Part shown: piece after piece, positions 1-62,567 of the stretch | Position numbering within the stretch: the stretch's first letter is position 1 | Layout of the letters: every line of letters starts with the position of its first letter | Source of the DNA: Methanosarcinaceae archaeon | Lineage (GTDB): Archaea; Halobacteriota; Methanosarcinia; Methanosarcinales; Methanosarcinaceae | Length of the DNA: 62,567 bases | NCBI GenBank assembly: GCA_030611265.1 | Contig: JAUWQD010000011.1 | Location: 1-62,567 of the forward strand | Direction: 5' to 3' | Notes under the pieces: generated by a model | Database searches by the model: none | Seen by the model: the letters and a program-made list of their open reading frames with translations, nothing else | What the model was told of the DNA's origin: nothing | Program-made: the position numbers and the translations under genes

Positions 1-1
1 T

Positions 2-1492
2 GGCAAGACGATTCTTATGCACGTCTTGCGAGGTGTCGAGGAATATGAGAATATCAGCGGAGAGGTAATCTACCATCTGGCTCGCTGTGAAAAATGCGGT
101 TACATAGAACCGCCAAGTTGCGTGGGTCAGAACTGTAAATACAGTGGTGAGATCCTGCAGCCCTATGAGGCTGATCTTGTCAAACTTCAGGTGCATGATT
201 CTCAAAGAAAAGAGATCACAAAAAGAATTGCGATCATGCTCCAGCGTACATTTGCGTTGTATGGTGATGAGAGGGTGATTGTCAATGTCATGAATTCCCT
301 GACAGAGGTCGGGCATTCGAATGTTGATGCATTGCCAAAAGCTGTGGAACTTTTGGATGAGGTTCAGATGTCTCATCGCATGATGCATATAGCACGTGAT
401 CTGAGCGGTGGTGAGAAACAGAGAGTTGTTCTTGCAAGACAACTTGTAAGGGATCCAATGATACTCCTTGCAGATGAACCGACAGGTACCCTTGATCCAA
501 ACACTGCCGGTATTGTCCATGACGTTATCACGAATGCAGTGAAAGAATACAATATGACGATGGTCATTACATCCCACTGGTCCGAAGTCATAGAAGAGTT
601 GGCAGACAAGGCAATTTTCCTTGAGGAAGGCGAGATCGTTAGTGAAGGGGACCCTAAAAAAGTTTCAGGTGACTTCATGAAACTTGTCGGTAAGGTTGAA
701 AAACACGCTGATGTCGCAGTTGGTGAACCGATACTAAAAGTGGAAAACCTTGTCAAGAAATATATTTCAGTTGACAGGGGTGTTGTGCGTGCAGTAAACG
801 ATATCTCATTTGATGTAAAGGAAGGGGAGATATTTGGTATTGTGGGTGTGAGCGGTGCAGGAAAAACCACAACATCCGAAATACTGATGGGTGTAATACA
901 GCCAACAAGCGGTAGTGTTGACGTAAGGGTTGGCGATGAATGGGTGGATATGACAATCCCAGGTCCTGATAAGAGGGGACGTGCCACCAAGTATATGGGA
1001 ATATTGCATCAGGAATACGGATTGTATCCTCACAGGACAATTATCGATAATTTAACAGAGTCGATTGGCTTGGATCTGCCTTATGAGCTTGGTGTAAGGA
1101 AGGCTTTAAAGACACTTCAAGTCACAGGTTTTACAGAGAGTAAGGCAGAATCTATATTATCTAAGATGTCAGATGAATTAAGTGAAGGGGAACGGCACAG
1201 AGTTGCACTGACCCAGATCCTTATCAAAGAACCAAAGATCATTATCATGGATGAACCTACAGGTACGATGGACCCGATAACAAAGATCGAGGTAACAAAA
1301 TCGATCCTCAAAGCACGTGAAGAGATGGGTGAGACATTTGTGATCGTATCACACGATATGGACTTTGTGCTTGAAGTATGTGATCGCGTAGCGCTGATGA
1401 GAGCAGCGAAGATCGTAGATATCGGGGACCCTGCAACAGTCTTATCAAAACTCACTGGAGATGAACGGGCAGAGGCGGAGGAAAGATCTTAA
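2..1492 (+). CDS. atwA: Methyl-coenzyme M reductase system component A2 (5' partial)
   Basis: ATP-binding component A2 of the MCR activation machinery: ATP hydrolysis supports reduction of the nickel of cofactor F430 to the active Ni(I) state. It is a twin ABC ATPase. The window edge cuts the gene inside the first Walker A, so only GKT remains and the first few dozen residues are missing. A Cys-rich insert follows (CEKC near the start, then two more Cys). Further on come signature LSGGEKQR and Walker B LLADEPTG, then the second domain with Walker A GVSGAGKTTT, a variant signature LSEGERHR and Walker B IIMDEPTG. Cytoplasmic. The six downstream mmp genes run in the same direction and point to one transcript. 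The identification is firm from domain order plus neighbours. Confidence 0.93.
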   Translation, partial: GKTILMHVLRGVEEYENISGEVIYHLARCEKCGYIEPPSCVGQNCKYSGEILQPYEADLVKLQVHDSQRKEITKRIAIMLQRTFALYGDERVIVNVMNSLTEVGHSNVDALPKAVELLDEVQMSHRMMHIARDLSGGEKQRVVLARQLVRDPMILLADEPTGTLDPNTAGIVHDVITNAVKEYNMTMVITSHWSEVIEELADKAIFLEEGEIVSEGDPKKVSGDFMKLVGKVEKHADVAVGEPILKVENLVKKYISVDRGVVRAVNDISFDVKEGEIFGIVGVSGAGKTTTSEILMGVIQPTSGSVDVRVGDEWVDMTIPGPDKRGRATKYMGILHQEYGLYPHRTIIDNLTESIGLDLPYELGVRKALKTLQVTGFTESKAESILSKMSDELSEGERHRVALTQILIKEPKIIIMDEPTGTMDPITKIEVTKSILKAREEMGETFVIVSHDMDFVLEVCDRVALMRAAKIVDIGDPATVLSKLTGDERAEAEERS

Positions 1493-1544
1493 GATTAATG
1501 CCATTTTATTCCACCTCTGCCTAAAATCTTCAACTTTAAAACAA

Positions 1545-3116
1545 TTGACAGGAGGCGCTCGTACGAGTAATAAAATAACGGTAGAGGTTAATGAACAAGA
1601 AATAACATTGCCTGAGGGAGCAACACTTGCAGAAGTACTCAGTGCTTCGAACACATCCTACAAAGATGGAACTGCAATTGGAATACTCAAGGAAAGTACT
1701 GAACGCAAAGGCGGTGATGTCACTGAATACACTATCACTACTCCAAAAGGCGAATTCAAGATAGAATTGACAGGTAAGGACGAATTATCCAAACAGATAT
1801 GGGTTAAGCACTATAAGGATTATGAAGGCACACCCATACGATGGATAAGCAAGGATGCTGTAGCTTTTGGACCCTTTGAGACTGATATAAGCCCAACACG
1901 TGGTGCCAGGAGTTTTGAACGTTTTGAGGTGGCTTTTGGGGCAGGCGGTTTTGATCCTAAGAACACTCATCTGATATTCACAAAGAACCGTCATATTTCT
2001 GATTACGGTGCTCCTGAAAACGGAACATTTGCAAAGATCATAAGCGGTAAGAACGTTTTACTTGAACTTAACAAAAGTGATGCAATAATCCATATTGAAC
2101 CTGTCATTGAATGGGAGAAGATGGCAGAGCGCATCTGTACAACCGATCTTTCCACACAACTTGATGATGGGGTTAAGATATTCACTTATTTTGAAGTTGA
2201 ACTTGCACCCTTGGCACCAAAAGGTGCGGAACATTTCCTATCACTCACACGTGATGGGACATTTAAGGTTGGTGTAGTATCAAGTTCATTCATTTCTGAT
2301 GACAATCTACAAGGCGAGATGTGCGATTATGAGAACTTTGAGCCAAGGGTCGTTGGCACGGTTTCGATACGTACTGTCGGTAACGGTAATGGGCGAGCAT
2401 ACATCTCTTGCGATGACCGGACTTCCAGTATCATGCATTCTGTTGTGGGGCATGTCACAAAAGGGATCGAACTTGTAAAACTGGCGCAATCGGGGCAACA
2501 TCTAGATGTCGAGATCATCCCTCGTCCGATTACGATACTTGGAATAAGTTTCAATGAAGCGGAAAAGCAATTATCCGGTATTGGTGTGAAACTTGTCAGG
2601 GATGGGCATACCGAGGATGACGCAATTATTGTTACACAGACCCCGCCGACCACAATTGAGATTCTGGGGGCTGCAAAGGTCAAAGCATTTGGAGTACAGA
2701 ACTCAAAACTTGTAAGGATAGGATTGTATGATGATCTTGCACCAAAGACCCTTAATTTCTTCAGGCATGCGATAGGTCTTCAGTTCAAGCCGGTTGGACC
2801 TTTGCCCGTTTTGATGACGTATGAGAATACGTATATATTCAAGGCAGAGAGGGAAGCGGAAAAATACAAAGAGATCATGCCGGAGAATAGTCCAAAGGAC
2901 AAGGTGTTATCCGGTGAGATCGGAGTTACCAACCAGGCTGCAAAGAGAATGGGAATGGTTGGAGTAAAAACCGAGGATGACGATCTGTTTGGACCGACAG
3001 GTGAGAGATTCACCAGCACAAATATCATCGGTCGCATTCTGGATATTGATAAACTTAAATATTTCAAAGATGGCGATATAATGTATGTGACAGAATCGAT
3101 TGGGGAGGTGGAGTGA
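1545..3116 (+). CDS. mmp3: Methanogenesis marker protein 3 (UPF0288)
   Basis: Methanogenesis marker 3, a large protein found in MCR-containing archaea and linked to the MCR activation complex. An N-terminal ubiquitin-like/TGS-type segment (ITVEVNEQEITLPEGATLAEVL) is followed by domains resembling a peptidyl-prolyl isomerase fold, about 520 residues in all. The start is unclear. The frame is open back to an ATG at 1461 inside atwA, but similarity of the kind expected for the family begins only near SNKITVEV. A good Shine-Dalgarno GGAGG lies at 1551-1555, and the only in-frame codon at proper spacing is ACG at 1563. TTG at 1545 precedes that site and is used here only as a placeholder. The stop overlaps the mmp6 start (TGATG). 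Family call is firm, start is not. Confidence 0.88.
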   Translation: MTGGARTSNKITVEVNEQEITLPEGATLAEVLSASNTSYKDGTAIGILKESTERKGGDVTEYTITTPKGEFKIELTGKDELSKQIWVKHYKDYEGTPIRWISKDAVAFGPFETDISPTRGARSFERFEVAFGAGGFDPKNTHLIFTKNRHISDYGAPENGTFAKIISGKNVLLELNKSDAIIHIEPVIEWEKMAERICTTDLSTQLDDGVKIFTYFEVELAPLAPKGAEHFLSLTRDGTFKVGVVSSSFISDDNLQGEMCDYENFEPRVVGTVSIRTVGNGNGRAYISCDDRTSSIMHSVVGHVTKGIELVKLAQSGQHLDVEIIPRPITILGISFNEAEKQLSGIGVKLVRDGHTEDDAIIVTQTPPTTIEILGAAKVKAFGVQNSKLVRIGLYDDLAPKTLNFFRHAIGLQFKPVGPLPVLMTYENTYIFKAEREAEKYKEIMPENSPKDKVLSGEIGVTNQAAKRMGMVGVKTEDDDLFGPTGERFTSTNIIGRILDIDKLKYFKDGDIMYVTESIGEVE

Positions 3117-3556
3117 TGGCGGCTCATGAAGATGGGACTCTCACAAAACTTGTTGTGATAAGTTCTGACAGTGTATTGCCAATCGATGCTGCACTTGAGA
3201 TATACGAATCAGAGATCGAGATCACGATCAAGGAAACATGCTTTGGTACGATGGTAACCGGTCCTGAGGATGCGGTCAATAGGGTTGTCAGGGAAGTTGT
3301 GAAACTTGACAAGAACCATATTTTTGTAAAAGAGAGAGGATTCCCTCCCGGTGATGACAGGCGTTGCCGTGCAGGTCGTGGTGGCGGTCCAAGACCCGGA
3401 TTCCATTTCCTGCGAAACGAGATCAATATATTGCCGATCATTGGAAAAGCATTGGATGATTTTGATAATAACGTACCTCTTGAGAAAATAGTACGTCCTG
3501 AAAAACTGAAAGTATCGCATTTGAAAGACATTATTAAATCTGAAATTACGAGGTGA
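3116..3556 (+). CDS. mmp6: Methanogenesis marker protein 6
   Basis: Small conserved protein (146 aa) of the MCR activation gene set; biochemical role not individually established. The sequence has the recognisable family region TCFGTMVTGPEDAVNRVVREV and a basic Gly/Arg stretch (RRCRAGRGGGPRPG) in the middle. Start chosen at ATG 3116 because it overlaps the mmp3 stop codon (TGATG) and has GGGGAGGTGG just upstream; GTG at 3113 is an alternative one codon earlier. Only four bases separate it from mmp5. The context, between mmp3 and mmp5, matches the conserved cluster in other methanogens, which supports the assignment more than any catalytic motif. Confidence 0.9.
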   Translation: MAAHEDGTLTKLVVISSDSVLPIDAALEIYESEIEITIKETCFGTMVTGPEDAVNRVVREVVKLDKNHIFVKERGFPPGDDRRCRAGRGGGPRPGFHFLRNEINILPIIGKALDDFDNNVPLEKIVRPEKLKVSHLKDIIKSEITR

Positions 3557-3560
3557 GACA

Positions 3561-4013
3561 TTGACAAAAGTGTTTATTTATCCAACAAACAGTCTGATCC
3601 TATCTGATCTGATCGAACGTTTCGGTCATACCCCTCTTGCTATGATGGGAGAGGTACATGATAAAATAACAACCATTGGTATTGACTCACCTCCGCTCAA
3701 CATTACGCCGGAAGACCCGAAACATGGTTTGAAATACGCAGCAGTTGAAGTCCCGGCAGGTGTACGTGGAAGAATGTCACTTCTGGGACCCCTCATTGAT
3801 AAAGCGGAAGCAGCAATCATTGTTGATGATGCTGCCATTAGTTTTGGGTGTATGGGGTGTGCGCGTACCAACGAATTGACAAAGTTTTTGACACGGGATA
3901 AGGATATTCCAGTTCTTGAATTGACATATCCATATTCGGATGCAGAGGGGAAAGAATTTGTCTACAAGATAAGTGAGTTTTTGGAATCACTTCCAAAGGA
4001 GGATCGATCATGA
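3561..4013 (+). CDS. mmp5: Methanogenesis marker protein 5
   Basis: Conserved methanogen protein of 150 aa, part of the same activation cluster. Visible family features are the N-terminal MTKVFIYPTNSLILSDLIERFGH and a Cys pair in FGCMGCART (residues about 96-102), which could bind metal or a cluster; that last point is inference. The start is a TTG at 3561 with a short GAGGTGAG ribosome site upstream. The stop codon overlaps the next ATG (ATGA), so translation is probably coupled to mmp15. No membrane segment or signal peptide is visible. Confidence 0.9.
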   Translation: MTKVFIYPTNSLILSDLIERFGHTPLAMMGEVHDKITTIGIDSPPLNITPEDPKHGLKYAAVEVPAGVRGRMSLLGPLIDKAEAAIIVDDAAISFGCMGCARTNELTKFLTRDKDIPVLELTYPYSDAEGKEFVYKISEFLESLPKEDRS

Positions 4014-5251
4014 GTAAAGAAGACAAAGTTAAAGTTGCTCTTGTTTCATGTGGTTCTGAATTTGCAGGTGTTCAGTCTCAACTGGATTCTGCCGCCGAGC
4101 AGGTCAATGCGCAACTCATCTATCCTGAGATGGATATTTCGAGTCTTGATACTATTGAGATGGAGTTTGGTCTTCAGGTCGCAAGTGCCGATCTAAAGCT
4201 CATGATGGCGCGTGCAAAGGCTGTTGTCGAAGGAACTGCACCTGTGGATGGTGTTTTTGTGACATCGTGTTTCAGGTGTGCAGAGGCTGCAATTGTAAGG
4301 AACGAGGTGCGAAGGTACATTCACCAAAATTCCGATATTCCTGTTATAAGTTATTCATTTACGGAACGCACAACAGCAGCGACATTGCTGACACGTATGG
4401 AAGCGCTCACTACCATCGCAAGACGTAAACACTTGCTTGCAAGAGAAAAACAGACCGGACTCACGGTTGGTCTTGATTCGGGATCTACTACGACCAAAGC
4501 CGCCATCATGCGTGATAATGAGATCATAGGTGAGGGCTGGGTTCCAACTGTCAATGTAGTTGAAAGTGCCCGAAAAGCATATGATATGGCACTTGAACAG
4601 GCAGGTATCAAAGAAGAAGATGTTCAGGCAATTGGGACTACGGGATACGGCAGGTTCCTGCTTGGTGAGCATTTTAATGCGCAACTCGTTCAGGAAGAGA
4701 TCACTGTCAACTCAAAAGGTGCGGTATATCTTGCCAATACGCAAAAAGGTCCTGCTACTGTTATTGATATTGGGGGGATGGATAACAAGGCGATATCGGT
4801 TGAGGACGGAATCCCGGGAATGTTTACAATGGGCGGTATCTGTGCCGGTGCATCAGGGCGTTTCCTTGAGATGACAGCAAAGAGGCTTGGAGTTGAGATC
4901 ACCGAACTTGGAAAAATTGCAGTAAAGGGTATGCAGGAAAAGGTTGAGATGAACAGTTATTGTATCGTGTTCGGTATCCAGTCACTTGTCAATTCCCTTG
5001 CGCAGGGTTCGATTGCAGAGGATGTTGCGGCTGCGGCATGCCACAGTGTTGTTGAACAGATATTTGAGCAGCAGTTGCAGGAAGTCGAGGTAAAAGAGCC
5101 TCTGATCCTTGTTGGTGGTTCTTCACTTATTGAAGGTGTTCCAAAGGCGCTTGGCGACCTGCTTAAGATCGATGTTGTGGTTCCGCCACATTCGCAACTT
5201 ATCGGCGCGGTAGGTGCTGCATTGCTGGCGTCTGGTTATGTGGAGGAGTAG
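4010..5251 (+). CDS. mmp15: Methanogenesis marker protein 15, BadF/HgdC-type ATPase
   Basis: ATPase of the ASKHA superfamily related to the activators of 2-hydroxyacyl-CoA dehydratase (HgdC) and benzoyl-CoA reductase, enzymes that drive low-potential electron transfer with ATP. The N-terminal ~145 residues form a separate domain with Cys87 and Cys90 (CFRC). The ATPase domain begins with phosphate loop GLDSGSTTTKAAI (about 154-166). GGICAGASGRFLE (about 276-288) carries Cys279, and NSYCIVF carries Cys319, the two positions that bind a shared [4Fe-4S] cluster in HgdC dimers. This fits a role in delivering low-potential electrons to MCR cofactor F430 (inference). It overlaps mmp5 by four bases and is two bases from mmp17. 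Confidence 0.92.
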   Translation: MSKEDKVKVALVSCGSEFAGVQSQLDSAAEQVNAQLIYPEMDISSLDTIEMEFGLQVASADLKLMMARAKAVVEGTAPVDGVFVTSCFRCAEAAIVRNEVRRYIHQNSDIPVISYSFTERTTAATLLTRMEALTTIARRKHLLAREKQTGLTVGLDSGSTTTKAAIMRDNEIIGEGWVPTVNVVESARKAYDMALEQAGIKEEDVQAIGTTGYGRFLLGEHFNAQLVQEEITVNSKGAVYLANTQKGPATVIDIGGMDNKAISVEDGIPGMFTMGGICAGASGRFLEMTAKRLGVEITELGKIAVKGMQEKVEMNSYCIVFGIQSLVNSLAQGSIAEDVAAAACHSVVEQIFEQQLQEVEVKEPLILVGGSSLIEGVPKALGDLLKIDVVVPPHSQLIGAVGAALLASGYVEE

Positions 5252-5253
5252 AG

Positions 5254-5868
5254 ATGGCACCGCTCGAAACATTTGTGGTCGAGTCAACTATTCCAGAGGA
5301 AGCCGAGCATTACAAACATATCATAAGTGATGCGATTACTGATCTGGTGCTTGCACGGGCGATCGAACAGATCAAGGTAGTGATTATACCTGAAGAAACA
5401 TTGTTCTATATGGTAATCGTTCTTCGAGGCGGTATGTCCCCTGTGAAAGTTTCCGATTTTGCACAGGTTGGGGAAGGAACGTTCGGGGAGAGCGAGGTTG
5501 TTATCGATATTGATAATGAGGCATACCTTCCACAGTTACTTGAGAATCTGTGGGAGATGTGCGGGCGTATCAATGTACACCAGCCTGAGAGGAAAACGGT
5601 CTCTGTGAGTTGTGAAAATCCGCTTGAACATATCTCTGAGATCGAAGAGATGGTTATTGAAGACCCGCAGAGGACATTGCAGTCAAGGCTTGTCGATATG
5701 GCAATAAGGGCTACACCGGAAGGATTCAGGGTGCGATATCATTCACTTACTGGAAATCATTTTATTTTTGTGGCAACAGAAGATATCATGAAAAATGAGT
5801 GGATAGAGGAAGCTCATAAGACGCTGGATGAATTGACAGGAGGTGAGCCAAGTGGCAGCAGTTCTTGA
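5254..5868 (+). CDS. mmp17: Methanogenesis marker protein 17
   Basis: Conserved 204-aa methanogen protein that belongs to the MCR activation set. Recognised by MAPLETFVVESTIPEEAEHYKHI, the mid-region VVIDIDNEAYLPQLLENLWEMCGR and its fixed place between mmp15 and mmp7. Two Cys are visible (MCGR and VSCENP); no catalytic motif is obvious. It starts with ATG two bases after the mmp15 stop. Its 3' end overlaps the start of mmp7 by 17 bases, and the GGAGG of mmp7 lies inside this coding region, so the two are probably translated together. No membrane segment is seen. Confidence 0.9.
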   Translation: MAPLETFVVESTIPEEAEHYKHIISDAITDLVLARAIEQIKVVIIPEETLFYMVIVLRGGMSPVKVSDFAQVGEGTFGESEVVIDIDNEAYLPQLLENLWEMCGRINVHQPERKTVSVSCENPLEHISEIEEMVIEDPQRTLQSRLVDMAIRATPEGFRVRYHSLTGNHFIFVATEDIMKNEWIEEAHKTLDELTGGEPSGSSS

Positions 5869-6787
5869 ACCTTATATTTACGAAGGTGGGATACATAAAC
5901 ACGGTTTGCTCCTTGAACTTTTGGAGGATCTGGGTGGATTTTTGGTACAAAAGATTCCTGCAGCTACAGAAGTCACACTTATCATGCTAATTCCCAATAA
6001 AGATATACACTTGATGGAAGAACTTGCAATCAAGTTGCTTGGAAAAGTAAAAAAATCACCACTTACGGGCACAGAGATTGCGGTTGTGTCTCCTACACTT
6101 GCATATCACCATTTGCCACATTCGGCATGTGATATTGCAGAGTTCTTGCGCCGTGGTGGTGCAAATACCAACATGATCGGGCTTGCAAGAGGTATGGGAC
6201 GAAGGGTTGCGCTGTCTGGTGATTATGAGAGAAAGCTCATCAATGAACATGATATCGCATTGTTTTCATTTGGAACGTTTAGCGATTGCATCATTAACAA
6301 GAAGCCAAAATTGTTTGAGGGCATTGACATTCCTATTGTGGTAACGGGTGCGCCTGATATCAAGACAGAGGATATTCCCAATGCGGATATGTACATTGGG
6401 GGAATAGGGCGGGTATCTCACAGGTTGCGGAAGGGACCGGAACTTGATGGATTGGACAATATGAACGCCAAGGTCAGTGAAATGGTCGACAGTGTGCGGG
6501 AAGAGATTTCTAAAGACCCTCTCGCAGTTTTACCTGCAAGGGTCATGAAAGAGATCAAAGACCAGATACCTGAGATTGAGCATGTTTTAACTCCTGCACC
6601 TATTACAATTCAGCTTGATGGACTTCGCGTAAAGTTACCTTATGATGAGTTCCATGGAAAAGTGGAGAATATCGAATTCGATGAGGGTCCGCTATTATCA
6701 GAAGTGGCAAAGGTCATGCCATCAAAAATGAAAAATTATATATTGATTAAGATACAACGTAAATCAGAAGTTGGCTTTGTAATATAA
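5852..6787 (+). CDS. mmp7: Methanogenesis marker protein 7
   Basis: Conserved 311-aa protein, last gene of the A2-mmp run and tied to MCR activation. Family markers are YIYEGGIHKHGLLLELLEDLGG, a His-rich YHHLPHSACDIAEFLRRGGAN and MYIGGIGRVSHRLRKG. Two GTG codons compete: 5843 and 5852. AGGAGG ends at 5843, so GTG 5852 with eight bases spacing is preferred and 5843 is too close. A T-rich tract (ATTTTTCCATTTTT) right after the stop is a likely archaeal terminator, and the next gene has its own leader of 44 bases. Confidence 0.9.
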   Translation: MAAVLEPYIYEGGIHKHGLLLELLEDLGGFLVQKIPAATEVTLIMLIPNKDIHLMEELAIKLLGKVKKSPLTGTEIAVVSPTLAYHHLPHSACDIAEFLRRGGANTNMIGLARGMGRRVALSGDYERKLINEHDIALFSFGTFSDCIINKKPKLFEGIDIPIVVTGAPDIKTEDIPNADMYIGGIGRVSHRLRKGPELDGLDNMNAKVSEMVDSVREEISKDPLAVLPARVMKEIKDQIPEIEHVLTPAPITIQLDGLRVKLPYDEFHGKVENIEFDEGPLLSEVAKVMPSKMKNYILIKIQRKSEVGFVI

Positions 6788-6831
6788 TTTTTCCATTTTT
6801 ATCTGTACAAAATGTGTAGGGGACTTGCTCT

Positions 6832-7275
6832 ATGGAAATTGAAAAAATTAGGGAAATTTTGAAAAAGGAACCTGAGGATGCTGTAGATGAATTTCTTGGT
6901 GATGTCAAGGAGAGATATGGTGAAATCCCATATATCATGAATTTCATGAAGGATATGCCTGAACTTTTAATTCCAAAGGTCCTGTACGATAATTCTATCA
7001 TGCGTGAGTTCAAGCGCATGGATCCAAAGACGGTGGAGTTGATATCGATAGGTGTTTCCTCTGCACTTCGTTGTGATCACTGTTTGAAGATGCATATCAG
7101 GATTGCAAACCGTTTAGGGATTACAAAAGAGGAGATATTTGATGCCATTTTGATAGGGGGCACATTGTCCAATGCGTCTGTGCTTGCCGAAGGTACACGA
7201 GCACTTGATTCTGAACTTTCCTGTGAGGAAGATACTGGCGAAATTTGCGATGTGTGTAACCTCTCAGTTGATTGA
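6832..7275 (+). CDS. Carboxymuconolactone decarboxylase/AhpD-like protein
   Basis: AhpD-like all-helical protein of 147 aa. The family motif is clear in RCDHCLKMHIRIANRLGITKEEIFDAILIGG, with the CxxC pair at about residues 81-84 and a His four residues on, as in AhpD peroxidase/disulfide reductases. It probably acts as a thiol-dependent peroxidase or disulfide relay protein in the cytoplasm; substrate unknown. The C-terminus carries an extra Cys-rich tail (CEEDTGEICDVCN) not typical of AhpD, which might bind a metal. It starts at ATG 6832 shortly after mmp7 and is nine bases before the matrixin gene. Confidence 0.85.
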   Translation: MEIEKIREILKKEPEDAVDEFLGDVKERYGEIPYIMNFMKDMPELLIPKVLYDNSIMREFKRMDPKTVELISIGVSSALRCDHCLKMHIRIANRLGITKEEIFDAILIGGTLSNASVLAEGTRALDSELSCEEDTGEICDVCNLSVD

Positions 7276-7284
7276 GAGGATTAA

Positions 7285-8007
7285 GTGAAAAGTATCATGT
7301 CAGAAAAGTATCATGATGTTGCAATTGTTATTATTACTTTTTTAGTTCTTATATCTATATCACAGGTTGCATCAGCTTCTGCTGAATATCCAAAGTTATT
7401 GGATGTTCCATGGGATCATTCTCCAATCACGGTTTTTATTGATGATGTGGATGTTCCGCCACATTACAGTCCAACTTACCGCGTGCAGGTTGAATCTGCT
7501 CTTTTGTACTGGGAGGATGGCGGCAATTCAAAGCTGGATTTCATACCGGATTTTGAGGTGGTTGATACGGATGATGCGGATATACGCATTATGTGGGTTG
7601 AGAATATCGAAGAGGTAACCGGTGCTCAGGAAGGCGTTGCAGGATTTTGGAGTCCCTATGAGGTCAATGGGGTGTACCTGCGTGGTGATATTGTGCTTGA
7701 GGTCGGAAATTACCAAGGGTATGCATGGCGACAGTATGGGGATCTGAATATGTTTTTGGTCGCAAAGCACGAATTGGGTCATGCGCTGGGGCTTGCGCAC
7801 AGTAATGACAGGAAGGATATCATGTATCCTACATACGAGGAGAGGGACAGTGTGAATCCATTATTGCTGAGTGCCACGCGCCCGTTCCTGTTGGTCTTTG
7901 TTGTTGGTTCAATGGCAGTTGTTGTGTTTTTGTTTGTTAGCTGGCGGCGTTATAAGCAAAAAAGGGAACATCTTGAGATGGAATTGTTTGGCGGCAGTGA
8001 TTTATGA
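7285..8007 (+). CDS. Membrane-anchored matrixin-type zinc metalloprotease
   Basis: Predicted extracytoplasmic zinc peptidase of the M10A (matrixin) type, 240 aa. An N-terminal signal segment (VAIVIITFLVLISISQVASASA) is followed by the catalytic domain with AKHELGHALGLAHSNDRKDIMYP, that is HExxHxxGxxH plus the Met-turn. It ends in a membrane helix (FLLVFVVGSMAVVVFLFVSW) and a basic tail (RRYKQKREH), so the protease is held on the outer face of the membrane, next to the S-layer. The GTG start at 7285 is four bases from GAGAGGA; ATG 7297 would leave 16 bases. Target unknown; the alkyltransferase start follows directly on its stop codon. Confidence 0.85.
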   Translation: MKSIMSEKYHDVAIVIITFLVLISISQVASASAEYPKLLDVPWDHSPITVFIDDVDVPPHYSPTYRVQVESALLYWEDGGNSKLDFIPDFEVVDTDDADIRIMWVENIEEVTGAQEGVAGFWSPYEVNGVYLRGDIVLEVGNYQGYAWRQYGDLNMFLVAKHELGHALGLAHSNDRKDIMYPTYEERDSVNPLLLSATRPFLLVFVVGSMAVVVFLFVSWRRYKQKREHLEMELFGGSDL

Positions 8008-8397
8008 ATGATGGATATTGAGGAAATGTATCGGGATATTTCAAGATATTTGATGGGTGAGAAGGTTGATCTTTTAAAATATGAACCGGATCTGTCCGAT
8101 CTTACGGCGTTTGAACAAGCGGTGCTAACTGAGACACGGAAGATCCCCTATGGCACGACCATCACGTATTCCGAACTCGCAGATCGCATCGGCAACAGCG
8201 GAGGTGCAAGGGCGGTTGGTCAGGCATTGTCAAAAAATCCGTATCCGATTGTAATTCCCTGTCACAGGGTGGTTGCAAGATTGGGAATTGGGGGATACAG
8301 TGGTGGGGTTAAATTGAAGAAGCGATTGCTTGAGATTGAAGCGAAAGATATAACGGTACGTTCACCTGCGGTTAATTTCGATATGCTGCAGCGGTAA
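8008..8397 (+). CDS. ogt: Methylated-DNA-protein cysteine methyltransferase
   Basis: DNA repair alkyltransferase that moves the methyl group of O6-methylguanine to its own cysteine, once per molecule. The 129-aa protein contains the DNA-binding part TYSELADRIGNSGGARAVGQALSKNP and the acceptor motif PCHRVV, followed by GGYSGGVKLKKRLLEIE. A short N-terminal extension of about 40 residues replaces the longer N-domain of other family members. ATG 8008 directly follows the matrixin stop, so the two are probably co-transcribed, although no functional link is evident. Confidence 0.92.
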   Translation: MMDIEEMYRDISRYLMGEKVDLLKYEPDLSDLTAFEQAVLTETRKIPYGTTITYSELADRIGNSGGARAVGQALSKNPYPIVIPCHRVVARLGIGGYSGGVKLKKRLLEIEAKDITVRSPAVNFDMLQR

Positions 8398-9145
8398 GGT
8401 GGATATTTACTGCACGTTCATATTCTTCTACCAATAAATGCAACATAGCTTTTTACTTGCTGATGTTATTTTAAATATTTTCGTATTTGTATAGCTGGTT
8501 TCGATAACTCACTTTCCGAATCATTTGTTTTATAATTTAGAAAACTACAATCATCCGACATTATTCTATGTTTAGGAAAAAGATTTGTTCTCAAAATATA
8601 CCTCTGGAAAGTGAGTGATAAAATGTCGATGCACATTTCAAAAATTCAAACCCCGCACAGCAATTAACCTATATCAAAGAAAACGGAGCATCAATTCCCA
8701 CCGCCAGGCGGCACATCCCACTGCCACCAAACCCATGACTCACAACCCAATAACCCAAACCTGCGATTCTCATATCTGCAAATATGACACCGCTTAAAAA
8801 CCATTTTATATTTCATATTCATGGCGTGGGAACGTGCCGCACGCGTGCAGTCGCGCCGTTTTTCTCATGAACTCGATAAACCAACCGCCTGTGCCAAACA
8901 CAAAGGTGCACCGACAATACATGTACGATACTTTTAATGCCGGATCAATCACTATCGGAAGCGCATCCCATCATTGCCAATAAGATATTTATTAACGATT
9001 TAGCTTCTTCACGACAGTATATCAGGGAAAATGCCGCCTGACGGCGGTCGCATTGGTTTCGATTCGTATAAATTCGAATTTTGCACTAAAAATATCAGCT
9101 ATACAAATACATATTTTCTTTGTAGACTGGTCACCTTTATGTACT
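8398..9145. other. 770-base intergenic region without a clear gene
   Basis: No convincing gene. It holds an 11-bp inverted repeat (ACTCACTTTCC 8507-8517 with GGAAAGTGAGT 8606-8616), an open frame of 38 codons (8821-8937, begins MAWERAARVQSRR) in an unusually GC-rich patch, and a short hairpin CCGCC-TGAC-GGCGG at 9034-9047. The tiny frame lacks a ribosome site and a well-placed TATA box, so it is not called. The patch could be the relic of a gene. Confidence 0.5.
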
Positions 9146-9146
9146 A

Positions 9147-9167
9147 TTATGCATAATAATGCATAAT
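9147..9167 (+). promoter_or_regulatory. Palindromic operator-like site over the DUF134 start
   Basis: Two overlapping TGCATAAT half elements form TTATGCATAA (9147-9156) and ATAATGCATAAT (9156-9167), ending at the ATG of the DUF134 gene at 9168. A perfect palindrome touching the start codon of a helix-turn-helix protein suggests autorepression. This is inference from position. Confidence 0.45.
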
Positions 9168-9674
9168 ATGGCACGCCCAAGAAAAAGACGAATGGTGGAT
9201 TTTGAACACAATACAAGAAACTACAAACCTTCAGAAGTTTCAACAGATATTACTGAGAAAGTCAATGTAACTATTGACGAACTCGAAGCACTGAGGCTAT
9301 GTTATCTTGAGAAGTTGAATCAAAGTAATGCAGCTCTTAGAATGCATATTCACCAGTCTACATTTCAAAGGACATTACGAAGAGCATTGAATAATATTAC
9401 TGATGCTCTGGTTAATGGAAAAGAAATCAATATACAAGGAGGAAACTATACAATGCCAGGTAGGAATGGAACAGGACCCGTGGGACAGGGCAGTGGAAAT
9501 ATGCAAGGTCGTGGAAGAGGACAGCGCAGCGGCGGAGGTCGAGGCGGTGGATTCGGCGGACCTGAAGGAAAATGCAAATGTCCGAACTGCAACTATGAAC
9601 AAACTCATCAACTGGGCACGCCGTGTGCTCAGACCAAATGCCCGGAATGCGGGACAATGATGATACGGACGTGA
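9168..9674 (+). CDS. DUF134 (UPF0251) helix-turn-helix protein with Gly-rich linker and zinc ribbon
   Basis: Residues 1-95 are a DUF134/UPF0251 DNA-binding domain: MARPRKRR, DELEALRLCYLEKL and a helix-turn-helix in NAALRMHIHQSTFQRTL. It joins in frame a Gly/Arg-rich linker starting MPGRNGTGPVGQGSG, which resembles the DUF5320 protein just downstream, and then a zinc ribbon with CKCPNC and CPEC. The usual DUF134 protein ends near residue 100-120. An internal ATG at 9453 has AAGGAGG upstream (10-base gap), so the linker-ribbon part could also be made alone. Start chosen at ATG 9168 because MARPRKRR is the family N-terminus; an ATG three codons earlier is embedded in the palindrome. Confidence 0.82.
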   Translation: MARPRKRRMVDFEHNTRNYKPSEVSTDITEKVNVTIDELEALRLCYLEKLNQSNAALRMHIHQSTFQRTLRRALNNITDALVNGKEINIQGGNYTMPGRNGTGPVGQGSGNMQGRGRGQRSGGGRGGGFGGPEGKCKCPNCNYEQTHQLGTPCAQTKCPECGTMMIRT

Positions 9675-9701
9675 AATATTTAAACAGGAGATGATTGAAC
9701 T

Positions 9702-9866
9702 ATGCCAGGCGGTGACAGAACAGGACCCCGAGGAATGGGTTCCGGTACAGGAAGAGGAGCAGGATATTGCTCAGGCAATGATGAACCCGGATATATGAAT
9801 CGTGTGCAGTTGGTAGCAAATCGCAGAGGAGGTGGGAGAGGGGGTAGAAGGGGAGGAAGGAGATGA
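9702..9866 (+). CDS. DUF5320-type Gly/Arg-rich small protein
   Basis: A 54-residue frame starting MPGGDRTGPRGMGSGTGRGAG and ending in a run of Gly-Arg (RRGGGRGGRRGG). The start resembles small DUF5320 proteins, which often lie beside DUF134 genes and nitrogenase-accessory-like (NifX/NifB family) proteins in methanogens. AACAGGAGATG lies before it, with the ATG at 9702. It has one Cys (GYCSG). It repeats the theme of the linker in the preceding gene (MPGRNGTGP), so the two probably share ancestry. Its stop codon is the first part of a 15-bp tandem repeat. Function unknown. Confidence 0.7.
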   Translation: MPGGDRTGPRGMGSGTGRGAGYCSGNDEPGYMNRVQLVANRRGGGRGGRRGGRR

Positions 9867-9899
9867 TTTACATTTAGATGATTTACATTTAGATGATTT
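9861..9899 (+). repeat. 15-bp tandem repeat, 2.6 copies
   Basis: AGATGATTTACATTT occurs at 9861-9875 and 9876-9890, with a third partial copy AGATGATTT at 9891-9899. The array starts at the last codon and stop of the DUF5320 gene. It looks like a slippage product. Confidence 0.85.
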
Positions 9900-9976
9900 T
9901 CAAATTCTTTTGGCTTTCCTTAACATCGTGTGGGTTAGTAATGTTTCCTGCACCATTTTTTTCCATTCAAAATATC

Positions 9977-10474
9977 ATGGATAGGAGCCTGTATCTCATT
10001 AAGAAACATGCCAGAATTTTGAAATACCTGCGGCTGTTTATGAAGAAAAGAAGTCTTCCAACTACTGTTAATGTGTATGAGAATGAAGATGCTGCGCCGT
10101 TGTTTTCAATACGCAAGCACATGCCGATAATTCGCTCTAAAGTGCAGGTCATTGACGGAAACGGCATGCCTATAGGATATTTCAAGAGCAAGATCCTGAC
10201 AATTGGCGGCGGTTTCAATGTGTTTGATATGCAGGACAATAAGATCGCGGACATAAAAGGCGATTGGAAGGGTTGGAATTTCAAGTTCCTTGACCCCAGC
10301 GGCGCCGAGATCGGCACGGTGACGAAAAAGTGGGCAGGCATTGGGAAGGAGATGTTCACGACTGCGGACACCTATATGATTTCGATCGATGAGAAGGAAT
10401 CCGACCACAAGACTAACATGATGCTGCTTGCGGCGGGTTTGGCGATTGATGTTGTTTTTAAGGAGAGGCGATAA
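9977..10474 (+). CDS. LURP-one-related/YxjI scramblase-like protein
   Basis: 165-aa beta-barrel type protein of the LURP-one-related/YxjI family, the fold shared with phospholipid scramblases. Evidence: MDRSLYLIKKH at the start, repeated strands such as SKILTIGGGFNVFDMQDNKIADIKGDWKGWNFKFLD, GTVTKKWAGIGKEMFTTADTY, and the hydrophobic C-terminal helix MLLAAGLAIDVVFKERR. Function in archaea is unknown; in eukaryotes the fold binds or moves lipids. The frame is open back to 9893, but the added 28 residues look unlike the family, so ATG 9977 is chosen. It stands 65 bases before the SIR2 gene, and a copy of its last 17 codons recurs after that gene. Confidence 0.72.
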   Translation: MDRSLYLIKKHARILKYLRLFMKKRSLPTTVNVYENEDAAPLFSIRKHMPIIRSKVQVIDGNGMPIGYFKSKILTIGGGFNVFDMQDNKIADIKGDWKGWNFKFLDPSGAEIGTVTKKWAGIGKEMFTTADTYMISIDEKESDHKTNMMLLAAGLAIDVVFKERR

Positions 10475-10539
10475 GGGAATAATATAGTTCGGTGGCCACA
10501 AACCGAATATCTTTTAAATATTGTTTGTATTGTAAAATC

Positions 10540-12558
10540 ATGCAGCGGAATATCGATGATATCAAGGAAAATTTGATTAGGGCAAAAGAGCGTGGAAAGA
10601 AATGTACGCTTTTAATTGGTGCCGGTTGTTCAGTTAAAGCTGGAATTCCTCTTGCATCTGGTTTTGTAGATATCATAAAAAAGAATTACCCCAATGCTTA
10701 CGAACGCGCGAGCGAGAAGACGTATCCAGAAGTTATGGGTAAACTGACTCTTGGGCATCGGCGCGACCTTATTGCAGACCACATTGATGATGCAAAAATC
10801 AATTGGGCGCATATTTGCATAGCCTTGTTGATAAAAGAAGGATATGTCGATAGGGTTCTAACCACTAATTTTGATCCACTTGTTGTTAGGGCGTGTGCAT
10901 TATTAAACGAATTTCCGGCTGTGTATGATTTTGCAGCATCACAGTTTTTTAAGTCAGCCGATGTGGCAGACAAAGCCGTATTTCATCTTCATGGTCAGCG
11001 TGATGGATTTGTATTATTGAACACGACAAATGAATGTGATAACTTGTCAAAACATATGGAGCCTGTATTCAAAGAAAGTGCACAGGGCCGCATGTGGATT
11101 GTTGTTGGGTACAGTGGTGATAATGACCCCGTTTTTAACCATCTTGCAGATATCAATCATTTTGATTATGGGCTTTATTGGATTCTTTATAAAGATAATG
11201 AACCATCAAAACATTTAAAAGAACGTCTGCTTGTTGAAGGCAAAGATGCTTATTTCGTTAAAGGTTTTGATGCTGATTCATTTTTTGTACGCCTGACGCA
11301 AGAGCTTGATATATTTCCACCAGATTTTATTGACAAACCCTTCACACACATGGACAATTTGTTCGGAATGATCACTGATTTTTCATTTGATAAGCAAGAA
11401 GATGGAACTGATGTTACACATGAGCCGCGCAAGCAGATAAATGAATGTATTGATAAATATGAAAAAGAACCGTCCGATGTTCAAAAAGCAACTAAGTTGC
11501 TTATGGAAGGCAATTATAATGAAGTCGTGAAAATGCATTCTTCATACGATGATAATCCATCCCCTGAATTTGCCGATGTACTTTCTTGGGGATATGTAGG
11601 TCAGGGCAATATTCTTTATAACCTTGCAAAAATAAAAGAAGGGGATGAGGTTGAGAAACTATTTACACTTGCATTTGAAAAGTATGAGGCATCGCTTAAA
11701 ATTAAGCCAGATAAGCATGAAGCACTCTATAACTGGGGAATTGCTCTTTCTGACCTTGCAGAAATAAAAGAAGGAGGTGAGGCGGAGAAACTATTTACAC
11801 TTGCATCCGAAAAGTATGGGGTGGCGCTCGAAATTAAACCAGATCAGCATGAAGCACTCAATAACTGGGGCCTTGTTCTTTCTAACCTTGCAAAAATAAA
11901 AGAAGGAGATGAGGCGGAGAAACTATCCACACTTGCATCTGAAAAGTATGAAGCGGCGCTCAAAATTAAGCCTGATAAACATGAAGCACTCTATAACTGG
12001 GGCATTGCTCTTGTTGAACTTGCAAAAATAAAAGAAGGAGATGAGGCTGAGGAACTATTCACACTTGCATTTGAAAAGTATAAGGAAGCGCTCGAAATTA
12101 AGCCAGATAAGCATGAAGCACTTAATAACTGGGGTTCTGCTCTTGTTGAACTTGCAAAAATAAAAGAAGGAGATGAGGCTGAGGAACTATTCACACTTGC
12201 ATTTGAAAAGTATGAGGCAGCGCTCAAAATTAAACCAGATAAATATAAAGCACTCGATAACTGGGGCTCTACTCTTATCACTCTTGCAAATACCAAGTCT
12301 GGAAAAGAAGCTGACGACTTATTATCTAAAGCCAAAGAAAAACTGCTACAAGCAGAAGATATCAAGAAAGGAGGTGGGGCATATAATCTGGCGTGCATTT
12401 CCGCATTGCAACATGATGAATCTGCCTGCCGTGAATGGTTGGAACTTGCATATGAACTAAAATCTATTCCAAAGCCTGAGCATTTAAATGCTGATTCGGA
12501 TTTAGATAATGTGAGGGAGACTGATTGGTTTAAGAAAATAGTTGCAGATATGATGTAA
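10540..12558 (+). CDS. SIR2-like NADase domain protein with TPR-type repeats
   Basis: 672 aa. The N-terminal SIR2-like domain has LLIGAGCSVKAGIP (residues 24-37), TTNFD (108-112) with Asn110, and HLHG (149-152) with His151, the NAD-binding and catalytic positions of SIR2-type NADases. Residues from about 360 carry TPR-like repeats; five successive units are exactly 44 aa (132 bp) long and nearly identical. SIR2 domains with such sensor regions are common in anti-phage NAD-depleting proteins, which is the likely role here (inference). Start chosen at ATG 10540: TATA CTTTTAAATA lies about 25 bases upstream, giving a leaderless transcript. The frame is open to 10492. Confidence 0.82.
   Translation: MQRNIDDIKENLIRAKERGKKCTLLIGAGCSVKAGIPLASGFVDIIKKNYPNAYERASEKTYPEVMGKLTLGHRRDLIADHIDDAKINWAHICIALLIKEGYVDRVLTTNFDPLVVRACALLNEFPAVYDFAASQFFKSADVADKAVFHLHGQRDGFVLLNTTNECDNLSKHMEPVFKESAQGRMWIVVGYSGDNDPVFNHLADINHFDYGLYWILYKDNEPSKHLKERLLVEGKDAYFVKGFDADSFFVRLTQELDIFPPDFIDKPFTHMDNLFGMITDFSFDKQEDGTDVTHEPRKQINECIDKYEKEPSDVQKATKLLMEGNYNEVVKMHSSYDDNPSPEFADVLSWGYVGQGNILYNLAKIKEGDEVEKLFTLAFEKYEASLKIKPDKHEALYNWGIALSDLAEIKEGGEAEKLFTLASEKYGVALEIKPDQHEALNNWGLVLSNLAKIKEGDEAEKLSTLASEKYEAALKIKPDKHEALYNWGIALVELAKIKEGDEAEELFTLAFEKYKEALEIKPDKHEALNNWGSALVELAKIKEGDEAEELFTLAFEKYEAALKIKPDKYKALDNWGSTLITLANTKSGKEADDLLSKAKEKLLQAEDIKKGGGAYNLACISALQHDESACREWLELAYELKSIPKPEHLNADSDLDNVRETDWFKKIVADMM
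11623..12282 (+). repeat. Five tandem 132-bp units inside the SIR2-TPR gene
   Basis: Units begin with CTTGCA at 11623, 11755, 11887, 12019 and 12151, with a degenerate sixth at 12283; each is exactly 132 bp (44 codons) and close to identical at the DNA level. Such a constant period points to recent expansion and possible copy-number change. Confidence 0.93.
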
Positions 12559-12633
12559 TCGTTCTCATATTCGGTTTTTCAGTAGCATGATAAAAAACTC
12601 GGATGTAAAGGTGCTGGAACATCGTCGCCAATA

Positions 12634-12687
12634 ATGCTACTTGCGGCGGGTTTGGCGATTGATGTTGTTTTTAAGGAGAGGCTATAG
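12634..12687 (+). pseudogene. Duplicated 3' end of the LURP-one gene
   Basis: Seventeen codons plus stop, nearly identical to the last codons of the LURP-one gene (10421-10474): MLLAAGLAIDVVFKER then a different last residue. Nothing upstream of it matches that gene. It is a scar of a duplication that also left the SIR2 fragment at 13186. Confidence 0.88.
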
Positions 12688-12806
12688 GAGGAGGTTTGTA
12701 GGATTGAATACAAATAATATTCAAGTGGATACAATTTATGTTCAACGATTCACTTCGTAAGCATGTGATCGTGTATGGTGTTCAAAATTGATTGGTATTG
12801 CCAAGT

Positions 12807-13168
12807 TTAGATCAATTCTTTAATTTTTTGTACAAACTCTTTGGCTCTCATGATTGCATTATGAGCTTCAGTTTGAGACATACTTCCTGCCACATCATAG
12901 ACAAGTGCATGTCTTTTCCGGCGCATGCGGTCGAACATTATGTTGTCTTTTTCGAAATCCGCACCGAGCACAGTTTCACAGAATCTAACGACTGAAACGT
13001 GTTGTGCTTCTCCTCCGGGTCTGTATCCTTTTGAAAACATCAATGCACGCGCAGATTGTAGCATCGCATTGTATGCTATATTGTAAGCCCAGTCGAAATC
13101 CTTGGTCTGCAACAGGTCTATGCAGTGGATATGTCACGATTTGCCAGTGCAAGTGCATCATCTGTCTT
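12807..13168 (-). pseudogene. HEPN-domain protein, frameshifted and 5' truncated
   Basis: HEPN domain with the ribonuclease-type R-x4-H motif (RKRHALVYD) and the family region DFDWAYNIAYNAMLQSARALMFSKGYRPGG. The 101-aa intact frame could start only at TTG 13112. Directly upstream, in another frame, is KKTDDALALANRDISTA; joining the two needs one extra base near 13120 (GCA-ATA-GAC), which yields a normal HEPN N-terminus. Further upstream the gene runs into the SIR2 fragment and has no start codon. So the gene is broken twice, or expressed only as a short form. HEPN proteins are RNases or structural partners in toxin-antitoxin and anti-phage systems. Confidence 0.75.
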
Positions 13169-13185
13169 TTTTGTATAGTATAATC

Positions 13186-13281
13186 ATGCAGCAGAATATC
13201 GATAATATCAAGGAAAATTTGATTAGAGCAAAAGAGCGGGGAAAGAAATGTACGTTTTTAATTGGTGCCGGTTGTTCAGTT
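13186..13281 (+). pseudogene. Duplicated 5' end of the SIR2-TPR gene
   Basis: Copy of the first 32 codons of the SIR2 gene (10540-10635), differing at a few positions: MQQNIDNIKENLIRAKERGKK and on to LIGAGCSV. The matching stretch begins near 13168 with the same promoter-like sequence and ends abruptly after GTTGTTCAGTT, where unrelated sequence starts. The copy is not functional. Confidence 0.92.
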
Positions 13282-13314
13282 TTACGAACCATTTCTATAA
13301 CATATTTAACTGGT

Positions 13315-13782
13315 TCATTCGTCACCGTACATCGAAAGATTCATCCTGCGAAGCACATCTGCAATTACCTGCTGAACTTCTGTTGCGTGTTCATCTGAAA
13401 CTTCGCCACCTTCGGTTTCCATCAGTTTTTGGATATCGGATACAATAGTATGAATAATAGGAATAATTTCGTCTTTACTGATCAGCCCTGCATAATATGC
13501 ATAGAAAAAAGTCGTGCCACTTCGCTGCACCTTTTTTTTGAATGTTGCATGAGCATTTGAGACTTCCTGCCGTGAATAGGGTTCATCCATGAAAGGTACA
13601 AGATCCGGAAGATTCTCACCGATCCATGTCATCTCTGATTGGTTTGAGATATTCTTAAAGTCTGCACAAAGGCGAGCTATCATCCATTCGCGTGCTGTGA
13701 GATGTGTTGTCTGTTTTAAAAAACGAGTCACATCAGAATAACTCTTGTTATCCATTTTTTTGAATTTTTGGTACCTGTTCAT
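13315..13782 (-). CDS. DUF5806 family protein
   Basis: 155-aa protein of a family shared by methanogens and halophiles with no known function. Recognised by NRYQKFKKMDNKSYSDVTRFL, TAREWMIARLCADFKN and MTWIGENLPDLVPFMDEPYSRQEV. It is soluble and mostly helical, without signal peptide or metal-binding cluster. ATG 13782 fits the family N-terminus. It ends 33 bases from the SIR2 fragment, so the duplication scar stops just beyond this conserved gene. Transcribed away from the uspA gene. Confidence 0.78.
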   Translation of the reverse strand: MNRYQKFKKMDNKSYSDVTRFLKQTTHLTAREWMIARLCADFKNISNQSEMTWIGENLPDLVPFMDEPYSRQEVSNAHATFKKKVQRSGTTFFYAYYAGLISKDEIIPIIHTIVSDIQKLMETEGGEVSDEHATEVQQVIADVLRRMNLSMYGDE

Positions 13783-13882
13783 TATGAATCACATAACCTG
13801 TTTCATTTGTATTGCAACCAATGTTTTACCCGTACAATGATTCCAATATCTTTAAAATATTTAACATTAATCCAAGCCTGAA

Positions 13883-14293
13883 ATGAAATTTCTAATTCCA
13901 ATCGATGGGTCTGATTACTCAGCAAACGCTGCAAAAGTTGCCGGAAAAATGGCATTACAATTCGATTCTGATATTTTGTTACTTCATGTAGTCACAGATA
14001 CGGGAGTCGGGAGAAAGAAATGGCGCAATAAGGGTGCAGAGGATATACTCTTATCTGTTCGCGACATTTTGATAGATGTCGGTTGTGATGAAAATCGCAT
14101 CGAATGTATTATCAAGGATGGAAATGCCCCTGAAACGATCGTAGATATTGCAAACCAAAGAAATGTTGACAAGATCATAATGGGAACCCGGGGCAAAACA
14201 AGACTTAAAAAGATTATGGGGTCGGTAACAGAGAAAGTGCTTCAGACATCTAGCATACTTGTTCTTGTGGTGCCACCTAAATACAAAAACTGA
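13883..14293 (+). CDS. Universal stress protein (UspA family)
   Basis: 136-aa cytoplasmic UspA-fold protein. The N-terminus MKFLIPIDGSDYSANAAKVA and the ATP-binding loop GTRGKTRLKKIMGSVTEKVLQ match the G-2x-G-9x-G(S/T) pattern of ATP-binding members. Its specific role is unknown; such proteins are stress-related nucleotide binders. A TATA-like AAAATATTTAAC about 25 bases before ATG 13883 suggests a leaderless transcript of its own. Confidence 0.9.
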   Translation: MKFLIPIDGSDYSANAAKVAGKMALQFDSDILLLHVVTDTGVGRKKWRNKGAEDILLSVRDILIDVGCDENRIECIIKDGNAPETIVDIANQRNVDKIIMGTRGKTRLKKIMGSVTEKVLQTSSILVLVVPPKYKN

Positions 14294-14384
14294 AAAGCGA
14301 TATCAGTTCTTCACTTTTGACCATGTTTTAACTTATCGGAGACTTCTATCGAAATCTCCTACCGAAATCTCCTACAAAAATCTC

Positions 14385-15191
14385 TTATCGAAGTTTTCTA
14401 TCAATAACGGCTTTTCCAGCAACGACGTCATCCATTGAAAATACTTCTAGATTATAGATACCGCGATAATCAGATATTTCATTGATTACTGAGAAATCCA
14501 CAGTTCCACTGCCCGGAGCCATGTGCACATCACCTGCATATTCATCCGTCCACACACCATTATTGTCATGCAGATGCATGTGGACTACATGCCCGTCAAG
14601 GTCGTTTGCAAAATCCCGCACTTTTTCGGAAACACCACCGCATGTAAGATTTGCATGTCCAATATCAAATGTCACACCAAGATTGGAAGAATCCACTGCC
14701 CTGACAGCTTCTAACAATTCGTTTGTCTCGCAACACAGGTTCCCGTGGTCTGTGCCTTCCTTGTTCTCAAGACCGAGCATAACACCACGATCATGAGCAA
14801 ATAATGCAAGTTCTTTTAGATTATCGACCATCTTTGAAAATGACAAATCACGATTGTCATTTATCCTTCCCGGGTGAATTACTACAACTTTTGAATCCAA
14901 TCGGTTCGCAAGTTCTATCGATTCTTCCATCAGCCGGAAATGTGTGCGCCCCATGTTGGCAGTATCAACAACAAGTTCTTTTGGGTATGTTGGAACATCG
15001 GCAAAATAAGGAGCATGGATCGAGGTCACAAGGTTACCAGTAGAGAGGGCATCCATGATGTCGCCCAGTACCTTATCCTGCAATTGAATATTTTTGTACA
15101 ATCCAAGTTTTGGGATGTACAACTCAATTGATTGTACCTCGTTTTTAATTTCCTGAATAGTACCCGCAAATGATGAAGCCCCGATTATCAT
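14385..15191 (-). CDS. Sugar phosphate isomerase/epimerase-type TIM-barrel protein
   Basis: 268-aa protein of the xylose-isomerase-like TIM-barrel superfamily (also AP endonuclease IV-like). Visible metal-site segments: KVVVIHPGR, VMLGLENKEG, VTFDIGHANLTCGG and HMHLHDNNGVWTDEYAGDVHMAPGSG, with the expected His, Glu and Asp ligands. The substrate cannot be told from sequence. ATG 15191 starts the first beta strand (MIIGASSFAG). It is divergent from the U32 gene across an 87-base promoter region. Confidence 0.8.
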   Translation of the reverse strand: MIIGASSFAGTIQEIKNEVQSIELYIPKLGLYKNIQLQDKVLGDIMDALSTGNLVTSIHAPYFADVPTYPKELVVDTANMGRTHFRLMEESIELANRLDSKVVVIHPGRINDNRDLSFSKMVDNLKELALFAHDRGVMLGLENKEGTDHGNLCCETNELLEAVRAVDSSNLGVTFDIGHANLTCGGVSEKVRDFANDLDGHVVHMHLHDNNGVWTDEYAGDVHMAPGSGTVDFSVINEISDYRGIYNLEVFSMDDVVAGKAVIDRKLR

Positions 15192-15278
15192 ATTATATCA
15201 TGCGTGGGTGGATGTAATAATTGTTTTGATTTGAGCATACCAAAATGCTTATCTAATTTATAAGATTACCAGCATGCA

Positions 15279-16313
15279 ATGAAACTGTATGCACCTCATC
15301 TCGGACATCTTGAAGGACTTGAAGAACTACTTGCAGGTTCTGATGACATTTATGGTGTCTATATGGCAGGTTCACCTGAATATGTCGGCACCGGAAGAAC
15401 GAACTTAAGTGCCCCAAAACTTGAGGATGTTGCAGAACAAACTGAATATGCTCATGAGAAGGGCGTAAAACTTGAAATTATCCTCAACAGTTCATGCATG
15501 GGCGGGCAGCATCTTACACCCGAAGGTTACAGGTCTATTGACTGGTATTTTAACAGACTCAACGATATTGGAATTGATTCTATAACTGTTGCAGACCCAT
15601 ACCTTGTGGAAATGCTTGCAAAGGACTATGACATGGAAGTTGTTGTGTCGGTGCTTTCGTTCGTAGATTCACCGCAAAAGGCTGAGTTCTATGAAAATAT
15701 GGGAGCAGATACGATCGTAATAGATTCTGCGGTCAACAGGCATTTTGATAAACTGGAAGCCATCAAGGAATCCGTGTCATGTGACCTCAAATTGCTGGTC
15801 AATGAAGGATGCCTTTACCAGTGTCCGTTCAGGTATGCGCACTTTAATTTTTTCTCGCACGCAAACGGACCCGGACCAAAACCAAATGTCACTGATGACT
15901 ATTACTACTACAAGTGCCTCTCACTCAGGATACAGGACCCTGAACTGATAATCAAATCACCATGGATCAGACCTGAAGACCTCAAAGAATACAAACACAT
16001 AACTGATATATTCAAGATCGGTGGAAGAACTCATTTTGTGAACTGGACATTGAACGTTGTTAATGCTTATGCAAATGAGAGTTATGACGGTAATCTTATG
16101 GATCTGCTGGATTGTCCAAAGGACCTAAAAGACCTATTCTATATTCCGAATAAGGAACTTGATGGTGCACTTTCGCAGTGGAAACAGTGTGAGAAGGTGT
16201 GCAAACGGTGCGGTTACTGCAAGCGTTTGACAGACAAAATTACACAGGTATATACGAATGAAGGTACAGAACGGGTATTGAGACCATTACATTCAATAGG
16301 GGAACAACAATGA
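15279..16313 (+). CDS. Peptidase U32-family protein
   Basis: 344-aa U32-like protein. The family includes collagenase-like proteins and the UbiU/UbiV and RlhA/TrhP groups that use a [4Fe-4S] cluster in hydroxylation of ubiquinone or RNA. Here a TIM-barrel-like N-terminus (MKLYAPHLGHLEGLEELLAGSDDIYG) is followed by NEGCLYQCPFRYAHFNFFSH and a C-terminal Cys set (CEKVCKRCGYC), together enough Cys for one or more Fe-S sites. Substrate unknown. TATA TAATTTATAAG lies about 25 bases before ATG 15279, suggesting a leaderless transcript. The stop overlaps the next start (ATGA), so both proteins probably work together. Confidence 0.82.
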   Translation: MKLYAPHLGHLEGLEELLAGSDDIYGVYMAGSPEYVGTGRTNLSAPKLEDVAEQTEYAHEKGVKLEIILNSSCMGGQHLTPEGYRSIDWYFNRLNDIGIDSITVADPYLVEMLAKDYDMEVVVSVLSFVDSPQKAEFYENMGADTIVIDSAVNRHFDKLEAIKESVSCDLKLLVNEGCLYQCPFRYAHFNFFSHANGPGPKPNVTDDYYYYKCLSLRIQDPELIIKSPWIRPEDLKEYKHITDIFKIGGRTHFVNWTLNVVNAYANESYDGNLMDLLDCPKDLKDLFYIPNKELDGALSQWKQCEKVCKRCGYCKRLTDKITQVYTNEGTERVLRPLHSIGEQQ

Positions 16314-16693
16314 CATTGATCAAACAATTATTAACGTCACGCGGAGAGCTTGAGAACAAACTCAGAAACCTGCTCGGGAAACCTATATTTTTGATCGAGA
16401 TGGATGGATTCGCACTGCCTTGCGGTTGCAGCGGGGCGACGATCAATACACGTGGACTTCAAACCGATGACCTAGAGATTTTTGAGGAACATATACTCAA
16501 ATATCTGGACGATATTGCACAATCCCTCGAGATTGATTCCTCATTTATATTTGCAAGACTTATTCCAGGCACATCAGAGATCGCATCACTTAACTTGCGG
16601 ATGCTGTGTAACAACTGTTACATGGACTTTGCGAGAGGAAGCGGAAAGAAACCGAGGCCAGACATATATATATTGCGGTTCGACCGTAAGTAA
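16310..16693 (+). CDS. Conserved hypothetical Cys-containing partner of the U32 protein
   Basis: 127 aa, not assigned to a known family. It has CGCSG near residue 38 and LCNNCYMDFARGSGKKPRP near residue 100, so four Cys arranged as two pairs that may bind a metal or Fe-S cluster. ATG 16310 overlaps the stop of the U32 gene by four bases. A strong hairpin-T terminator follows 18 bases after its stop, which makes the pair a two-gene operon. Translation coupling and the shared Cys-rich nature suggest that it serves the U32 protein, for instance as a subunit (inference). Confidence 0.7.
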   Translation: MTLIKQLLTSRGELENKLRNLLGKPIFLIEMDGFALPCGCSGATINTRGLQTDDLEIFEEHILKYLDDIAQSLEIDSSFIFARLIPGTSEIASLNLRMLCNNCYMDFARGSGKKPRPDIYILRFDRK

Positions 16694-16710
16694 TAGAAAA
16701 AAAATCATAG

Positions 16711-16737
16711 AACCGTTATTGTGTGAACGGTTTTTTT
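16711..16737 (+). terminator. Hairpin terminator after the U32 operon
   Basis: AACCGTT (16711-16717) pairs with AACGGTT (16726-16732) around an 8-base loop, followed by a run of seven T. Confidence 0.85.
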
Positions 16738-16755
16738 ACTTCTTTTTTTAAACTG

Positions 16756-16802
16756 TTTTACCAAAAACCATATTGATTTTTTACCCAAAATCATATTGAT
16801 TT
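16756..16802 (+). promoter_or_regulatory. Tandem 23-bp direct repeat upstream of mtr
   Basis: Two copies of TTTTACC(A/C)AAAA(A/T)CATATTGATTT-like sequence lie head to tail with a 23-bp period (16756-16779 and 16779-16802). The core CATATTGATTT is identical (16769-16779 and 16792-16802). The spacing of about two helical turns and the place about 50 bases before a TATA box fit a regulator-binding site for the mtr operon. Confidence 0.55.
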
Positions 16803-16850
16803 CGAAAGGTTTATGAATGAATTAATATAATCAACAACAGCATACGTTAG

Positions 16851-16858
16851 TTTATATC
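16851..16858 (+). promoter_or_regulatory. Candidate TATA box of the mtr operon
   Basis: TTTATATC lies about 110 bases before the mtrE ATG, which would give a leader of roughly 80 bases. AT-rich alternatives such as GATATAAAAATAA near 16935-16950 are too near the ribosome site to serve as promoters. Confidence 0.35.
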
Positions 16859-16961
16859 ATAATTATGTGATATTGTTATGTGAATAGGAGTAAAGTGCAT
16901 TTTACATTTTTTGCACTGATTCGCTATTATATTAGATATAAAAATAAATGGAGGAAAATGA

Positions 16962-17867
16962 ATGGAACCACTCATAGGCATGGGTGTGTTAGCACTTATG
17001 GGTGCGGCTGCTACAGTAGCTGGTGCGTCAGAGGACCTTGAGTCTGATGTCGGATCACAAAGTAACCCGAACTCACAAGTGCAATTGGCACCCCAAATGA
17101 TGTATCCACATAGGATTTACAACAAAGCTATTTCTGGTGAACCACCATCAAACGCACTTATGTGCGCGGTCGGCGGTACAGTAGCTACAGTTTTGATGAG
17201 TGCATATAATATGTCCCCGGTTTTTGCAATTGCTATGGGAGCACTTCTAGCTGCAATAGTACATGGAACATATTCTGTAACAGCATTCTTTGGTAGACCT
17301 ACAAGTCAGAAACGATTCAAACAACCAGTTTATCTTGATATTTTGTGGTCACACACACCAGTCATCATGGGATATTCGTATATCACGACGTTCTGTATTC
17401 TCGTTATATCATATCTCATGGTCGCTGTACTTGGACACCCTTTCCCACTACCACTTCTAGCATTTATCTGGGGAATTGCAATAGGAGCTGTCGGCTCATC
17501 TACCGGTGATGTCCATTATGGTGCAGAGCGAGAATTCCAGAGCGTGGAATTCGGTGCAGGACTTAACGCTGCAAATTCAGGAAATATTGTCAGAAAAGGT
17601 GAATCCGGACTTCGTAACGGTTTCGACAATTCATGGTTCTGCGCAAAATTCGGCGGACCTGTAACAGGAATTGCATTCGGTATGGTAGTATTCTTAAGCG
17701 GCTGGGTCACAACCGTGTTCGACCCTGCAAGAGGCGACGCAATTGGATGGCTTTCAGTTATCGCAGGTGCTCTTCTGGTACTTATTATGATACTATGGAA
17801 CAGGAAGATAGAAGTCGCAGCACGTGCTGCATACGGTCCATACAAGGAAGATGAGGTGGCTGCATGA
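16962..17867 (+). CDS. mtrE: Tetrahydromethanopterin S-methyltransferase subunit E
   Basis: Membrane subunit of Mtr, which transfers the methyl group of methyl-tetrahydro(sarcina)methanopterin to coenzyme M and couples this to sodium ion export. 301 aa with about six hydrophobic helices (for example MGVLALMGAAATVAGA, LMCAVGGTVATVLM, VAVLGHPFPLPLLAFIWGIAIGAVGSS). Family segments include EPPSNALMCAVGGTVATV and GDVHYGAEREFQSVEFG. ATG 16962 follows TGGAGGAAA. First gene of mtrEDCBAFGH and overlapping mtrD by four bases (ATGA). In methylotrophic methanogens the complex can also run in reverse for methyl oxidation. Confidence 0.97.
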   Translation: MEPLIGMGVLALMGAAATVAGASEDLESDVGSQSNPNSQVQLAPQMMYPHRIYNKAISGEPPSNALMCAVGGTVATVLMSAYNMSPVFAIAMGALLAAIVHGTYSVTAFFGRPTSQKRFKQPVYLDILWSHTPVIMGYSYITTFCILVISYLMVAVLGHPFPLPLLAFIWGIAIGAVGSSTGDVHYGAEREFQSVEFGAGLNAANSGNIVRKGESGLRNGFDNSWFCAKFGGPVTGIAFGMVVFLSGWVTTVFDPARGDAIGWLSVIAGALLVLIMILWNRKIEVAARAAYGPYKEDEVAA

Positions 17868-18589
17868 TCGATATTGCAGGAATTCTTATGGAAAATATCT
17901 CATATGTGTTATTGATCACACTTGGTGGAATGCTGATTTCATTTAGCGTTCACTTTGTGCCTGTAGGCGGTGCCCCCGCGGCAATGGCACAGGCAACCGG
18001 TATCGGAACCGGTACCGTTCAGCTGGCTGCCGGTGCAGGTCTTACAGGACTTGTAACTGCCGGTACTGTGATGCAGGTTTCAGACAACCCTCCACTTATT
18101 ATTGCAGCCGGTGCAGTCGGTGCAATGATTATGATATCAGTCACAATGATCGTAGGAACATGGGTATATGTTTATGGAGTTGGAGTCCCTCCCGCATCTG
18201 CAAAGGTCAAATATGACCCGATCACAAAGGACAGGCAGGACCTCTATGTATCACAGGGTACGGAAGGACATGGTCTGCCAACTGTCAGTTATGTCAGTGG
18301 AGTCATTGGTGGTCTACTTGGAGGCGGCGGCGGTGCACTCGTATATTATTCACTTATGAGCGCAGGCATGGACACAGGTATGGCAATGGCAAACCTCGTA
18401 GGTCTTGCGAGTATTTTTGCAGTGGGTATATTCTTCGTGAACGCTGTAATTCCTTCCTACAACATAGGAGGAACGATCGAAGGTTTCCATGATCCAAAAT
18501 TCAAGAAATGGCCAAAAGCTGTATTTTCTTCCCTGATCGCAACATTTATGTGTGCGCTTGTGGCCGTATTAACTATAGGAGGTCTTTAA
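17864..18589 (+). CDS. mtrD: Tetrahydromethanopterin S-methyltransferase subunit D
   Basis: Integral membrane subunit of the Mtr sodium-pumping complex, 241 aa with about six helices. Recognisable segments are FSVHFVPVGGAPAAMAQATGIGTG, the extramembrane loop PASAKVKYDPITKDRQDLYVSQGTEGHGLPTVSYVSG and a Gly-rich GGLLGGGGGALVYYSLMS. With MtrC and MtrE it forms the membrane module thought to conduct sodium. It overlaps mtrE and directly abuts mtrC (no gap), so the order and coupling are those expected for the operon. Confidence 0.97.
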   Translation: MIDIAGILMENISYVLLITLGGMLISFSVHFVPVGGAPAAMAQATGIGTGTVQLAAGAGLTGLVTAGTVMQVSDNPPLIIAAGAVGAMIMISVTMIVGTWVYVYGVGVPPASAKVKYDPITKDRQDLYVSQGTEGHGLPTVSYVSGVIGGLLGGGGGALVYYSLMSAGMDTGMAMANLVGLASIFAVGIFFVNAVIPSYNIGGTIEGFHDPKFKKWPKAVFSSLIATFMCALVAVLTIGGL

Positions 18590-19399
18590 ATGTCAGCTGG
18601 AGGACCAGGAGGGGAAGCCCATGGAGGTGTAGCCCCCGGAAAGATAATCGCCTTCGGTGTACTCGGAGGATTGATCGGTATTTATGGTGCACATTTCTTA
18701 TCCATCATAAACCCTGCATTTTCATTTATAGGTGCCCTTGGTGCGATTTGCGCTATAGTATGGGGTGCAGATGCAGTAAGACGTGTTTGTAGTTATGGTC
18801 TTGGTACAGGTGTACCGTCCATTGGTATGATTGCACTTGGCATGGGTGTCATAGCATCGTTGTTCGGCCTTGCAGTCGGAGGTATCGCAGGACCTATAGT
18901 AGCATTAATAGCTGCATCAATTATCGGATTGGTAATTGGGCTTCTTGCAAACAAGGTACTTGGAATGAACATCCCGATCATGGAAAAGTCCATGGTAGAA
19001 ATTGGTGGTGCTGGTGCACTGGCAATTGTTGGACTCAGTACTACAATGGCAGGAACATTCATGTTTGATGAAGTACTCGCATTAGTGGTTGCACCGGGAT
19101 ATATCGCAGTGATATTCATCGCTGGAGGTATGGGAATCCTGCATCCATTCAACGCATGTCTCGGACCTGATGAAGAACAGGACCGCACACTTGCAGTGGG
19201 ATTCGAAAAAGGTGCAATTGCCATGATAATTGCAGGTATTGTGTCAATGGTTATAAGCACTACAGCAGCAATTCCAGCGATTATGATCGGAGTGTTCATC
19301 TGGTACATATCCTTTGCCAAGTTCTATGAACTGACAAAGAGAGATGCGTACAAGGTACTTGGAACAGGACTGCTGCCTACAGAGGAGGAGTTGCAATGA
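18590..19399 (+). CDS. mtrC: Tetrahydromethanopterin S-methyltransferase subunit C
   Basis: Integral membrane subunit of Mtr, 269 aa with about seven helices. Features: a Gly-rich start ([18 protein letters not shown]), [37 protein letters not shown], and the cytoplasmic loop [22 protein letters not shown]. The sodium route is attributed to the C/D/E module. It starts immediately after mtrD and overlaps mtrB by four bases (ATGA). Confidence 0.97.
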
Positions 19400-19722
19400 G
19401 TATGATACGTGTAGCACCGGAAGTACATCTTGTACTTGATCCAATGACATCATTGCTTGCACAGGAACGTGACGATATCATATCATATTCAATGGATCCT
19501 GTGATGGCACAGGTCGATGAACTTGATAAGATCGCAGACGACCTTGTGAATTCACTTTCACCAAGTGAACCATTGCTTGCTTCATTCCCTGGACGTGAAG
19601 ACACTTCACGTAAAGCAGGTTTCTATGGCAATGCATTCTATGGTATTGTTATAGGTCTGGTATTTTCAGGACTGTTGACAGTTGCTCTATATGTAGTCAG
19701 CCTGATGAGCGGGGTGATGTAA
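19396..19722 (+). CDS. mtrB: Tetrahydromethanopterin S-methyltransferase subunit B
   Basis: Small Mtr subunit, 108 aa: a soluble N-terminal part ([33 protein letters not shown]) and one C-terminal membrane helix ([26 protein letters not shown]). Single-helix subunits such as A, B, F and G form the central bundle of the complex. Start ATG 19396 overlaps mtrC; mtrA begins one base after its stop. Confidence 0.96.
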
Positions 19723-19723
19723 A

Positions 19724-20446
19724 ATGGCAGATAAAAGAGAAGCAGTGGCTGGATGGCCAACTATTAAAGGTGAGTATGATGTTGGAAATGTCGAGAACTG
19801 TGTTGCAGTTATAACACTCGGTTCACACCTTCCGGGAGGTCCCCAGTTAGATGCAGGTGCGGCAATTACCGGACCATGTAAAACAGAGAACCTTGGTATA
19901 GAGAAGGTCGTCGCCCACATTATATCAAACCCGAACCTGAGATTCCTTTTGATAACAGGTTCAGAGGTCAAAGGACACATCACCGGACAGGCAATGTCAA
20001 GTATGCATGCCAATGGTGTGGAAGATAACCGGATTGTCGGAGCAACAGGTGCGATCCCATATATTGAGAACATCAATGAAGAAGCGATGGAAAGGTTCCA
20101 GCAACAGGTCGAATGTGTTGAACTGATCGGTACTGAAGATATGGGAGAGATCACTGCCAAGATTAAGGAATGTGCTGCAAAAGACCCGGGTGCTTTCGAT
20201 GCTGATCCAATAATTATGGAGGTCAAAGGAGGCGAGGAAGACGAAGAAGAAGTTGGCGGACTCAAGCCAATGGCAGCTGAGATCGCAACTATTCGTTCCA
20301 GGATCCGAGATCTTGAGCTCGACATGATCAATGCCGGTAATATGAACAAATTCCATTCCGGAGTACATGCCGGTAAGATAGAAGGTGCAATGATCGGTCT
20401 TGTGATCACATTGTCAATGCTTGGAATGTTGCTATTCGGGAGGTAA
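19724..20446 (+). CDS. mtrA: Tetrahydromethanopterin S-methyltransferase subunit A (corrinoid subunit)
   Basis: Carries the cobamide that accepts the methyl group before it goes to coenzyme M; methyl transfer from Co(III) by this subunit is linked to sodium translocation. 240 aa. [11 protein letters not shown] contains His85, matching the lower axial cobalt ligand known as His84 in the family. A single C-terminal membrane helix ([19 protein letters not shown]) anchors it in the membrane. An acidic linker ([11 protein letters not shown]) separates the corrinoid domain from the helical stalk. ATG 19724 follows mtrB directly. Confidence 0.97.
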
Positions 20447-20451
20447 TTGAT

Positions 20452-20682
20452 ATGGCAGAAGAACAAGAAATTGGACAGGGCGTCCCGATGGTCGTCAGTC
20501 CCCAGATGGGACCGATTGACTCCACTGTTGAAAGCATCAGGTACAGGGCACAATTGATTGCACGAAACCAAAAGCTTGATTCAGGTGTAGCAACAACTGG
20601 AGTATCCGGATTTATAGCCGGCTTCATTTTTGCACTGCTGATGGTAATTGTGATCCCATCGATTATTTGGCAGGTGATCTAA
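20452..20682 (+). CDS. mtrF: Tetrahydromethanopterin S-methyltransferase subunit F
   Basis: Small Mtr subunit, 76 aa. A polar N-terminus related to the C-terminal part of MtrA ([23 protein letters not shown]) leads into one membrane helix ([24 protein letters not shown]). ATG 20452 comes five bases after the mtrA stop with GGGAGG before it. mtrG follows with no gap. Confidence 0.96.
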
Positions 20683-20910
20683 ATGAGCGATGAGAGTAAT
20701 GGAATACCAAGTGTAGTTGTAGACCAAAACGATTTCAATGACGTAATCAAAAAACTCAATCGGATCGATGAAAAGATTGAGTTCGTAAACAGTGAGATCG
20801 CACAGCGGATTGGTAAAAAAGTTGGTAGAGATATAGGAATCTTATATGGAGCAGTTGTTGGGATATTGATGTTCTTGCTATACATCTCAATATCATCAAT
20901 TCCCTTCTAA
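20683..20910 (+). CDS. mtrG: Tetrahydromethanopterin S-methyltransferase subunit G
   Basis: Small Mtr subunit, 75 aa. The soluble heptad-like segment DFNDVIKKLNRIDEKIEFVNSEIAQRIGKKVGRDIG is followed by a C-terminal helix (ILYGAVVGILMFLLYISISSI). It directly abuts mtrF and lies 11 bases before mtrH with AAGAGGTG as ribosome site. Confidence 0.95.
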   Translation: MSDESNGIPSVVVDQNDFNDVIKKLNRIDEKIEFVNSEIAQRIGKKVGRDIGILYGAVVGILMFLLYISISSIPF

Positions 20911-20921
20911 GAGGTGTTAAA

Positions 20922-21863
20922 ATGTTTAAATTTGACAAGAAACAGGAAGTATTCGAAGTTGGCGGAGTCAAGATTGGCGGACAGCCAGGCGAGTATCCTA
21001 CAGTTTTGATCGGTACAATGTTCTACAACAGGCACAAAATTGTGACTAATGAGGATACAGGAGAATTCGACAAGGGCGCAGCAGATTCCTTGTGGAATGA
21101 TATGCAAGAGATGGGAGATATTACAGGTAACCCATACATCAACCAGATTGTTGGTGAAACACCAGAAGCGATCAAGAAATTTATTGATTGGTTTGTTGAA
21201 GTTGATGACAAAACTCCGTTTTTGATCGATTCATCCGCAGGTGATGTTCGTTCAGCAGCAGCAGACTATGTAACAGAGATTGGTGTTGCCAAACGTGCAA
21301 TCCACAACTCCATTAACTCAAGTGTCCATGAGGACGAGATAGAGGCTATTACGCGGAGTGGTATGGATGCTGCAATTGTCTTGGCATTTAATGCAACCGA
21401 TCCGAGTGTGAAAGGAAAGCTTGAGATCCTTGAAGTTGGAGGTACAGGTCAGGATAAGGGAATGCTTGAGATCGCAAAAGAGTGCGGTATCACAAAGCCT
21501 CTTATTGATGTTGCCGCAACCCCACTTGGTGCAGGTGCCGGCGCAACGATCCGGGCTGTTACAACTGTAAAAGGCCATCTCGGTCTTCCGGTCGGGGCAG
21601 GATACCACAACATGGCATCTGCATGGGACTGGATGAAGAAGTTCAAGAAAGAACACAAAGACGCTTACATGCCTGCTGATATAGGTACAAATCTTGTAGC
21701 GCAGATCATGGGCTCAAATTTCCAGCTCTTTGGTCCAATCGAGAACGCAACAACTGTGTTCCCTGCAACAGCAATGGTTGATATTATCCTGGCTGAGACA
21801 GCTAAGGAGCTTGGTATCGCTATTGCGGATGAGGAGAACCATCCAATCAGCAAACTGGTTTGA
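20922..21863 (+). CDS. mtrH: Tetrahydromethanopterin S-methyltransferase subunit H
   Basis: Catalytic subunit that transfers the methyl group from methyl-tetrahydro(sarcina)methanopterin to the corrinoid of MtrA. TIM-barrel methyltransferase, 313 aa, peripheral on the cytoplasmic side. Family segments: FEVGGVKIGGQPGEYPTVLIG, FLIDSSAGDVRSAAADYVTEIG, VAATPLGAGAGATIRAV and VGAGYHNMASAWDWMK. It completes the EDCBAFGH order. The stop codon lies inside a 24-bp palindromic terminator. Confidence 0.97.
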   Translation: MFKFDKKQEVFEVGGVKIGGQPGEYPTVLIGTMFYNRHKIVTNEDTGEFDKGAADSLWNDMQEMGDITGNPYINQIVGETPEAIKKFIDWFVEVDDKTPFLIDSSAGDVRSAAADYVTEIGVAKRAIHNSINSSVHEDEIEAITRSGMDAAIVLAFNATDPSVKGKLEILEVGGTGQDKGMLEIAKECGITKPLIDVAATPLGAGAGATIRAVTTVKGHLGLPVGAGYHNMASAWDWMKKFKKEHKDAYMPADIGTNLVAQIMGSNFQLFGPIENATTVFPATAMVDIILAETAKELGIAIADEENHPISKLV

Positions 21864-21888
21864 TCAAACCAGTTTTTCTTTTTTTTAT
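21852..21888 (+). terminator. Palindromic terminator overlapping the mtrH stop
   Basis: A perfect 24-bp palindrome (21852-21875: AAACTGGTTTGA and its complement) includes the last codons and the TGA stop of mtrH, and runs into T5-C-T8. It is the end of the mtr transcript. Confidence 0.9.
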
Positions 21889-22044
21889 TTTTCAATATTC
21901 TGATAGTGGCTACACTGTGTAATATGAATTTTTCATAAACTATATTTTTGTGCACTATAAAAAATAACTATTTATTGAGGAAAGTCGAATAGTATTCTTG
22001 GTGTGGAGACATAATTGTAACTAGGGACTATCAAGTGTGAATTT

Positions 22045-22067
22045 AAACTTCCATTGATTGGAAGTTT
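22045..22067 (+). promoter_or_regulatory. Leader hairpin before the roadblock gene
   Basis: AAACTTCCA (22045-22053) pairs perfectly with TGGAAGTTT (22059-22067) around a TTGAT loop. GGGGG, the probable ribosome site, follows directly, so the hairpin could affect initiation at TTG 22081. Confidence 0.5.
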
Positions 22068-22080
22068 TGGGGGTTAATAT

Positions 22081-22464
22081 TTGAATGATAAGAAACAAAA
22101 ACTGGATAATATATCGAACGATTTATCAAAATGTTCTGGAAATGGTGCATCTGCCATCGTTAATAAAAATGGGATCGTAGTATCATCCTGTACAAATTGT
22201 GGAGGAGATGCAGAAACGTTTGGTGTGATATCTGCTATAATGTTTGGCGCTGCTGACATCGCATCCAATGAAAGTGGGATTGGTACAGCACATCGTGTAA
22301 TTGTACATTCAAAACATAACACGCTGATCACAGAGAATGCGAGTTCCCAGATGTTGTTATCTGTTCTGACTGAAAATAAGCGTAGTCTTGATAGTGCACA
22401 CCGTAAAATCCTGGAAAATATTGAACACGTCAGATCTGTATTAGAGGATATAACATTAAAGTGA
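22081..22464 (+). CDS. Roadblock/LC7-domain protein
   Basis: 127-aa protein with a roadblock/LC7 fold: SGNGASAIVNKNGIVVSSCTNCGGDAETFGVISAIMFGAADIASNESGIG followed by RVIVHSKHNTLITENASSQMLLSVLT. Such proteins regulate small GTPases in bacteria and archaea; no GTPase gene is adjacent here. An extra Cys pair (CTNCGG) sits in the first part. The start is TTG 22081, five bases after GGGGGTT. It converges with the VWA gene; only six bases separate the two stop codons. Confidence 0.78.
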   Translation: MNDKKQKLDNISNDLSKCSGNGASAIVNKNGIVVSSCTNCGGDAETFGVISAIMFGAADIASNESGIGTAHRVIVHSKHNTLITENASSQMLLSVLTENKRSLDSAHRKILENIEHVRSVLEDITLK

Positions 22465-22470
22465 AGACAA

Positions 22471-24000
22471 TTAATTTGCTTTTTGGCTTGCTTTGTCATC
22501 TCGCTCTTTTTTTATCGCAGAATACAGGGCTTCCTTACTCAACGACCTTGGATGATAGTATCTGCCCCCACATGCACCGGATATCCCCATAGCAAGGTCT
22601 GAACCATTCTCACTGATATCCACGATCAGTGCATTTACTTTACTACCAACTATCCGGCTGCATACTTGTAAGATCTCGCGTTTGATACTCCCCCCAAGAT
22701 GAAGCGGAACATTTGCAGTCCCATCTGTTACAATTACCATGATCGGTACAGCAGATGGTTCTTTTTTCACTTCCCTTATGAGAGTGTCAAGCCCGACCAA
22801 CATACCTGAAGCCATCGGAGTTGTGCCGCCAAATGGTACATTTTCAAGATAATGTTTTGCAGCCTCTACCGAAGACGTGAATGGAAGTACAAGTTCTGCT
22901 GACCTGCCACTATACGTCACAAGAGAAACACGATCCCTCCTCTGATATGCGTCCTTTAACAATGCCAGCACCACACCCGTGGTTATCTGTATCTTATCCT
23001 GTTCATCCATCGAACCTGATGTATCAAAAACAACATTGATGAGCGTGGATATCCGCCGCCGCCTGATCTTCTCTCTCAGGTCGCTTTTTTTTATGGAAAT
23101 ACGGCCATCCTTTGCATGCAAAGCAGCCGCCCTAACTGTCGGTGCAATCGCAATATCCGTGATCTTATCCCCGGGTATGCGATATCGCACATATCGTCCA
23201 CGCTTACCTTTTGTCAAAACCTCGGCACGCCTGCCGGATTTTAACCTGCCGGATGCGATTTTCTTACTTTGCTGACTCTTTGCAAAATCGTGAAGTATCT
23301 TACCAACCGTTTTGTCTTCCTTCAAAGCATTGTGTAACTTTTCGGTTCTAGGTTCTTCAGTCTTTTTGGGCAAATCTTCCGGCAATTCCTGTTCTTCAAA
23401 CGCGTCCAACACATCAGTAGCCGATTCGACCGATTCTATGACCTCCGGTTCAACCTGTGTTTCAATCTCAACTTCAATTTCAGGCTCAACAGGTTCAATT
23501 TCAGGTTCATCAGGATGAACTTCTTCGACCGGTATATCAGCATCCAATGCAACAGGTTCTATAATCTCCGGTTCAACCTGTGTTTCAATCTCGACTTCGA
23601 TTTCAGGCTTAACGGGCTCAATCTCAGATTTGTGAGGAGGGAATACTTCAACCTCTACCTGCTCATCAACTTCCGTGGAAGCGGCATCACCTACGTCTGC
23701 ATATATCGATTCAAAACTTCCGGTTTCCTGTAAAATTGGTTTAAAGAACACATCCGGTTTTAGCACCAGATGATTCGCATCAGCAATTATAAAAACATCC
23801 TTGATCTCTTCAGGGCGCATCTGACCCATGTTCACGCGAATCAGGTCATAAACTGCATCTGCATCCTTATTATCAAAATCAGCAACATCTACTTTCGGAA
23901 TGCGTACACCTAAAATAGGTCCCCCAATGTAGAATACCCTGATAGCATGTTCACGCTTCACATTACTGCGTATCCGCGAGGCGGCCGCATTATCATCCAT
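22471..24000 (-). CDS. ChlD/BchD-like protein with von Willebrand A domain
   Basis: 509 aa. The C-terminal VWA domain has the MIDAS motif DTSGSMD (about residue 322), with TPMASG and IVTDGTANVP as the other ion-binding pieces, as in magnesium or cobalt chelatase D subunits. A linker before it contains SGRRAEVLTKGKRGRYVRYR, typical of the integrin-type chelatase D linker. The N-terminal third lacks the AAA part of true ChlD and instead has an acidic Pro-Glu-Val region with a duplicated 41-residue unit (PEIEVEIETQVEPE twice). It forms a pair with the AAA gene just upstream; together they could power a metal chelatase such as CobN, not found in this window. Confidence 0.8.
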   Translation of the reverse strand: MDDNAAASRIRSNVKREHAIRVFYIGGPILGVRIPKVDVADFDNKDADAVYDLIRVNMGQMRPEEIKDVFIIADANHLVLKPDVFFKPILQETGSFESIYADVGDAASTEVDEQVEVEVFPPHKSEIEPVKPEIEVEIETQVEPEIIEPVALDADIPVEEVHPDEPEIEPVEPEIEVEIETQVEPEVIESVESATDVLDAFEEQELPEDLPKKTEEPRTEKLHNALKEDKTVGKILHDFAKSQQSKKIASGRLKSGRRAEVLTKGKRGRYVRYRIPGDKITDIAIAPTVRAAALHAKDGRISIKKSDLREKIRRRRISTLINVVFDTSGSMDEQDKIQITTGVVLALLKDAYQRRDRVSLVTYSGRSAELVLPFTSSVEAAKHYLENVPFGGTTPMASGMLVGLDTLIREVKKEPSAVPIMVIVTDGTANVPLHLGGSIKREILQVCSRIVGSKVNALIVDISENGSDLAMGISGACGGRYYHPRSLSKEALYSAIKKERDDKASQKAN

Positions 24001-24044
24001 ATCTACACCTGCAATGTTGGATTAGCATTAGTGTCAAATTTGAC

Positions 24045-25169
24045 CTAAACAATTCCATCTACGACAGCACGGAGTTGTTCTGCACTGAACTCTTCTTCCT
24101 CGAACGGTTTTTTGCGCATCCTGTGCGGCAGCACTGTTTCTGCGGCTTCGATGATGTCATCATTTGTGATACGTTCGCGTCCTTCGTATGCCGCATTAGT
24201 ACGCGCCGTGCGCTCGATCATGATATCGGCTCGATGTCCGTCTACATTGAAAGCAACACATATTTCTGCGATTGTCCGCAGGTTCTCCCTTGTCGTGGTG
24301 ACACTTGAAAGCATCTGTTTTGCCTTTACGATCTTTGACCGCAGTTTTTCCTGTTCAGGCTCAAAGTCTCTCCTGAACCCAATCGGATCATCATTGAACT
24401 TGTTTCTCCGCTCAACGATCTCGATGCGCTGTTCAATGTCGGATATACCGATCACTTCGACCTGAAGCGCGATCCTGTCAAGAAGTTGCGGTCGCAGTTC
24501 CCCTTCTTCGGGGTTCATGCTTCCAATGATAATAAAATTCGATGGATGGCTGACACTCACACCCTCGCGCTCAACCGTGTTCACACCCATTGCGGCTGCA
24601 TCAAGCAATGCATCCACAACAAAATCATCAAGCAGGTTTATCTCGTCAACATAAAGTATACTGCGGTTCGCATCGGCAAGTATGCCCGGCTCAAATGCCT
24701 GCACACCTTCCTTTACCGCTTTTTCAATATCAAGACTGCCAACTACACGGTCCTCGGTTGCACCGACAGGCAGATCGACCACTCTCGTAGGACGTTTTTC
24801 GATTTTCAGTGTCCCGTTCTTTTGCTTATTTTTACATTCCCAGCAGAACTTATCAGGTTCGGCAGGGTCGCAGTTGAACTTGCATCCTGCAATGACCTCG
24901 ATCTCGGGCAGGATCTCTGCCAATCCACGTACTGCCGTGGATTTGGCTGTTCCTTTCTGACCTCGGATAAGGACACCGCCAATCGAAGGATTGATGGCAT
25001 TCAATATCAGTGCACGGAGCATATCCTCCTGCCCGACAATTGCAGACACGGGATACATTACCCTCTCGGTCCTGGTATCCATCTTTGCTATGTCTTCAAT
25101 TGCAGTACTGGTCTGCTCAACTTCTTCCGGAACTTCTCTGACTGTACCGCTGACTTTTATTGCGCTCAT
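24045..25169 (-). CDS. ChlI/BchI-like AAA+ chelatase subunit
   Basis: 374-aa MoxR/ChlI-type AAA+ ATPase: [23 protein letters not shown], Walker [18 protein letters not shown], Walker [14 protein letters not shown], sensor [20 protein letters not shown] Cys cluster [20 protein letters not shown] inserted after Walker A could bind zinc. The partner is the VWA gene 44 bases downstream in the same direction. In methanogens such I/D pairs are thought to act with CobN-type subunits in cobalt insertion, or with unknown chelatases; nickel insertion for F430 uses the unrelated CfbA. Confidence 0.88.
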
Positions 25170-25233
25170 AATTATCCCCTCCTGATCTGAAACAGGCAGT
25201 TGTTATTGGATGTATGTTTGTAAATTGCGTTCA

Positions 25234-25638
25234 TTATAGATACCTTAAAACTATCGCTGAAATGAGTGCCAGGATCAATAATATCATACCAAGGGAAAAC
25301 ATTCCAAATACTATTTTCATGTGTGCTTTCTTGTTCCTATTTGCGACCCCGTTCAGTTCCACTAAACTGACTGACATTGTTAAGAAAAATACAATTGATG
25401 ATGTCAGCAATAATGAACCTGCCACTATAATGTATTCGGCAGTCCATGTGAGTGCCTGTGCATTTATGAGGTCTATGAAGAAATCCTTCCCATGCCGAAT
25501 ATATGCAGCCGTGATCCACAATACTGTGTACGCAATTTCCGCAGCACCTATTATTACAGAGCACATTGTAAATGCTAAAAGCGTAAGCATTGCTCCAATA
25601 TCAGGAATTTTAAGGTCAATTTGCCATTCTTTATCCAC
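25234..25638 (-). CDS. Hypothetical membrane protein, three helices
   Basis: 134 aa with three clear hydrophobic segments (LTLLAFTMCSVIIGAAEIAYTVLWITAAYI, WTAEYIIVAGSLLLTSSIVFFLTMSVSLV, MKIVFGMFSLGMILLILALISAIVL). A conserved-looking polar ELNGVANRNKKAH loop precedes the last one. No family recognised. A frame of similar size exists on the opposite strand, but this strand has the alternating hydrophobic/polar pattern of a real membrane protein. Same direction as chlI and cofD. Confidence 0.6.
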   Translation of the reverse strand: MDKEWQIDLKIPDIGAMLTLLAFTMCSVIIGAAEIAYTVLWITAAYIRHGKDFFIDLINAQALTWTAEYIIVAGSLLLTSSIVFFLTMSVSLVELNGVANRNKKAHMKIVFGMFSLGMILLILALISAIVLRYL

Positions 25639-25815
25639 GATCGCACCTTTTTTATAGTCTATATTTTGTAAATATATAGTACGAGTTAACGCAAACGAAG
25701 TGAGCGTTTTCCCGGAAATTATTATATCTAATCTATTTGAACAATGAATATATGATGTTAATTAACATTGTTCGATTTCTGATAAAAAAGTATCTGTCAA
25801 CTCAGTCAAATCCGC

Positions 25816-26736
25816 CTACATCTCCTCAAAAATATCCAATATCTGCTTTGAAAGTTCAACACTTACGTCAACAGACTTCATCAGCGTGTCAGCGCGCACA
25901 ACTTCGCATCCAATGTCGTCAAAATCTGATATATCAGCCGTGTCGCGCTCATCGATGACAAATACATCAACAATGTCCTGATAACACATCGCAACACCGA
26001 CAGACGATACCTCTAATCCGCGTGCATCCATGAGTTTCCCTGCCGGACCACTTACAGGTTTTTTGCCGATTATGGGGCTTACTGCAACGACCTTTTTGTG
26101 TTTCAGTATCTCGCGCATCCCGGGCAATTCAAGGATTGGTCCGATACTTGTTATCGGATTACTTGGACCGATCAATACTTCGCCATCCGTCTCAAGTGCC
26201 TCAAGTACGGCAGGTGCAATGGCGGCATCGGAAATACCATCTACTGAAACATCCGCCACATCCGGCTCACCGTGATTCTTGACCCAGAAATCCTGATAAT
26301 GCATTTTACCCTGCGGCGTTGTTATGATTGTGGATACCGGATCGTCTGACATCGGAAGTATGTCTGTTTTTATCCCAAATGCGCCGCAGAGTTTTCGAAT
26401 TGCGGATGTCAGGGTGCCGCCATTTCGTAGAATGTCCGAGCGCATGATGTGGGTCGCGCGGTCAAGGTCGCCGAGCATCATTCCTTCATCGAATCCCGAT
26501 GACTTCATTGTTTCGTGGGTTCGGAATGTGTCTCCTGCGACTCCCCACCATTTTTCCGTGTCGAGCCTGCCTGAGAGCAGGTACAGGATAGTGTCTATAT
26601 CAGGAGTTATGAGGTTACCGGACACCCATACGTCCTCTGCGGTGTTCACAACTATTGTTAGGTCTTTTGGGGGGATTAGGGTGCGAAGTCCGTTTAGGAG
26701 TTTTGGGGTTCCGGTGCCGCCTGAGAGTATTATCAT
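25816..26736 (-). CDS. cofD: 2-phospho-L-lactate transferase (coenzyme F420 biosynthesis)
   Basis: Makes F420-0 by joining the phospholactate (or phosphoenolpyruvate) moiety from the guanylylated donor to the deazaflavin Fo. 306 aa. Family motifs: LSGGTGTPKLLNGLRTL, VNTAEDVWVSGNLITPDIDTILYLLSG, GWWGV-type DTEKWWGVAGDTFRTHETM, LGDLDRATHIMRSDIL and IGPSNPITSIGPILELPGMREIL. Cytoplasmic. ATG 26736 begins the first beta strand. Essential in methanogens because F420 is the main hydride carrier. Confidence 0.96.
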   Translation of the reverse strand: MIILSGGTGTPKLLNGLRTLIPPKDLTIVVNTAEDVWVSGNLITPDIDTILYLLSGRLDTEKWWGVAGDTFRTHETMKSSGFDEGMMLGDLDRATHIMRSDILRNGGTLTSAIRKLCGAFGIKTDILPMSDDPVSTIITTPQGKMHYQDFWVKNHGEPDVADVSVDGISDAAIAPAVLEALETDGEVLIGPSNPITSIGPILELPGMREILKHKKVVAVSPIIGKKPVSGPAGKLMDARGLEVSSVGVAMCYQDIVDVFVIDERDTADISDFDDIGCEVVRADTLMKSVDVSVELSKQILDIFEEM

Positions 26737-26784
26737 TGTTGGTGTTTTCCTTTTTTGTTTGGAATGGATGGCAAAAAATCAACC

Positions 26785-26812
26785 GCAGAGAACGCGGAGA
26801 GCGCAGAGATGT
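26785..26812. repeat. Intergenic AACCGCAGAG-type repeat
   Basis: AACCGCAGAGAACGCGGAGAG, followed by CGCAGAG, belongs to the same style of short CGCAGA-rich units seen at 34285-34335 and 36136-36236. It stands just upstream of cofD. Confidence 0.5.
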
Positions 26813-26880
26813 CCACGTATATGCATCTCTTGTTTGTGATTATATCTATTAGGATTAAGTTCTTTCCTTTCTCACTGCAT

Positions 26881-27020
26881 TATTTTTTTACCATATACAT
26901 CCAATACGCACCGCTGCCAACAATCATTACCACCAGCACACCGACCACATACCAAACCTTTGAGATACCCTCATCGTCCTGCTCCTCTTCACCATCATCA
27001 ACCACGCCCTCGTTTGGCGA
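26881..27020 (-). pseudogene. C-terminal remnant of a membrane-anchored surface protein
   Basis: Reads as an acidic stalk (PNEGVVDDGEEEQDDEGIS) leading to one membrane helix (VWYVVGVLVVMIVGSGAYWMYMV) and a KK tail. This is the typical C-terminal anchor of an archaeal surface protein, but nothing upstream belongs to it: the frame runs straight into the winged-helix fragment on the other strand. About 46 residues remain. Confidence 0.5.
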
Positions 27021-27255
27021 TTGTGCGCCAATGTCATTCAATGAACTTGAAAAAATTATGAGTGCATATCCTGATACACTCAACAAGCGACTAAAAGAGT
27101 TGGTTGAATATAATTTAGTCGAGCCGATGGTTCATGTTGTAGATGGTAAAAACAGGATCAAACATCGGCTAACGCCAAAAGGTAAACAGCTTATGGCAAA
27201 GCTGAATGATTTTATTAAACTTGCAGAAGAACTTGAGTCTAAAATTTTGTTATAG
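27019..27255 (+). pseudogene. Winged-helix (HxlR-like) regulator fragment, copy 1
   Basis: Codes for the C-terminal part of a winged-helix regulator: APMSFNELEKIMSAYPDTLNKRLKELVEYNLVEP, then IKHRLTPKGKQLMAKLNDFI. The first helix is missing and the sequence upstream belongs to a different gene remnant. A related copy lies in the same orientation at 35861-36091; a 32-base stretch at their left ends is identical. A short product from ATG 27031 is possible. Confidence 0.75.
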
Positions 27256-27402
27256 ATTCTATTGATCCAAGATTGTCAAAAAAGTAACAAAACAGAAATG
27301 AGCAACTCTGTTTTTGTATGCCACTTTGTTTGTAATGCCGAATATCACGATTTTGTCAGATTGGTATGATTAATATAGATGTTTTGAGTTAATCATAACA
27401 AT

Positions 27403-28083
27403 ATGTGCAAAGTTAAGAATGAAATTAAAAAATTAACCAATACAATTCAATCGAATATTAAAAAACTAATGATTTTTGTTTTGTTATGTATAGTGGTAAT
27501 TTCTGTTATCCATTACACCCCCAACTCATTCATTTATAAAAATACATTAGGATTGATGAATGTTTCAGTGACTTTTATACTTGCAGTTCTAACCGCAATT
27601 TATGTTCTTCTTACAAAACAAATTGTTTTAGAATCAAGAAAACAAAACAAAATTGCATATATAGAAAAAAGATTGGAGAAACTGTATTATCCCCTACATA
27701 ATTTTATAGAATCGCCTGCAGTATTCAATTTATATTACTATGATGAGATAGATAAGGCATTAGCATTAGAATTCTGCAACAAAGAAAAAGATGAGAAAGA
27801 AGGCAGGAGTTATAATAGACCAGCAGATTCAATTCTTTATGATTGCGATTTACAAAATAATAGTGTGCGAAGGTATGATATTGAAAGTATAATTCCATAC
27901 AAATATCTTGCAACAAAGGAACTATCAAAATTATTAAAATTAATATCAAGTGATTTTTTAGATAACAATCCGATTGAAATTGCTTCGTCTGATCCAGAAT
28001 TTAAAATCAGAATAGATAAAATAAAAGAGATAATTATCAATGATATTAAATCATTTATTGAAGAGCATGATAAACTGTTGTAA
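27403..28083 (+). CDS. Hypothetical membrane protein with cytoplasmic domain
   Basis: 226 aa. Two N-terminal membrane helices (LMIFVLLCIVVISVIHY and MNVSVTFILAVLTAIYVLLTK) are followed by a cytoplasmic domain of about 150 residues starting ESRKQNKIAYIEKRLEKLYYPLHNFI, a segment I associate with uncharacterised archaeal and bacterial membrane proteins in accessory regions. No catalytic motif seen. TATA TTAATATAG is about 30 bases before ATG 27403, giving a nearly leaderless transcript. AT-rich codon use sets it apart from the core genes and suggests acquired DNA. Confidence 0.65.
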   Translation: MCKVKNEIKKLTNTIQSNIKKLMIFVLLCIVVISVIHYTPNSFIYKNTLGLMNVSVTFILAVLTAIYVLLTKQIVLESRKQNKIAYIEKRLEKLYYPLHNFIESPAVFNLYYYDEIDKALALEFCNKEKDEKEGRSYNRPADSILYDCDLQNNSVRRYDIESIIPYKYLATKELSKLLKLISSDFLDNNPIEIASSDPEFKIRIDKIKEIIINDIKSFIEEHDKLL

Positions 28084-28551
28084 TAAAAATATAATCCTTT
28101 TCTTATAGGATGTTAACTTTGAATATTTATTATTCCCCTAACAACATTACTTACTTTTAAATTCAAATTCCCCTCATCCCTTTGTTTTATCTTCAAATCA
28201 CTGATCGTGTACTTTATATTCCACAAGTATATTTTGAAAACAAATCTTTTTCTAAAACATAGAATAATGTTGTATGATTGTGGTTTTTGGAATTTGTATA
28301 TAAATGGTTCGGAATAGCGCATATTAATTTTCTACCGAAGTTGGCAAATCGTATACTCAAAACGTGTATTTCATGCATATATAATATAAATATGACATAT
28401 CAGAAATGTCCAAAACCACTATTAGAAAAGTTTGTTAAATTTTGCAGATATCTGCGGAAAGTGAGCCCTACCCCTAAAAGTAAAATTTAAATAATATAAA
28501 ACATTATATAATAATTATGAGTGAGATTGAATCTATTGAGGAGGTTACATA
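28084..28551. other. 468-base AT-rich intergenic region
   Basis: No gene supported. A 32-codon frame (28392-28490, MTYQKCPKPLLEKFVKFCRYL...) is preceded by CATATATAATATAAAT but has no ribosome site and its TATA lies too near. The right end holds AT-rich promoter-like sequence and GAGGTTAC for the next gene. Confidence 0.4.
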
Positions 28552-28893
28552 ATGGAATATGAATTTGAAGTGTTCTCTCGTCAAAGGGGGCAAAATTATG
28601 TGTACGCAATTGAAAAGATAGATACAGGATGGAAAATAAAACACATTCGGATAAATGAAAATGATGGTAATAGTGACAAGCAGGGAGATCCTTTTTTGTT
28701 CAAAGAATTAGATCATGATTCAATAAATTATCCCGCACATTTAGGAGAGTATATGGAACATTTATGGGACCAAGCTACAGAACAAAATATGAATGATGGA
28801 GAGATACAGGAGCATCTTAATAACCTTGCAAATTGGTGCCAAATCGTAGAAAAGAAATCACCTAATACGCAATTTTGGACAGATTATAAATGA
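28552..28893 (+). CDS. Hypothetical small soluble protein
   Basis: 113 aa, no family recognised. Mostly acidic and polar with aromatic clusters (FEVFSRQRGQNYVYAIEKIDTGWKIKHIRINENDG; HLGEYMEHLWDQATEQ). ATG 28552 has TGAGGAGGTTACATA upstream, the best ribosome site in this part of the island, so the gene is probably real. Its place between the two-helix membrane protein and the large helicase suggests membership of the same accessory cassette, but no function follows from that. Confidence 0.6.
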   Translation: MEYEFEVFSRQRGQNYVYAIEKIDTGWKIKHIRINENDGNSDKQGDPFLFKELDHDSINYPAHLGEYMEHLWDQATEQNMNDGEIQEHLNNLANWCQIVEKKSPNTQFWTDYK

Positions 28894-28980
28894 AAGTTTT
28901 GTGCCATATTTAAGTCATACGTTTACAGAATAAAAGAGAGCTATCTAAAAGTTTGATATTGCAAGACAATACAATTATAT

Positions 28981-29012
28981 TTTACAGGATGCTGCGAACC
29001 AGTCGCATCCTG
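28981..29012. repeat. Short interspersed hairpin repeat, copy 1
   Basis: TTTACAGGATGCTGCGAACC is identical to 34481-34500. CAGGATGC (28985-28992) pairs with GCATCCTG (29005-29012). Confidence 0.8.
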
Positions 29013-29092
29013 TTTAAATATTGCTCCTTGCCCACTCAATATTGAGAAGATCCTTAAAAATGTATTTATATCATAATTTCATTTCTGTTAGT

Positions 29093-29224
29093 ATGCGACT
29101 TCGTATTGACTTGACTAAAAAGGCACCTAAGAAAAAAAATACTCATGAAGAGGTAGGGCCATCTCTTTTTGAGCTTTTAATAGGTATTATAGCCATTATT
29201 ATTATGTGGACATTATTGTATTAA
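29093..29224 (+). CDS. Small single-helix membrane protein
   Basis: 43 aa: a basic N-terminus (MRLRIDLTKKAPKKKNTHEE) and one C-terminal helix (LFELLIGIIAIIIMWTLL). The frame is open upstream to 29021, but ATG 29093 has a TATA-like ATGTATTTATATCA about 28 bases before it, as expected for a leaderless archaeal gene. No family recognised. Tail-anchored layout, cytoplasmic basic domain. Confidence 0.5.
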   Translation: MRLRIDLTKKAPKKKNTHEEVGPSLFELLIGIIAIIIMWTLLY

Positions 29225-29262
29225 TTTTGGTTATTATTTTAGCAATGTTGGCTAAACAATGT

Positions 29263-32200
29263 TTAAACTTCCGAATTTAGATCAATCATTCCATTCAACA
29301 AATGTTGTAATTCTTCTTTTTTAATGAGAGTATGAATTACCCTTTCAATTTGATTTGAAACATTTTCACGAGTCGCTTGGAATCCCAAAAGCCTAGATGT
29401 TTGGACAATTAATTCATCCAATGGCGTAGAAAATTGTTGTTTAAGAACAAATTTAGCTACTTCTGCAATCTCTTCATCGCATATTAATTCTATTTTTGCA
29501 GGTGGATCGCCAGTACGGCGACGAGCTTGAATATTACCGTCACTTATGAAGAGGAAATCTTTTTCGATTGTAATATCACCTTTACTATTTGCAAAATTGG
29601 CAGCTTTATTGATAGCATTAGTAATTTTGCTGCCTGAACGGCCCAAACCTTTGTGAGTACGAATTCTTCTCACAACTTCTTTAAAATGCACGGGACTTTC
29701 CACTTGTACTACTTGAATTACAGATTCAGCAAGTTCCCATGTAGGGATTTCATAAAGTTCAGAAAACATGTCTATGTTAATAGAGGAACACAGTTCATAA
29801 TCAGGAATCGTTTCATCAATTTGATCACTGATTGGTAATTCATTAATATTTTCTTGCTGATTGACATCATCATCCAACATCTGCACAGGGGTATTTTGAG
29901 ACTCCACTTCTATATTAGCCGTTTCTGGTTCATTTTCGATCTCGTTAATCGTCATTTCAATTGCTTCTAGCAAATTTTGTTGACACTCTGCACGATTACG
30001 ATACCAATCAGTTGACCATACACGACATATTTTCCAACCTAAATTTCCAAGTATCTGCTTTCGCAATCGATCTCGGTCTCTTGAAACCGATGATGAGTGA
30101 TATTTTACACCATCACATTCAATTCCTAATAGATAACGACCAGGATATTTTGAATCAACCAAGGCAAGATCAATTTGATATCCTGCACAACCAACTTGCT
30201 TTTGAATATCATATCCTTTACCTTGAAGGAAATCATAAACTGAGTTCTCAAATGAAGACTCAGAGTCCTCATTTCCAGATTCTAAGGTGACCAAATTCCG
30301 ATTTTGTGCAAAATCGAGAAACACTTTTAATGATTTCAAACCAAATGGTGAATCTGCATCAAGTTGTAGATCTTTTGCTTGGAAATTGGAAAATACAACA
30401 CATTTCTCACGAGCACGGGTTATGAGCACATTCAAACGTCGTTCACCACCATCACGGTTAATAGGTCCAAACATTTTGCTTAATTTTCCATCCTTATCAA
30501 AACCAAAACCAATACTTATAAAAATCACATCACGTTCATCACCCTGAATAGTTTCTAAATTTTTCACAAAAAAATGGTCATGGTTTGTGCTTTTAAAGAA
30601 GTTTTCCATTTCGGGCTCATCTCTAAGTTTTAGTTCAATCTCTTCTAAAATTGCTTGTTGCTGATTCATATTGAATGTTCCCACACCAAGACTTTTGTTT
30701 GGATATTTTTTGTAGTGTTCTATTGCTTCTTTTGCTACAGCTTTGGCTTCAATTCGATTTCCACTATTTTTACCTCGAACATAAATTGCATTTGGTAAGT
30801 GAATAAACTTTAATCCCAAATGATCAAGGTTCTCAGTGGCTGATGGATAAAAAACAAGCTGACTATCATAAAATTCTTGATTGGAAACTGCAATTAATGA
30901 TTCGTGTTTGCTACGATAGTGCCAGCGCAAAATATTTTTCTGGAAACTACTTTTGCATAAATGAAGAATACTTTCTATATCTTCAATTGAAGCAGTTTCA
31001 TCTTCATTATCTACTCTGGAATCGACCATACTGTCGAAAAAACTGGTTGGTGGGAGTTGACGTGTATCTCCAATAATGACAGCTTGGTTGGCACGTAAGA
31101 GAGCACCAAACGCATCTTCTGGTTTGACTTGACTTGCTTCATCGAAAACAACAACATCAAAATTAATGTTTTGTGGATCCAAAAACTGTGCAATTGATAA
31201 TGGACTCATCATGAAACATGGCTTAATTTTTTGAATTAATCCACCGGCAGCAATCATTAATTTGCGTATTGGCATGTGTCGGCGTTTTCGATTAAATTCT
31301 CCTTGAAGTATCCCAGCTTCTGAACTTCTTGATGCAACAGCTGATAAACGTGGACGGTTTTGATATAATTTATATGCAAGTCGATGACGATTTTTGACAA
31401 TTAACTGATTGTCAATATCCGTAAAATTCTGAATCTTGTTTTCATGAAGTTTACCAACAAAATTCGCAAGAAACGGCCTATCCATAAAAGCATAGCGAAG
31501 TAATGAATCCGCAAAATTTCCTTCAAAACAAGGAATAATGTCTTCGGAATCAAGATTATCGGAATCAATTTCACTGACAATTGGAGCTGCTATAGTATTC
31601 AGGCAATCTTTGCGTCTTTGAGCAAATTGTCCCCATCGTTGAAGTTTTGGGAGTTCATTTTTCCATAAATCTACACGAGAAAGTAAATTTGAGAATGTGT
31701 TCATTTCAATATCAGATCCAAATATAATTTCCGAATTAGCATTAAGACGGTTCATTAATTTATTGTATTGTTCTGTGAACCGTTTTTCAGCTTTCGAAAT
31801 ATTTTCAATTGAATTTTCGATTTTATCTTTGGATACACCGTTACTGATAACGTCTAAAACACGCTCATCAAAAACTTTTGTTAATAATTGTTGTCTGAAT
31901 GTTACAATCCATTTTGCAAAAGATTCCAACATATTGGAATCACTATTTTCACCTTTCCAATGTGATCCAAAAAAAGCTTCACCTATTTCATTTGAAATTG
32001 CGATTTCATTTTTCAGTTTAATACAAACAAGCAGTTCATTTAGATCAGATATGATATTTTCGGCTTCTTTGGGAGGTGTAGCATTATAGAGGGTAACTAT
32101 AACACGTTTTAATGAGCGATATTTTCCACTCACAAATTTGTGCATAGATGATTTTTCCGAAATTTCAATATATCTGTTTAAAATTGAATCAATGTCTTCT

Positions 32201-34059
32201 GTTAATGAATTTGCATTGAATTTTGAATTTATATCAGGAAGTTGTTTTTGTAATGTTTTGACTTTTTTAATTAACAAGAGCGCAGAATCGTTTGATTCAT
32301 TCCATTCATTATTTGACAAAACATTTTTATCAACGGGTTTTGATGCTGCGATGACTTTTGAAGCTGAAACTGCATGTTTCAACTCATTTAGATTGGTCGG
32401 ACATTGTATTGCACACATTTGAGCAAGCTCATTAATTGCAATATTAAGTTCATCAATTGATACTTTGCAGTTATCAAGCATTTCTCCAATAATATTTTCA
32501 TCAGATGGCAATATAGTATCTGGAGAACATCCATTCCAAGGGTGCACACTTATAGATTTTACTAAAGGTAGTGCTTCTACGATATTAGTTAATGCCAACT
32601 GTGCTGCAGTCCAATCCGTTTGATTATACTCATTTGTATTTTGAAAATCAATGTGTTTCAAAGTTTTACCAATGTTCTCAAAATATTGTATTGAATTTTC
32701 TTTCATACAAAATAAATCGAAAGGAGACTGTCCAAGTTTTCCAATTGGCTCACGTAATGCCTCAGCATAGCCATTTAATTCTTTTTTAAGGGATTCTAAA
32801 TTATCAAAATCATCTGATAATGATTTATTTTGTTGATATTGTATGCTTATTGTACGTTCAAGTTCTTTGAGAACTTCTTTTTTGTTTGATTTTCTACTAT
32901 GCAATTCAAGACAAAAGTCCCCAAGTCCAACATCATCCAATCGATTTTTCACAACTTCAAGTGCTGCCATTTTTTCACTTACAAAAAGCACACTCTTTCC
33001 GGTTGCAAGAAGTTCAGCAATAATATTAGTGATCGTCTGAGATTTACCTGTGCCAGGTGGACCTTCTACAACTAAATTTATTCCAGATTTCACATCTTCA
33101 ATTACTGCTATTTGTGATGGGTCGGCATCCATTACATGGTATTGATCTCGAATATTGAGTGATTTATCAACATCGTCTTCAGAAAAACCAGATTCAAACT
33201 GTTGTTCGTCTGGATCAAATAAAGAAATTATAAGCGGGTGATTTGCAGGTGTTTTCCCATCAGGCCATGCAATTGGATCCAGATCTTTGTACATTACGAA
33301 TTTTGTGAAACTAAAAAAACTTAAGTAGATATTATTCAAGACCCGCCAGTTTGGCATTTTTGAAATTGAATCTGCCACTGATTGGAAATATTGATCTACA
33401 CTGTTTTTATCATCGGGCATTTCAAATTCTGGGAGTGCAATTCCCTGTTCTAATAATTTTGCCTGTAGTGAAATGTTAGTAAAAACATCTTCTCCAGTCC
33501 ATTTTAACTTAAATGTCGTGCCAACTTTGTGACGTTCCAATTCTACGGGTACAAGAATTAAAGGTGCATCTCGGAGTTTGGTAGAACTTGGACTCTCTGT
33601 CCATTCTAAAAACCCTAATGCCAAATATAGAATCGTATATCCCTGTTCTTCAAGGACAGACTTTGCTTGTTGACTGGTGTAAAACAGACGTTTTTGAAGA
33701 TTTTCGCCATCATAAGAAGTTTGTAAAAATCGATCAGTATGCCGGCTAGACATTTCATCATCAGGTGATGGCAATTCCCATAGTTTTGAAGCATCTTCTT
33801 CAGAAATATCAGATTTTAAATACCCCGATTGTTCATCGTCTTGATTTTCATCTTGTTCTGATTCTTGATTTTTTTTCTTAGGAAGAAATTCCATTACTTT
33901 TTCTTGTAATACTAAAAGATCATAAATTTCTGTGGGAATCTCATCAGTAATTCTCATTGTTTTCGCTTTTGTTGAACGAAAGTTTAAGAGATTATTAAAC
34001 ATTGTGAGGTCTAATAAGTTTTGTCGAGCATCTTCTAACTGTTTTTCTATGTTGGTCAT
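29263..34059 (-). CDS. DUF4011/DUF3320-type SF1 helicase with Vsr/DUF559-like nuclease domain
   Basis: 1598-aa multidomain protein. The N-terminal region (LEDARQNLLDLTMFNNLLNFR) matches the DUF4011 start of very large helicase proteins. A superfamily 1 helicase of the DNA2/NAM7 type follows: Walker A VEGPPGTGKSQTITNI (about 331-346), Walker B VVVFDEASQVKPEDA, GDTRQLPP, and motif VI LNVLITRAREKCVVFS. A restriction-endonuclease-like domain comes next: DLALVD, GIECDGVKYHSS, RDRDRLRKQILGNLGWKICRVWSTDWY. The C-terminus holds a DUF3320-like winged domain (VQVESPVHFKEVVRRIRTHKGLGRSG). Proteins with this layout lie in defence islands and are predicted to be single-gene anti-phage or anti-plasmid factors (inference). 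AT-rich and next to an IS element, so acquired. Divergent from no partner gene. Confidence 0.85.
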   Translation of the reverse strand: MTNIEKQLEDARQNLLDLTMFNNLLNFRSTKAKTMRITDEIPTEIYDLLVLQEKVMEFLPKKKNQESEQDENQDDEQSGYLKSDISEEDASKLWELPSPDDEMSSRHTDRFLQTSYDGENLQKRLFYTSQQAKSVLEEQGYTILYLALGFLEWTESPSSTKLRDAPLILVPVELERHKVGTTFKLKWTGEDVFTNISLQAKLLEQGIALPEFEMPDDKNSVDQYFQSVADSISKMPNWRVLNNIYLSFFSFTKFVMYKDLDPIAWPDGKTPANHPLIISLFDPDEQQFESGFSEDDVDKSLNIRDQYHVMDADPSQIAVIEDVKSGINLVVEGPPGTGKSQTITNIIAELLATGKSVLFVSEKMAALEVVKNRLDDVGLGDFCLELHSRKSNKKEVLKELERTISIQYQQNKSLSDDFDNLESLKKELNGYAEALREPIGKLGQSPFDLFCMKENSIQYFENIGKTLKHIDFQNTNEYNQTDWTAAQLALTNIVEALPLVKSISVHPWNGCSPDTILPSDENIIGEMLDNCKVSIDELNIAINELAQMCAIQCPTNLNELKHAVSASKVIAASKPVDKNVLSNNEWNESNDSALLLIKKVKTLQKQLPDINSKFNANSLTEDIDSILNRYIEISEKSSMHKFVSGKYRSLKRVIVTLYNATPPKEAENIISDLNELLVCIKLKNEIAISNEIGEAFFGSHWKGENSDSNMLESFAKWIVTFRQQLLTKVFDERVLDVISNGVSKDKIENSIENISKAEKRFTEQYNKLMNRLNANSEIIFGSDIEMNTFSNLLSRVDLWKNELPKLQRWGQFAQRRKDCLNTIAAPIVSEIDSDNLDSEDIIPCFEGNFADSLLRYAFMDRPFLANFVGKLHENKIQNFTDIDNQLIVKNRHRLAYKLYQNRPRLSAVASRSSEAGILQGEFNRKRRHMPIRKLMIAAGGLIQKIKPCFMMSPLSIAQFLDPQNINFDVVVFDEASQVKPEDAFGALLRANQAVIIGDTRQLPPTSFFDSMVDSRVDNEDETASIEDIESILHLCKSSFQKNILRWHYRSKHESLIAVSNQEFYDSQLVFYPSATENLDHLGLKFIHLPNAIYVRGKNSGNRIEAKAVAKEAIEHYKKYPNKSLGVGTFNMNQQQAILEEIELKLRDEPEMENFFKSTNHDHFFVKNLETIQGDERDVIFISIGFGFDKDGKLSKMFGPINRDGGERRLNVLITRAREKCVVFSNFQAKDLQLDADSPFGLKSLKVFLDFAQNRNLVTLESGNEDSESSFENSVYDFLQGKGYDIQKQVGCAGYQIDLALVDSKYPGRYLLGIECDGVKYHSSSVSRDRDRLRKQILGNLGWKICRVWSTDWYRNRAECQQNLLEAIEMTINEIENEPETANIEVESQNTPVQMLDDDVNQQENINELPISDQIDETIPDYELCSSINIDMFSELYEIPTWELAESVIQVVQVESPVHFKEVVRRIRTHKGLGRSGSKITNAINKAANFANSKGDITIEKDFLFISDGNIQARRRTGDPPAKIELICDEEIAEVAKFVLKQQFSTPLDELIVQTSRLLGFQATRENVSNQIERVIHTLIKKEELQHLLNGMIDLNSEV

Positions 34060-34276
34060 TGTAAATTATTCCTCACATGTTTGTTACAATTTCAATTGTA
34101 AAAAAACTGTATTTTATAAATATAAAAATGAAAATATTCGCATGTTTATCTACATACTTAGATAATTATACATAAAACTTTTGAGTTTGTTTTAAATTAT
34201 GTGTGCAAACTATTATCTTCGCCACATTCGTTGCGATGTATACTAAACCATTATCGTTTTTTGTAACTTTCTATCA

Positions 34277-34336
34277 CAGAGGATACAGGGGGGGAAAGTT
34301 GCTACAATCTCTGTGTCCTCTGTGCTCTCTGTGGCC
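34277..34336. repeat. CACAGAGGA-type inverted repeat
   Basis: CACAGAGGATACAG (34277-34290) faces CTCTGTGTCCTCTGTGCTCTCTG further on. The unit is of the same type as the CGCAGAG repeats near 26785. Confidence 0.55.
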
Positions 34337-34464
34337 GTATTTCCACTCACAAGAGACGATACGTATTTTTTATAATGAACCTCTGAGGTCATTTGCTGTT
34401 CAAAATTATACTTGCGGAGTGGCATATTTATTGTTTTCATTCACTCCATTGATTGTAATTATTT

Positions 34465-34533
34465 GACCGGATGCACAGGATTTACAGGATGCTGCGAACC
34501 GGTCATATCCTGTCCATCCTGTAAATCCGGTCC
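34465..34533. repeat. Short interspersed hairpin repeat, copy 2
   Basis: GGATTTACAGGATG (34478-34491) and its exact complement CATCCTGTAAATCC (34515-34528) flank a 23-base loop; ACCGGAT and ATCCGGT extend the symmetry outside. The left part shares 20 identical bases with 28981-29000. Confidence 0.85.
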
Positions 34534-34545
34534 ATAAATTCAGAC

Positions 34546-35813
34546 TCAGTACTTAGCTAATTTTCAAATCAACTTTGGCAATTTTATACTAATCGACACC
34601 TTTATAAGCCGCGCAAGCGCCGCCATATGGTATCCAAATCACATAACGTCGCTTGCAATCCTAGAATGGAATTGAGATCTAAAGAATGTATCGATAACGT
34701 ACTACAACCACTTATTGATCATATCAACTTGCCAATTAATGGTTCGCTTACCAGCAAAGATCTTTATCATACTATCATCAGTATGGCAGTTGATAAGAAT
34801 TCAGTCCATTCCATATCGAAACGATATCAAAATGTTCCTTGCGAAACATCAATCAGATATCATCTTAAAAAACTCAACATCAATGAACTCATTGAATCAA
34901 ATGAAAAGATACTCATGCAAATGGCTATTCAAAATTTGAAACCCAATAAAGAATATGAATTTGCCATTGATTACACCAATGATCCTTATTATGGAAAAAT
35001 CAACACTTCAAATGATAAATATGTGATCCGTGGACAGGCTAAAAAGTCAACAAATTCGTTTTACTCATACATATCACTCTACATAATCAACAAAAATGAA
35101 CGATTCACGATAGCCGTTCTTCCAGTGGAAAAGGGGAAATCAAAAGTTGAATATCTTGAATATTTTATTGATCAAATCAAGATATTGGATTTTGGGATCA
35201 AAATCATCTGTTTAGACCGAGAGTTCTATACAGTCGATGTGTTTGATCATTTACAAAAATACAATATTCCGCATATAGTGCCTGTTGTCAAAAAAGGATA
35301 TAAAATTAAGAAAATACTCACTGGAAATAAGAGTCGAATGGACACTTATACAATGAAAAATTCCAACAAAAAAGTTGATCTGGATATTGCCATTGATGTC
35401 AAATATATGAGGGGGAAAAGAGGAAAAAATGGATGTGAGAACCTTGGTTTTGTTGTGCATGGTATTAAGTGGTCGCCAAGAAAAGTCAGTTCTACTTACA
35501 GAAGAAGATTTGCGATTGAGTCATCATACAGGATGAGGAATCAGGTTAAACCAAAGACTTCATCTAAAAACGCTACGATAAGATATTTTTATGCGCTGAT
35601 TTCATTTTTGCTCAAAAATATATGGCTATGCCTTCAAAGAAAGCATTTTACGATTGTTAAAGCAGGACCACCTACTGTAAACGAAGATTTGTTTAGATTT
35701 GATGTGTTTATACTTCTAATTGAAGAATGGGTGAGAAGAAAATTAATAATAAGGCGAGTAGTGGGGTGTATTCGATGAGGGATTTAGTGAAGGAGAAATT
35801 AGTGAACTACTGA
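34546..35813 (+). mobile_element. ISH3-type insertion sequence with imperfect terminal inverted repeats
   Basis: About 1268 bp. Left end TCAGTACTTAGCTAATTT (34546-34563) matches the complement of the right end, TCAGTAGTTCACTAATTT, at 15 of 18 positions. One transposase gene fills the inside. Flanking bases do not give an obvious target duplication, so the insertion is probably old. The right end lies within the 5' part of the winged-helix copy 2, which it truncates. Confidence 0.75.
34627..35778 (+). CDS. ISH3-family transposase
   Basis: 383-aa DDE transposase. Catalytic acidic residues are seen in EFAIDYTNDPYYGKI (first Asp), IICLDREFYTVDVF (second Asp) and RRFAIESSYRMRNQVKPKTSS (Glu with the Y-R pattern typical of the IS4-like/ISH3 group). 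The N-terminal part holds a helix-turn-helix-like region. ATG 34627 fits; TATA-like CCTTTATAAGC lies about 25 bases before it. The frame is intact, so the element could still be active, though its ends have diverged. Confidence 0.88.
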   Translation: MVSKSHNVACNPRMELRSKECIDNVLQPLIDHINLPINGSLTSKDLYHTIISMAVDKNSVHSISKRYQNVPCETSIRYHLKKLNINELIESNEKILMQMAIQNLKPNKEYEFAIDYTNDPYYGKINTSNDKYVIRGQAKKSTNSFYSYISLYIINKNERFTIAVLPVEKGKSKVEYLEYFIDQIKILDFGIKIICLDREFYTVDVFDHLQKYNIPHIVPVVKKGYKIKKILTGNKSRMDTYTMKNSNKKVDLDIAIDVKYMRGKRGKNGCENLGFVVHGIKWSPRKVSSTYRRRFAIESSYRMRNQVKPKTSSKNATIRYFYALISFLLKNIWLCLQRKHFTIVKAGPPTVNEDLFRFDVFILLIEEWVRRKLIIRRVVGCIR

Positions 35814-35826
35814 TCCTATGCGATTG

Positions 35827-36091
35827 CATATTTAACGGTCAACCTCATTTTACTCGAACGTGCGCCAATGTCATTCAATGAACTTGAAAAAACCGTGGGC
35901 GCGTATCCTGATACACTCAACAAGCGGTTAAAATAAATGCTCCAATACGATCTGGTCGAACCGACCGTGGATGTCGTTGGAGGAAAAAACAGGATCAAAC
36001 ATCGGTTGACAGGGAAAGGGGAAAAACTGATGCCGCAGGTCAAGGAATTCGCCAAATGTGGGGAAGAACTTGAATTGGGGATATTTTCATA
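35827..36091 (+). pseudogene. Winged-helix regulator fragment, copy 2, with premature stop
   Basis: Reads YLTVNLILLERAPMSFNELEKTVGAYPDTLNKRLK, then a TAA where copy 1 has GAG, then MLQYDLVEPTVDVV and IKHRLTGKGEKLMPQVKEF. The N-terminus is cut by the right end of the IS. It is a close relative of copy 1 (27019-27255) in the same orientation. The protein type is a HxlR-like winged helix. Confidence 0.82.
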
Positions 36092-36135
36092 GGGTGCGGA
36101 TTTTTTTGATTTGATTAACTGAACAAAGCAACAAC

Positions 36136-36236
36136 ATCTGCGTTCATCTGCGTTTATTTGCGGTTAAATTGTAATTAGTTGATGCCGCGTATAAAATCAA
36201 AAAAATAACCGCAGATGCACGCGGATGGACGCAGAT
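36136..36236. repeat. AACCGCAGATG-type inverted repeat
   Basis: A 31-bp arm (36136-36166, starting ATCTGCGTTCATCTGCG) faces an imperfect complement (36206-36236, ending GGACGCAGAT) around about 39 bases. Roughly 26 of 31 positions pair. Confidence 0.75.
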
Positions 36237-36403
36237 GCGCTCCGCGCTGTTTTGTGTTTAACATTTTATGTCGTTTTCGTCACACCAATCGACATCGATT
36301 GAAGAAATATCAGACAGGATTTATGGGATGAATTGGATTTCCACCCGAACCTTCAACGTTATACTGTCAATCCAATCCAAAATCAAACCTTTTTCATTTA
36401 ATG

Positions 36404-36510
36404 GAGGCTGTCCACCAATTCAAAATTTCTAGAAAAATAAGGTCAAATATGGTTTTAAATCGAAAAATAAGGAACCGTTTTGTCGCTCATAGTAATTGGT
36501 GGACAGCCTC
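36404..36510. mobile_element. 107-bp MITE with 17-bp terminal inverted repeats
   Basis: GAGGCTGTCCACCAATT (36404-36420) is perfectly repeated in reverse at 36494-36510. AATG stands on both sides (36400-36403 and 36511-36514), a 4-bp target duplication. The 73-base core has no coding potential. It is a non-autonomous element moved by a transposase not encoded here. Confidence 0.88.
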
Positions 36511-36657
36511 AATGAATCAGAAGTACTGTACAACTGTAAAATGTTATATATAATGCAGAACCTTTCATAAATTATATATTGCTTAAGCATACCTTTTGTA
36601 TGGGAATTCACATACAGTTTTCAGACGTAATTATAATCAAGGATCACAAGGGATATC

Positions 36658-36924
36658 ATGCGCGCAGAGATTACATCACTATTTGGATTGAACGTTTACA
36701 CCGATGTGGGGACATACATAGGAAAAGTCAGCGATCTTGTACTTGATGCAACTGCCCGGAAAGTTAGCGGGCTTGCTATTTCAGACATTAATCGCGAGGT
36801 ATTTGAGGTTCCTACCAAGGGAGTGATCATACCGTATAGATGGGTTATGACAACAGGTGACATTGTGATCATCAGGGATGTTGTCAAAAAGTTCAGTCCG
36901 CCTAAAGAGACGGAAGAGCAATAA
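36658..36924 (+). CDS. PRC-barrel domain protein
   Basis: 88-aa single PRC-barrel: MRAEITSLFGLNVYTDVGTYIGKVSDLVLDATARKVSGLAI followed by IPYRWVMTTGDIVIIRDVV. In archaea such stand-alone barrels are widespread and have been tied to RNA processing and to cell division (the CdpB-type proteins of some groups). The small size and the neighbourhood do not distinguish between these. ATG 36658 has an AAGGGATATC leader. It marks the return to core genes after the island. Confidence 0.85.
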   Translation: MRAEITSLFGLNVYTDVGTYIGKVSDLVLDATARKVSGLAISDINREVFEVPTKGVIIPYRWVMTTGDIVIIRDVVKKFSPPKETEEQ

Positions 36925-36980
36925 TATTAACGAGAAAATTCCCCTCCGGTCGAATTATATAATTCTATAAATTATATACT

Positions 36981-37706
36981 ATGAAAAGGCGAGAGATCTA
37001 TGCCGATCTGCGTTGCGCGCCGCCTGTGATCATACGCGTTGACGGCAGGAATTTTAAGAATGCGCTGTCACGTCTGGATTTTGAAAAACCATACGATGAG
37101 CGGTTCGCATCTGCAATGGCGGACAGCGTTGAACTTTTTTTCAAAAAAAGCGGCATGAGTCCCGTGTTTGCTTACATGTTTTCGGACGAGATAAATTTCC
37201 TGTTCACAGACACTTCTTTTAACGAACGTGTTGAAAAACTCGATTCAATTATTCCAAGTTATATCAGCAGTGCCCTCACTATGCTACTTGATCTGGATGA
37301 ACCCATTTCATTTGATTCAAGGATCGTCCCTATAAACCGCGACCAGATAATTGAATACCTGATATGGCGTCAGCGTGAGGCATGGAGGAACTGTGTCAGT
37401 TCATACGGATATTACACGCTGCGGTCTGAGGGTTTGAGCGAGGTTGAGGCTGCGGCGCAGATGAAAGGAAAAAAAGCCGCCAGTGTGCATGAGTTGTTGT
37501 TTGAAAGGGGGATAAATCTTGCAAAGATTCCCCCGTGGCAGCGGCGAGGGGTTGTGATTCACAAGGAAGGGTATGTCATCGAGGGATTTAATCCGGTGGA
37601 AAATGTGGAAACAGAATCCATGCGTACAAGGGTGGTTCAAAACTGGGATGTCCCGATTTTCAATTCAGATGAAGGAAATGCATTTTTGAACGAACTCATC
37701 ATTTAA
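36981..37706 (+). CDS. thg1: tRNA(His) guanylyltransferase/Thg1-like 3'-5' polymerase
   Basis: Adds nucleotides to the 5' end of RNA in the 3'-to-5' direction; archaeal forms repair tRNA 5' ends in a template-dependent way. 241 aa. Family motifs: MKRREIYADLRCAPPVIIRVDGRNF with metal-binding Asp, YMFSDEINFLF with the second acidic pair, and the tail WRQREAWRNCVSSYGYYTLR. ATG 36981 has the TATA-like CTATAAATTATATA about 20 bases before, suggesting a leaderless transcript. It lies just upstream of tyrS in the same direction. Confidence 0.93.
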   Translation: MKRREIYADLRCAPPVIIRVDGRNFKNALSRLDFEKPYDERFASAMADSVELFFKKSGMSPVFAYMFSDEINFLFTDTSFNERVEKLDSIIPSYISSALTMLLDLDEPISFDSRIVPINRDQIIEYLIWRQREAWRNCVSSYGYYTLRSEGLSEVEAAAQMKGKKAASVHELLFERGINLAKIPPWQRRGVVIHKEGYVIEGFNPVENVETESMRTRVVQNWDVPIFNSDEGNAFLNELII

Positions 37707-37762
37707 AGCTTTTAAACCAAAACAAATTAAAACCACCATACAGTTATACAAGCGGTGAACCC

Positions 37763-38713
37763 ATGGACAGACTTGATCTTATTAAAAGAAATGTGCAGGA
37801 AATAGTTACGGAAGAGGAACTTGACGATCTGGTGGCATCTAAGGAACATCCTACGGCGTATGTAGGATATGAGCCAAGCGGTAAGATACACATGGGGCAT
37901 GTCCTGACTGTGAATAAGTTGATCGACCTGCAAAAAGCCGGATTTGAGATCACTGTTCTACTTGCTGATGTGCATGCATACCTCAACCAAAAAGGTACTA
38001 TGGAAGAGGTTCGCGAGACTGCAGATTATAACAAGCGATGCTTTATTGCACTTGGGCTTGATGCGGAGAAAACGAATTTTGTGTATGGTTCTGATTTCCA
38101 GCTTGGGTCGGATTATATGCTGAATGTTCTTAAACTCACACGCGCCACTTCGCTTAATAGGGCAAAGCGAAGCATGGATGAAGTGGGACGTAAGATGAAG
38201 GATCCGAAGGTTTCCCAGATGGTCTATCCGATTATGCAGGCGGTTGATATCGCTATGCTTGATGTGGATGTAGCAGTGGGTGGGATTGACCAGAGGAAGA
38301 TACACATGCTTGCGCGGGAAGGGCTGCCTGGATTTGGTTACAAGGCGCCTATCTGCATACACACGCCGATATTGCTTGGACTAGATGGTACGAAGATGTC
38401 ATCCTCAAGTGAGAATTTCATTTCAGTTGATGATACGGAAAAGGCGGTCACAAATAAACTCAATAAGGCATTCTGCACTGCGGGTGTGGTTGAGGACAAT
38501 CCTGTTATTGATCTTTTCAGGTATCACATTTTCCCGAGATACGATGAGGTTGTTTTTGAGCGGCCTGAGAAGTATGGCGGAGATATGACATTCCATAGCC
38601 AGCAGGAGCTTGAGGAGAAGTTTGCTTCGGGCGAACTTCATCCGGCAGATCTTAAGGGCGGGGCAGGGAAGTACATGAATTTGATACTTGGACCTGTGAG
38701 GGATGTGCTGTAG
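37763..38713 (+). CDS. tyrS: Tyrosyl-tRNA synthetase, archaeal type
   Basis: Charges tRNA-Tyr. 316 aa, the short archaeal/eukaryotic class Ic form. HIGH-like motif GKIHMGHVLTVNKL (about residues 37-50), tyrosine pocket YGSDFQLGSDYMLNVLKL and GGIDQRKIHMLARE, and KMSSS motif DGTKMSSSSENFIS. ATG 37763 begins MDRLDLIKRNVQEIV, the usual start of the family. It may share a transcript with thg1, 56 bases upstream. Confidence 0.97.
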   Translation: MDRLDLIKRNVQEIVTEEELDDLVASKEHPTAYVGYEPSGKIHMGHVLTVNKLIDLQKAGFEITVLLADVHAYLNQKGTMEEVRETADYNKRCFIALGLDAEKTNFVYGSDFQLGSDYMLNVLKLTRATSLNRAKRSMDEVGRKMKDPKVSQMVYPIMQAVDIAMLDVDVAVGGIDQRKIHMLAREGLPGFGYKAPICIHTPILLGLDGTKMSSSSENFISVDDTEKAVTNKLNKAFCTAGVVEDNPVIDLFRYHIFPRYDEVVFERPEKYGGDMTFHSQQELEEKFASGELHPADLKGGAGKYMNLILGPVRDVL

Positions 38714-38829
38714 TGATATTATTAGTTCCATAGGCAGTTCAATATAAAGTCGCAATGTTTTTAATGATTGCATCCAATGAACAGCATATACATTTAAGAA
38801 TAATTCGTTAGTTGTCCGTGGGGATTATT

Positions 38830-39966
38830 ATGAAATATACATATCAAGATTCGACTGAATTAACGTATCAAAGAGATTTTGTTCAGGATCTGAGGGATTT
38901 GATCGAGGTTGCAAAAAAGGTGCTTCCTCTTGAGAATTCAGCGATCGAGATGAACGATGAAGAGAAGGCAGAGATCGTTTCGCTTGAGAATAGGCTTAAT
39001 GATCTGGACAAGTTTGAAACGGATGTTAAGAGATTTGTTGAGAATGCTTCTAAGGATGCGGACGCGAAGGAGATCCTTGAATGCCGGAATACGGTTATTG
39101 ATGCCTGTGTTGCAAGTGCGGCTAAAAGTCGGGAAACTCTGAATTCGGAACTTGAGCGAAGTCAAAAGGTATCGACGCGCGAAGTCGGCAGGGTGGAGAA
39201 CCAGATATTGTCGTTACTGAGTCCGATATTTGATGATGGTATCTATGGTGCCGAAAAAAAGTACACAGCATCGATGGATGAAAATGTTCTTCGTGGCACT
39301 TTGACAGGAACGATGGCTGGCATGGATTACGAATCTGATCTTGTTTTTGCTAATGATGTTCTGGCAGTTCGGGAAGTATACAGGGAGTTGACTTTGCCTA
39401 CATGGGGAAAGGGCGGTCTGTTCCAAAAGGAGAGTAAGGTTAAGCTTGTGGATGTTTCGGATTTTCTTATTACGTCTATTAATTATGATGGCTCTGATAA
39501 TCTTGAATTTGTTTTTGAGAATAAGAAGGCTGGACGCAAGTTCAAGATCACGTGTGATAATACGGCATGTCATGTGTTTGATGATGACTTATCGATTACA
39601 AGGGACGATACTCTTTCCAGTTCAATGAATATGGATGATATCTCCGAGTTTGCTGATGAGGTTAAAACGTATGTGCAAGAGTACATTAAATCACAAACCC
39701 TTACCCGTGTTTTGATAGATGGAAAAGATGCTATCAGGAACAATGAGGCATTCGACTGCTTAAAGCTTATCGCACAGCAGTACGGGGATATTGTCAAGGA
39801 CTGTCTTGAAAGAGGTTATGTTAAGTCCGAGATCACCATTAAGATTGAGCAGGCTGACGGCACAAGAACTGAGAAGTATGTTACTAAGGATGAGGTGTTT
39901 ACCCAGTTATCCGAGATCGGCAGCGAAGGGCTTGAACTTGCCGAAATTCTTGGTGTGGAAGAGTGA
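38830..39966 (+). CDS. Conserved hypothetical protein, partly coiled coil
   Basis: 378 aa, family not recognised. The first 140 residues are helical and charged (MNDEEKAEIVSLENRLNDLDKFETDVKRFVENASKDADAKEIL) and likely coiled coil; the middle is beta-rich with VYRELTLPTWGKGGLF; the end is again helical with LIAQQYGDIVKDCLERGYVKSEITIKIE. No signal peptide or catalytic motif. ATG 38830 is chosen because GTGGGG precedes it at six bases; the frame is open to a TTG at 38812. Codon use matches the core genes, so it is a resident gene. Confidence 0.72.
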   Translation: MKYTYQDSTELTYQRDFVQDLRDLIEVAKKVLPLENSAIEMNDEEKAEIVSLENRLNDLDKFETDVKRFVENASKDADAKEILECRNTVIDACVASAAKSRETLNSELERSQKVSTREVGRVENQILSLLSPIFDDGIYGAEKKYTASMDENVLRGTLTGTMAGMDYESDLVFANDVLAVREVYRELTLPTWGKGGLFQKESKVKLVDVSDFLITSINYDGSDNLEFVFENKKAGRKFKITCDNTACHVFDDDLSITRDDTLSSSMNMDDISEFADEVKTYVQEYIKSQTLTRVLIDGKDAIRNNEAFDCLKLIAQQYGDIVKDCLERGYVKSEITIKIEQADGTRTEKYVTKDEVFTQLSEIGSEGLELAEILGVEE

Positions 39967-40237
39967 GAGGAGATTTCCCGGTTTTGGAGAAGCGGGGGGT
40001 GGTATGTTATTTTTCTCCTCTCATATTTCCAATAGCCAATGTTGGGGCCAGTTAGACATGTTTTGGTTTTCAAACATTTGCTTTCAATATATACTTGTAA
40101 GTTTTTAGTGATATATTTATGGAAGCAAAGATTCGAAGGGTTTTTTCGAAGCAATGTTTATGATTTTAGATGGTTTTTTTGATATAGGGTTGTAAAGTGG
40201 AGATGTTAATTGAGAGAACGACCTCCAAAAATCCCAA

Positions 40238-40308
40238 TGCGGCTGCTGGGATTCGAACCCGAGTAATTGGCTTGGGAAGCCAATGTCATACCACTAAACC
40301 ACAGCCCC
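40238..40308 (-). tRNA. tRNA-Gly (CCC)
   Basis: Read on the minus strand from GGGGCTG to the discriminator A. D-loop AGTGGTA, anticodon stem TTGGC/GCCAA with loop TTCCCAA (anticodon CCC, Gly), T-loop TTCGAAT, no encoded CCA, no intron. Three pairings look imperfect: acceptor G2:G71, T-stem C50:A64 and D-stem U13:U22. It is annotated as a tRNA because all arms and conserved loops are present. Confidence 0.85.
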
Positions 40309-40395
40309 ACATTGTGTGCATTGTTCTTTACAATGTTGGATCAGGGACATTAGTAAAACAATTATTTTTGGTCACGGGTAATTTTGGCAGTGCAG

Positions 40396-41622
40396 TCATT
40401 TTCCTTCAATAATTGCTTTTATTCCCGAACTTACATCGTCCTTGCCAGTGTATTCCATCATCCCTTGCCAGCGTTTTTGCAGTTTGCATAGATGCAGGAA
40501 CGGATTATTATCCGGTGCTGCATCGGTCTTTGCAATGGTAATATTTTCCAGTGTTGCTTCACTGCACATACTGTCGCCTTCTGCCAGATAATCCTTTGAA
40601 AGCAATTCACATGACATTTTAATCTTCTCTTCAAGGTCATTTTTTAAGAAACAGCCGGGATAAGGGTCAAAGTCCTCAGGCAATATCCTTGTCATGCCTT
40701 CAACATCTGCCTGATCCCTAATCTTTGCTCTTTCGTAAACAAAACGATAGATATCTTCCCTTAACTGCTTCCATGTAAAGTGAGTCTTTAAGGGTGGTAA
40801 ATGCTTTATTGATAACTTGTTGTCCAGATAAAACTTGAACCCGAACATCTTTGCATTCATCAAAAAATCGATGTCCTCCCCTCTTGGAACCATCGGATCA
40901 AAAGGCACTACTGTAAACATGTTCCGATGGACTACCATATTCCCACCAAAAACAAAAGGAGTCTCCTTGAGTCTCGGTTCTGTTCCGATCACCTGATCAA
41001 ATGCCTTGTTCATACATTCATTTTTGTCCCAATATTTCATCCATGGCCGGAATGCTTTATTCGCATGGTAATCCCCATCATGCTGCAAATAATATCCTGC
41101 TACTGCATTGACAGTTTCCCCTTCGAATTTATTGCCAATAAACTCTCTCGCTTTTGACATAAATTCAGGGTCTTCGAAAACCTCGTCATCATCAATGAGC
41201 ACTGCAATGTCTGACCCCATGATATGTGGAATGAACATGCAAAGGTTGCGTATATTTGAATAGCCCTCTATTTTGAGCAGGTCGGCACTATCGTTTTTTC
41301 CTGCACTGATCAACATGTCGTGTATCTGCTTAAGGTGCGAAGGTCCAAAAAGCAATACTTCCACTCCTGTAATGGGTGCTGCCGATCGAATAATATCGGC
41401 AACTTTCTTTTCGACCTCACCCCCGATTTCCTTTGAAGTCGGTGCTGCAATGATCACTAACTGGAAATCCTTGTCATTCAATACTGCAATGCTCTCTATT
41501 GCCCTTTGCAACGTACCTTCCATATCAAGCGGGGTTGGATGATCGTAAACAAAATCTCCTTCCTTCCAGCCGATACTGCTCTCACGTGTCCAATAGGACG
41601 GAATTACCATTGTCGTTTTCAA
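40396..41622 (-). CDS. Glycosyltransferase family 2 (GT-A fold)
   Basis: 408-aa nucleotide-sugar glycosyltransferase. The N-terminal Rossmann-like part (TTMVIPSYW) and the metal-binding triad AVLIDDDEVFEDPEFM (about residue 140) define a GT-A fold; FGGNMVVHRNMFTVVPFDPMVPRGEDIDFLMNAKMFG carries the acceptor-side ED motif. Acceptor and sugar unknown; candidates include compatible-solute synthases of the glucosyl/mannosyl-3-phosphoglycerate type and surface glycan enzymes. No membrane helix. ATG 41622 opens the first strand. Confidence 0.82.
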   Translation of the reverse strand: MKTTMVIPSYWTRESSIGWKEGDFVYDHPTPLDMEGTLQRAIESIAVLNDKDFQLVIIAAPTSKEIGGEVEKKVADIIRSAAPITGVEVLLFGPSHLKQIHDMLISAGKNDSADLLKIEGYSNIRNLCMFIPHIMGSDIAVLIDDDEVFEDPEFMSKAREFIGNKFEGETVNAVAGYYLQHDGDYHANKAFRPWMKYWDKNECMNKAFDQVIGTEPRLKETPFVFGGNMVVHRNMFTVVPFDPMVPRGEDIDFLMNAKMFGFKFYLDNKLSIKHLPPLKTHFTWKQLREDIYRFVYERAKIRDQADVEGMTRILPEDFDPYPGCFLKNDLEEKIKMSCELLSKDYLAEGDSMCSEATLENITIAKTDAAPDNNPFLHLCKLQKRWQGMMEYTGKDDVSSGIKAIIEGK

Positions 41623-41839
41623 TTTTTGGTCTCCAGATGCTTTTTAGTTACTTTATAGGTGAAAGTGGTTAATATAATTATATATTCAGAGAGATATTAT
41701 CACAATATCTCCTGTATTTGCATAGCAATGGTAAGATGACTGCGTAGTAAGTTACATCTGAAACAAAAACCAATATAACTGGCGCAGTCACCTAAAATTT
41801 TTGAACACAATGAAAAAATTGTCCACTTGCAGCGCTTTG

Positions 41840-43219
41840 TTACATGCGATGCCCGAGGTTAAAATCTGTATAGGGAATAAAACCATATACGAACCCCTCA
41901 TCCTCACTATATTCAGCCTTACCTATAATTATTCTTAAATTACCTTGTAGTTCTGGCATTCTCTTTCGAATCCAATGCTCAAGTTCAGGTATTGCCTCCT
42001 CATCAAGAACCACAAAAATAATAGCTACTTCATAGAATCGTTCTTCATTTAGCATGTAGTACGAACGATAAATCATCTCTTGTAATCTATGCATAACATA
42101 TCTAGGTTCGCGTATAAGCTTTACTTCAAAGCCATATTTATGTTCGTCCTGGTAGCCAACAAAATCTGGGCCGCTATGCATATTGTGTTCTAGGTGCGAA
42201 AATTTGTGTGATAACCACTCATGTACGGCTTTTTCGGCTGAATCAGCCATCTGCCTTAACATTCGTGAGCGCAGGACTTTTTCTTGCCTTTCATTTGATA
42301 TTTCTTTTACTTCCTCAATTGTCTTTTCAGTTACTTGAGCATTCAATTGTTGCTTTGCATAACTGAGAAAGCTTTCTGTGTTGTATACATGGAAATTATC
42401 GACTTCGGCCTCACGAAGTATTTCATCTTTTAATTCTGGCCTAACACCTATAGTCTTTGATCCATTACTTTCAACTTTCCACCACCAGTCAGCTTTACTA
42501 TCATCGGTTATAAAAATGATGTTTTTCAAAGAGTTTGCAGAGGCATGTGTAATTATTTGTTTCCAGATTATTAAATCACCATATTTCCTTTTGTAAATTA
42601 ATCCAGAATAAGTGAATCCATCAGGATTCTTTTCATCTTTTGCCGAGTCTTTGTATCCTGGCGGCATATTATATTTATACCTAGTATCTCCATCAGAAAA
42701 CCAATCATTGATTACTGTCTGATTGTTCGGTGGGACTCCAATATTTTTCTGAAAGAGCTTATCGATTCGATCTCGAATCTCATCTTCTGAATTAACACTA
42801 ATGCTCTTTTTTTCTTGTTTAGTCAATTCCTCAAAAAACTCCGATTGAATTTTCTCGATATTTTCAATTAGTTGATCGGGATTTATGTGGCTATGACGTT
42901 TCTTTAATTGCATGCCATCAAAATCATTTTTCATGTCTGAAATTGACTTTTCAACAATTCCCTTAACCTCTGAAAATCTTTTGTGCTGCTCAGCTATTAC
43001 CTTAAGTCGATTTCTCTGAAACTCTAGCCCTACGTGATATGGAATCCATACACGGTCTTCTAGCCTTTCTATAACTTGAAGCAATTCATCTCTAGTAGAT
43101 GATTGGTATCTATATAGATTGAGAAGGACGTTTGTATCAAATATAAACAAAGCGTTTTTCCAGAGGGATTCAAACTCTTCATCTGATAATTTGTAGTAGC
43201 CTTTAAATAAATTCTTCAT
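41840..43219 (-). CDS. PIN-like (PIN_8/DUF4935) nuclease-type protein
   Basis: 459 aa. An N-terminal PIN-like nuclease domain: LFIFDTNVLLNLYRY (first Asp), YHVGLEFQRNRL (Glu), and further on YGDLIIWKQIITHASANSLKNIIFITDDSKADWWW (Asp cluster). The C-terminal 130 residues (GPDFVGYQDEHKYGFEVKLIREPRYVMHRL) look like a restriction-endonuclease-type fold with an E-x-K motif, so it may carry two nuclease domains. PIN_8 proteins are often found in defence or mobile regions; RNA is the likely target (inference). It is a single gene with no partner nearby. Confidence 0.78.
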   Translation of the reverse strand: MKNLFKGYYKLSDEEFESLWKNALFIFDTNVLLNLYRYQSSTRDELLQVIERLEDRVWIPYHVGLEFQRNRLKVIAEQHKRFSEVKGIVEKSISDMKNDFDGMQLKKRHSHINPDQLIENIEKIQSEFFEELTKQEKKSISVNSEDEIRDRIDKLFQKNIGVPPNNQTVINDWFSDGDTRYKYNMPPGYKDSAKDEKNPDGFTYSGLIYKRKYGDLIIWKQIITHASANSLKNIIFITDDSKADWWWKVESNGSKTIGVRPELKDEILREAEVDNFHVYNTESFLSYAKQQLNAQVTEKTIEEVKEISNERQEKVLRSRMLRQMADSAEKAVHEWLSHKFSHLEHNMHSGPDFVGYQDEHKYGFEVKLIREPRYVMHRLQEMIYRSYYMLNEERFYEVAIIFVVLDEEAIPELEHWIRKRMPELQGNLRIIIGKAEYSEDEGFVYGFIPYTDFNLGHRM

Positions 43220-43283
43220 GTTACCACTATTTAGGCATTTAACGCTATTTATAAGCGGCGGATTGACTCGGCATCAAAACTAC

Positions 43284-45509
43284 CTAAACAATTACGATCT
43301 CCTTTTCAACCAACTCGGCATCCGTAATAACAACCTTCGCCGTGTACTCGTCCAACTCCACGACATCATACGCCTTAATCTCGATTCTCTTATTATACAT
43401 CGGAGCATCCAACACAAAACTCTCAAACTCCCCGCCTTCACCTGCAATATTCAATCCTATCTTCTCGTTGAGCCGCACAAGCCTGTCAACATCCTTCTCC
43501 GCAATCCTGCGCCCAACCCAACTCTTATCAAGACCATACGCCGCAATGCTGCTGAAAATAAACTCATACCCGAGTTTCAACAGCTCCCGCATCTCTGTTT
43601 CCTGATCGATATGCCACAGGGGCGAGAATATCTTAAGACCGATCTCATCACATATTCGCTCGATACGCTCCCTCTGGTAATTGGAATACAGTGCTCCGGT
43701 CACCACACCTTCAATACCAAATTCCTCTTTCGCCTGCACGATCGCATTTTTCATATCCAGAAGTTCGACTTCCTTTTCCCCCTTGGTAACCTGCTCAATA
43801 AGAGGGAAACCCATAGCTTCTGCTTGCAGGCGGGCGAGATTTATATTTGGGGTATGGAACATATATGAATCCGGGTTCTCACTCTTAATAGTGATCAGGC
43901 ACTCAATGGAATAGTTCTGTTCCTGCATGATCTGCAAAGCATAATTGCTGTCCTTTCCAGAACTGAACAGGACACCGAGTTTCAGGTTTGGCTGCGAGTA
44001 GAACCGTTTCAGGTACTCTGTTTTTGAACCGCATCCCGCCTTCTTTGCCAGTTTTGTGATTGCCTTGTCGAACCTGCTGCCGTACTGCGCTGCCTGTTTC
44101 TTGCGTTCTGTGAACTCACGGGAAATGCCGATATGCTCTCCAACCATGCGCAGAATGAGTTTATTTTGAGACTGCTCATGCTCATTGTTGATCTCAGCCT
44201 GTTTCTCATTCTTAATTTCAATCTTAAATTGTGGCGGGATCTTGAGGCAGTAGTTCACCAGCCTTTTGTCAAGATACGGTACACGAAGTTCGATACTGTT
44301 GTTCATTGAAACAACATCATCCCTGTACGTGTTCTTCTCGTATATCTTCAGGATATCTGCATAACAATCCCTGTTAATATCTGTCGAGCGCCTGTGCCGA
44401 TCATATCCTGCAAACAATTCATCAGCACCGGAACCTGAAAACATAACTCGAATACCATCTTCTGCTGCTGCTTTGCAGGCAGCATACATTGTCAACCCGA
44501 CCCCAACCTTCGGAACATTAGTGTCCTCGATAAGCGGCACCACAGTCCTTAGATACTCCTCAACTTCCTCTATGTCTATCTCGCTCACACTTAGTGAGAG
44601 TTCCAACTCATCAGCCACCTTTTTTGCATACCGGACATCCGGCGATTCCACCTCGCCTTTCAACCCAACTGTATAACATGTAAAATCAACACCCGGTTTC
44701 TTTCCAAGTTGCTTACACAGGTAAGCGATGATCGTAGAATCAACACCGCCGGAGAACAGGATACCAAACGGTTCGTCGGGGATGCGGATCGATATCGCAT
44801 TAGTCAGGAGTTTCTCAACATTCGCGCAAATGGATTCAACCGCCCCCTCATGTTCCGGTGTGATTGAAAAGAACTCACGGTTGTATTTTGTGATTGCATC
44901 ATCCTTAATGTCATAACACAATATCTCGCGCGGGTTCAGTTCTTTGGTGTCGAGGAAGTTGATAGCATCAAGGGCTTTTTTCTCAGAAGCGAACGCAAAA
45001 TTGGAATTGGTGCTGTACCACATGGGTTTTAGACCAAGAATATCACGGGCAATGTACACTTTTTCATCGAGCCAGTATGCGAATGAATAGACGCCGATAA
45101 ACTCGCGAAGGGTGTCATCGATTATCTGGCTAACATCTGATGCTGTGTCAATTTTTACTTTACCAGCAATCCGTTTTTCGATAAGTTGAATCAAAAGGTC
45201 TGAGTCATTTTTAGCATCGATGTCATACTTGCTGCTCAGTTCCTTCCAGTTATATATCTCGCAATTAGCAACCATCCTCCCCTCACGGACGATTGGCTGC
45301 GGAACAAAATTGACCATTGAATGCAGCGTGTGACCAAGTATGTTTATGTCTTTTGGAACTGTCAGTGAATCAACATCATCCGAGTGTTCCACCCAATCAG
45401 CACCACAGGCACCGGCACCGTCCATGCCACGATTTTTGAGGATAGTAAGGGCTCTGTAAGTGTGTTCTGCTGCATACTGTGTATTAAAAAAACCTGTAAT
45501 TCCGCACAT
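43284..45509 (-). CDS. Fused asparagine synthetase (GATase II + AsnB) and Dph6-type ATP-binding domain
   Basis: 741 aa in three parts. 1: Ntn-type glutamine amidotransferase starting MCGITGFFN with catalytic Cys2, so the start is set at ATG 45509 although the frame is open to 45632. 2: AsnB domain with PP-loop FGILFSGGVDSTIIAYLC and GADELFAGYDRHRR. 3: MJ0570/Dph6-type domain with PP-loop LGVLFSSGKDSNYALQIM, GVVTGALYSNYQRERIERIC and LNIAGEGGEFESFVLDAPMY. Dph6 makes diphthamide on translation factor aEF2 using ammonia. The fusion suggests that glutamine hydrolysis supplies ammonia to that reaction, to asparagine synthesis, or both. Confidence 0.9.
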   Translation of the reverse strand: MCGITGFFNTQYAAEHTYRALTILKNRGMDGAGACGADWVEHSDDVDSLTVPKDINILGHTLHSMVNFVPQPIVREGRMVANCEIYNWKELSSKYDIDAKNDSDLLIQLIEKRIAGKVKIDTASDVSQIIDDTLREFIGVYSFAYWLDEKVYIARDILGLKPMWYSTNSNFAFASEKKALDAINFLDTKELNPREILCYDIKDDAITKYNREFFSITPEHEGAVESICANVEKLLTNAISIRIPDEPFGILFSGGVDSTIIAYLCKQLGKKPGVDFTCYTVGLKGEVESPDVRYAKKVADELELSLSVSEIDIEEVEEYLRTVVPLIEDTNVPKVGVGLTMYAACKAAAEDGIRVMFSGSGADELFAGYDRHRRSTDINRDCYADILKIYEKNTYRDDVVSMNNSIELRVPYLDKRLVNYCLKIPPQFKIEIKNEKQAEINNEHEQSQNKLILRMVGEHIGISREFTERKKQAAQYGSRFDKAITKLAKKAGCGSKTEYLKRFYSQPNLKLGVLFSSGKDSNYALQIMQEQNYSIECLITIKSENPDSYMFHTPNINLARLQAEAMGFPLIEQVTKGEKEVELLDMKNAIVQAKEEFGIEGVVTGALYSNYQRERIERICDEIGLKIFSPLWHIDQETEMRELLKLGYEFIFSSIAAYGLDKSWVGRRIAEKDVDRLVRLNEKIGLNIAGEGGEFESFVLDAPMYNKRIEIKAYDVVELDEYTAKVVITDAELVEKEIVIV

Positions 45510-46053
45510 TGTTTTGTGTATAATGGTACTGCTTTTGTCTATTAATCGTATAGCATTTTTTGAACCGAGTTTAAATCTTGATACAATTAAACTCTTTTGC
45601 ACATATTTAGCTGTAACAATAGATGCTGCCAAAATATTTGGTGTCGTGCAATATTTACCTTGCTGGTACTAAAAAAATATGGGTTATGACGTAAATACTA
45701 TGCGGAGTAATGTGTGGCGAAAAAATAAAAAGTATATAAAGTTGTTTCAGAAGGATAAATATTAATGTGACAAAGTCCGTTTGGTTCATATGACCTCACA
45801 AACTAAATGCATTTATGGTAATGAATATGAACGATGTGTACATAACAACAAATGGAATGACGAAGCAAGAAAATCTTCGCTGACGCTCAGATTAACTTGC
45901 ACTATATATTTATAAAATATATACTAGAACAAATGTTTCGGCTTCGTTTAATGAACGGCTTTAATTTTGCATTTAACTGGGGGAAATATGGGTGTACTAG
46001 TTGTGGTGCTTGTTCAATTGAAATTGATTGCATTACATAAGGGTTAAGTGCAA
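45510..46053. other. Intergenic region with a short repeated palindrome
   Basis: 540 bases between divergent genes. A 42-codon frame (45790-45918, MTSQTKCIYGNEYERCVHNNK...) has a TATA-like ATAAATATTAA about 28 bases before its ATG, but nothing else supports it. AATCTTCGCTGACGCTCAGATT (45872-45893) recurs in variant form at 61093-61115. Confidence 0.4.
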
Positions 46054-46974
46054 ATGAACAAAATAAACATTAGCAAGATAGAGATATTATTAAGCGGCGT
46101 TTTTTTTGGAACAATCCCCATATTTTCGGTTTTTTTGAACCGACTAGAAATCTCTTCATATCAACAAGTTTTTTTCAGGTTAACAATATCCATTTTGATC
46201 CTACTCGTCATCATTTTACTGGTTGAGGGATCCAAACTATTAAAAATACGAAAATCTGATATCCTAAAATTTAATTTATTTGGTTTTTTTTTAACAATGG
46301 CTTATTTCACGTACCTATCTTCGATTTCATTAGGTGTGTCTGCAAGTGAAGCTGTTTTCTTAACATATACCCAACCTTTTTTTGTAATCCTGCTAAGCAA
46401 AATAATACTGAGAGAGAAAATAACCACAGTAAAATTAATGGCTGCAACTTTATCCATAGTTGGTGCAGCAATGATTTTGCAAATTTGGATGATTAATACC
46501 ATGGAATATAAATCACTGATCGGATATTTTCTCGCAGTTCTCAACGGTTTCTTTTTCGCTTCTTATATCATATCAGGTCGTTATGTTGGACTTTCAAGAA
46601 AATATAATTTTTTGACAACAACATTTTGGTCATTTGTTCCGGGGCTACTATGGTTAATACCTGGTTGGTTTCTACTAAAATTGATTACAAATGATAAAAA
46701 CATTGTAGATTTCTCATTTAATCTGACACCATCAGCATGGGGTTTATTATTTGGATTAGCTTTTTTAGGCACAGTATTACCTTATATCTCACTCAACAAA
46801 GGACTTGGTGAAGTAAAAGCTTCACAGGCTGGCATCCTATTATTGATTGAGCCAATCAGTGTGGTGTTAATGGGTTTCTTAATTCTCCAAGAAACACTAA
46901 ATTATTGGCAAATTGTCGGAGCTCTTTTAACTATATTTTCAGTAATAATGATTAATTTTGAAACTGAAAGTTAA
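46054..46974 (+). CDS. EamA/DMT-family transporter
   Basis: 306 aa with ten hydrophobic helices arranged as two EamA halves: the first begins SKIEILLSGVFFGTIPIFSVFL and the second SLIGYFLAVLNGFFFASYIISGRYV. The typical EamA closing segment GEVKASQAGILLLIEPISVVLMGFLILQETLNYWQIVGALLTIFSVI is present. A drug/metabolite exporter of the inner membrane; substrate unknown. GTG 46048 is an alternative start two codons earlier. AT-rich codon use suggests later acquisition than the flanking genes. Confidence 0.88.
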   Translation: MNKINISKIEILLSGVFFGTIPIFSVFLNRLEISSYQQVFFRLTISILILLVIILLVEGSKLLKIRKSDILKFNLFGFFLTMAYFTYLSSISLGVSASEAVFLTYTQPFFVILLSKIILREKITTVKLMAATLSIVGAAMILQIWMINTMEYKSLIGYFLAVLNGFFFASYIISGRYVGLSRKYNFLTTTFWSFVPGLLWLIPGWFLLKLITNDKNIVDFSFNLTPSAWGLLFGLAFLGTVLPYISLNKGLGEVKASQAGILLLIEPISVVLMGFLILQETLNYWQIVGALLTIFSVIMINFETES

Positions 46975-47346
46975 CTATATTTAAGTTCAAAGAGTTTTAT
47001 CTATCAAATGGTGTGCGACATAAAAAATTCCAAACAAACCAATTATAAAAATAATAGATAATAAAAATACACAATAATTCTCCATAGGAGCTGAAAATTC
47101 ATCATTGTATTCTTCCAGTATCAGGATAATTTTTCAGATATAATTTTCGGATTACGTTAAATTTTTTGATCATATTTAGATTCTACATACTCGCCATCAA
47201 TATTAAATATAAGCGATCATTGAACAGCCAATGTCAATCAAAACCTTTTATTACAAAAAGGAACCTCAAGAACTACAACTTTTAACATGTGAAAATATTT
47301 GCCACGTATAAATATTTAATCACTTAACATAAAACCGGAGTAATAA
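46975..47346. other. AT-rich intergenic region, possible tiny membrane ORF
   Basis: 372 bases. On the minus strand, 46987-47085 could encode 32 residues (MENYCVFLLSIIFIIGLFGIFYVAHHLIDKTL) forming one membrane helix; no ribosome site or promoter supports it. The right part holds the topA promoter with AAATATTTAATC about 25-30 bases before the start. Confidence 0.35.
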
Positions 47347-49581
47347 ATGCATCTCATAATCGCAGAAAAACATATTGCAGCAAAGCGAATTGCATCAATT
47401 CTTGCACCGAAAAAACCAAAAAAGGTGCGTGTTAGCGGAGTGGATACCTACGAATATGGTACTGATGCTGACAAAACAATCTCTATGGGACTTAGCGGGC
47501 ATATCGTTGGTGTCGATTTCCCAAAAACATACAACAATTGGCAGAAAGTTGATGCAAGACTGCTCATCGATGCCGAGATCATTTCTACACCGACACACGT
47601 AAAGATCGTATCTGCCCTCAAAAAACTTGGCAAGAATGCCACAAAGATCACGATTGCCACTGACTACGACCGGGAAGGAGAACTTATCGGTGCTGAGGCA
47701 CTAGACATCATAAAGAAAATTAACCCTGATGTTCCGTTCGACCGTGTGCACTACAGTGCGATCACACCAAAAGCGATCAATGATGCTTTCTCAAACCCGA
47801 CAACGGTTGATTTTAATCTTGCGGATGCAGGTCATTCGAGGCAGGTCATTGACCTGATATGGGGCGCTGCACTTACCCGCTATGTCTCCATCTCAGCAGG
47901 ACGGCTTGGAAGGATGTTCCTGTCGGTAGGCAGGGTACAGTCACCAACACTTGCACTTATAGTAGATAGGGAAAAAGAGCGGGATGCTTTTATTCCGGAA
48001 CCATACTGGGAAATATTTGCAACACTTTCAGATAAAGATAAAGAATCGTTCCTTACCCAGCACAAGACCAAACGATTCCTTGATAAAAATGAAGCTGATT
48101 TAGTACTGGCAAAAATCGGTAATGCCAAAGATGCAGTCGTGTCAAGCGTTGTAAAATCAAAGAAGATGGACAAAGTTCCAACGCCGTTCAATACAACTGA
48201 ATTTATCACCGCGGCAAGTTCGATCGGACTTTCCCCCGCAAACGCAATGAGACTTGCCGAATCACTCTATACCGCCGGTTTTATCTCATATCCAAGAACC
48301 GATAACACTGTATATCCTGAATCAGTTGACATGCGCACACATATTGAACTGTTCAAAGTGGGAGGGGCATTTAAGCAGTATGCAGAGCAACTTCTCAAAA
48401 AGACAGAACTCGTCCCGACGCGCGGTAAAAAAGAAACGACCGACCACCCACCAATATTCCCTGCTTCACTTGCAAAGCAATCCGAACTCAAAGATGATGA
48501 GTGGAAAGTTTATGAGTTCATCGTCAGGCGTTTCTTTGCGACCTTTGCAGATCAGGCAGAATGGGAGACCATGCGTGTAAAATTTGACATCAATGATGAA
48601 GAATTCAAGGTCAGTGGTGCGCGTCTGATAGTTCCGGGATGGAGATGGTACTACCCATACAATGTACCGGAAGACAGGCTTTTGCCGGTGTTGCAAGAGG
48701 GAGATAAATTAACTGTTGATAAGACCGAGATCGTCGATAAAGAGACAAATCCTCCTTCAAGATATGGACAAGGGCGCTTGATACGCATTATGGAAGAACT
48801 CGGACTTGGTACAAAAGCCACTCGGCATGATATCATAAGTAAATTATACTCAAGGGCATACGTTCACGGAAACCCGCTTCAACCTACTAAAACCGCATAT
48901 GCGGTTGTTGAAGCACTTGAAGAGTATGCCACTACCATCACAAAGCCTGATATGACCAGCAAACTCGAAGAAAATATGGACAAGATCGCAGAGGGAAATA
49001 TCAAGGAAGATGATGTGGTTCAGGAATCCAGGGAAATGCTTGATTCTGTCTTTGAAGACCTTGAAAAGAACAAGGAGGACATTTCTGAGTCGCTCCGGAC
49101 CGGACTGAGGGAAGATAAGGTAGTTGGCACCTGTCAAAAATGTGGATCGCAACTTATGGTTCGCAGGTCAAAACGAGGTTCACGCTTTATTGGATGTGAA
49201 GGTTATCCCGATTGCAATTTCTCACTTCCGCTTCCAAAGAGCGGACAGGTCATTGTGACTGACAAACTGTGTGAAGAACATGGACTATATCACATACGTA
49301 TCATAACTCCGGGAAGGCGTCCATGGAACCTCGGATGTCCTAATTGTAATTTCATTGAATGGCAGGCATCACAAGAAGCCGAAAAAGCCAAACGACCAAA
49401 GACGCCACGTCCAAAAAGTATCACTGACATTGCAGGTGTCGGTAAAGTTACAGCACAAAAACTGGCAGATGGCGGCATTGTGAATGTTGACGATCTGGTC
49501 GAAACTGATGCGTTCGAATTGTCAAAGAAAACCGGAATTACAGTTAAGAAGATCAAAGGCTGGCAGGATGCTGCTTTGTAG
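47347..49581 (+). CDS. topA: DNA topoisomerase I (type IA), archaeal
   Basis: Relaxes negatively supercoiled DNA through a single-strand break. 744 aa. Toprim domain MHLIIAEKHIAAKRIASIL with ATDYDREGELIG (Asp-Asp metal site), active-site segment YTAGFISYPRTDNTVYP carrying the Tyr nucleophile, GTKATRHDII near the gate, one C4 zinc finger CQKCGSQLMVRRSKRGSRFIGCEGYPDC, a second Cys set (LGCPNC), and a C-terminal helix-hairpin-helix (ITDIAGVGKVTAQKLADGGI). ATG 47347 is the family start. Expressed alone. Confidence 0.95.
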   Translation: MHLIIAEKHIAAKRIASILAPKKPKKVRVSGVDTYEYGTDADKTISMGLSGHIVGVDFPKTYNNWQKVDARLLIDAEIISTPTHVKIVSALKKLGKNATKITIATDYDREGELIGAEALDIIKKINPDVPFDRVHYSAITPKAINDAFSNPTTVDFNLADAGHSRQVIDLIWGAALTRYVSISAGRLGRMFLSVGRVQSPTLALIVDREKERDAFIPEPYWEIFATLSDKDKESFLTQHKTKRFLDKNEADLVLAKIGNAKDAVVSSVVKSKKMDKVPTPFNTTEFITAASSIGLSPANAMRLAESLYTAGFISYPRTDNTVYPESVDMRTHIELFKVGGAFKQYAEQLLKKTELVPTRGKKETTDHPPIFPASLAKQSELKDDEWKVYEFIVRRFFATFADQAEWETMRVKFDINDEEFKVSGARLIVPGWRWYYPYNVPEDRLLPVLQEGDKLTVDKTEIVDKETNPPSRYGQGRLIRIMEELGLGTKATRHDIISKLYSRAYVHGNPLQPTKTAYAVVEALEEYATTITKPDMTSKLEENMDKIAEGNIKEDDVVQESREMLDSVFEDLEKNKEDISESLRTGLREDKVVGTCQKCGSQLMVRRSKRGSRFIGCEGYPDCNFSLPLPKSGQVIVTDKLCEEHGLYHIRIITPGRRPWNLGCPNCNFIEWQASQEAEKAKRPKTPRPKSITDIAGVGKVTAQKLADGGIVNVDDLVETDAFELSKKTGITVKKIKGWQDAAL

Positions 49582-49656
49582 TTAAAACTGTAACTAGATC
49601 CATAATATAATTATAACTACATCATAATTTTAACTTTAACTTTGGAGATTGTAACC

Positions 49657-50895
49657 ATGAAACTTCAATTCAAAGGCGGATGCCAAGAAGTCGGGCGATC
49701 GGCATTATTTCTGGACGAAAAGATATTGATCGATTACGGAATGAAGCCGGGAGAGTCTCCGCTTTATCCACTAAATGGAATGCGTCCAAAATCCGTATTG
49801 GTCTCACACGGTCACCTCGACCACTGCGGTGCGGTTCCAAACCTTATGGACCTTGATCCTGAAATCTACATGACACCTCCAACTGCCGATTTTGCTCAAA
49901 TGCTTGCTAAGGATACGCTCAAGATCGCACAGGCTAATGGTGTTTATGCACCTTACAACAGCGAAGACCTGCATAAGTTCGTGCAGAGGACAACGGCAGT
50001 CGATACGGGTGTTGAATTCACGACACAAGGCTACAAGGTTGAGTTCTACGATGCCGGTCATATTCCCGGGGCGGCTTCGATCCGTGTTGAATCAAAAAGC
50101 GGTGAGAGCTTGTTCTATACCGGGGATATCAGTACAAATAATACAAGATTGGTGTCCGGTGCAGGAGATTTTCCAACCGCCGATACACTTGTAATCGAAA
50201 GTACATATTTTGGTGAGGAACATCCTGCAAGAAAAGAAGTTGAGTCCGCATTCATGGATTCGCTCCATGAAACGCTTGACATCGGCGGGACTGTTATAAT
50301 TCCTGCTTTTGCGATTGGTCGAACGCAGGAGATACTTATGTTATTGGATGCGCATGGAATTCACCCTTATGTTGATGGAATGGGGTCTCTGGCATACAAA
50401 CTTATGATGCATCATCCCGATTATCTGCGAAATCACACGCATCTTAAAAAAGCATACAAGAACGCGTCTATTGTAAGAGGTAGAAAACGGGAATCTGTGC
50501 CTCTGGATTCTTCAGTTATCATCACAACGGCAGGAATGCTGAACGGTGGACCTGTACTTCATTATATCAATAAGTTGTACAATGACCCAAAGTCTAAAAT
50601 CATGCTATCGGGCTATCAAGTCGAAGGTACGAACGGCAGAATGGCTGTTGAAACTGGTATAATCGATAATGATGGTGTCATCCAGCAACTCCGCACAAAA
50701 ATCGAGCAGTACGATTTCTCGGCTCATTGTGGTGACAGGGAACTAAAAGGTATTGTAAAAGAATTCTGCGATATGGGGACCGAAAATGTCTTTGTGATGC
50801 ATGGGGACAATACAGAAATGTTTGCAGAATGGATCACGCAAGAGATTGGTGTGGATGCGCATGCACCTGCCAATGGCGATGAGTTTATTCTGTGA
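49657..50895 (+). CDS. Beta-CASP metallo-beta-lactamase ribonuclease (aCPSF2/RNase J-like)
   Basis: RNA-processing nuclease, 412 aa. Starts FKGGCQEVGRSALFLDEKILIDYGMKPGE; metal-binding motif 2 is VSHGHLDHCGAVP (HxHxDH), then DAGHIPGA, FYTGDIS, the beta-CASP part VIESTYFGEEHP and IPAFAIGRTQEIL, and motif C near SAHCGDRELKGIV. There is no KH domain, unlike aCPSF1, so the aCPSF2 group is the best fit. The frame is open to TTG 49642, but the ribosome site GGAG lies inside that extension, so ATG 49657 is used. Confidence 0.88.
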   Translation: MKLQFKGGCQEVGRSALFLDEKILIDYGMKPGESPLYPLNGMRPKSVLVSHGHLDHCGAVPNLMDLDPEIYMTPPTADFAQMLAKDTLKIAQANGVYAPYNSEDLHKFVQRTTAVDTGVEFTTQGYKVEFYDAGHIPGAASIRVESKSGESLFYTGDISTNNTRLVSGAGDFPTADTLVIESTYFGEEHPARKEVESAFMDSLHETLDIGGTVIIPAFAIGRTQEILMLLDAHGIHPYVDGMGSLAYKLMMHHPDYLRNHTHLKKAYKNASIVRGRKRESVPLDSSVIITTAGMLNGGPVLHYINKLYNDPKSKIMLSGYQVEGTNGRMAVETGIIDNDGVIQQLRTKIEQYDFSAHCGDRELKGIVKEFCDMGTENVFVMHGDNTEMFAEWITQEIGVDAHAPANGDEFIL

Positions 50896-50998
50896 TTGTC
50901 TTGTTGTGACTTACAATGAGATATAGATCAAAGTATAGATACTAATTTCTGCTTTTTTAAGCGCATAAATCAAGTTTGTTGAAAATGTCCAGTTCTGC

Positions 50999-51208
50999 TT
51001 ATGCCCGTGTCTCATCAAACTTGACTTTCAAAGATGTGGTAAAAACAATATCAAACACCCCAATCAATGTATGACCTATCAAAACATAAACCCTATTGCC
51101 ATCGATTTGCTTAATCTTGTATGAATTTCCCCATATGTGGGTAGTAACTCCATGAGGGATGACGATGGTGCAGAGGGTATAGAGGAAACGGCAAAAAAAC
51201 AAGTACAT
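50999..51208 (-). CDS. Small hypothetical protein
   Basis: 69 aa, not recognised. The second half is beta-rich (SYKIKQIDGNRVYVLIGHTLIGVFDIVFTTSLKVKFDETRA) and looks protein-like, while the first 20 residues (MYLFFCRFLYTLCTIVIPHG) are hydrophobic and may be a signal or membrane segment, or non-coding. It sits in an otherwise empty 410-base gap between two plus-strand genes. Weak support: no clear ribosome site or promoter. Confidence 0.35.
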   Translation of the reverse strand: MYLFFCRFLYTLCTIVIPHGVTTHIWGNSYKIKQIDGNRVYVLIGHTLIGVFDIVFTTSLKVKFDETRA

Positions 51209-51306
51209 TTGATGTGGTTGATTTTTTAGAGAATCGGTCTTAACTGAATCAATTGGTCAATTGTTGTGCGAAATATTAATATCGCATCACTTCGATTAAA
51301 ACAATC

Positions 51307-52260
51307 ATGATTTTACAAGATCTGCTTGACATTAAAGAAGAGATATATCTTGTCGAGCCGGGTTATTATTCTCAAAAGACCATAGTGACTACGATATCGT
51401 ATCTTGTGGACATTCAAGATGTTGTTGGGGATTACAATTTCAGGACTATCCGGATAACAGATGGTACAAAAACCACGGGGCTCGCTATATTCAATGAAAA
51501 GACTGAAGAAGTTCCAGTTGACTTTTGGTCGATATTTACATCTTCTATAGCAAACCAATCGACAGGGGAGTTTGGATCACTTGCGGATTCAATATTAAGC
51601 ACCAACCAACCTGAGCGGGTGGTCGAGGTTGCGGGCGATGTAATGCATGAGGCATTGATCGAATATTATTCACTTTTACTGGTAAATCGTGAAACATGCA
51701 ATGAATGCACGATGCCCCTTGAATCATATGAAAGGGCATATGCAAAGGACAGGTTAGATCGCCTGTCTGAACTATTGGAAAAACTGGCACAGAATGGCAT
51801 CTCAATTGATGGCGATGTGCTGGAAATATGTTGTGGCAACGGGATGTCAACAATCGCCTTACATGAATTGGGTATTGATCCTACAACCATTGAATATGAA
51901 AAGTGTACTGTATGTCAGGGTCTTGCGCACGGTGTGCTAGATCCAAAAAAAACTCTTGTAATGGATGCGACAATGCTTTCCAATTTCTTTGAACAGGGGC
52001 GCTTTGACTGTGTGGTTGGTTTCATGCTTGGCACGATCTATGAGTTCAACAAGGATTTGTGGGCTCGCATGATGTTCGAATCTGCCAAGGTGGCAAAGGA
52101 CGGCGCACTTATGCTGTTTACCGTGAATGGCAGATCCGAGATGGATATTTTGGAGTCGGCACTGCACATGGTGGGAATTGAAGGCGAGGTTATGGATAAT
52201 ACTGACGAGTTTGGTATTTATGACCAGTGGGTATTTATCGGGAGAAAAGGTAAAAAATGA
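51307..52260 (+). CDS. SAM-dependent methyltransferase-like protein
   Basis: 317 aa. The C-terminal half has a class I methyltransferase core: DVLEICCGNGMSTIALHELGIDPTTIEYEKC (glycine-rich motif I, with Cys replacing the common Gly/Asp), LVMDATMLSN (motif II), and FDCVVGFMLGTIYEFN. The N-terminal 130 residues have no recognised family. A Cys pair CNEC and CTVC could bind metal. The next small gene overlaps its stop (ATGA), and I infer that the two act together. Substrate unknown; conserved methanogen methyltransferases of this kind often modify enzymes such as MCR or tRNA, but nothing here proves it. Confidence 0.72.
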   Translation: MILQDLLDIKEEIYLVEPGYYSQKTIVTTISYLVDIQDVVGDYNFRTIRITDGTKTTGLAIFNEKTEEVPVDFWSIFTSSIANQSTGEFGSLADSILSTNQPERVVEVAGDVMHEALIEYYSLLLVNRETCNECTMPLESYERAYAKDRLDRLSELLEKLAQNGISIDGDVLEICCGNGMSTIALHELGIDPTTIEYEKCTVCQGLAHGVLDPKKTLVMDATMLSNFFEQGRFDCVVGFMLGTIYEFNKDLWARMMFESAKVAKDGALMLFTVNGRSEMDILESALHMVGIEGEVMDNTDEFGIYDQWVFIGRKGKK

Positions 52261-52526
52261 CTACAAGAGAATTGGATGTAATTCTGACAAAACGGCCGAA
52301 ATTGAACGATCTTGAGATTGGCGACCTGCTGCATGTTGATACAGAAAAAAAAGATGACGTTTTTTTGGTATTCAAGAGGGATACGGATCTATTTTACATG
52401 CAAAGTGGCGGAAACGAAGACGTTATTGAATATTCAAGGTCAATGATCGAAAAGATGCTTCGCTCATTTGAAGAACTGCATAAACCCAGTTACAGGATAA
52501 CAATACTGGATATGGATGAAGAATGA
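52257..52526 (+). CDS. Small hypothetical protein coupled to the methyltransferase
   Basis: 89 aa, no family recognised. It contains a small beta fold (LEIGDLLHVDTEKKDDVFLVFKRDTDLFYMQSGG) and a helical end (VIEYSRSMIEKMLRSFEELHK). ATG 52257 overlaps the stop codon of the preceding methyltransferase by four bases, which is strong evidence for both being translated. It may be a partner subunit. It converges with the zinc-ribbon gene on the other strand. Confidence 0.68.
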   Translation: MTTRELDVILTKRPKLNDLEIGDLLHVDTEKKDDVFLVFKRDTDLFYMQSGGNEDVIEYSRSMIEKMLRSFEELHKPSYRITILDMDEE

Positions 52527-52581
52527 GGATTTAAAGCCATCTTACATCAATGTGTATCAGGAATGTGCATCAAATACCACA

Positions 52582-52713
52582 TTAATACAGATACACATTA
52601 TCAGAGCCGCATTCCGGGCATTCAACAATAAATCCGACACCTTTGAACGTGTTACCACAATTGCGGCATGCAAACGTTCGAGGTCTTGCTTTTGGTACTT
52701 CCCGTACTTCCAT
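52582..52713 (-). CDS. Tiny zinc-ribbon protein
   Basis: 43 aa: MEVREVPKARPRTFACRNCGN, then a loop and ECPECGSDNVYLY. The CxxC...CxxC pair with Gly after each knuckle is a complete rubredoxin/zinc-ribbon fold, almost filling the protein. The conserved Cys spacing and the fact that both knuckles are in frame support a real gene in a stretch where no other gene fits. The same kind of mini zinc ribbon is common in methanogens; function unknown, probably nucleic acid or protein binding. Confidence 0.65.
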   Translation of the reverse strand: MEVREVPKARPRTFACRNCGNTFKGVGFIVECPECGSDNVYLY

Positions 52714-52955
52714 TAGGTCTACTACACTACACATTGATGTTACCTTGAGATATTGAGATTGTCGGAAAAGTCCAACAACTTACAACCATTTAATACACAG
52801 TCGTTTTTTAAAATTCCGTTTGACATAATATCTGATACTATTCAACACAAATAAACGCTTGTATCAACGAACGTTTTCATCTAAATCGATCGATATCGAA
52901 GTATATATATTAGTTGGACATAATTATTACTTAAAAAGTATAATTTTAATATGAT

Positions 52956-53270
52956 ATGATGTTTTCAATACCAAACTCCAGACAAACCACTTTCATTCAC
53001 GGTCCAACCGTCTATGAAAAACTCATATCAGAAAACCATATCCTTTACCAAATAAACAAGCTCATTGATTTTTCCTTCGTAAATATAGCATGCAGTGACT
53101 TCTATTCACTTGACAAAGGCAGGCCTGTAAAAAACACCCCTGAAATGATGATCCGATCAGCAATAGTCCAGTATCTCAATGACTATTCAGATAAACAAAT
53201 GGAACAATCCGCCAGATATGACATTATAACAAAATGGTTCCTTGGCCTTTCCATAGAAGACAAGTCTTAA
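52956..53270 (+). pseudogene. N-terminal fragment of an IS1182-type transposase
   Basis: 104 residues matching the start of DUF772/IS1182-like transposases: RQTTFIHGPTVYEKLI, LYQINKLIDFSFVN, YSLDKGRPVKNTPEMMIRSAIVQYLNDYSDKQMEQSARYDIITKWFLGLSIEDKS. The frame then stops at TAA, before the catalytic part that should follow, and the sequence after it is unrelated. The remaining gene ends 79 bases before birA. No terminal repeats were found. Confidence 0.85.
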
Positions 53271-53352
53271 AAAATTTATCATCCACCACACGCACATCTA
53301 TAATAACCTTCAAATCAGAAGCCATACATATAGTAGCAGTGGTGGGATATCT

Positions 53353-54330
53353 GTGAGCAACAAAAGACTGGAAATAATCAAGATCCTTAAAGACTCAGAA
53401 GGAAAAGCAGTATCCGGTGAAGAACTGGGCAACCGACTTGGAATATCCAGAACAATGGTCTGGAAATACATAAGATCCCTTGCGAAAGATGGCTACGAGA
53501 TCGAATCATCCCCCAAGATAGGATATACATTGAAATCCGCGCCTGATCGACTTTACCCCGATACGATCCGTATGGGACTCAGATCAAGTCTTATAGGGCA
53601 GCATATCCATTACTTTGATGAACTAAGATCAACCAACATCACAGCAAAAGAACTGGCACACGACGCAGATGATGGCACAATTGTAGTCGCCGAAGTGCAA
53701 AAAGGGGGACGAGGTCGGCTGGGGCGTGAGTGGCTCTCACCCCGTGGCGGGATATGGATGTCTGTCATCCTCAAACCCACTATCTCACTTGCACATGCAT
53801 CAAGGTTGACACTGGTTGCAGGAATCGCGATCTCAAAAGCCATGCGAAAACTTGGTGTGGATGCACGTATCAAATGGCCAAACGACATACTGATCAATGG
53901 CAAAAAAGTATGCGGCATCCTGACCGAAGTAAATGCAGAGATGGAACAGGTGGACTACATTGTGGTCGGTATTGGCATCAATGCAAATGTAGATATGGAT
54001 GAGTTTAGTGATGACGTAAGGGGTATTGCAACCACGCTGTTGTCAGAACTTGGAGAACCCATTGACCGCGTCTCATTTATACAGGATGTTCTCCTTGAAC
54101 TGGAGCAGGAATACATTAGGTTCAGGACACAGCCGTTTTCGGGTATTCTCGATGAATGGACATCCCTCTCAGACACCATCGGTCGGCAGGTCACTGTAAC
54201 AACACCTTCCAAAATGATCGAGGGCAAAGCTGTTGGAATGACGGAAGATGGTGCGCTTGTTGTTGAAGATGCAGATGGCAAGCGTGAATACGTGATGGCT
54301 GGTCTATGCATCTATACACGAGCAAAATAG
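53353..54330 (+). CDS. birA: BirA bifunctional protein: biotin-protein ligase and repressor-type HTH
   Basis: Attaches biotin to carrier proteins such as pyruvate carboxylase. 325 aa. An N-terminal helix-turn-helix (RLEIIKILKDSEGKAVSGEELGNRLGISRTMVWKYIRSL) points to biotin-dependent repression. The ligase core has the signature KGGRGRLGREWLSPRGGIWMSVIL, KWPNDILINGKKVCGILTE and GIGINANV, and an SH3-like C-terminal domain. GTG 53353 is the start, just before SNKRLEIIK. The transposase remnant lies upstream of it. No biotin operon genes are nearby. Confidence 0.93.
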   Translation: MSNKRLEIIKILKDSEGKAVSGEELGNRLGISRTMVWKYIRSLAKDGYEIESSPKIGYTLKSAPDRLYPDTIRMGLRSSLIGQHIHYFDELRSTNITAKELAHDADDGTIVVAEVQKGGRGRLGREWLSPRGGIWMSVILKPTISLAHASRLTLVAGIAISKAMRKLGVDARIKWPNDILINGKKVCGILTEVNAEMEQVDYIVVGIGINANVDMDEFSDDVRGIATTLLSELGEPIDRVSFIQDVLLELEQEYIRFRTQPFSGILDEWTSLSDTIGRQVTVTTPSKMIEGKAVGMTEDGALVVEDADGKREYVMAGLCIYTRAK

Positions 54331-54346
54331 GATCGGGTAAGGTTTG

Positions 54347-54931
54347 ATGTACGACAAAACGGAAACACGGATCTTTGGAAAAATTGTAATTATACTTGTG
54401 TTCATATTAGTATCACTTACATGTTTTTCAACATCTGCAAGCGCGTTGGAAAATGATGATGTGTTGGTGAACGGCAGTGGAATGTATCTCACAACAGGAG
54501 ACAGCTGGTCGTTCTATCAGGGATATGAACTTGTTTTCAAAGGTCTAAGTTCAAGTCTGGGGGTGGATAAAGTATGGATCGAACTTTTGCTGAATGGTGA
54601 AAGTGTGGATGATACGATCATACGCGAAGGTGAATATTTTGAATACACCCGCAATTCAAAGGAGATATTCAATATCACCGTCGATACAATATATTCAGGG
54701 TCTGATGGCGGACTTGTTACATTCAAGCCTGTTTATCAGTATCTTGATCCAACACTCCCTGAGCCTGATATGACACAAGACCCTGGGTCGATTGGCAATT
54801 CAAATGAGTCCGTGAACAATTCGAATTCACCGAATGGCGATGTAACAGAGAATACCGATGGATTTGGTGCAGCGTTGTTCTTTTTGTGTATGTCTGCTGC
54901 GGCGATCTTTAAGGTACGGCAAAAAAGATAA
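54347..54931 (+). CDS. Secreted protein with one S-layer-type (DUF1608-like) domain and C-terminal anchor
   Basis: 194 aa. Signal peptide (IFGKIVIILVFILVSLTCFSTSASA), one domain of the Methanosarcinales S-layer type (YLTTGDSWSFYQGYELVFKGLSSSLGVDKVWIELLLNGESVDDTIIREGEYF), a Ser/Asn-rich spacer (GNSNESVNNSNSPNGD) likely to be glycosylated, and a C-terminal membrane helix ending RQKR. It is much smaller than the major S-layer protein (about 670 aa), so it is an accessory envelope protein. TTG 54344 is one codon upstream. Converges with the coiled-coil pair. Confidence 0.8.
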   Translation: MYDKTETRIFGKIVIILVFILVSLTCFSTSASALENDDVLVNGSGMYLTTGDSWSFYQGYELVFKGLSSSLGVDKVWIELLLNGESVDDTIIREGEYFEYTRNSKEIFNITVDTIYSGSDGGLVTFKPVYQYLDPTLPEPDMTQDPGSIGNSNESVNNSNSPNGDVTENTDGFGAALFFLCMSAAAIFKVRQKR

Positions 54932-54942
54932 TGCATCAAATG

Positions 54943-54980
54943 GTATTAAAAAAAAGATAGACACCATTGACGTTGGTGTC
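54943..54980 (-). terminator. Hairpin terminator of the coiled-coil operon
   Basis: On the minus strand GACACCA (54980-54974) pairs with TGGTGTC (54966-54960) and is followed by a T-run (complement of the eight A at 54948-54955). Confidence 0.8.
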
Positions 54981-55023
54981 TTGACTCAAACATACAATAA
55001 AGTTTGTACAAAAACCGAACAAA

Positions 55024-55941
55024 CTAGAATTTAATATCTCCTTTATCCATCAAAACCTTCAGGTCCTGAAGACTCAAGCGTCCGGTCTTGTTCAACTTTT
55101 CCTTTGCAACAACATGTTGCTCATCCTGCTTTTTCTCGTCCTTTACAAGTTGTATTTCCTTTGATCTATCAAGGTATGTCTTGAGCTCTTCACGAAGTTG
55201 TTCAATCTTTGCTTTCAAAGGATCGATCTTTGCTCGCAGTGGGGCGGATGCAGAATATTTTTCCTTGATCTGTGCGTGGTACATATCGGCTTCTTTTCGA
55301 AGTTCATCAATGGTCTTGTACACTTCAAGCATCTCAAGATGATGTACTTGTGATTCCTTTGCAAGCGACCGTATCTGTTCGCTCACATTATCACCTGTGT
55401 CATATATGCCTTTTGAACTTTCATATGATTCGATGATCTTCTGATGCACTTCATTTGCACTAAATGCAACACCAAGCCGCTCTTCAAGTTGGGTCAATCT
55501 TTCAATGATATCGATCTCATGTTTAAGGGGAATGTCGGCATTCAACAATTTGTCAAGTTCTTCGGCATAGGCTTTTGACAATGATTCCACGCTACCCTTT
55601 GAAAGTTTGTTAAGGTCATCCCGCTTTGTTTTCATCTGGGCTATCTCATCAACCACTTTTTGTGTCGCTGCCTGTATGCCGCTTCGTTCTGTTTTGAGGG
55701 CAGCGATCTTTTTATTTGCCTCGTCACGTTTTGACTTGTGGTCGCGTGCTTTTGGAACAAGTTCCTTAACTTGAGAGTTGAGAGCATCTCGTTTCTCCTT
55801 CAGGTCGGTGGTATCCGTCCGGTGCAGTTTTAATTCCCTGAAGATCGACTTCAAAGACCTTTCATTTTGGTCGATCTGGGTCCTGATCCTGTTGACCTTT
55901 TCCTTTAAATCCCGCTCTGTCATTTGTGAAACATCAGTCAT
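55024..55941 (-). CDS. Archaeal coiled-coil protein (COG1340-like)
   Basis: 305 aa, nearly all helical and charged, with long heptad patterns (VNRIRTQIDQNERSLKSIFRELKLHRTDTTDLKEKRDALNSQVKELVPKARDHKSKRDE). I place it in the COG1340-type family of archaeal coiled-coil proteins of unknown function, sometimes misnamed as phosphoserine phosphatase. A conserved C-terminal part reads KEKLNKTGRLSLQDLKVLMDKGDIKF. It overlaps the companion gene by four bases (ATGA on the minus strand). The two may form a heteromeric filament or scaffold (inference). Confidence 0.8.
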   Translation of the reverse strand: MTDVSQMTERDLKEKVNRIRTQIDQNERSLKSIFRELKLHRTDTTDLKEKRDALNSQVKELVPKARDHKSKRDEANKKIAALKTERSGIQAATQKVVDEIAQMKTKRDDLNKLSKGSVESLSKAYAEELDKLLNADIPLKHEIDIIERLTQLEERLGVAFSANEVHQKIIESYESSKGIYDTGDNVSEQIRSLAKESQVHHLEMLEVYKTIDELRKEADMYHAQIKEKYSASAPLRAKIDPLKAKIEQLREELKTYLDRSKEIQLVKDEKKQDEQHVVAKEKLNKTGRLSLQDLKVLMDKGDIKF

Positions 55942-56621
55942 GCTTCCACCACCTTGTCCTGTTCAACTACCTCGTCAACTGTAACGACTTTTCCACTGGC
56001 TGTATCTTCCCAATATTTAAGTCCCTTGCTATGGCTTTCAATCCTGCTCTTAAGCCAGCCATGGCGTGGTAACACCTCTTTTAGTTCTGAATTCAACTTA
56101 AAGAACGAATCACTGTATTCCTTATCAGACCCTGTAATTGAGTCAAATTCAATACTTGAAGCAAGGGCTTCGTCAACTCTTGCCTTGATCTGCAAAACAA
56201 GTCCTTTTGCGTCTTCTTTATCGGATGACATTTGTGAGAGTTTGCCTGAGATCTCGTCAACTATCTGCTTTTCGTCTGCAAGCGTTGTAGATGGCTTGAT
56301 ATTTACGAACCCGTCATTGATGGAATGAATGAGTTTGTTGTCATCCGCTGCAATGACATCAAATGAAAAGAAATCACCAAGAAGGTTCTCTGCCTGATGG
56401 TACAATTGCTGGCGTTTTTCTTTCAGAACATCAAAGCGCTCAATCACTAATTCCTTGTTCGCTTTTGCAGAATCGGCTTGCTCGTTCAACGATGCAACTT
56501 TCCCATCAAGTTCTTTGAATTCTTCTGCATATTCCTCAATAAACCGCTTGTGTTTTGCGATCACACCAGCTATAAGGTCTTTTCTTTCAAGAGCATGTAT
56601 CTCAACATTTTCGCCAGTCAC
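55938..56621 (-). CDS. Coiled-coil companion protein
   Basis: 227 aa, strongly helical with an N-terminal coiled coil (KHKRFIEEYAEEFKELDGKVASLNEQADSAKANKELVIERFDVLKEKRQQLYHQAENLL), a less charged middle (FFSFDVIAADDNKLIHSIND), and a second helical segment. The ending EVVEQDKVVEA is acidic. It overlaps the COG1340-like gene, so the two form a two-gene operon ending at the hairpin at 54943. No individual function is known. Confidence 0.75.
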   Translation of the reverse strand: MTGENVEIHALERKDLIAGVIAKHKRFIEEYAEEFKELDGKVASLNEQADSAKANKELVIERFDVLKEKRQQLYHQAENLLGDFFSFDVIAADDNKLIHSINDGFVNIKPSTTLADEKQIVDEISGKLSQMSSDKEDAKGLVLQIKARVDEALASSIEFDSITGSDKEYSDSFFKLNSELKEVLPRHGWLKSRIESHSKGLKYWEDTASGKVVTVDEVVEQDKVVEA

Positions 56622-56703
56622 TTATTTAACCACCATTTCGATAAATTCGCAATATATAACTGATATCTTAAAATTTGAATTTCAATTAATCTAAATAATT
56701 AAT

Positions 56704-56994
56704 TTAAAGATGGAATATTTGTGCATGCTGCACACCATCTATAACTACTACATATTCAGGATCAACTGCACCGCATTTTATAGCGCATGCAATGGTCCTT
56801 TCACCAAAAAGGTTTGCAGTCTTGGCATTTGCCAAAGCCTCGATCACCAGTTCTTCGGATGCAATATCTCCTTTATAGAACCATTCTGATATCTCCACAT
56901 TGACATTACCATGTTTAAGCTTTTTCCCAAGTACATCTTTGTCACACACAGCAACTATAATTCCGCTTCCGGATTTGTGAATTTTCAGGTACAT
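56704..56994 (-). CDS. DUF424 family protein
   Basis: 96-aa archaeal protein of the DUF424 family: MYLKIHKSGSGIIVAVCDKDVLGKKLKHGNVNVEISEWFYKG and EALANAKTANLFGERTIACAIKCGAVDPEYVVVIDGVQHAQIF. Members have been found with translation initiation or replication genes, function unknown. Here it follows mcm by 14 bases in the same direction, so both are on one transcript. ATG 56994 is the family start. Confidence 0.88.
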   Translation of the reverse strand: MYLKIHKSGSGIIVAVCDKDVLGKKLKHGNVNVEISEWFYKGDIASEELVIEALANAKTANLFGERTIACAIKCGAVDPEYVVVIDGVQHAQIFHL

Positions 56995-57008
56995 GTTACG
57001 TATCCTCT

Positions 57009-59102
57009 CTATCTGATTAACCTGAGGTGAGCATTATCAGGTGACAGCACGTCCCCTGTACGGCGCATCTTTGAAATAAGTTCCTCAGCATGTCCCCTGT
57101 CGATCTGTTCGGCTTCAGCTTCAGTATATATCTCATCAAGCGGAGCTTTGCTGCCGGAATGGCGCTCTCCTACCATCCGAATTATATCTTTCATTATTTT
57201 TATCTTATCACGCTGGCTTTTGCTTGTACCCGATGTAAGTACATCTACATCAAACGCACCGGTGTCAGGATCAACACCGACCTGTTTGAGGGATGAGTGC
57301 ACGATCTGCGTTGTCCTTCTTGCATCATCTATCGTAGCAACATTGCTAAGCCGGACGCGTGCACTTGATTCTGAAAGTCTCACAAGTGCTTCGAGTTGTC
57401 GCGCTGTAACCGGTACAGGTGCATCTTTTCCCTCTCCCATTTTACGAAGCCCCATGTAAAACTCGATAAGATGTGCATGCGCATCTTTTTCAAGTATCGG
57501 GAATACGTTCTTGCGAGCATATGCTATATACTTTCGCATAATGTCAGGATCGATCTCAGGCATTATGATCTCCATCTGGGAGTCCACCTCATTCTGCGTC
57601 ACCTTGCTGGTCGGGAGGTGAATTCTCTGTTCAGACATCTCACCGGCACGATGGGCATTTAGTATGTGTTTTGCAATTTTCATATCCTTTGATTCATCAG
57701 GCGTATCAAGCAATACAAATATCAGGTCGAACCTTGTCATCAGTGCCGGTGGCATATTTATTTGCTGTGCGATACCTTCGTAGCGGTCAAATCGTCCGTA
57801 TTTTGGATTCGCGGCACCAAGCAGTGCACATCTTGATTTTAATGTGGCAATTATGCCTGCTTTTGCAACACTTATGGTTTGCTGTTCCATTGCTTCGTGG
57901 AGTGCGCTCTTATCCTCGGTGCGCATCTTATCCATCTCGTCAATTGCGGCAACACCCATATCAGCCATGACAAGCGCACCCGCTTCAAGCGTCCAGCGTC
58001 CGTCTCCCAGATCATCTTTTACTGCCGCAGCGGTCAGACCACTTGATGATGCGCTCTTTCCTGATGCGAACACACCGCGCGGTGCGAGTTTTACCATGTA
58101 GCGCAGCATCTGACTTTTTGCTATCCCAGGGTCACCTACAAGCAGCACATGAATGTCGCCGCGCACTCTTGAACCATCAGGCAGGTTCTTTGGAACGCCT
58201 GAGAAAAGTTGGAGTGCAAGGGCTTCCTTGATGTCTTCGTATCCATAAATTGATGGTGCGATAGACTTGATAATGTTATTATAAATTTCAGGGTCCCGGC
58301 TGAGTTTAAGTATCTCTTCCTCATCTTCGGGTGAGATTTCAAGTTCGTTAAACTCGGTATCAATATATTCGATCGAGTTTGCATGCAAAACAAGGTCATA
58401 GGTTGTGGATTTTCCTTCGCGCAGGGTTCGCTGGTGCGACCGGAGTATGCCGTTTATTATTACTCTGGTTCCGGGATTGGCAAAGCCGGCAAGATCATCA
58501 TCAACATCAATGTCAAGACTCTGTGGCTGTGTTCCGCCTTTGAGGTTCTCTGGAGATTCCTGCATCTGGAGTTTCTGGGAATCGAGGAATGTGGATTGAT
58601 CGATAAGTATCTTAAAAGGACCACTTTTACCGCATGTTTCGCTTTCACAGAATTTTGGTTCATCGAACTTATTTTCTGTCTGTGGTCGATGTGTGATGTT
58701 TTCGCACCGCATGCACAAAAAGGCGGCATCTATTATCTTTGGTCGCACTTCGGTGGCTTTGCGCACCATTCCCTCAATTGCAACGAATTTCAAAAGATTC
58801 TTGCTCCGAAGGTCCCGAATAGGGATTTTGTTTGGTATTTTGATGAACTGTACATGTGCATCATCAAGCGTTTTATCGATTGGAAGATCGATCTGCTGGA
58901 GTGCATTTTCAGCAGAAGGCATGACCTCATCGGGATGTTCAAGCAGTTCATCTGCAAGTTCACGGTCAAATATCTCAAGGTCTGAAAAATCAACAACTAT
59001 GCTGCGCTGTTCCGGGTATTCATTTCCAAGATGAAGTATGTCTTCCCAGTAATATTGCTTTAAAAACGCCTTGAATTTTTCATCCCATTTTCCGTCAGCC
59101 AT
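57009..59102 (-). CDS. mcm: Replicative helicase MCM
   Basis: Unwinds DNA at replication forks as a hexamer. 697 aa. N-terminal part with a C4 zinc-binding region (CMRCENITHRPQTENKFDEPKFCESETC, near residue 133), then the AAA+ domain: Walker A VGDPGIAKSQMLRYM, Walker B GVAAIDEMDKM, sensor 1 LLGAANPKYGRFD, arginine finger region MTRFDLIFVLLD, and a C-terminal winged helix. The frame is open to a GTG at 59111, but ATG 59102 (MADGKWDEKFKAFL) fits the family. No clear ribosome site precedes it, so it may be leaderless. Confidence 0.96.
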   Translation of the reverse strand: MADGKWDEKFKAFLKQYYWEDILHLGNEYPEQRSIVVDFSDLEIFDRELADELLEHPDEVMPSAENALQQIDLPIDKTLDDAHVQFIKIPNKIPIRDLRSKNLLKFVAIEGMVRKATEVRPKIIDAAFLCMRCENITHRPQTENKFDEPKFCESETCGKSGPFKILIDQSTFLDSQKLQMQESPENLKGGTQPQSLDIDVDDDLAGFANPGTRVIINGILRSHQRTLREGKSTTYDLVLHANSIEYIDTEFNELEISPEDEEEILKLSRDPEIYNNIIKSIAPSIYGYEDIKEALALQLFSGVPKNLPDGSRVRGDIHVLLVGDPGIAKSQMLRYMVKLAPRGVFASGKSASSSGLTAAAVKDDLGDGRWTLEAGALVMADMGVAAIDEMDKMRTEDKSALHEAMEQQTISVAKAGIIATLKSRCALLGAANPKYGRFDRYEGIAQQINMPPALMTRFDLIFVLLDTPDESKDMKIAKHILNAHRAGEMSEQRIHLPTSKVTQNEVDSQMEIIMPEIDPDIMRKYIAYARKNVFPILEKDAHAHLIEFYMGLRKMGEGKDAPVPVTARQLEALVRLSESSARVRLSNVATIDDARRTTQIVHSSLKQVGVDPDTGAFDVDVLTSGTSKSQRDKIKIMKDIIRMVGERHSGSKAPLDEIYTEAEAEQIDRGHAEELISKMRRTGDVLSPDNAHLRLIR

Positions 59103-59219
59103 GGTATTCACAAAGTTGTAATGTAGTAGAATGATAATGATAATGATAAATTTAAAGTGAAGGGAATTTAAAACGGGTTTAAACGCATATGAATGTTTCG
59201 AATGATGGATGGGAATTGG

Positions 59220-59393
59220 TTATTTTTGAATGTTTCGACTTTTGTATGCGCTATCAATAAATTCCTTGTGCTGTTTTGACCATACCTTATTTGGGGTGAC
59301 TTTCAGCCACTCAACATATCGGTCAATGAATTCAAGTCGTTCTTTGAAATTGTTTTCTTTATCTTTTCTCAATTCATCCAGATCGATTTTCAT
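59220..59393 (-). CDS. Small partner of the nucleotidyltransferase, possible antitoxin or toxin
   Basis: 57 aa: MKIDLDELRKDKENNFKERLEFIDRYVEWLKVTPNKVWSKQHKEFIDSAYKSRNIQK, mostly helical and charged. The ATG at 59393 overlaps the stop of the nucleotidyltransferase (ATGA), so both are translated from one message. A longer frame from 59411 is possible but less likely. The pair layout resembles type II or type IV toxin-antitoxin modules. No family recognised. Confidence 0.6.
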   Translation of the reverse strand: MKIDLDELRKDKENNFKERLEFIDRYVEWLKVTPNKVWSKQHKEFIDSAYKSRNIQK

Positions 59394-60001
59394 ATTACGT
59401 CTCCCAAACATTTTTCAATGCACTCATCTGGAATATCCAGTTCATCCAAAAACATGTTCAACACTTCAAGGTCGAGTTCATCTTTGAACAATTTAAACAA
59501 AAATCTGGCATCTTCTACATCCTTTTTTGACCCAAGAAACAGTTTATATGGTATCTGGAGTTCAAGAGGTGAAATAAATAACGACCTGTCATTCAATTTC
59601 ACATGTTTTCGTTTTTTCATAGAATATCTATCAAGGTCATTTTTGACGAATTTCATTTCCATATTTGGGATAAAATTACCTTTTTGAGCAAACCTGATAG
59701 CATTATGATTTTTAAGATATCCATGATATGCGTCATCTGGATTACTCGTAATCAAACATTCATATGTCTGTTCTAATTCTGACCACAATTTCAAGAATTC
59801 ATCATATGAAATAGATTCTATAAGAATATCCACATCCTCACTCATTCTACTTCGACCAAACAGAATCGCAACGTACCCCGAAACAATTACATATTTAACC
59901 TCATGTTTTGTGAGTATCTCTGTAAAATGAAGGGTGAAGTCATCCAACACGGAGATTTCTTTTTTGAAAGAGATATCCTCATTTCTAAACTCTATTTCCA
60001 T
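59390..60001 (-). CDS. Minimal nucleotidyltransferase-type protein (MNT/AbiEii-like)
   Basis: 203 aa. Polymerase-beta-type nucleotidyltransferase core: VSGYVAILFGRSRMSEDVDILIESI, in which the GR-S pattern and D-x-D (SEDVDILIE) form the metal-binding site. The rest (LELQIPYKLFLGSKKDVEDARFLFKLF) fits AbiEii-like or uncharacterised NTases. With the small overlapping downstream gene it looks like a toxin-antitoxin or regulatory pair in which the enzyme adds nucleotides to a target (inference). The frame is open to 60046; ATG 60001 (MEIEFRNEDISF) is preferred as the smaller typical form. Confidence 0.72.
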   Translation of the reverse strand: MEIEFRNEDISFKKEISVLDDFTLHFTEILTKHEVKYVIVSGYVAILFGRSRMSEDVDILIESISYDEFLKLWSELEQTYECLITSNPDDAYHGYLKNHNAIRFAQKGNFIPNMEMKFVKNDLDRYSMKKRKHVKLNDRSLFISPLELQIPYKLFLGSKKDVEDARFLFKLFKDELDLEVLNMFLDELDIPDECIEKCLGDVI

Positions 60002-60095
60002 TTCATCACACTTGATACTTTTACACTGTTTATTGATACATGTCAATATATAATAAATCTATTTAGTCAATCGTCCGACTTGAAAAACGTATTAC

Positions 60096-60788
60096 CTACA
60101 TCCTCCGCTGAATCCTCCCAATCACCCCGCGCAGTGTCTGCACTTCCCTCGGGATCAACTGCGCACGTCCAAATATCCTTTTAAACATCAACATGGTCTT
60201 GTCTTTCTTGTGGGCCGGATACTCTATATCCTCCATCAACTCCTCCAGATGCTCATGCAAAAGCCCAAGGTCAAATCCTTCGGCAAGTGGTCTGTCGCCT
60301 GCCTCAATATCGCTCATTTCATACAGCACAATACCAACGGCATGTGATAGGTTCATTATTGGATAGATGTCAGATGTCGGTATTGTGAGTATCATGTCGC
60401 AGGCTTTCAGTTCATCGTTATTGAATCCCTGATCTTCACGCCCGAAAAGGATTGCAACCGTTCCGTCCATTCCTGCGAGTTTTTCTTTGAGTCCACGCGG
60501 TACATAGAAAGGCATACGTATGTGTTCGTAAATTTTCGAACCGGTAATGCCTGTTGTACCAATTACGATATTTGCGCCCTCAATGGCTTCGGTGAGTGAG
60601 GATGTGATATGCGCACTTTCGAGTATATCACGTGCATGCGACGACATAGCGCGTGCTTCTCCTTCAAGTTTGCATGGGTTTACAAGCACAAGGTCGGAAA
60701 AACCAAAGTTCTTCATCACGCGTGTGACTGAACCCACATTTCCCTGATACAGCGGTTCAACCAGTACAACCCTAACATCAAGCGGCAT
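60096..60788 (-). CDS. trmJ: tRNA 2'-O-methyltransferase TrmJ (SPOUT family)
   Basis: Methylates the 2'-OH of a nucleotide in the tRNA anticodon loop (position 32 in known archaeal examples). 230 aa. SPOUT signature: VVLVEPLYQGNVGSVTRVMKNFGFSDLVLVNP, AVALLFGREDQGFNNDEL-like TVAILFGREDQGFNNDELKACD and IMNLSHAVGIVLYEM, forming the trefoil knot. The C-terminal part MLMFKRIFGRAQLIPREVQTLRGVIGRIQ is typical of TrmJ. ATG 60788 opens the first strand. Confidence 0.9.
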   Translation of the reverse strand: MPLDVRVVLVEPLYQGNVGSVTRVMKNFGFSDLVLVNPCKLEGEARAMSSHARDILESAHITSSLTEAIEGANIVIGTTGITGSKIYEHIRMPFYVPRGLKEKLAGMDGTVAILFGREDQGFNNDELKACDMILTIPTSDIYPIMNLSHAVGIVLYEMSDIEAGDRPLAEGFDLGLLHEHLEELMEDIEYPAHKKDKTMLMFKRIFGRAQLIPREVQTLRGVIGRIQRRM

Positions 60789-60837
60789 TTTTCACATCCA
60801 GTTTAAACATTACTTGAAGGACAATGTAGATTTTTCT

Positions 60838-61035
60838 TTAGTTAACAAGTGTGATCGCGTCTACCAAACAAACCGTTGTACACATTCGGCATCCAAGACA
60901 ATAACTTGGGTTAACCACCACGGCTTTGGGTTTGCCGTTACGGTCTTCGATGGAATATATCCTCGGACCTTTCGGGCAGGCCCTGCGACATGCACCACAG
61001 CCTGTGCATTTGTTTTCATCTATGTATATTTTCAT
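60838..61035 (-). CDS. Ferredoxin with two [4Fe-4S] clusters
   Basis: 65 aa, low-potential electron carrier. Two full cluster motifs: CTGCGACRRACP and CLGCRMCTTVC, each CxxCxxCxxxC. Between them is a loop (KGPRIYSIEDRNGKPKAVVV) longer than in the simplest clostridial type. In methanogens such ferredoxins serve CO dehydrogenase, hydrogenases and biosynthetic reductases. ATG 61035 follows a TATA-rich stretch. It is divergent from the ferritin-like gene. Confidence 0.9.
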   Translation of the reverse strand: MKIYIDENKCTGCGACRRACPKGPRIYSIEDRNGKPKAVVVNPSYCLGCRMCTTVCLVDAITLVN

Positions 61036-61092
61036 TATTACTATGTTTGTTGTACGCCATTATACAAATAATATGTAGACAAAATGTACGGA

Positions 61093-61115
61093 AAATCTTC
61101 GCTATCGCTTAGATT
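61093..61115. repeat. Short palindrome-like repeat, copy 2
   Basis: AATCTTCGCTATCGCTTAGATT matches the copy at 45872-45893 (AATCTTCGCTGACGCTCAGATT) except for a few bases; both have AATCT and AGATT ends and lie in AT-rich intergenic DNA. Confidence 0.5.
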
Positions 61116-61244
61116 TACTCGACTACATAATTCTATAAATCATGTACTATAAAATCACAATATACAATATTGTTATATAATATACGAACAAATCAAATAT
61201 GCAAGTGTGCTGGCACTTGTAACAGTTAATTGAGGTGTAATAAA

Positions 61245-61616
61245 ATGAGTTTGGAAACGATTCTTGAAAACACATTTAAAGGGGAAACAACCGAGGTCGG
61301 TTGGTATCTTGCAATGTCAAAACTTGCAGAGAGAGAAGGACGTTCCGATGTGGCAACATATCTTCGCCAGATCGCAATGGATGAGGCATGGCATGCTGCA
61401 GAAGTTGCTGAGATAATCGGTGCCATCAAAAGCGATACAAGATCAAACCTTGAGATGATGCTTGAGGGTGAAACTATGGCGGAAGTTGAGAAAGCAGAGG
61501 CTGCAGATCTTGCAAGAAAAGAAGGCAATACAAAAGCTGCATTGTTCTTTGACAGGGCATCTCTTGATGAGGCACGCCACAAGGCAGGTCTTAAGGGAAT
61601 ACTTGACCGGATGTAG
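61245..61616 (+). CDS. Ferritin-like/rubrerythrin-like protein
   Basis: 123-aa four-helix ferritin-like protein resembling a rubrerythrin without the rubredoxin domain. Iron ligands: ENTFKGETTEVGWYLAMSKLAEREG (Glu), MDEAWHAAEVAEI (ExxH), and the second half with EVEKAEAADLARKEGNTKAALFFDRASLDEARHKAGL. Such proteins reduce peroxide in strict anaerobes. ATG 61245 follows GAGGTG at eight bases; the frame is open to 61230. It may be co-transcribed with the sulfite reductase gene 50 bases downstream. Confidence 0.85.
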   Translation: MSLETILENTFKGETTEVGWYLAMSKLAEREGRSDVATYLRQIAMDEAWHAAEVAEIIGAIKSDTRSNLEMMLEGETMAEVEKAEAADLARKEGNTKAALFFDRASLDEARHKAGLKGILDRM

Positions 61617-61666
61617 TAATAGATCATCAATTAACTATCATTAAATGGAACAAGGAGTGGATATAT

Positions 61667-62326
61667 TTGACAAAAGATTTACCTGAAAAGGCAGCGATCC
61701 TTCAGCGAGATAAGGAAACATACGGCATTGCACCTCAGATTCCTGGTGGTATCGTATCACCAGACACGCTTCGTAAGATTGCAGATGTCGCAGAAAAATA
61801 CAATGCTGCTGCAATTAAATTAACATCAGCACAGCGAATGGCTATTGTTGGACTCAAGGAAGATGATCTGGACAATGTATGGGCAGACCTTGACATGAAA
61901 CCTGCAGCAGCAATCGGTCTGTGTGTAAGGAGTGTGAAGATATGCCCGGGTACAACTTTCTGCAAACGTGGTCAGCAGGATGCTGTTGGGCTTGGATTAA
62001 AACTTGATGAGATATACCATGGCATGGAACTGCCGTCAAAACTCAAGATGGGAGTGTCCGGTTGTATGAACTCGTGTTCAGAACCTGCTATCAAGGACAT
62101 TGGTATCATGGGTACTCCAAAAGGATATACATTGATGGTGGGCGGCACCGCTGGACTCAAACCAAGACTTGCAGATGTTGTTGCTGAAGAACTTTCCGAG
62201 GACGAGATACTGGACGCTGTAGATAAGATTGTAAGTTTTTACAAGACACATACAAAAAAACAGCGTCTTGGTAAAATGATCGATGAGATCGGTCTTGACA
62301 AGTTCAAAGAAGAAGTCGGATTGTAA
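61667..62326 (+). CDS. Small siroheme sulfite/nitrite reductase-like protein
   Basis: 219 aa, a minimal form of the dissimilatory/assimilatory sulfite reductase family seen in methanogens. The cluster and siroheme ligands are CVRSVKICPGTTFCKRG (with CPGTTFC) and GVSGCMNSCSEPAIKDIG (CxxxC). It lacks the extra domains of larger Dsr-type proteins. It could reduce sulfite or act as a thiol/sulfur redox enzyme; the physiological substrate is unknown. TTG 61667 has AAGGAG about 10 bases upstream. The neighbouring ferritin-like gene suggests protection from oxidants. Confidence 0.85.
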   Translation: MTKDLPEKAAILQRDKETYGIAPQIPGGIVSPDTLRKIADVAEKYNAAAIKLTSAQRMAIVGLKEDDLDNVWADLDMKPAAAIGLCVRSVKICPGTTFCKRGQQDAVGLGLKLDEIYHGMELPSKLKMGVSGCMNSCSEPAIKDIGIMGTPKGYTLMVGGTAGLKPRLADVVAEELSEDEILDAVDKIVSFYKTHTKKQRLGKMIDEIGLDKFKEEVGL

Positions 62327-62474
62327 ATCGAATATACGTTTTTGGTACAATGCATATCAATGTGGTATTTGACTTTATTAAATACCATTTCTTTCCTTTT
62401 TGGTAATCATTATTGTTGGTTCTCTCTAACATCGTGTGGGTAGTGCGACAAGAAGTTACATCACAAATTGCCTG

Positions 62475-62549
62475 ATGGTTACTCCTTCCATTCGGAGTAA
62501 TCCTACTGTGGAATGCGCTGGCGGTAACGCTGGGGTGTTAAGCCCATAG
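62475..62549 (+). pseudogene. Probable 3' remnant of an IS605-type tnpB
   Basis: Reads MVTPSIRSNPTVECAGGNAGVLSP and stop. PTVECAGGNA is a common end of archaeal TnpB proteins of the IS200/IS605 group. Upstream of it the frame has no match and no zinc-finger region, and the window ends 18 bases later, so only the end of a gene or its remnant is seen. Confidence 0.4.
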
Positions 62550-62567
62550 GACAACGTGGAATGTCAG

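Follow-up and report, generated by a model that had tools for sequence, protein, structure and literature searches.

Several described families are relevant to the large helicase-nuclease analysed here. PDC-S37 is a single-gene candidate defence family in the PADLOC collection. A literature search returned nothing on PDC-S37, including no direct defence test of it, and nothing on "ProA" as a defence name; archaeal PDCs are mostly unvalidated (PMC12988326). ProA is the name given in NCBIfam to an anti-phage protein (NF058533). Hhe, an anti-phage protein with a DUF4011 domain (NF042953; PADLOC PDLC02194), is called "Gao Hhe" in PMC11291487. In MTES_1575, Anantharaman and colleagues (PMC3710099) described a Vsr-like nuclease and recognised DUF3320 as a winged helix; proteins of this type combine an SF1 helicase, a Vsr REase and two winged helices, and MTES_1575 additionally has HEPN and transglutaminase domains. 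A related SF1 core is also present in the MkoA and MkoC helicases of Mokosh.

The window, i.e., the whole stretch of 62,567 nucleotides from contig JAUWQD010000011.1 of a Methanosarcinaceae archaeon, encodes on its minus strand a protein of 1598 aa (29263–34059). According to the Pfam analysis, this protein contains, with scores above the cut-offs, a DUF4011 domain (residues 14–202, 148.8 bits), the helicase halves AAA_11 and AAA_12, a Vsr-like REase_MTES_1575 nuclease domain (residues 1270–1367, 121 bits; 29959–30252, minus strand), and DUF3320, a winged helix-turn-helix after PMC3710099 (residues 1434–1480, 44 bits; 29620–29760, minus strand). The architecture given in the preliminary description, namely a DUF4011-type start, an SF1 helicase, an REase-like nuclease and a DUF3320-like end, was confirmed in all its parts.

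The PADLOC profile of PDC-S37 matched the protein over its whole length (1803.5 bits; residues 2–1592 aligned to positions 2–1544 of 1550), and the next PADLOC family, Hhe, reached 716 bits. PDC-S37 was likewise the best PADLOC match for five sampled relatives, including a second copy from the same genome and one from Brockarchaeota. The NCBIfam ProA profile aligned with nearly the whole helicase (residues 4–1561 to positions 356–1902 of 1903), but its first 355 positions had no match, and the score of 1391.3 bits was under the curated cut-off of 1500. Hhe has the SF1 helicase, nuclease halves and DUF4011 in common with the window protein but constitutes a separate sequence group (NF042953, 1071 bits, curated cut-off 2000). 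Because the PDC-S37 match is full length, while the ProA and Hhe scores miss their curated cut-offs, the helicase is filed under PDC-S37 and not under ProA or Hhe. Judged by its sequence, it belongs to a single-gene candidate family that has already been catalogued, and the word "undescribed" used for it earlier does not apply. No difference from PDC-S37 was seen in the protein itself; what sets the window copy apart is that the insertion carrying it also holds small genes unrelated to it. An archaeal gene is thereby tied to an existing, largely unvalidated defence candidate. The order of nuclease and then DUF3320/wHTH after the helicase is the same as in MTES_1575-type proteins; the HEPN and transglutaminase domains of MTES_1575 were not matched in the window helicase by Pfam. 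Similarity to MkoA and MkoC amounted to 73–85 bits (PADLOC), with a different architecture. The same genome additionally encodes a 1559-aa SF1 helicase (L203:1507-6183, minus strand) that is nearer to Mokosh MkoA/MkoC than the window protein is.

The catalytic motifs of the window helicase, including Walker A and B, motifs III–VI, and D1297, E1314 and D1316 of the nuclease, are all intact. The predicted Walker A (G333–S340) and the E-C-D nuclease motif (E1314-C1315-D1316) were both found. Conservation was read from blastp alignments with 76–80 relatives. The Walker A lysine K339 was kept in 79 of 79 relatives and the motif II aspartate D973 in 79 of 80, and motifs III to VI were essentially invariant. 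In the nuclease, D1297 (76/76) and D1316 (77/77) were strictly kept, and E1314 was less strict (67/77). In its SF1 core, the protein is similar to UPF1-like helicases, among them IGHMBP2 and SEN1.

The helicase is interrupted between motifs I and II by a stretch of about 500 aa (residues 400–905; 31345–32862, minus strand), for which AlphaFold2 gives a confident all-helical model (pLDDT 91.8). Foldseek found no significant match to this model in the PDB (best E 0.02). Part of this insert (query residues 506–813) occurs twice in the Methanococcoides copies L104 and L132. The model of the DUF4011 domain and helicase start (residues 1–312; 33124–34059, minus strand; pLDDT 78) showed no clear PDB fold match (Foldseek best E 0.38, VIA-align best Z 2.6); these searches were uninformative and say nothing beyond that on the DUF4011 fold.

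The distribution of the helicase is patchy. Among 150 related genomes it was found in 36, the window's own included, and it was detected in none of the six other genomes of the same genus. It is also present on plasmids of many bacteria, one plasmid copy adjoining a SIR2 gene and another adjoining DUF262 genes; pattern searches of viral contigs for the helicase, the 226-aa and the 113-aa proteins found no relatives. The second copy in the same genome (L061, on contig G000:C49) is 60% identical and has different neighbours. This second copy (L061:541-5313) shares 93% identity with a helicase from a 5.2-kb contig assigned to an Omnitrophota bin (L073:192-4961), and a helicase from an ANME-2 bin is also close to it; either recent transfer or misbinning would explain this.

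Defence genes adjoin the helicase in several of its closest relatives; the loci were selected as examples and do not amount to a test of enrichment. PglZ and BrxL are encoded directly upstream in Methanoperedens (L075), and PglX, BrxC (BREX) and a UvrD-type helicase are encoded nearby in Methanococcoides (L132). In Methanolobus (L072), JetA and JetC (Wadjet) lie beside the helicase, and in Brocadiaceae (L076) a type II REase and an MTase are located upstream. PDC-S37 thus gains a defence-island context in Methanolobus, Methanoperedens and Methanococcoides. Many other relatives, in fact the majority, carry the helicase among housekeeping genes, as in Methanosarcina (EamA, TatC), Methanocorpusculum and Poribacteria; in Methanosarcina and Poribacteria, these surroundings are stable.

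Taken together, the best overall reading, which we regard as likely, is that of a known single-gene candidate, PDC-S37, with unrelated neighbours. The helicase-nuclease itself is probably a defence gene, since it matches PDC-S37, its closest relatives adjoin BREX, Wadjet or R-M genes, its presence is patchy, and it lies in an inserted island. The defence role proposed in the preliminary description stands in this form for the helicase alone and falls for a multi-gene system. Most likely, the protein would work by itself as an innate enzyme against viruses or plasmids. The UPF1/IGHMBP2-like SF1 motor would load on abnormal invading nucleic acid, such as free ends, ssDNA or replication structures; recognition of the invading nucleic acid, or restraint of the nuclease, might fall to the DUF4011, helical and winged-helix parts; and ATP-driven translocation would then deliver the Vsr-like nuclease, which would cut the invader. 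This specific order, sensing followed by cutting, is put forward tentatively, at slightly less than an even chance. Since PDC-S37 members are present in cultured Methanosarcina, the function can be tested there.

The chief rival is an enzyme of DNA repair, recombination or nucleic-acid quality control that has no dedicated immune role and is mobile only through its region. The stable housekeeping loci in Methanosarcina and Poribacteria would also fit such genome maintenance and speak against the defence reading. This rival also draws on the likeness of the SF1 core to UPF1-like helicases such as IGHMBP2 and SEN1, and on a uvrC gene, assigned by sequence recognition only, that immediately precedes the helicase in Methanococcoides L104. 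Nevertheless, we consider this alternative unlikely, given that the helicase is missing from all six other genomes of the genus and from most relatives, that its closest relatives lie within BREX, Wadjet or R-M clusters, and that it travels on bacterial plasmids.

According to another alternative, the helicase pairs with a UvrD/GajB-like SF1A helicase in near relatives, and the window copy has lost this partner. In three archaeal relatives, L072, L121 and L132, a UvrD-like gene does lie immediately upstream of the helicase, in the first two on the same strand; in L132 it is on the opposite strand, and neither copy in the window's genome has such a gene beside it. As it adjoins the helicase at only three of about 80 loci, the UvrD-like gene was rejected as an obligatory partner, and the lost-partner reading is highly improbable. 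Clustering of 906 neighbour ORFs revealed only lineage-specific synteny (EamA/TatC in Methanosarcina, an ABC transporter in Methanocorpusculum, an enolase-like protein in Poribacteria; names by sequence recognition) and no conserved partner of the helicase. No neighbour family recurs across distant loci, which is consistent with a single-gene PDC-S37 that has no obligatory partner.

The helicase lies in an AT-rich inserted segment (26771–36322; G+C 33.7%, vs. 43.1% and 41.2% on its two sides) that the same-genus sister genome G003 lacks between its cofD and PRC-barrel/Thg1 genes. The distance from cofD to thg1 is 881 bases in G003 and about 10.2 kb in the window. On the left, homology with G003 extends to 26749 (to 26770 for another genome, G001), and on the right it restarts at 36323; the extra DNA amounts to about 9.55 kb, in place of which G003 has about 310 bases not shared with the window. 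As regards gain in the window versus loss in G003, the comparison rests on one sister genome. A clean presence/absence site adjoining cofD and thg1 is thus added for PDC-S37. Inside the insertion, a gene for an ISH3-family transposase was identified (34627–35778, plus strand; NF033541, 312 bits, cut-off 225). Near the ends of the insertion there are two HxlR-like gene pieces (27018–27255 and 35855–36092), 73% identical and equally truncated, which may mark how the insertion arose. An Rfam search of 26500–37100 gave nothing at the gathering score. In Methanococcoides seepicolus (L104:4911-15712), the helicase is located about 3 kb from Thg1-TyrRS genes and is divergent from Thg1, as in the window; a shared insertion site and coincidence are both possible.

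In addition to the helicase, three small ORFs were considered, all on the plus strand, as the preliminary description had it; those of 226 and 113 aa were present where it placed them. The 226-aa protein (27403–28083) has two hydrophobic segments (near residues 14–44 and 48–77), in agreement with its designation as a two-helix membrane protein. It belongs to an orphan family dispersed in Methanosarcinales; its homologues are scattered, and their gene context is devoid of any pattern.

The ORF of the 113-aa soluble protein (28552–28893) has the sequence GGAGGT a few nucleotides upstream of the ATG, which bears out the reported ribosome site. The view that none of the small proteins is of known family does not hold for this one. 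Alone, it scores 26.9 bits against PF21648, just under the curated Pfam cut-off of 27; its homologue L069 scores 31.8 bits, and a profile built from the 113-aa protein and two homologues aligns with PDB 3FY6 over the entire length (E 3e-7). Its likeness to this integron cassette protein (PF21648/3FY6) is accordingly that of a three-homologue profile. Each of the two homologues is a portion of a longer protein whose gene stands between hsdS and hsdR in a type I R-M operon of a Methanosarcinaceae relative, G042 in one case and G019 in the other; in G042, hsdM, S and R were confirmed by PADLOC. The 113-aa protein may therefore be defence-linked in its own right, though not via the window helicase. 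In proteins flanked by hsdS and hsdR (L069:9481-10818, L070:9492-10858), the PF21648-like domain is followed by a region (FLDVLGWKGIY...) that looks cyclase-like by eye only; neither Pfam nor PADLOC names such a domain.

The supposed 43-aa tail-anchored protein corresponds to an open frame with a hydrophobic C-terminus (29093–29224), but the frame is not established as a gene. It is an ATG frame nested in a 67-aa TTG frame, and an ATG ORF of at least 43 aa arises in 22% of dinucleotide shuffles of the 369-base interval. No Shine-Dalgarno sequence precedes it, and no credible homologue was found in the 150 related genomes (best other E 0.08 per genome). For want of a homologue, an initial reading of this frame as a Sec61-beta-like tail anchor was abandoned.

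The small ORFs and the helicase are convergent on opposite strands and therefore share no common transcript or operon. Between the 226- and 113-aa genes, positions 28219–28465 belong to a dispersed repeat that the genome carries in 19 places, counting this one. Proteins similar to the 226-aa one occur in 30 and those similar to the 113-aa one in 4 of the 150 related genomes (own genome counted in both cases). When match positions were compared, no such match outside the window shared a contig with a helicase match at a distance of 40 kb or less. A tblastn search of 80 helicase loci, some of them short owing to contig ends, with all three small proteins gave nothing except one noise match (E 0.86), and none of the three genes lies beside the second helicase copy (L061). 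The small genes are, as part of the same likely reading, independent passengers of the insertion that carries the helicase, and do not form a new multi-gene defence system with it. The idea that membrane and small proteins alongside a nuclease are themselves a sign of defence found no evidence here, given the opposite strands and the repeat separating two of the genes.

It is still conceivable that the PDC-S37 helicase recruited the 113-aa protein as a trans-acting regulator or immunity factor, so that the two would form a defence unit peculiar to this lineage, but we consider this very improbable, even more so than the lost UvrD-like partner. The multi-gene defence cassette of the helicase with the 226-, 113- and 43-aa products, as first proposed, could draw on the closeness of all the genes in one AT-rich insertion and on the domain of the 113-aa protein encoded within type I R-M operons elsewhere, but in view of the convergent strands, the intervening repeat, and the lack of co-occurrence at the 80 loci, beside the L061 paralogue and near helicases in the 150 genomes, it is the least probable of all the readings, and this lead is removed as false.

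Several minor features of the locus were also observed. One copy of the dispersed repeat shares a contig with the second helicase copy. At 28518–28553, there is an 11-codon frame (ATG...TAA) that overlaps the start of the 113-aa ORF by TAATG; it is possibly a leader peptide or merely the ribosome-site region. Finally, a small MITE-like element is located at 36406–36516; its ends are inverted (GAGGCTGTCCACCAATT), it is accompanied by a duplication of four bases (AATG), and the corresponding site is empty in the sister genome G003.
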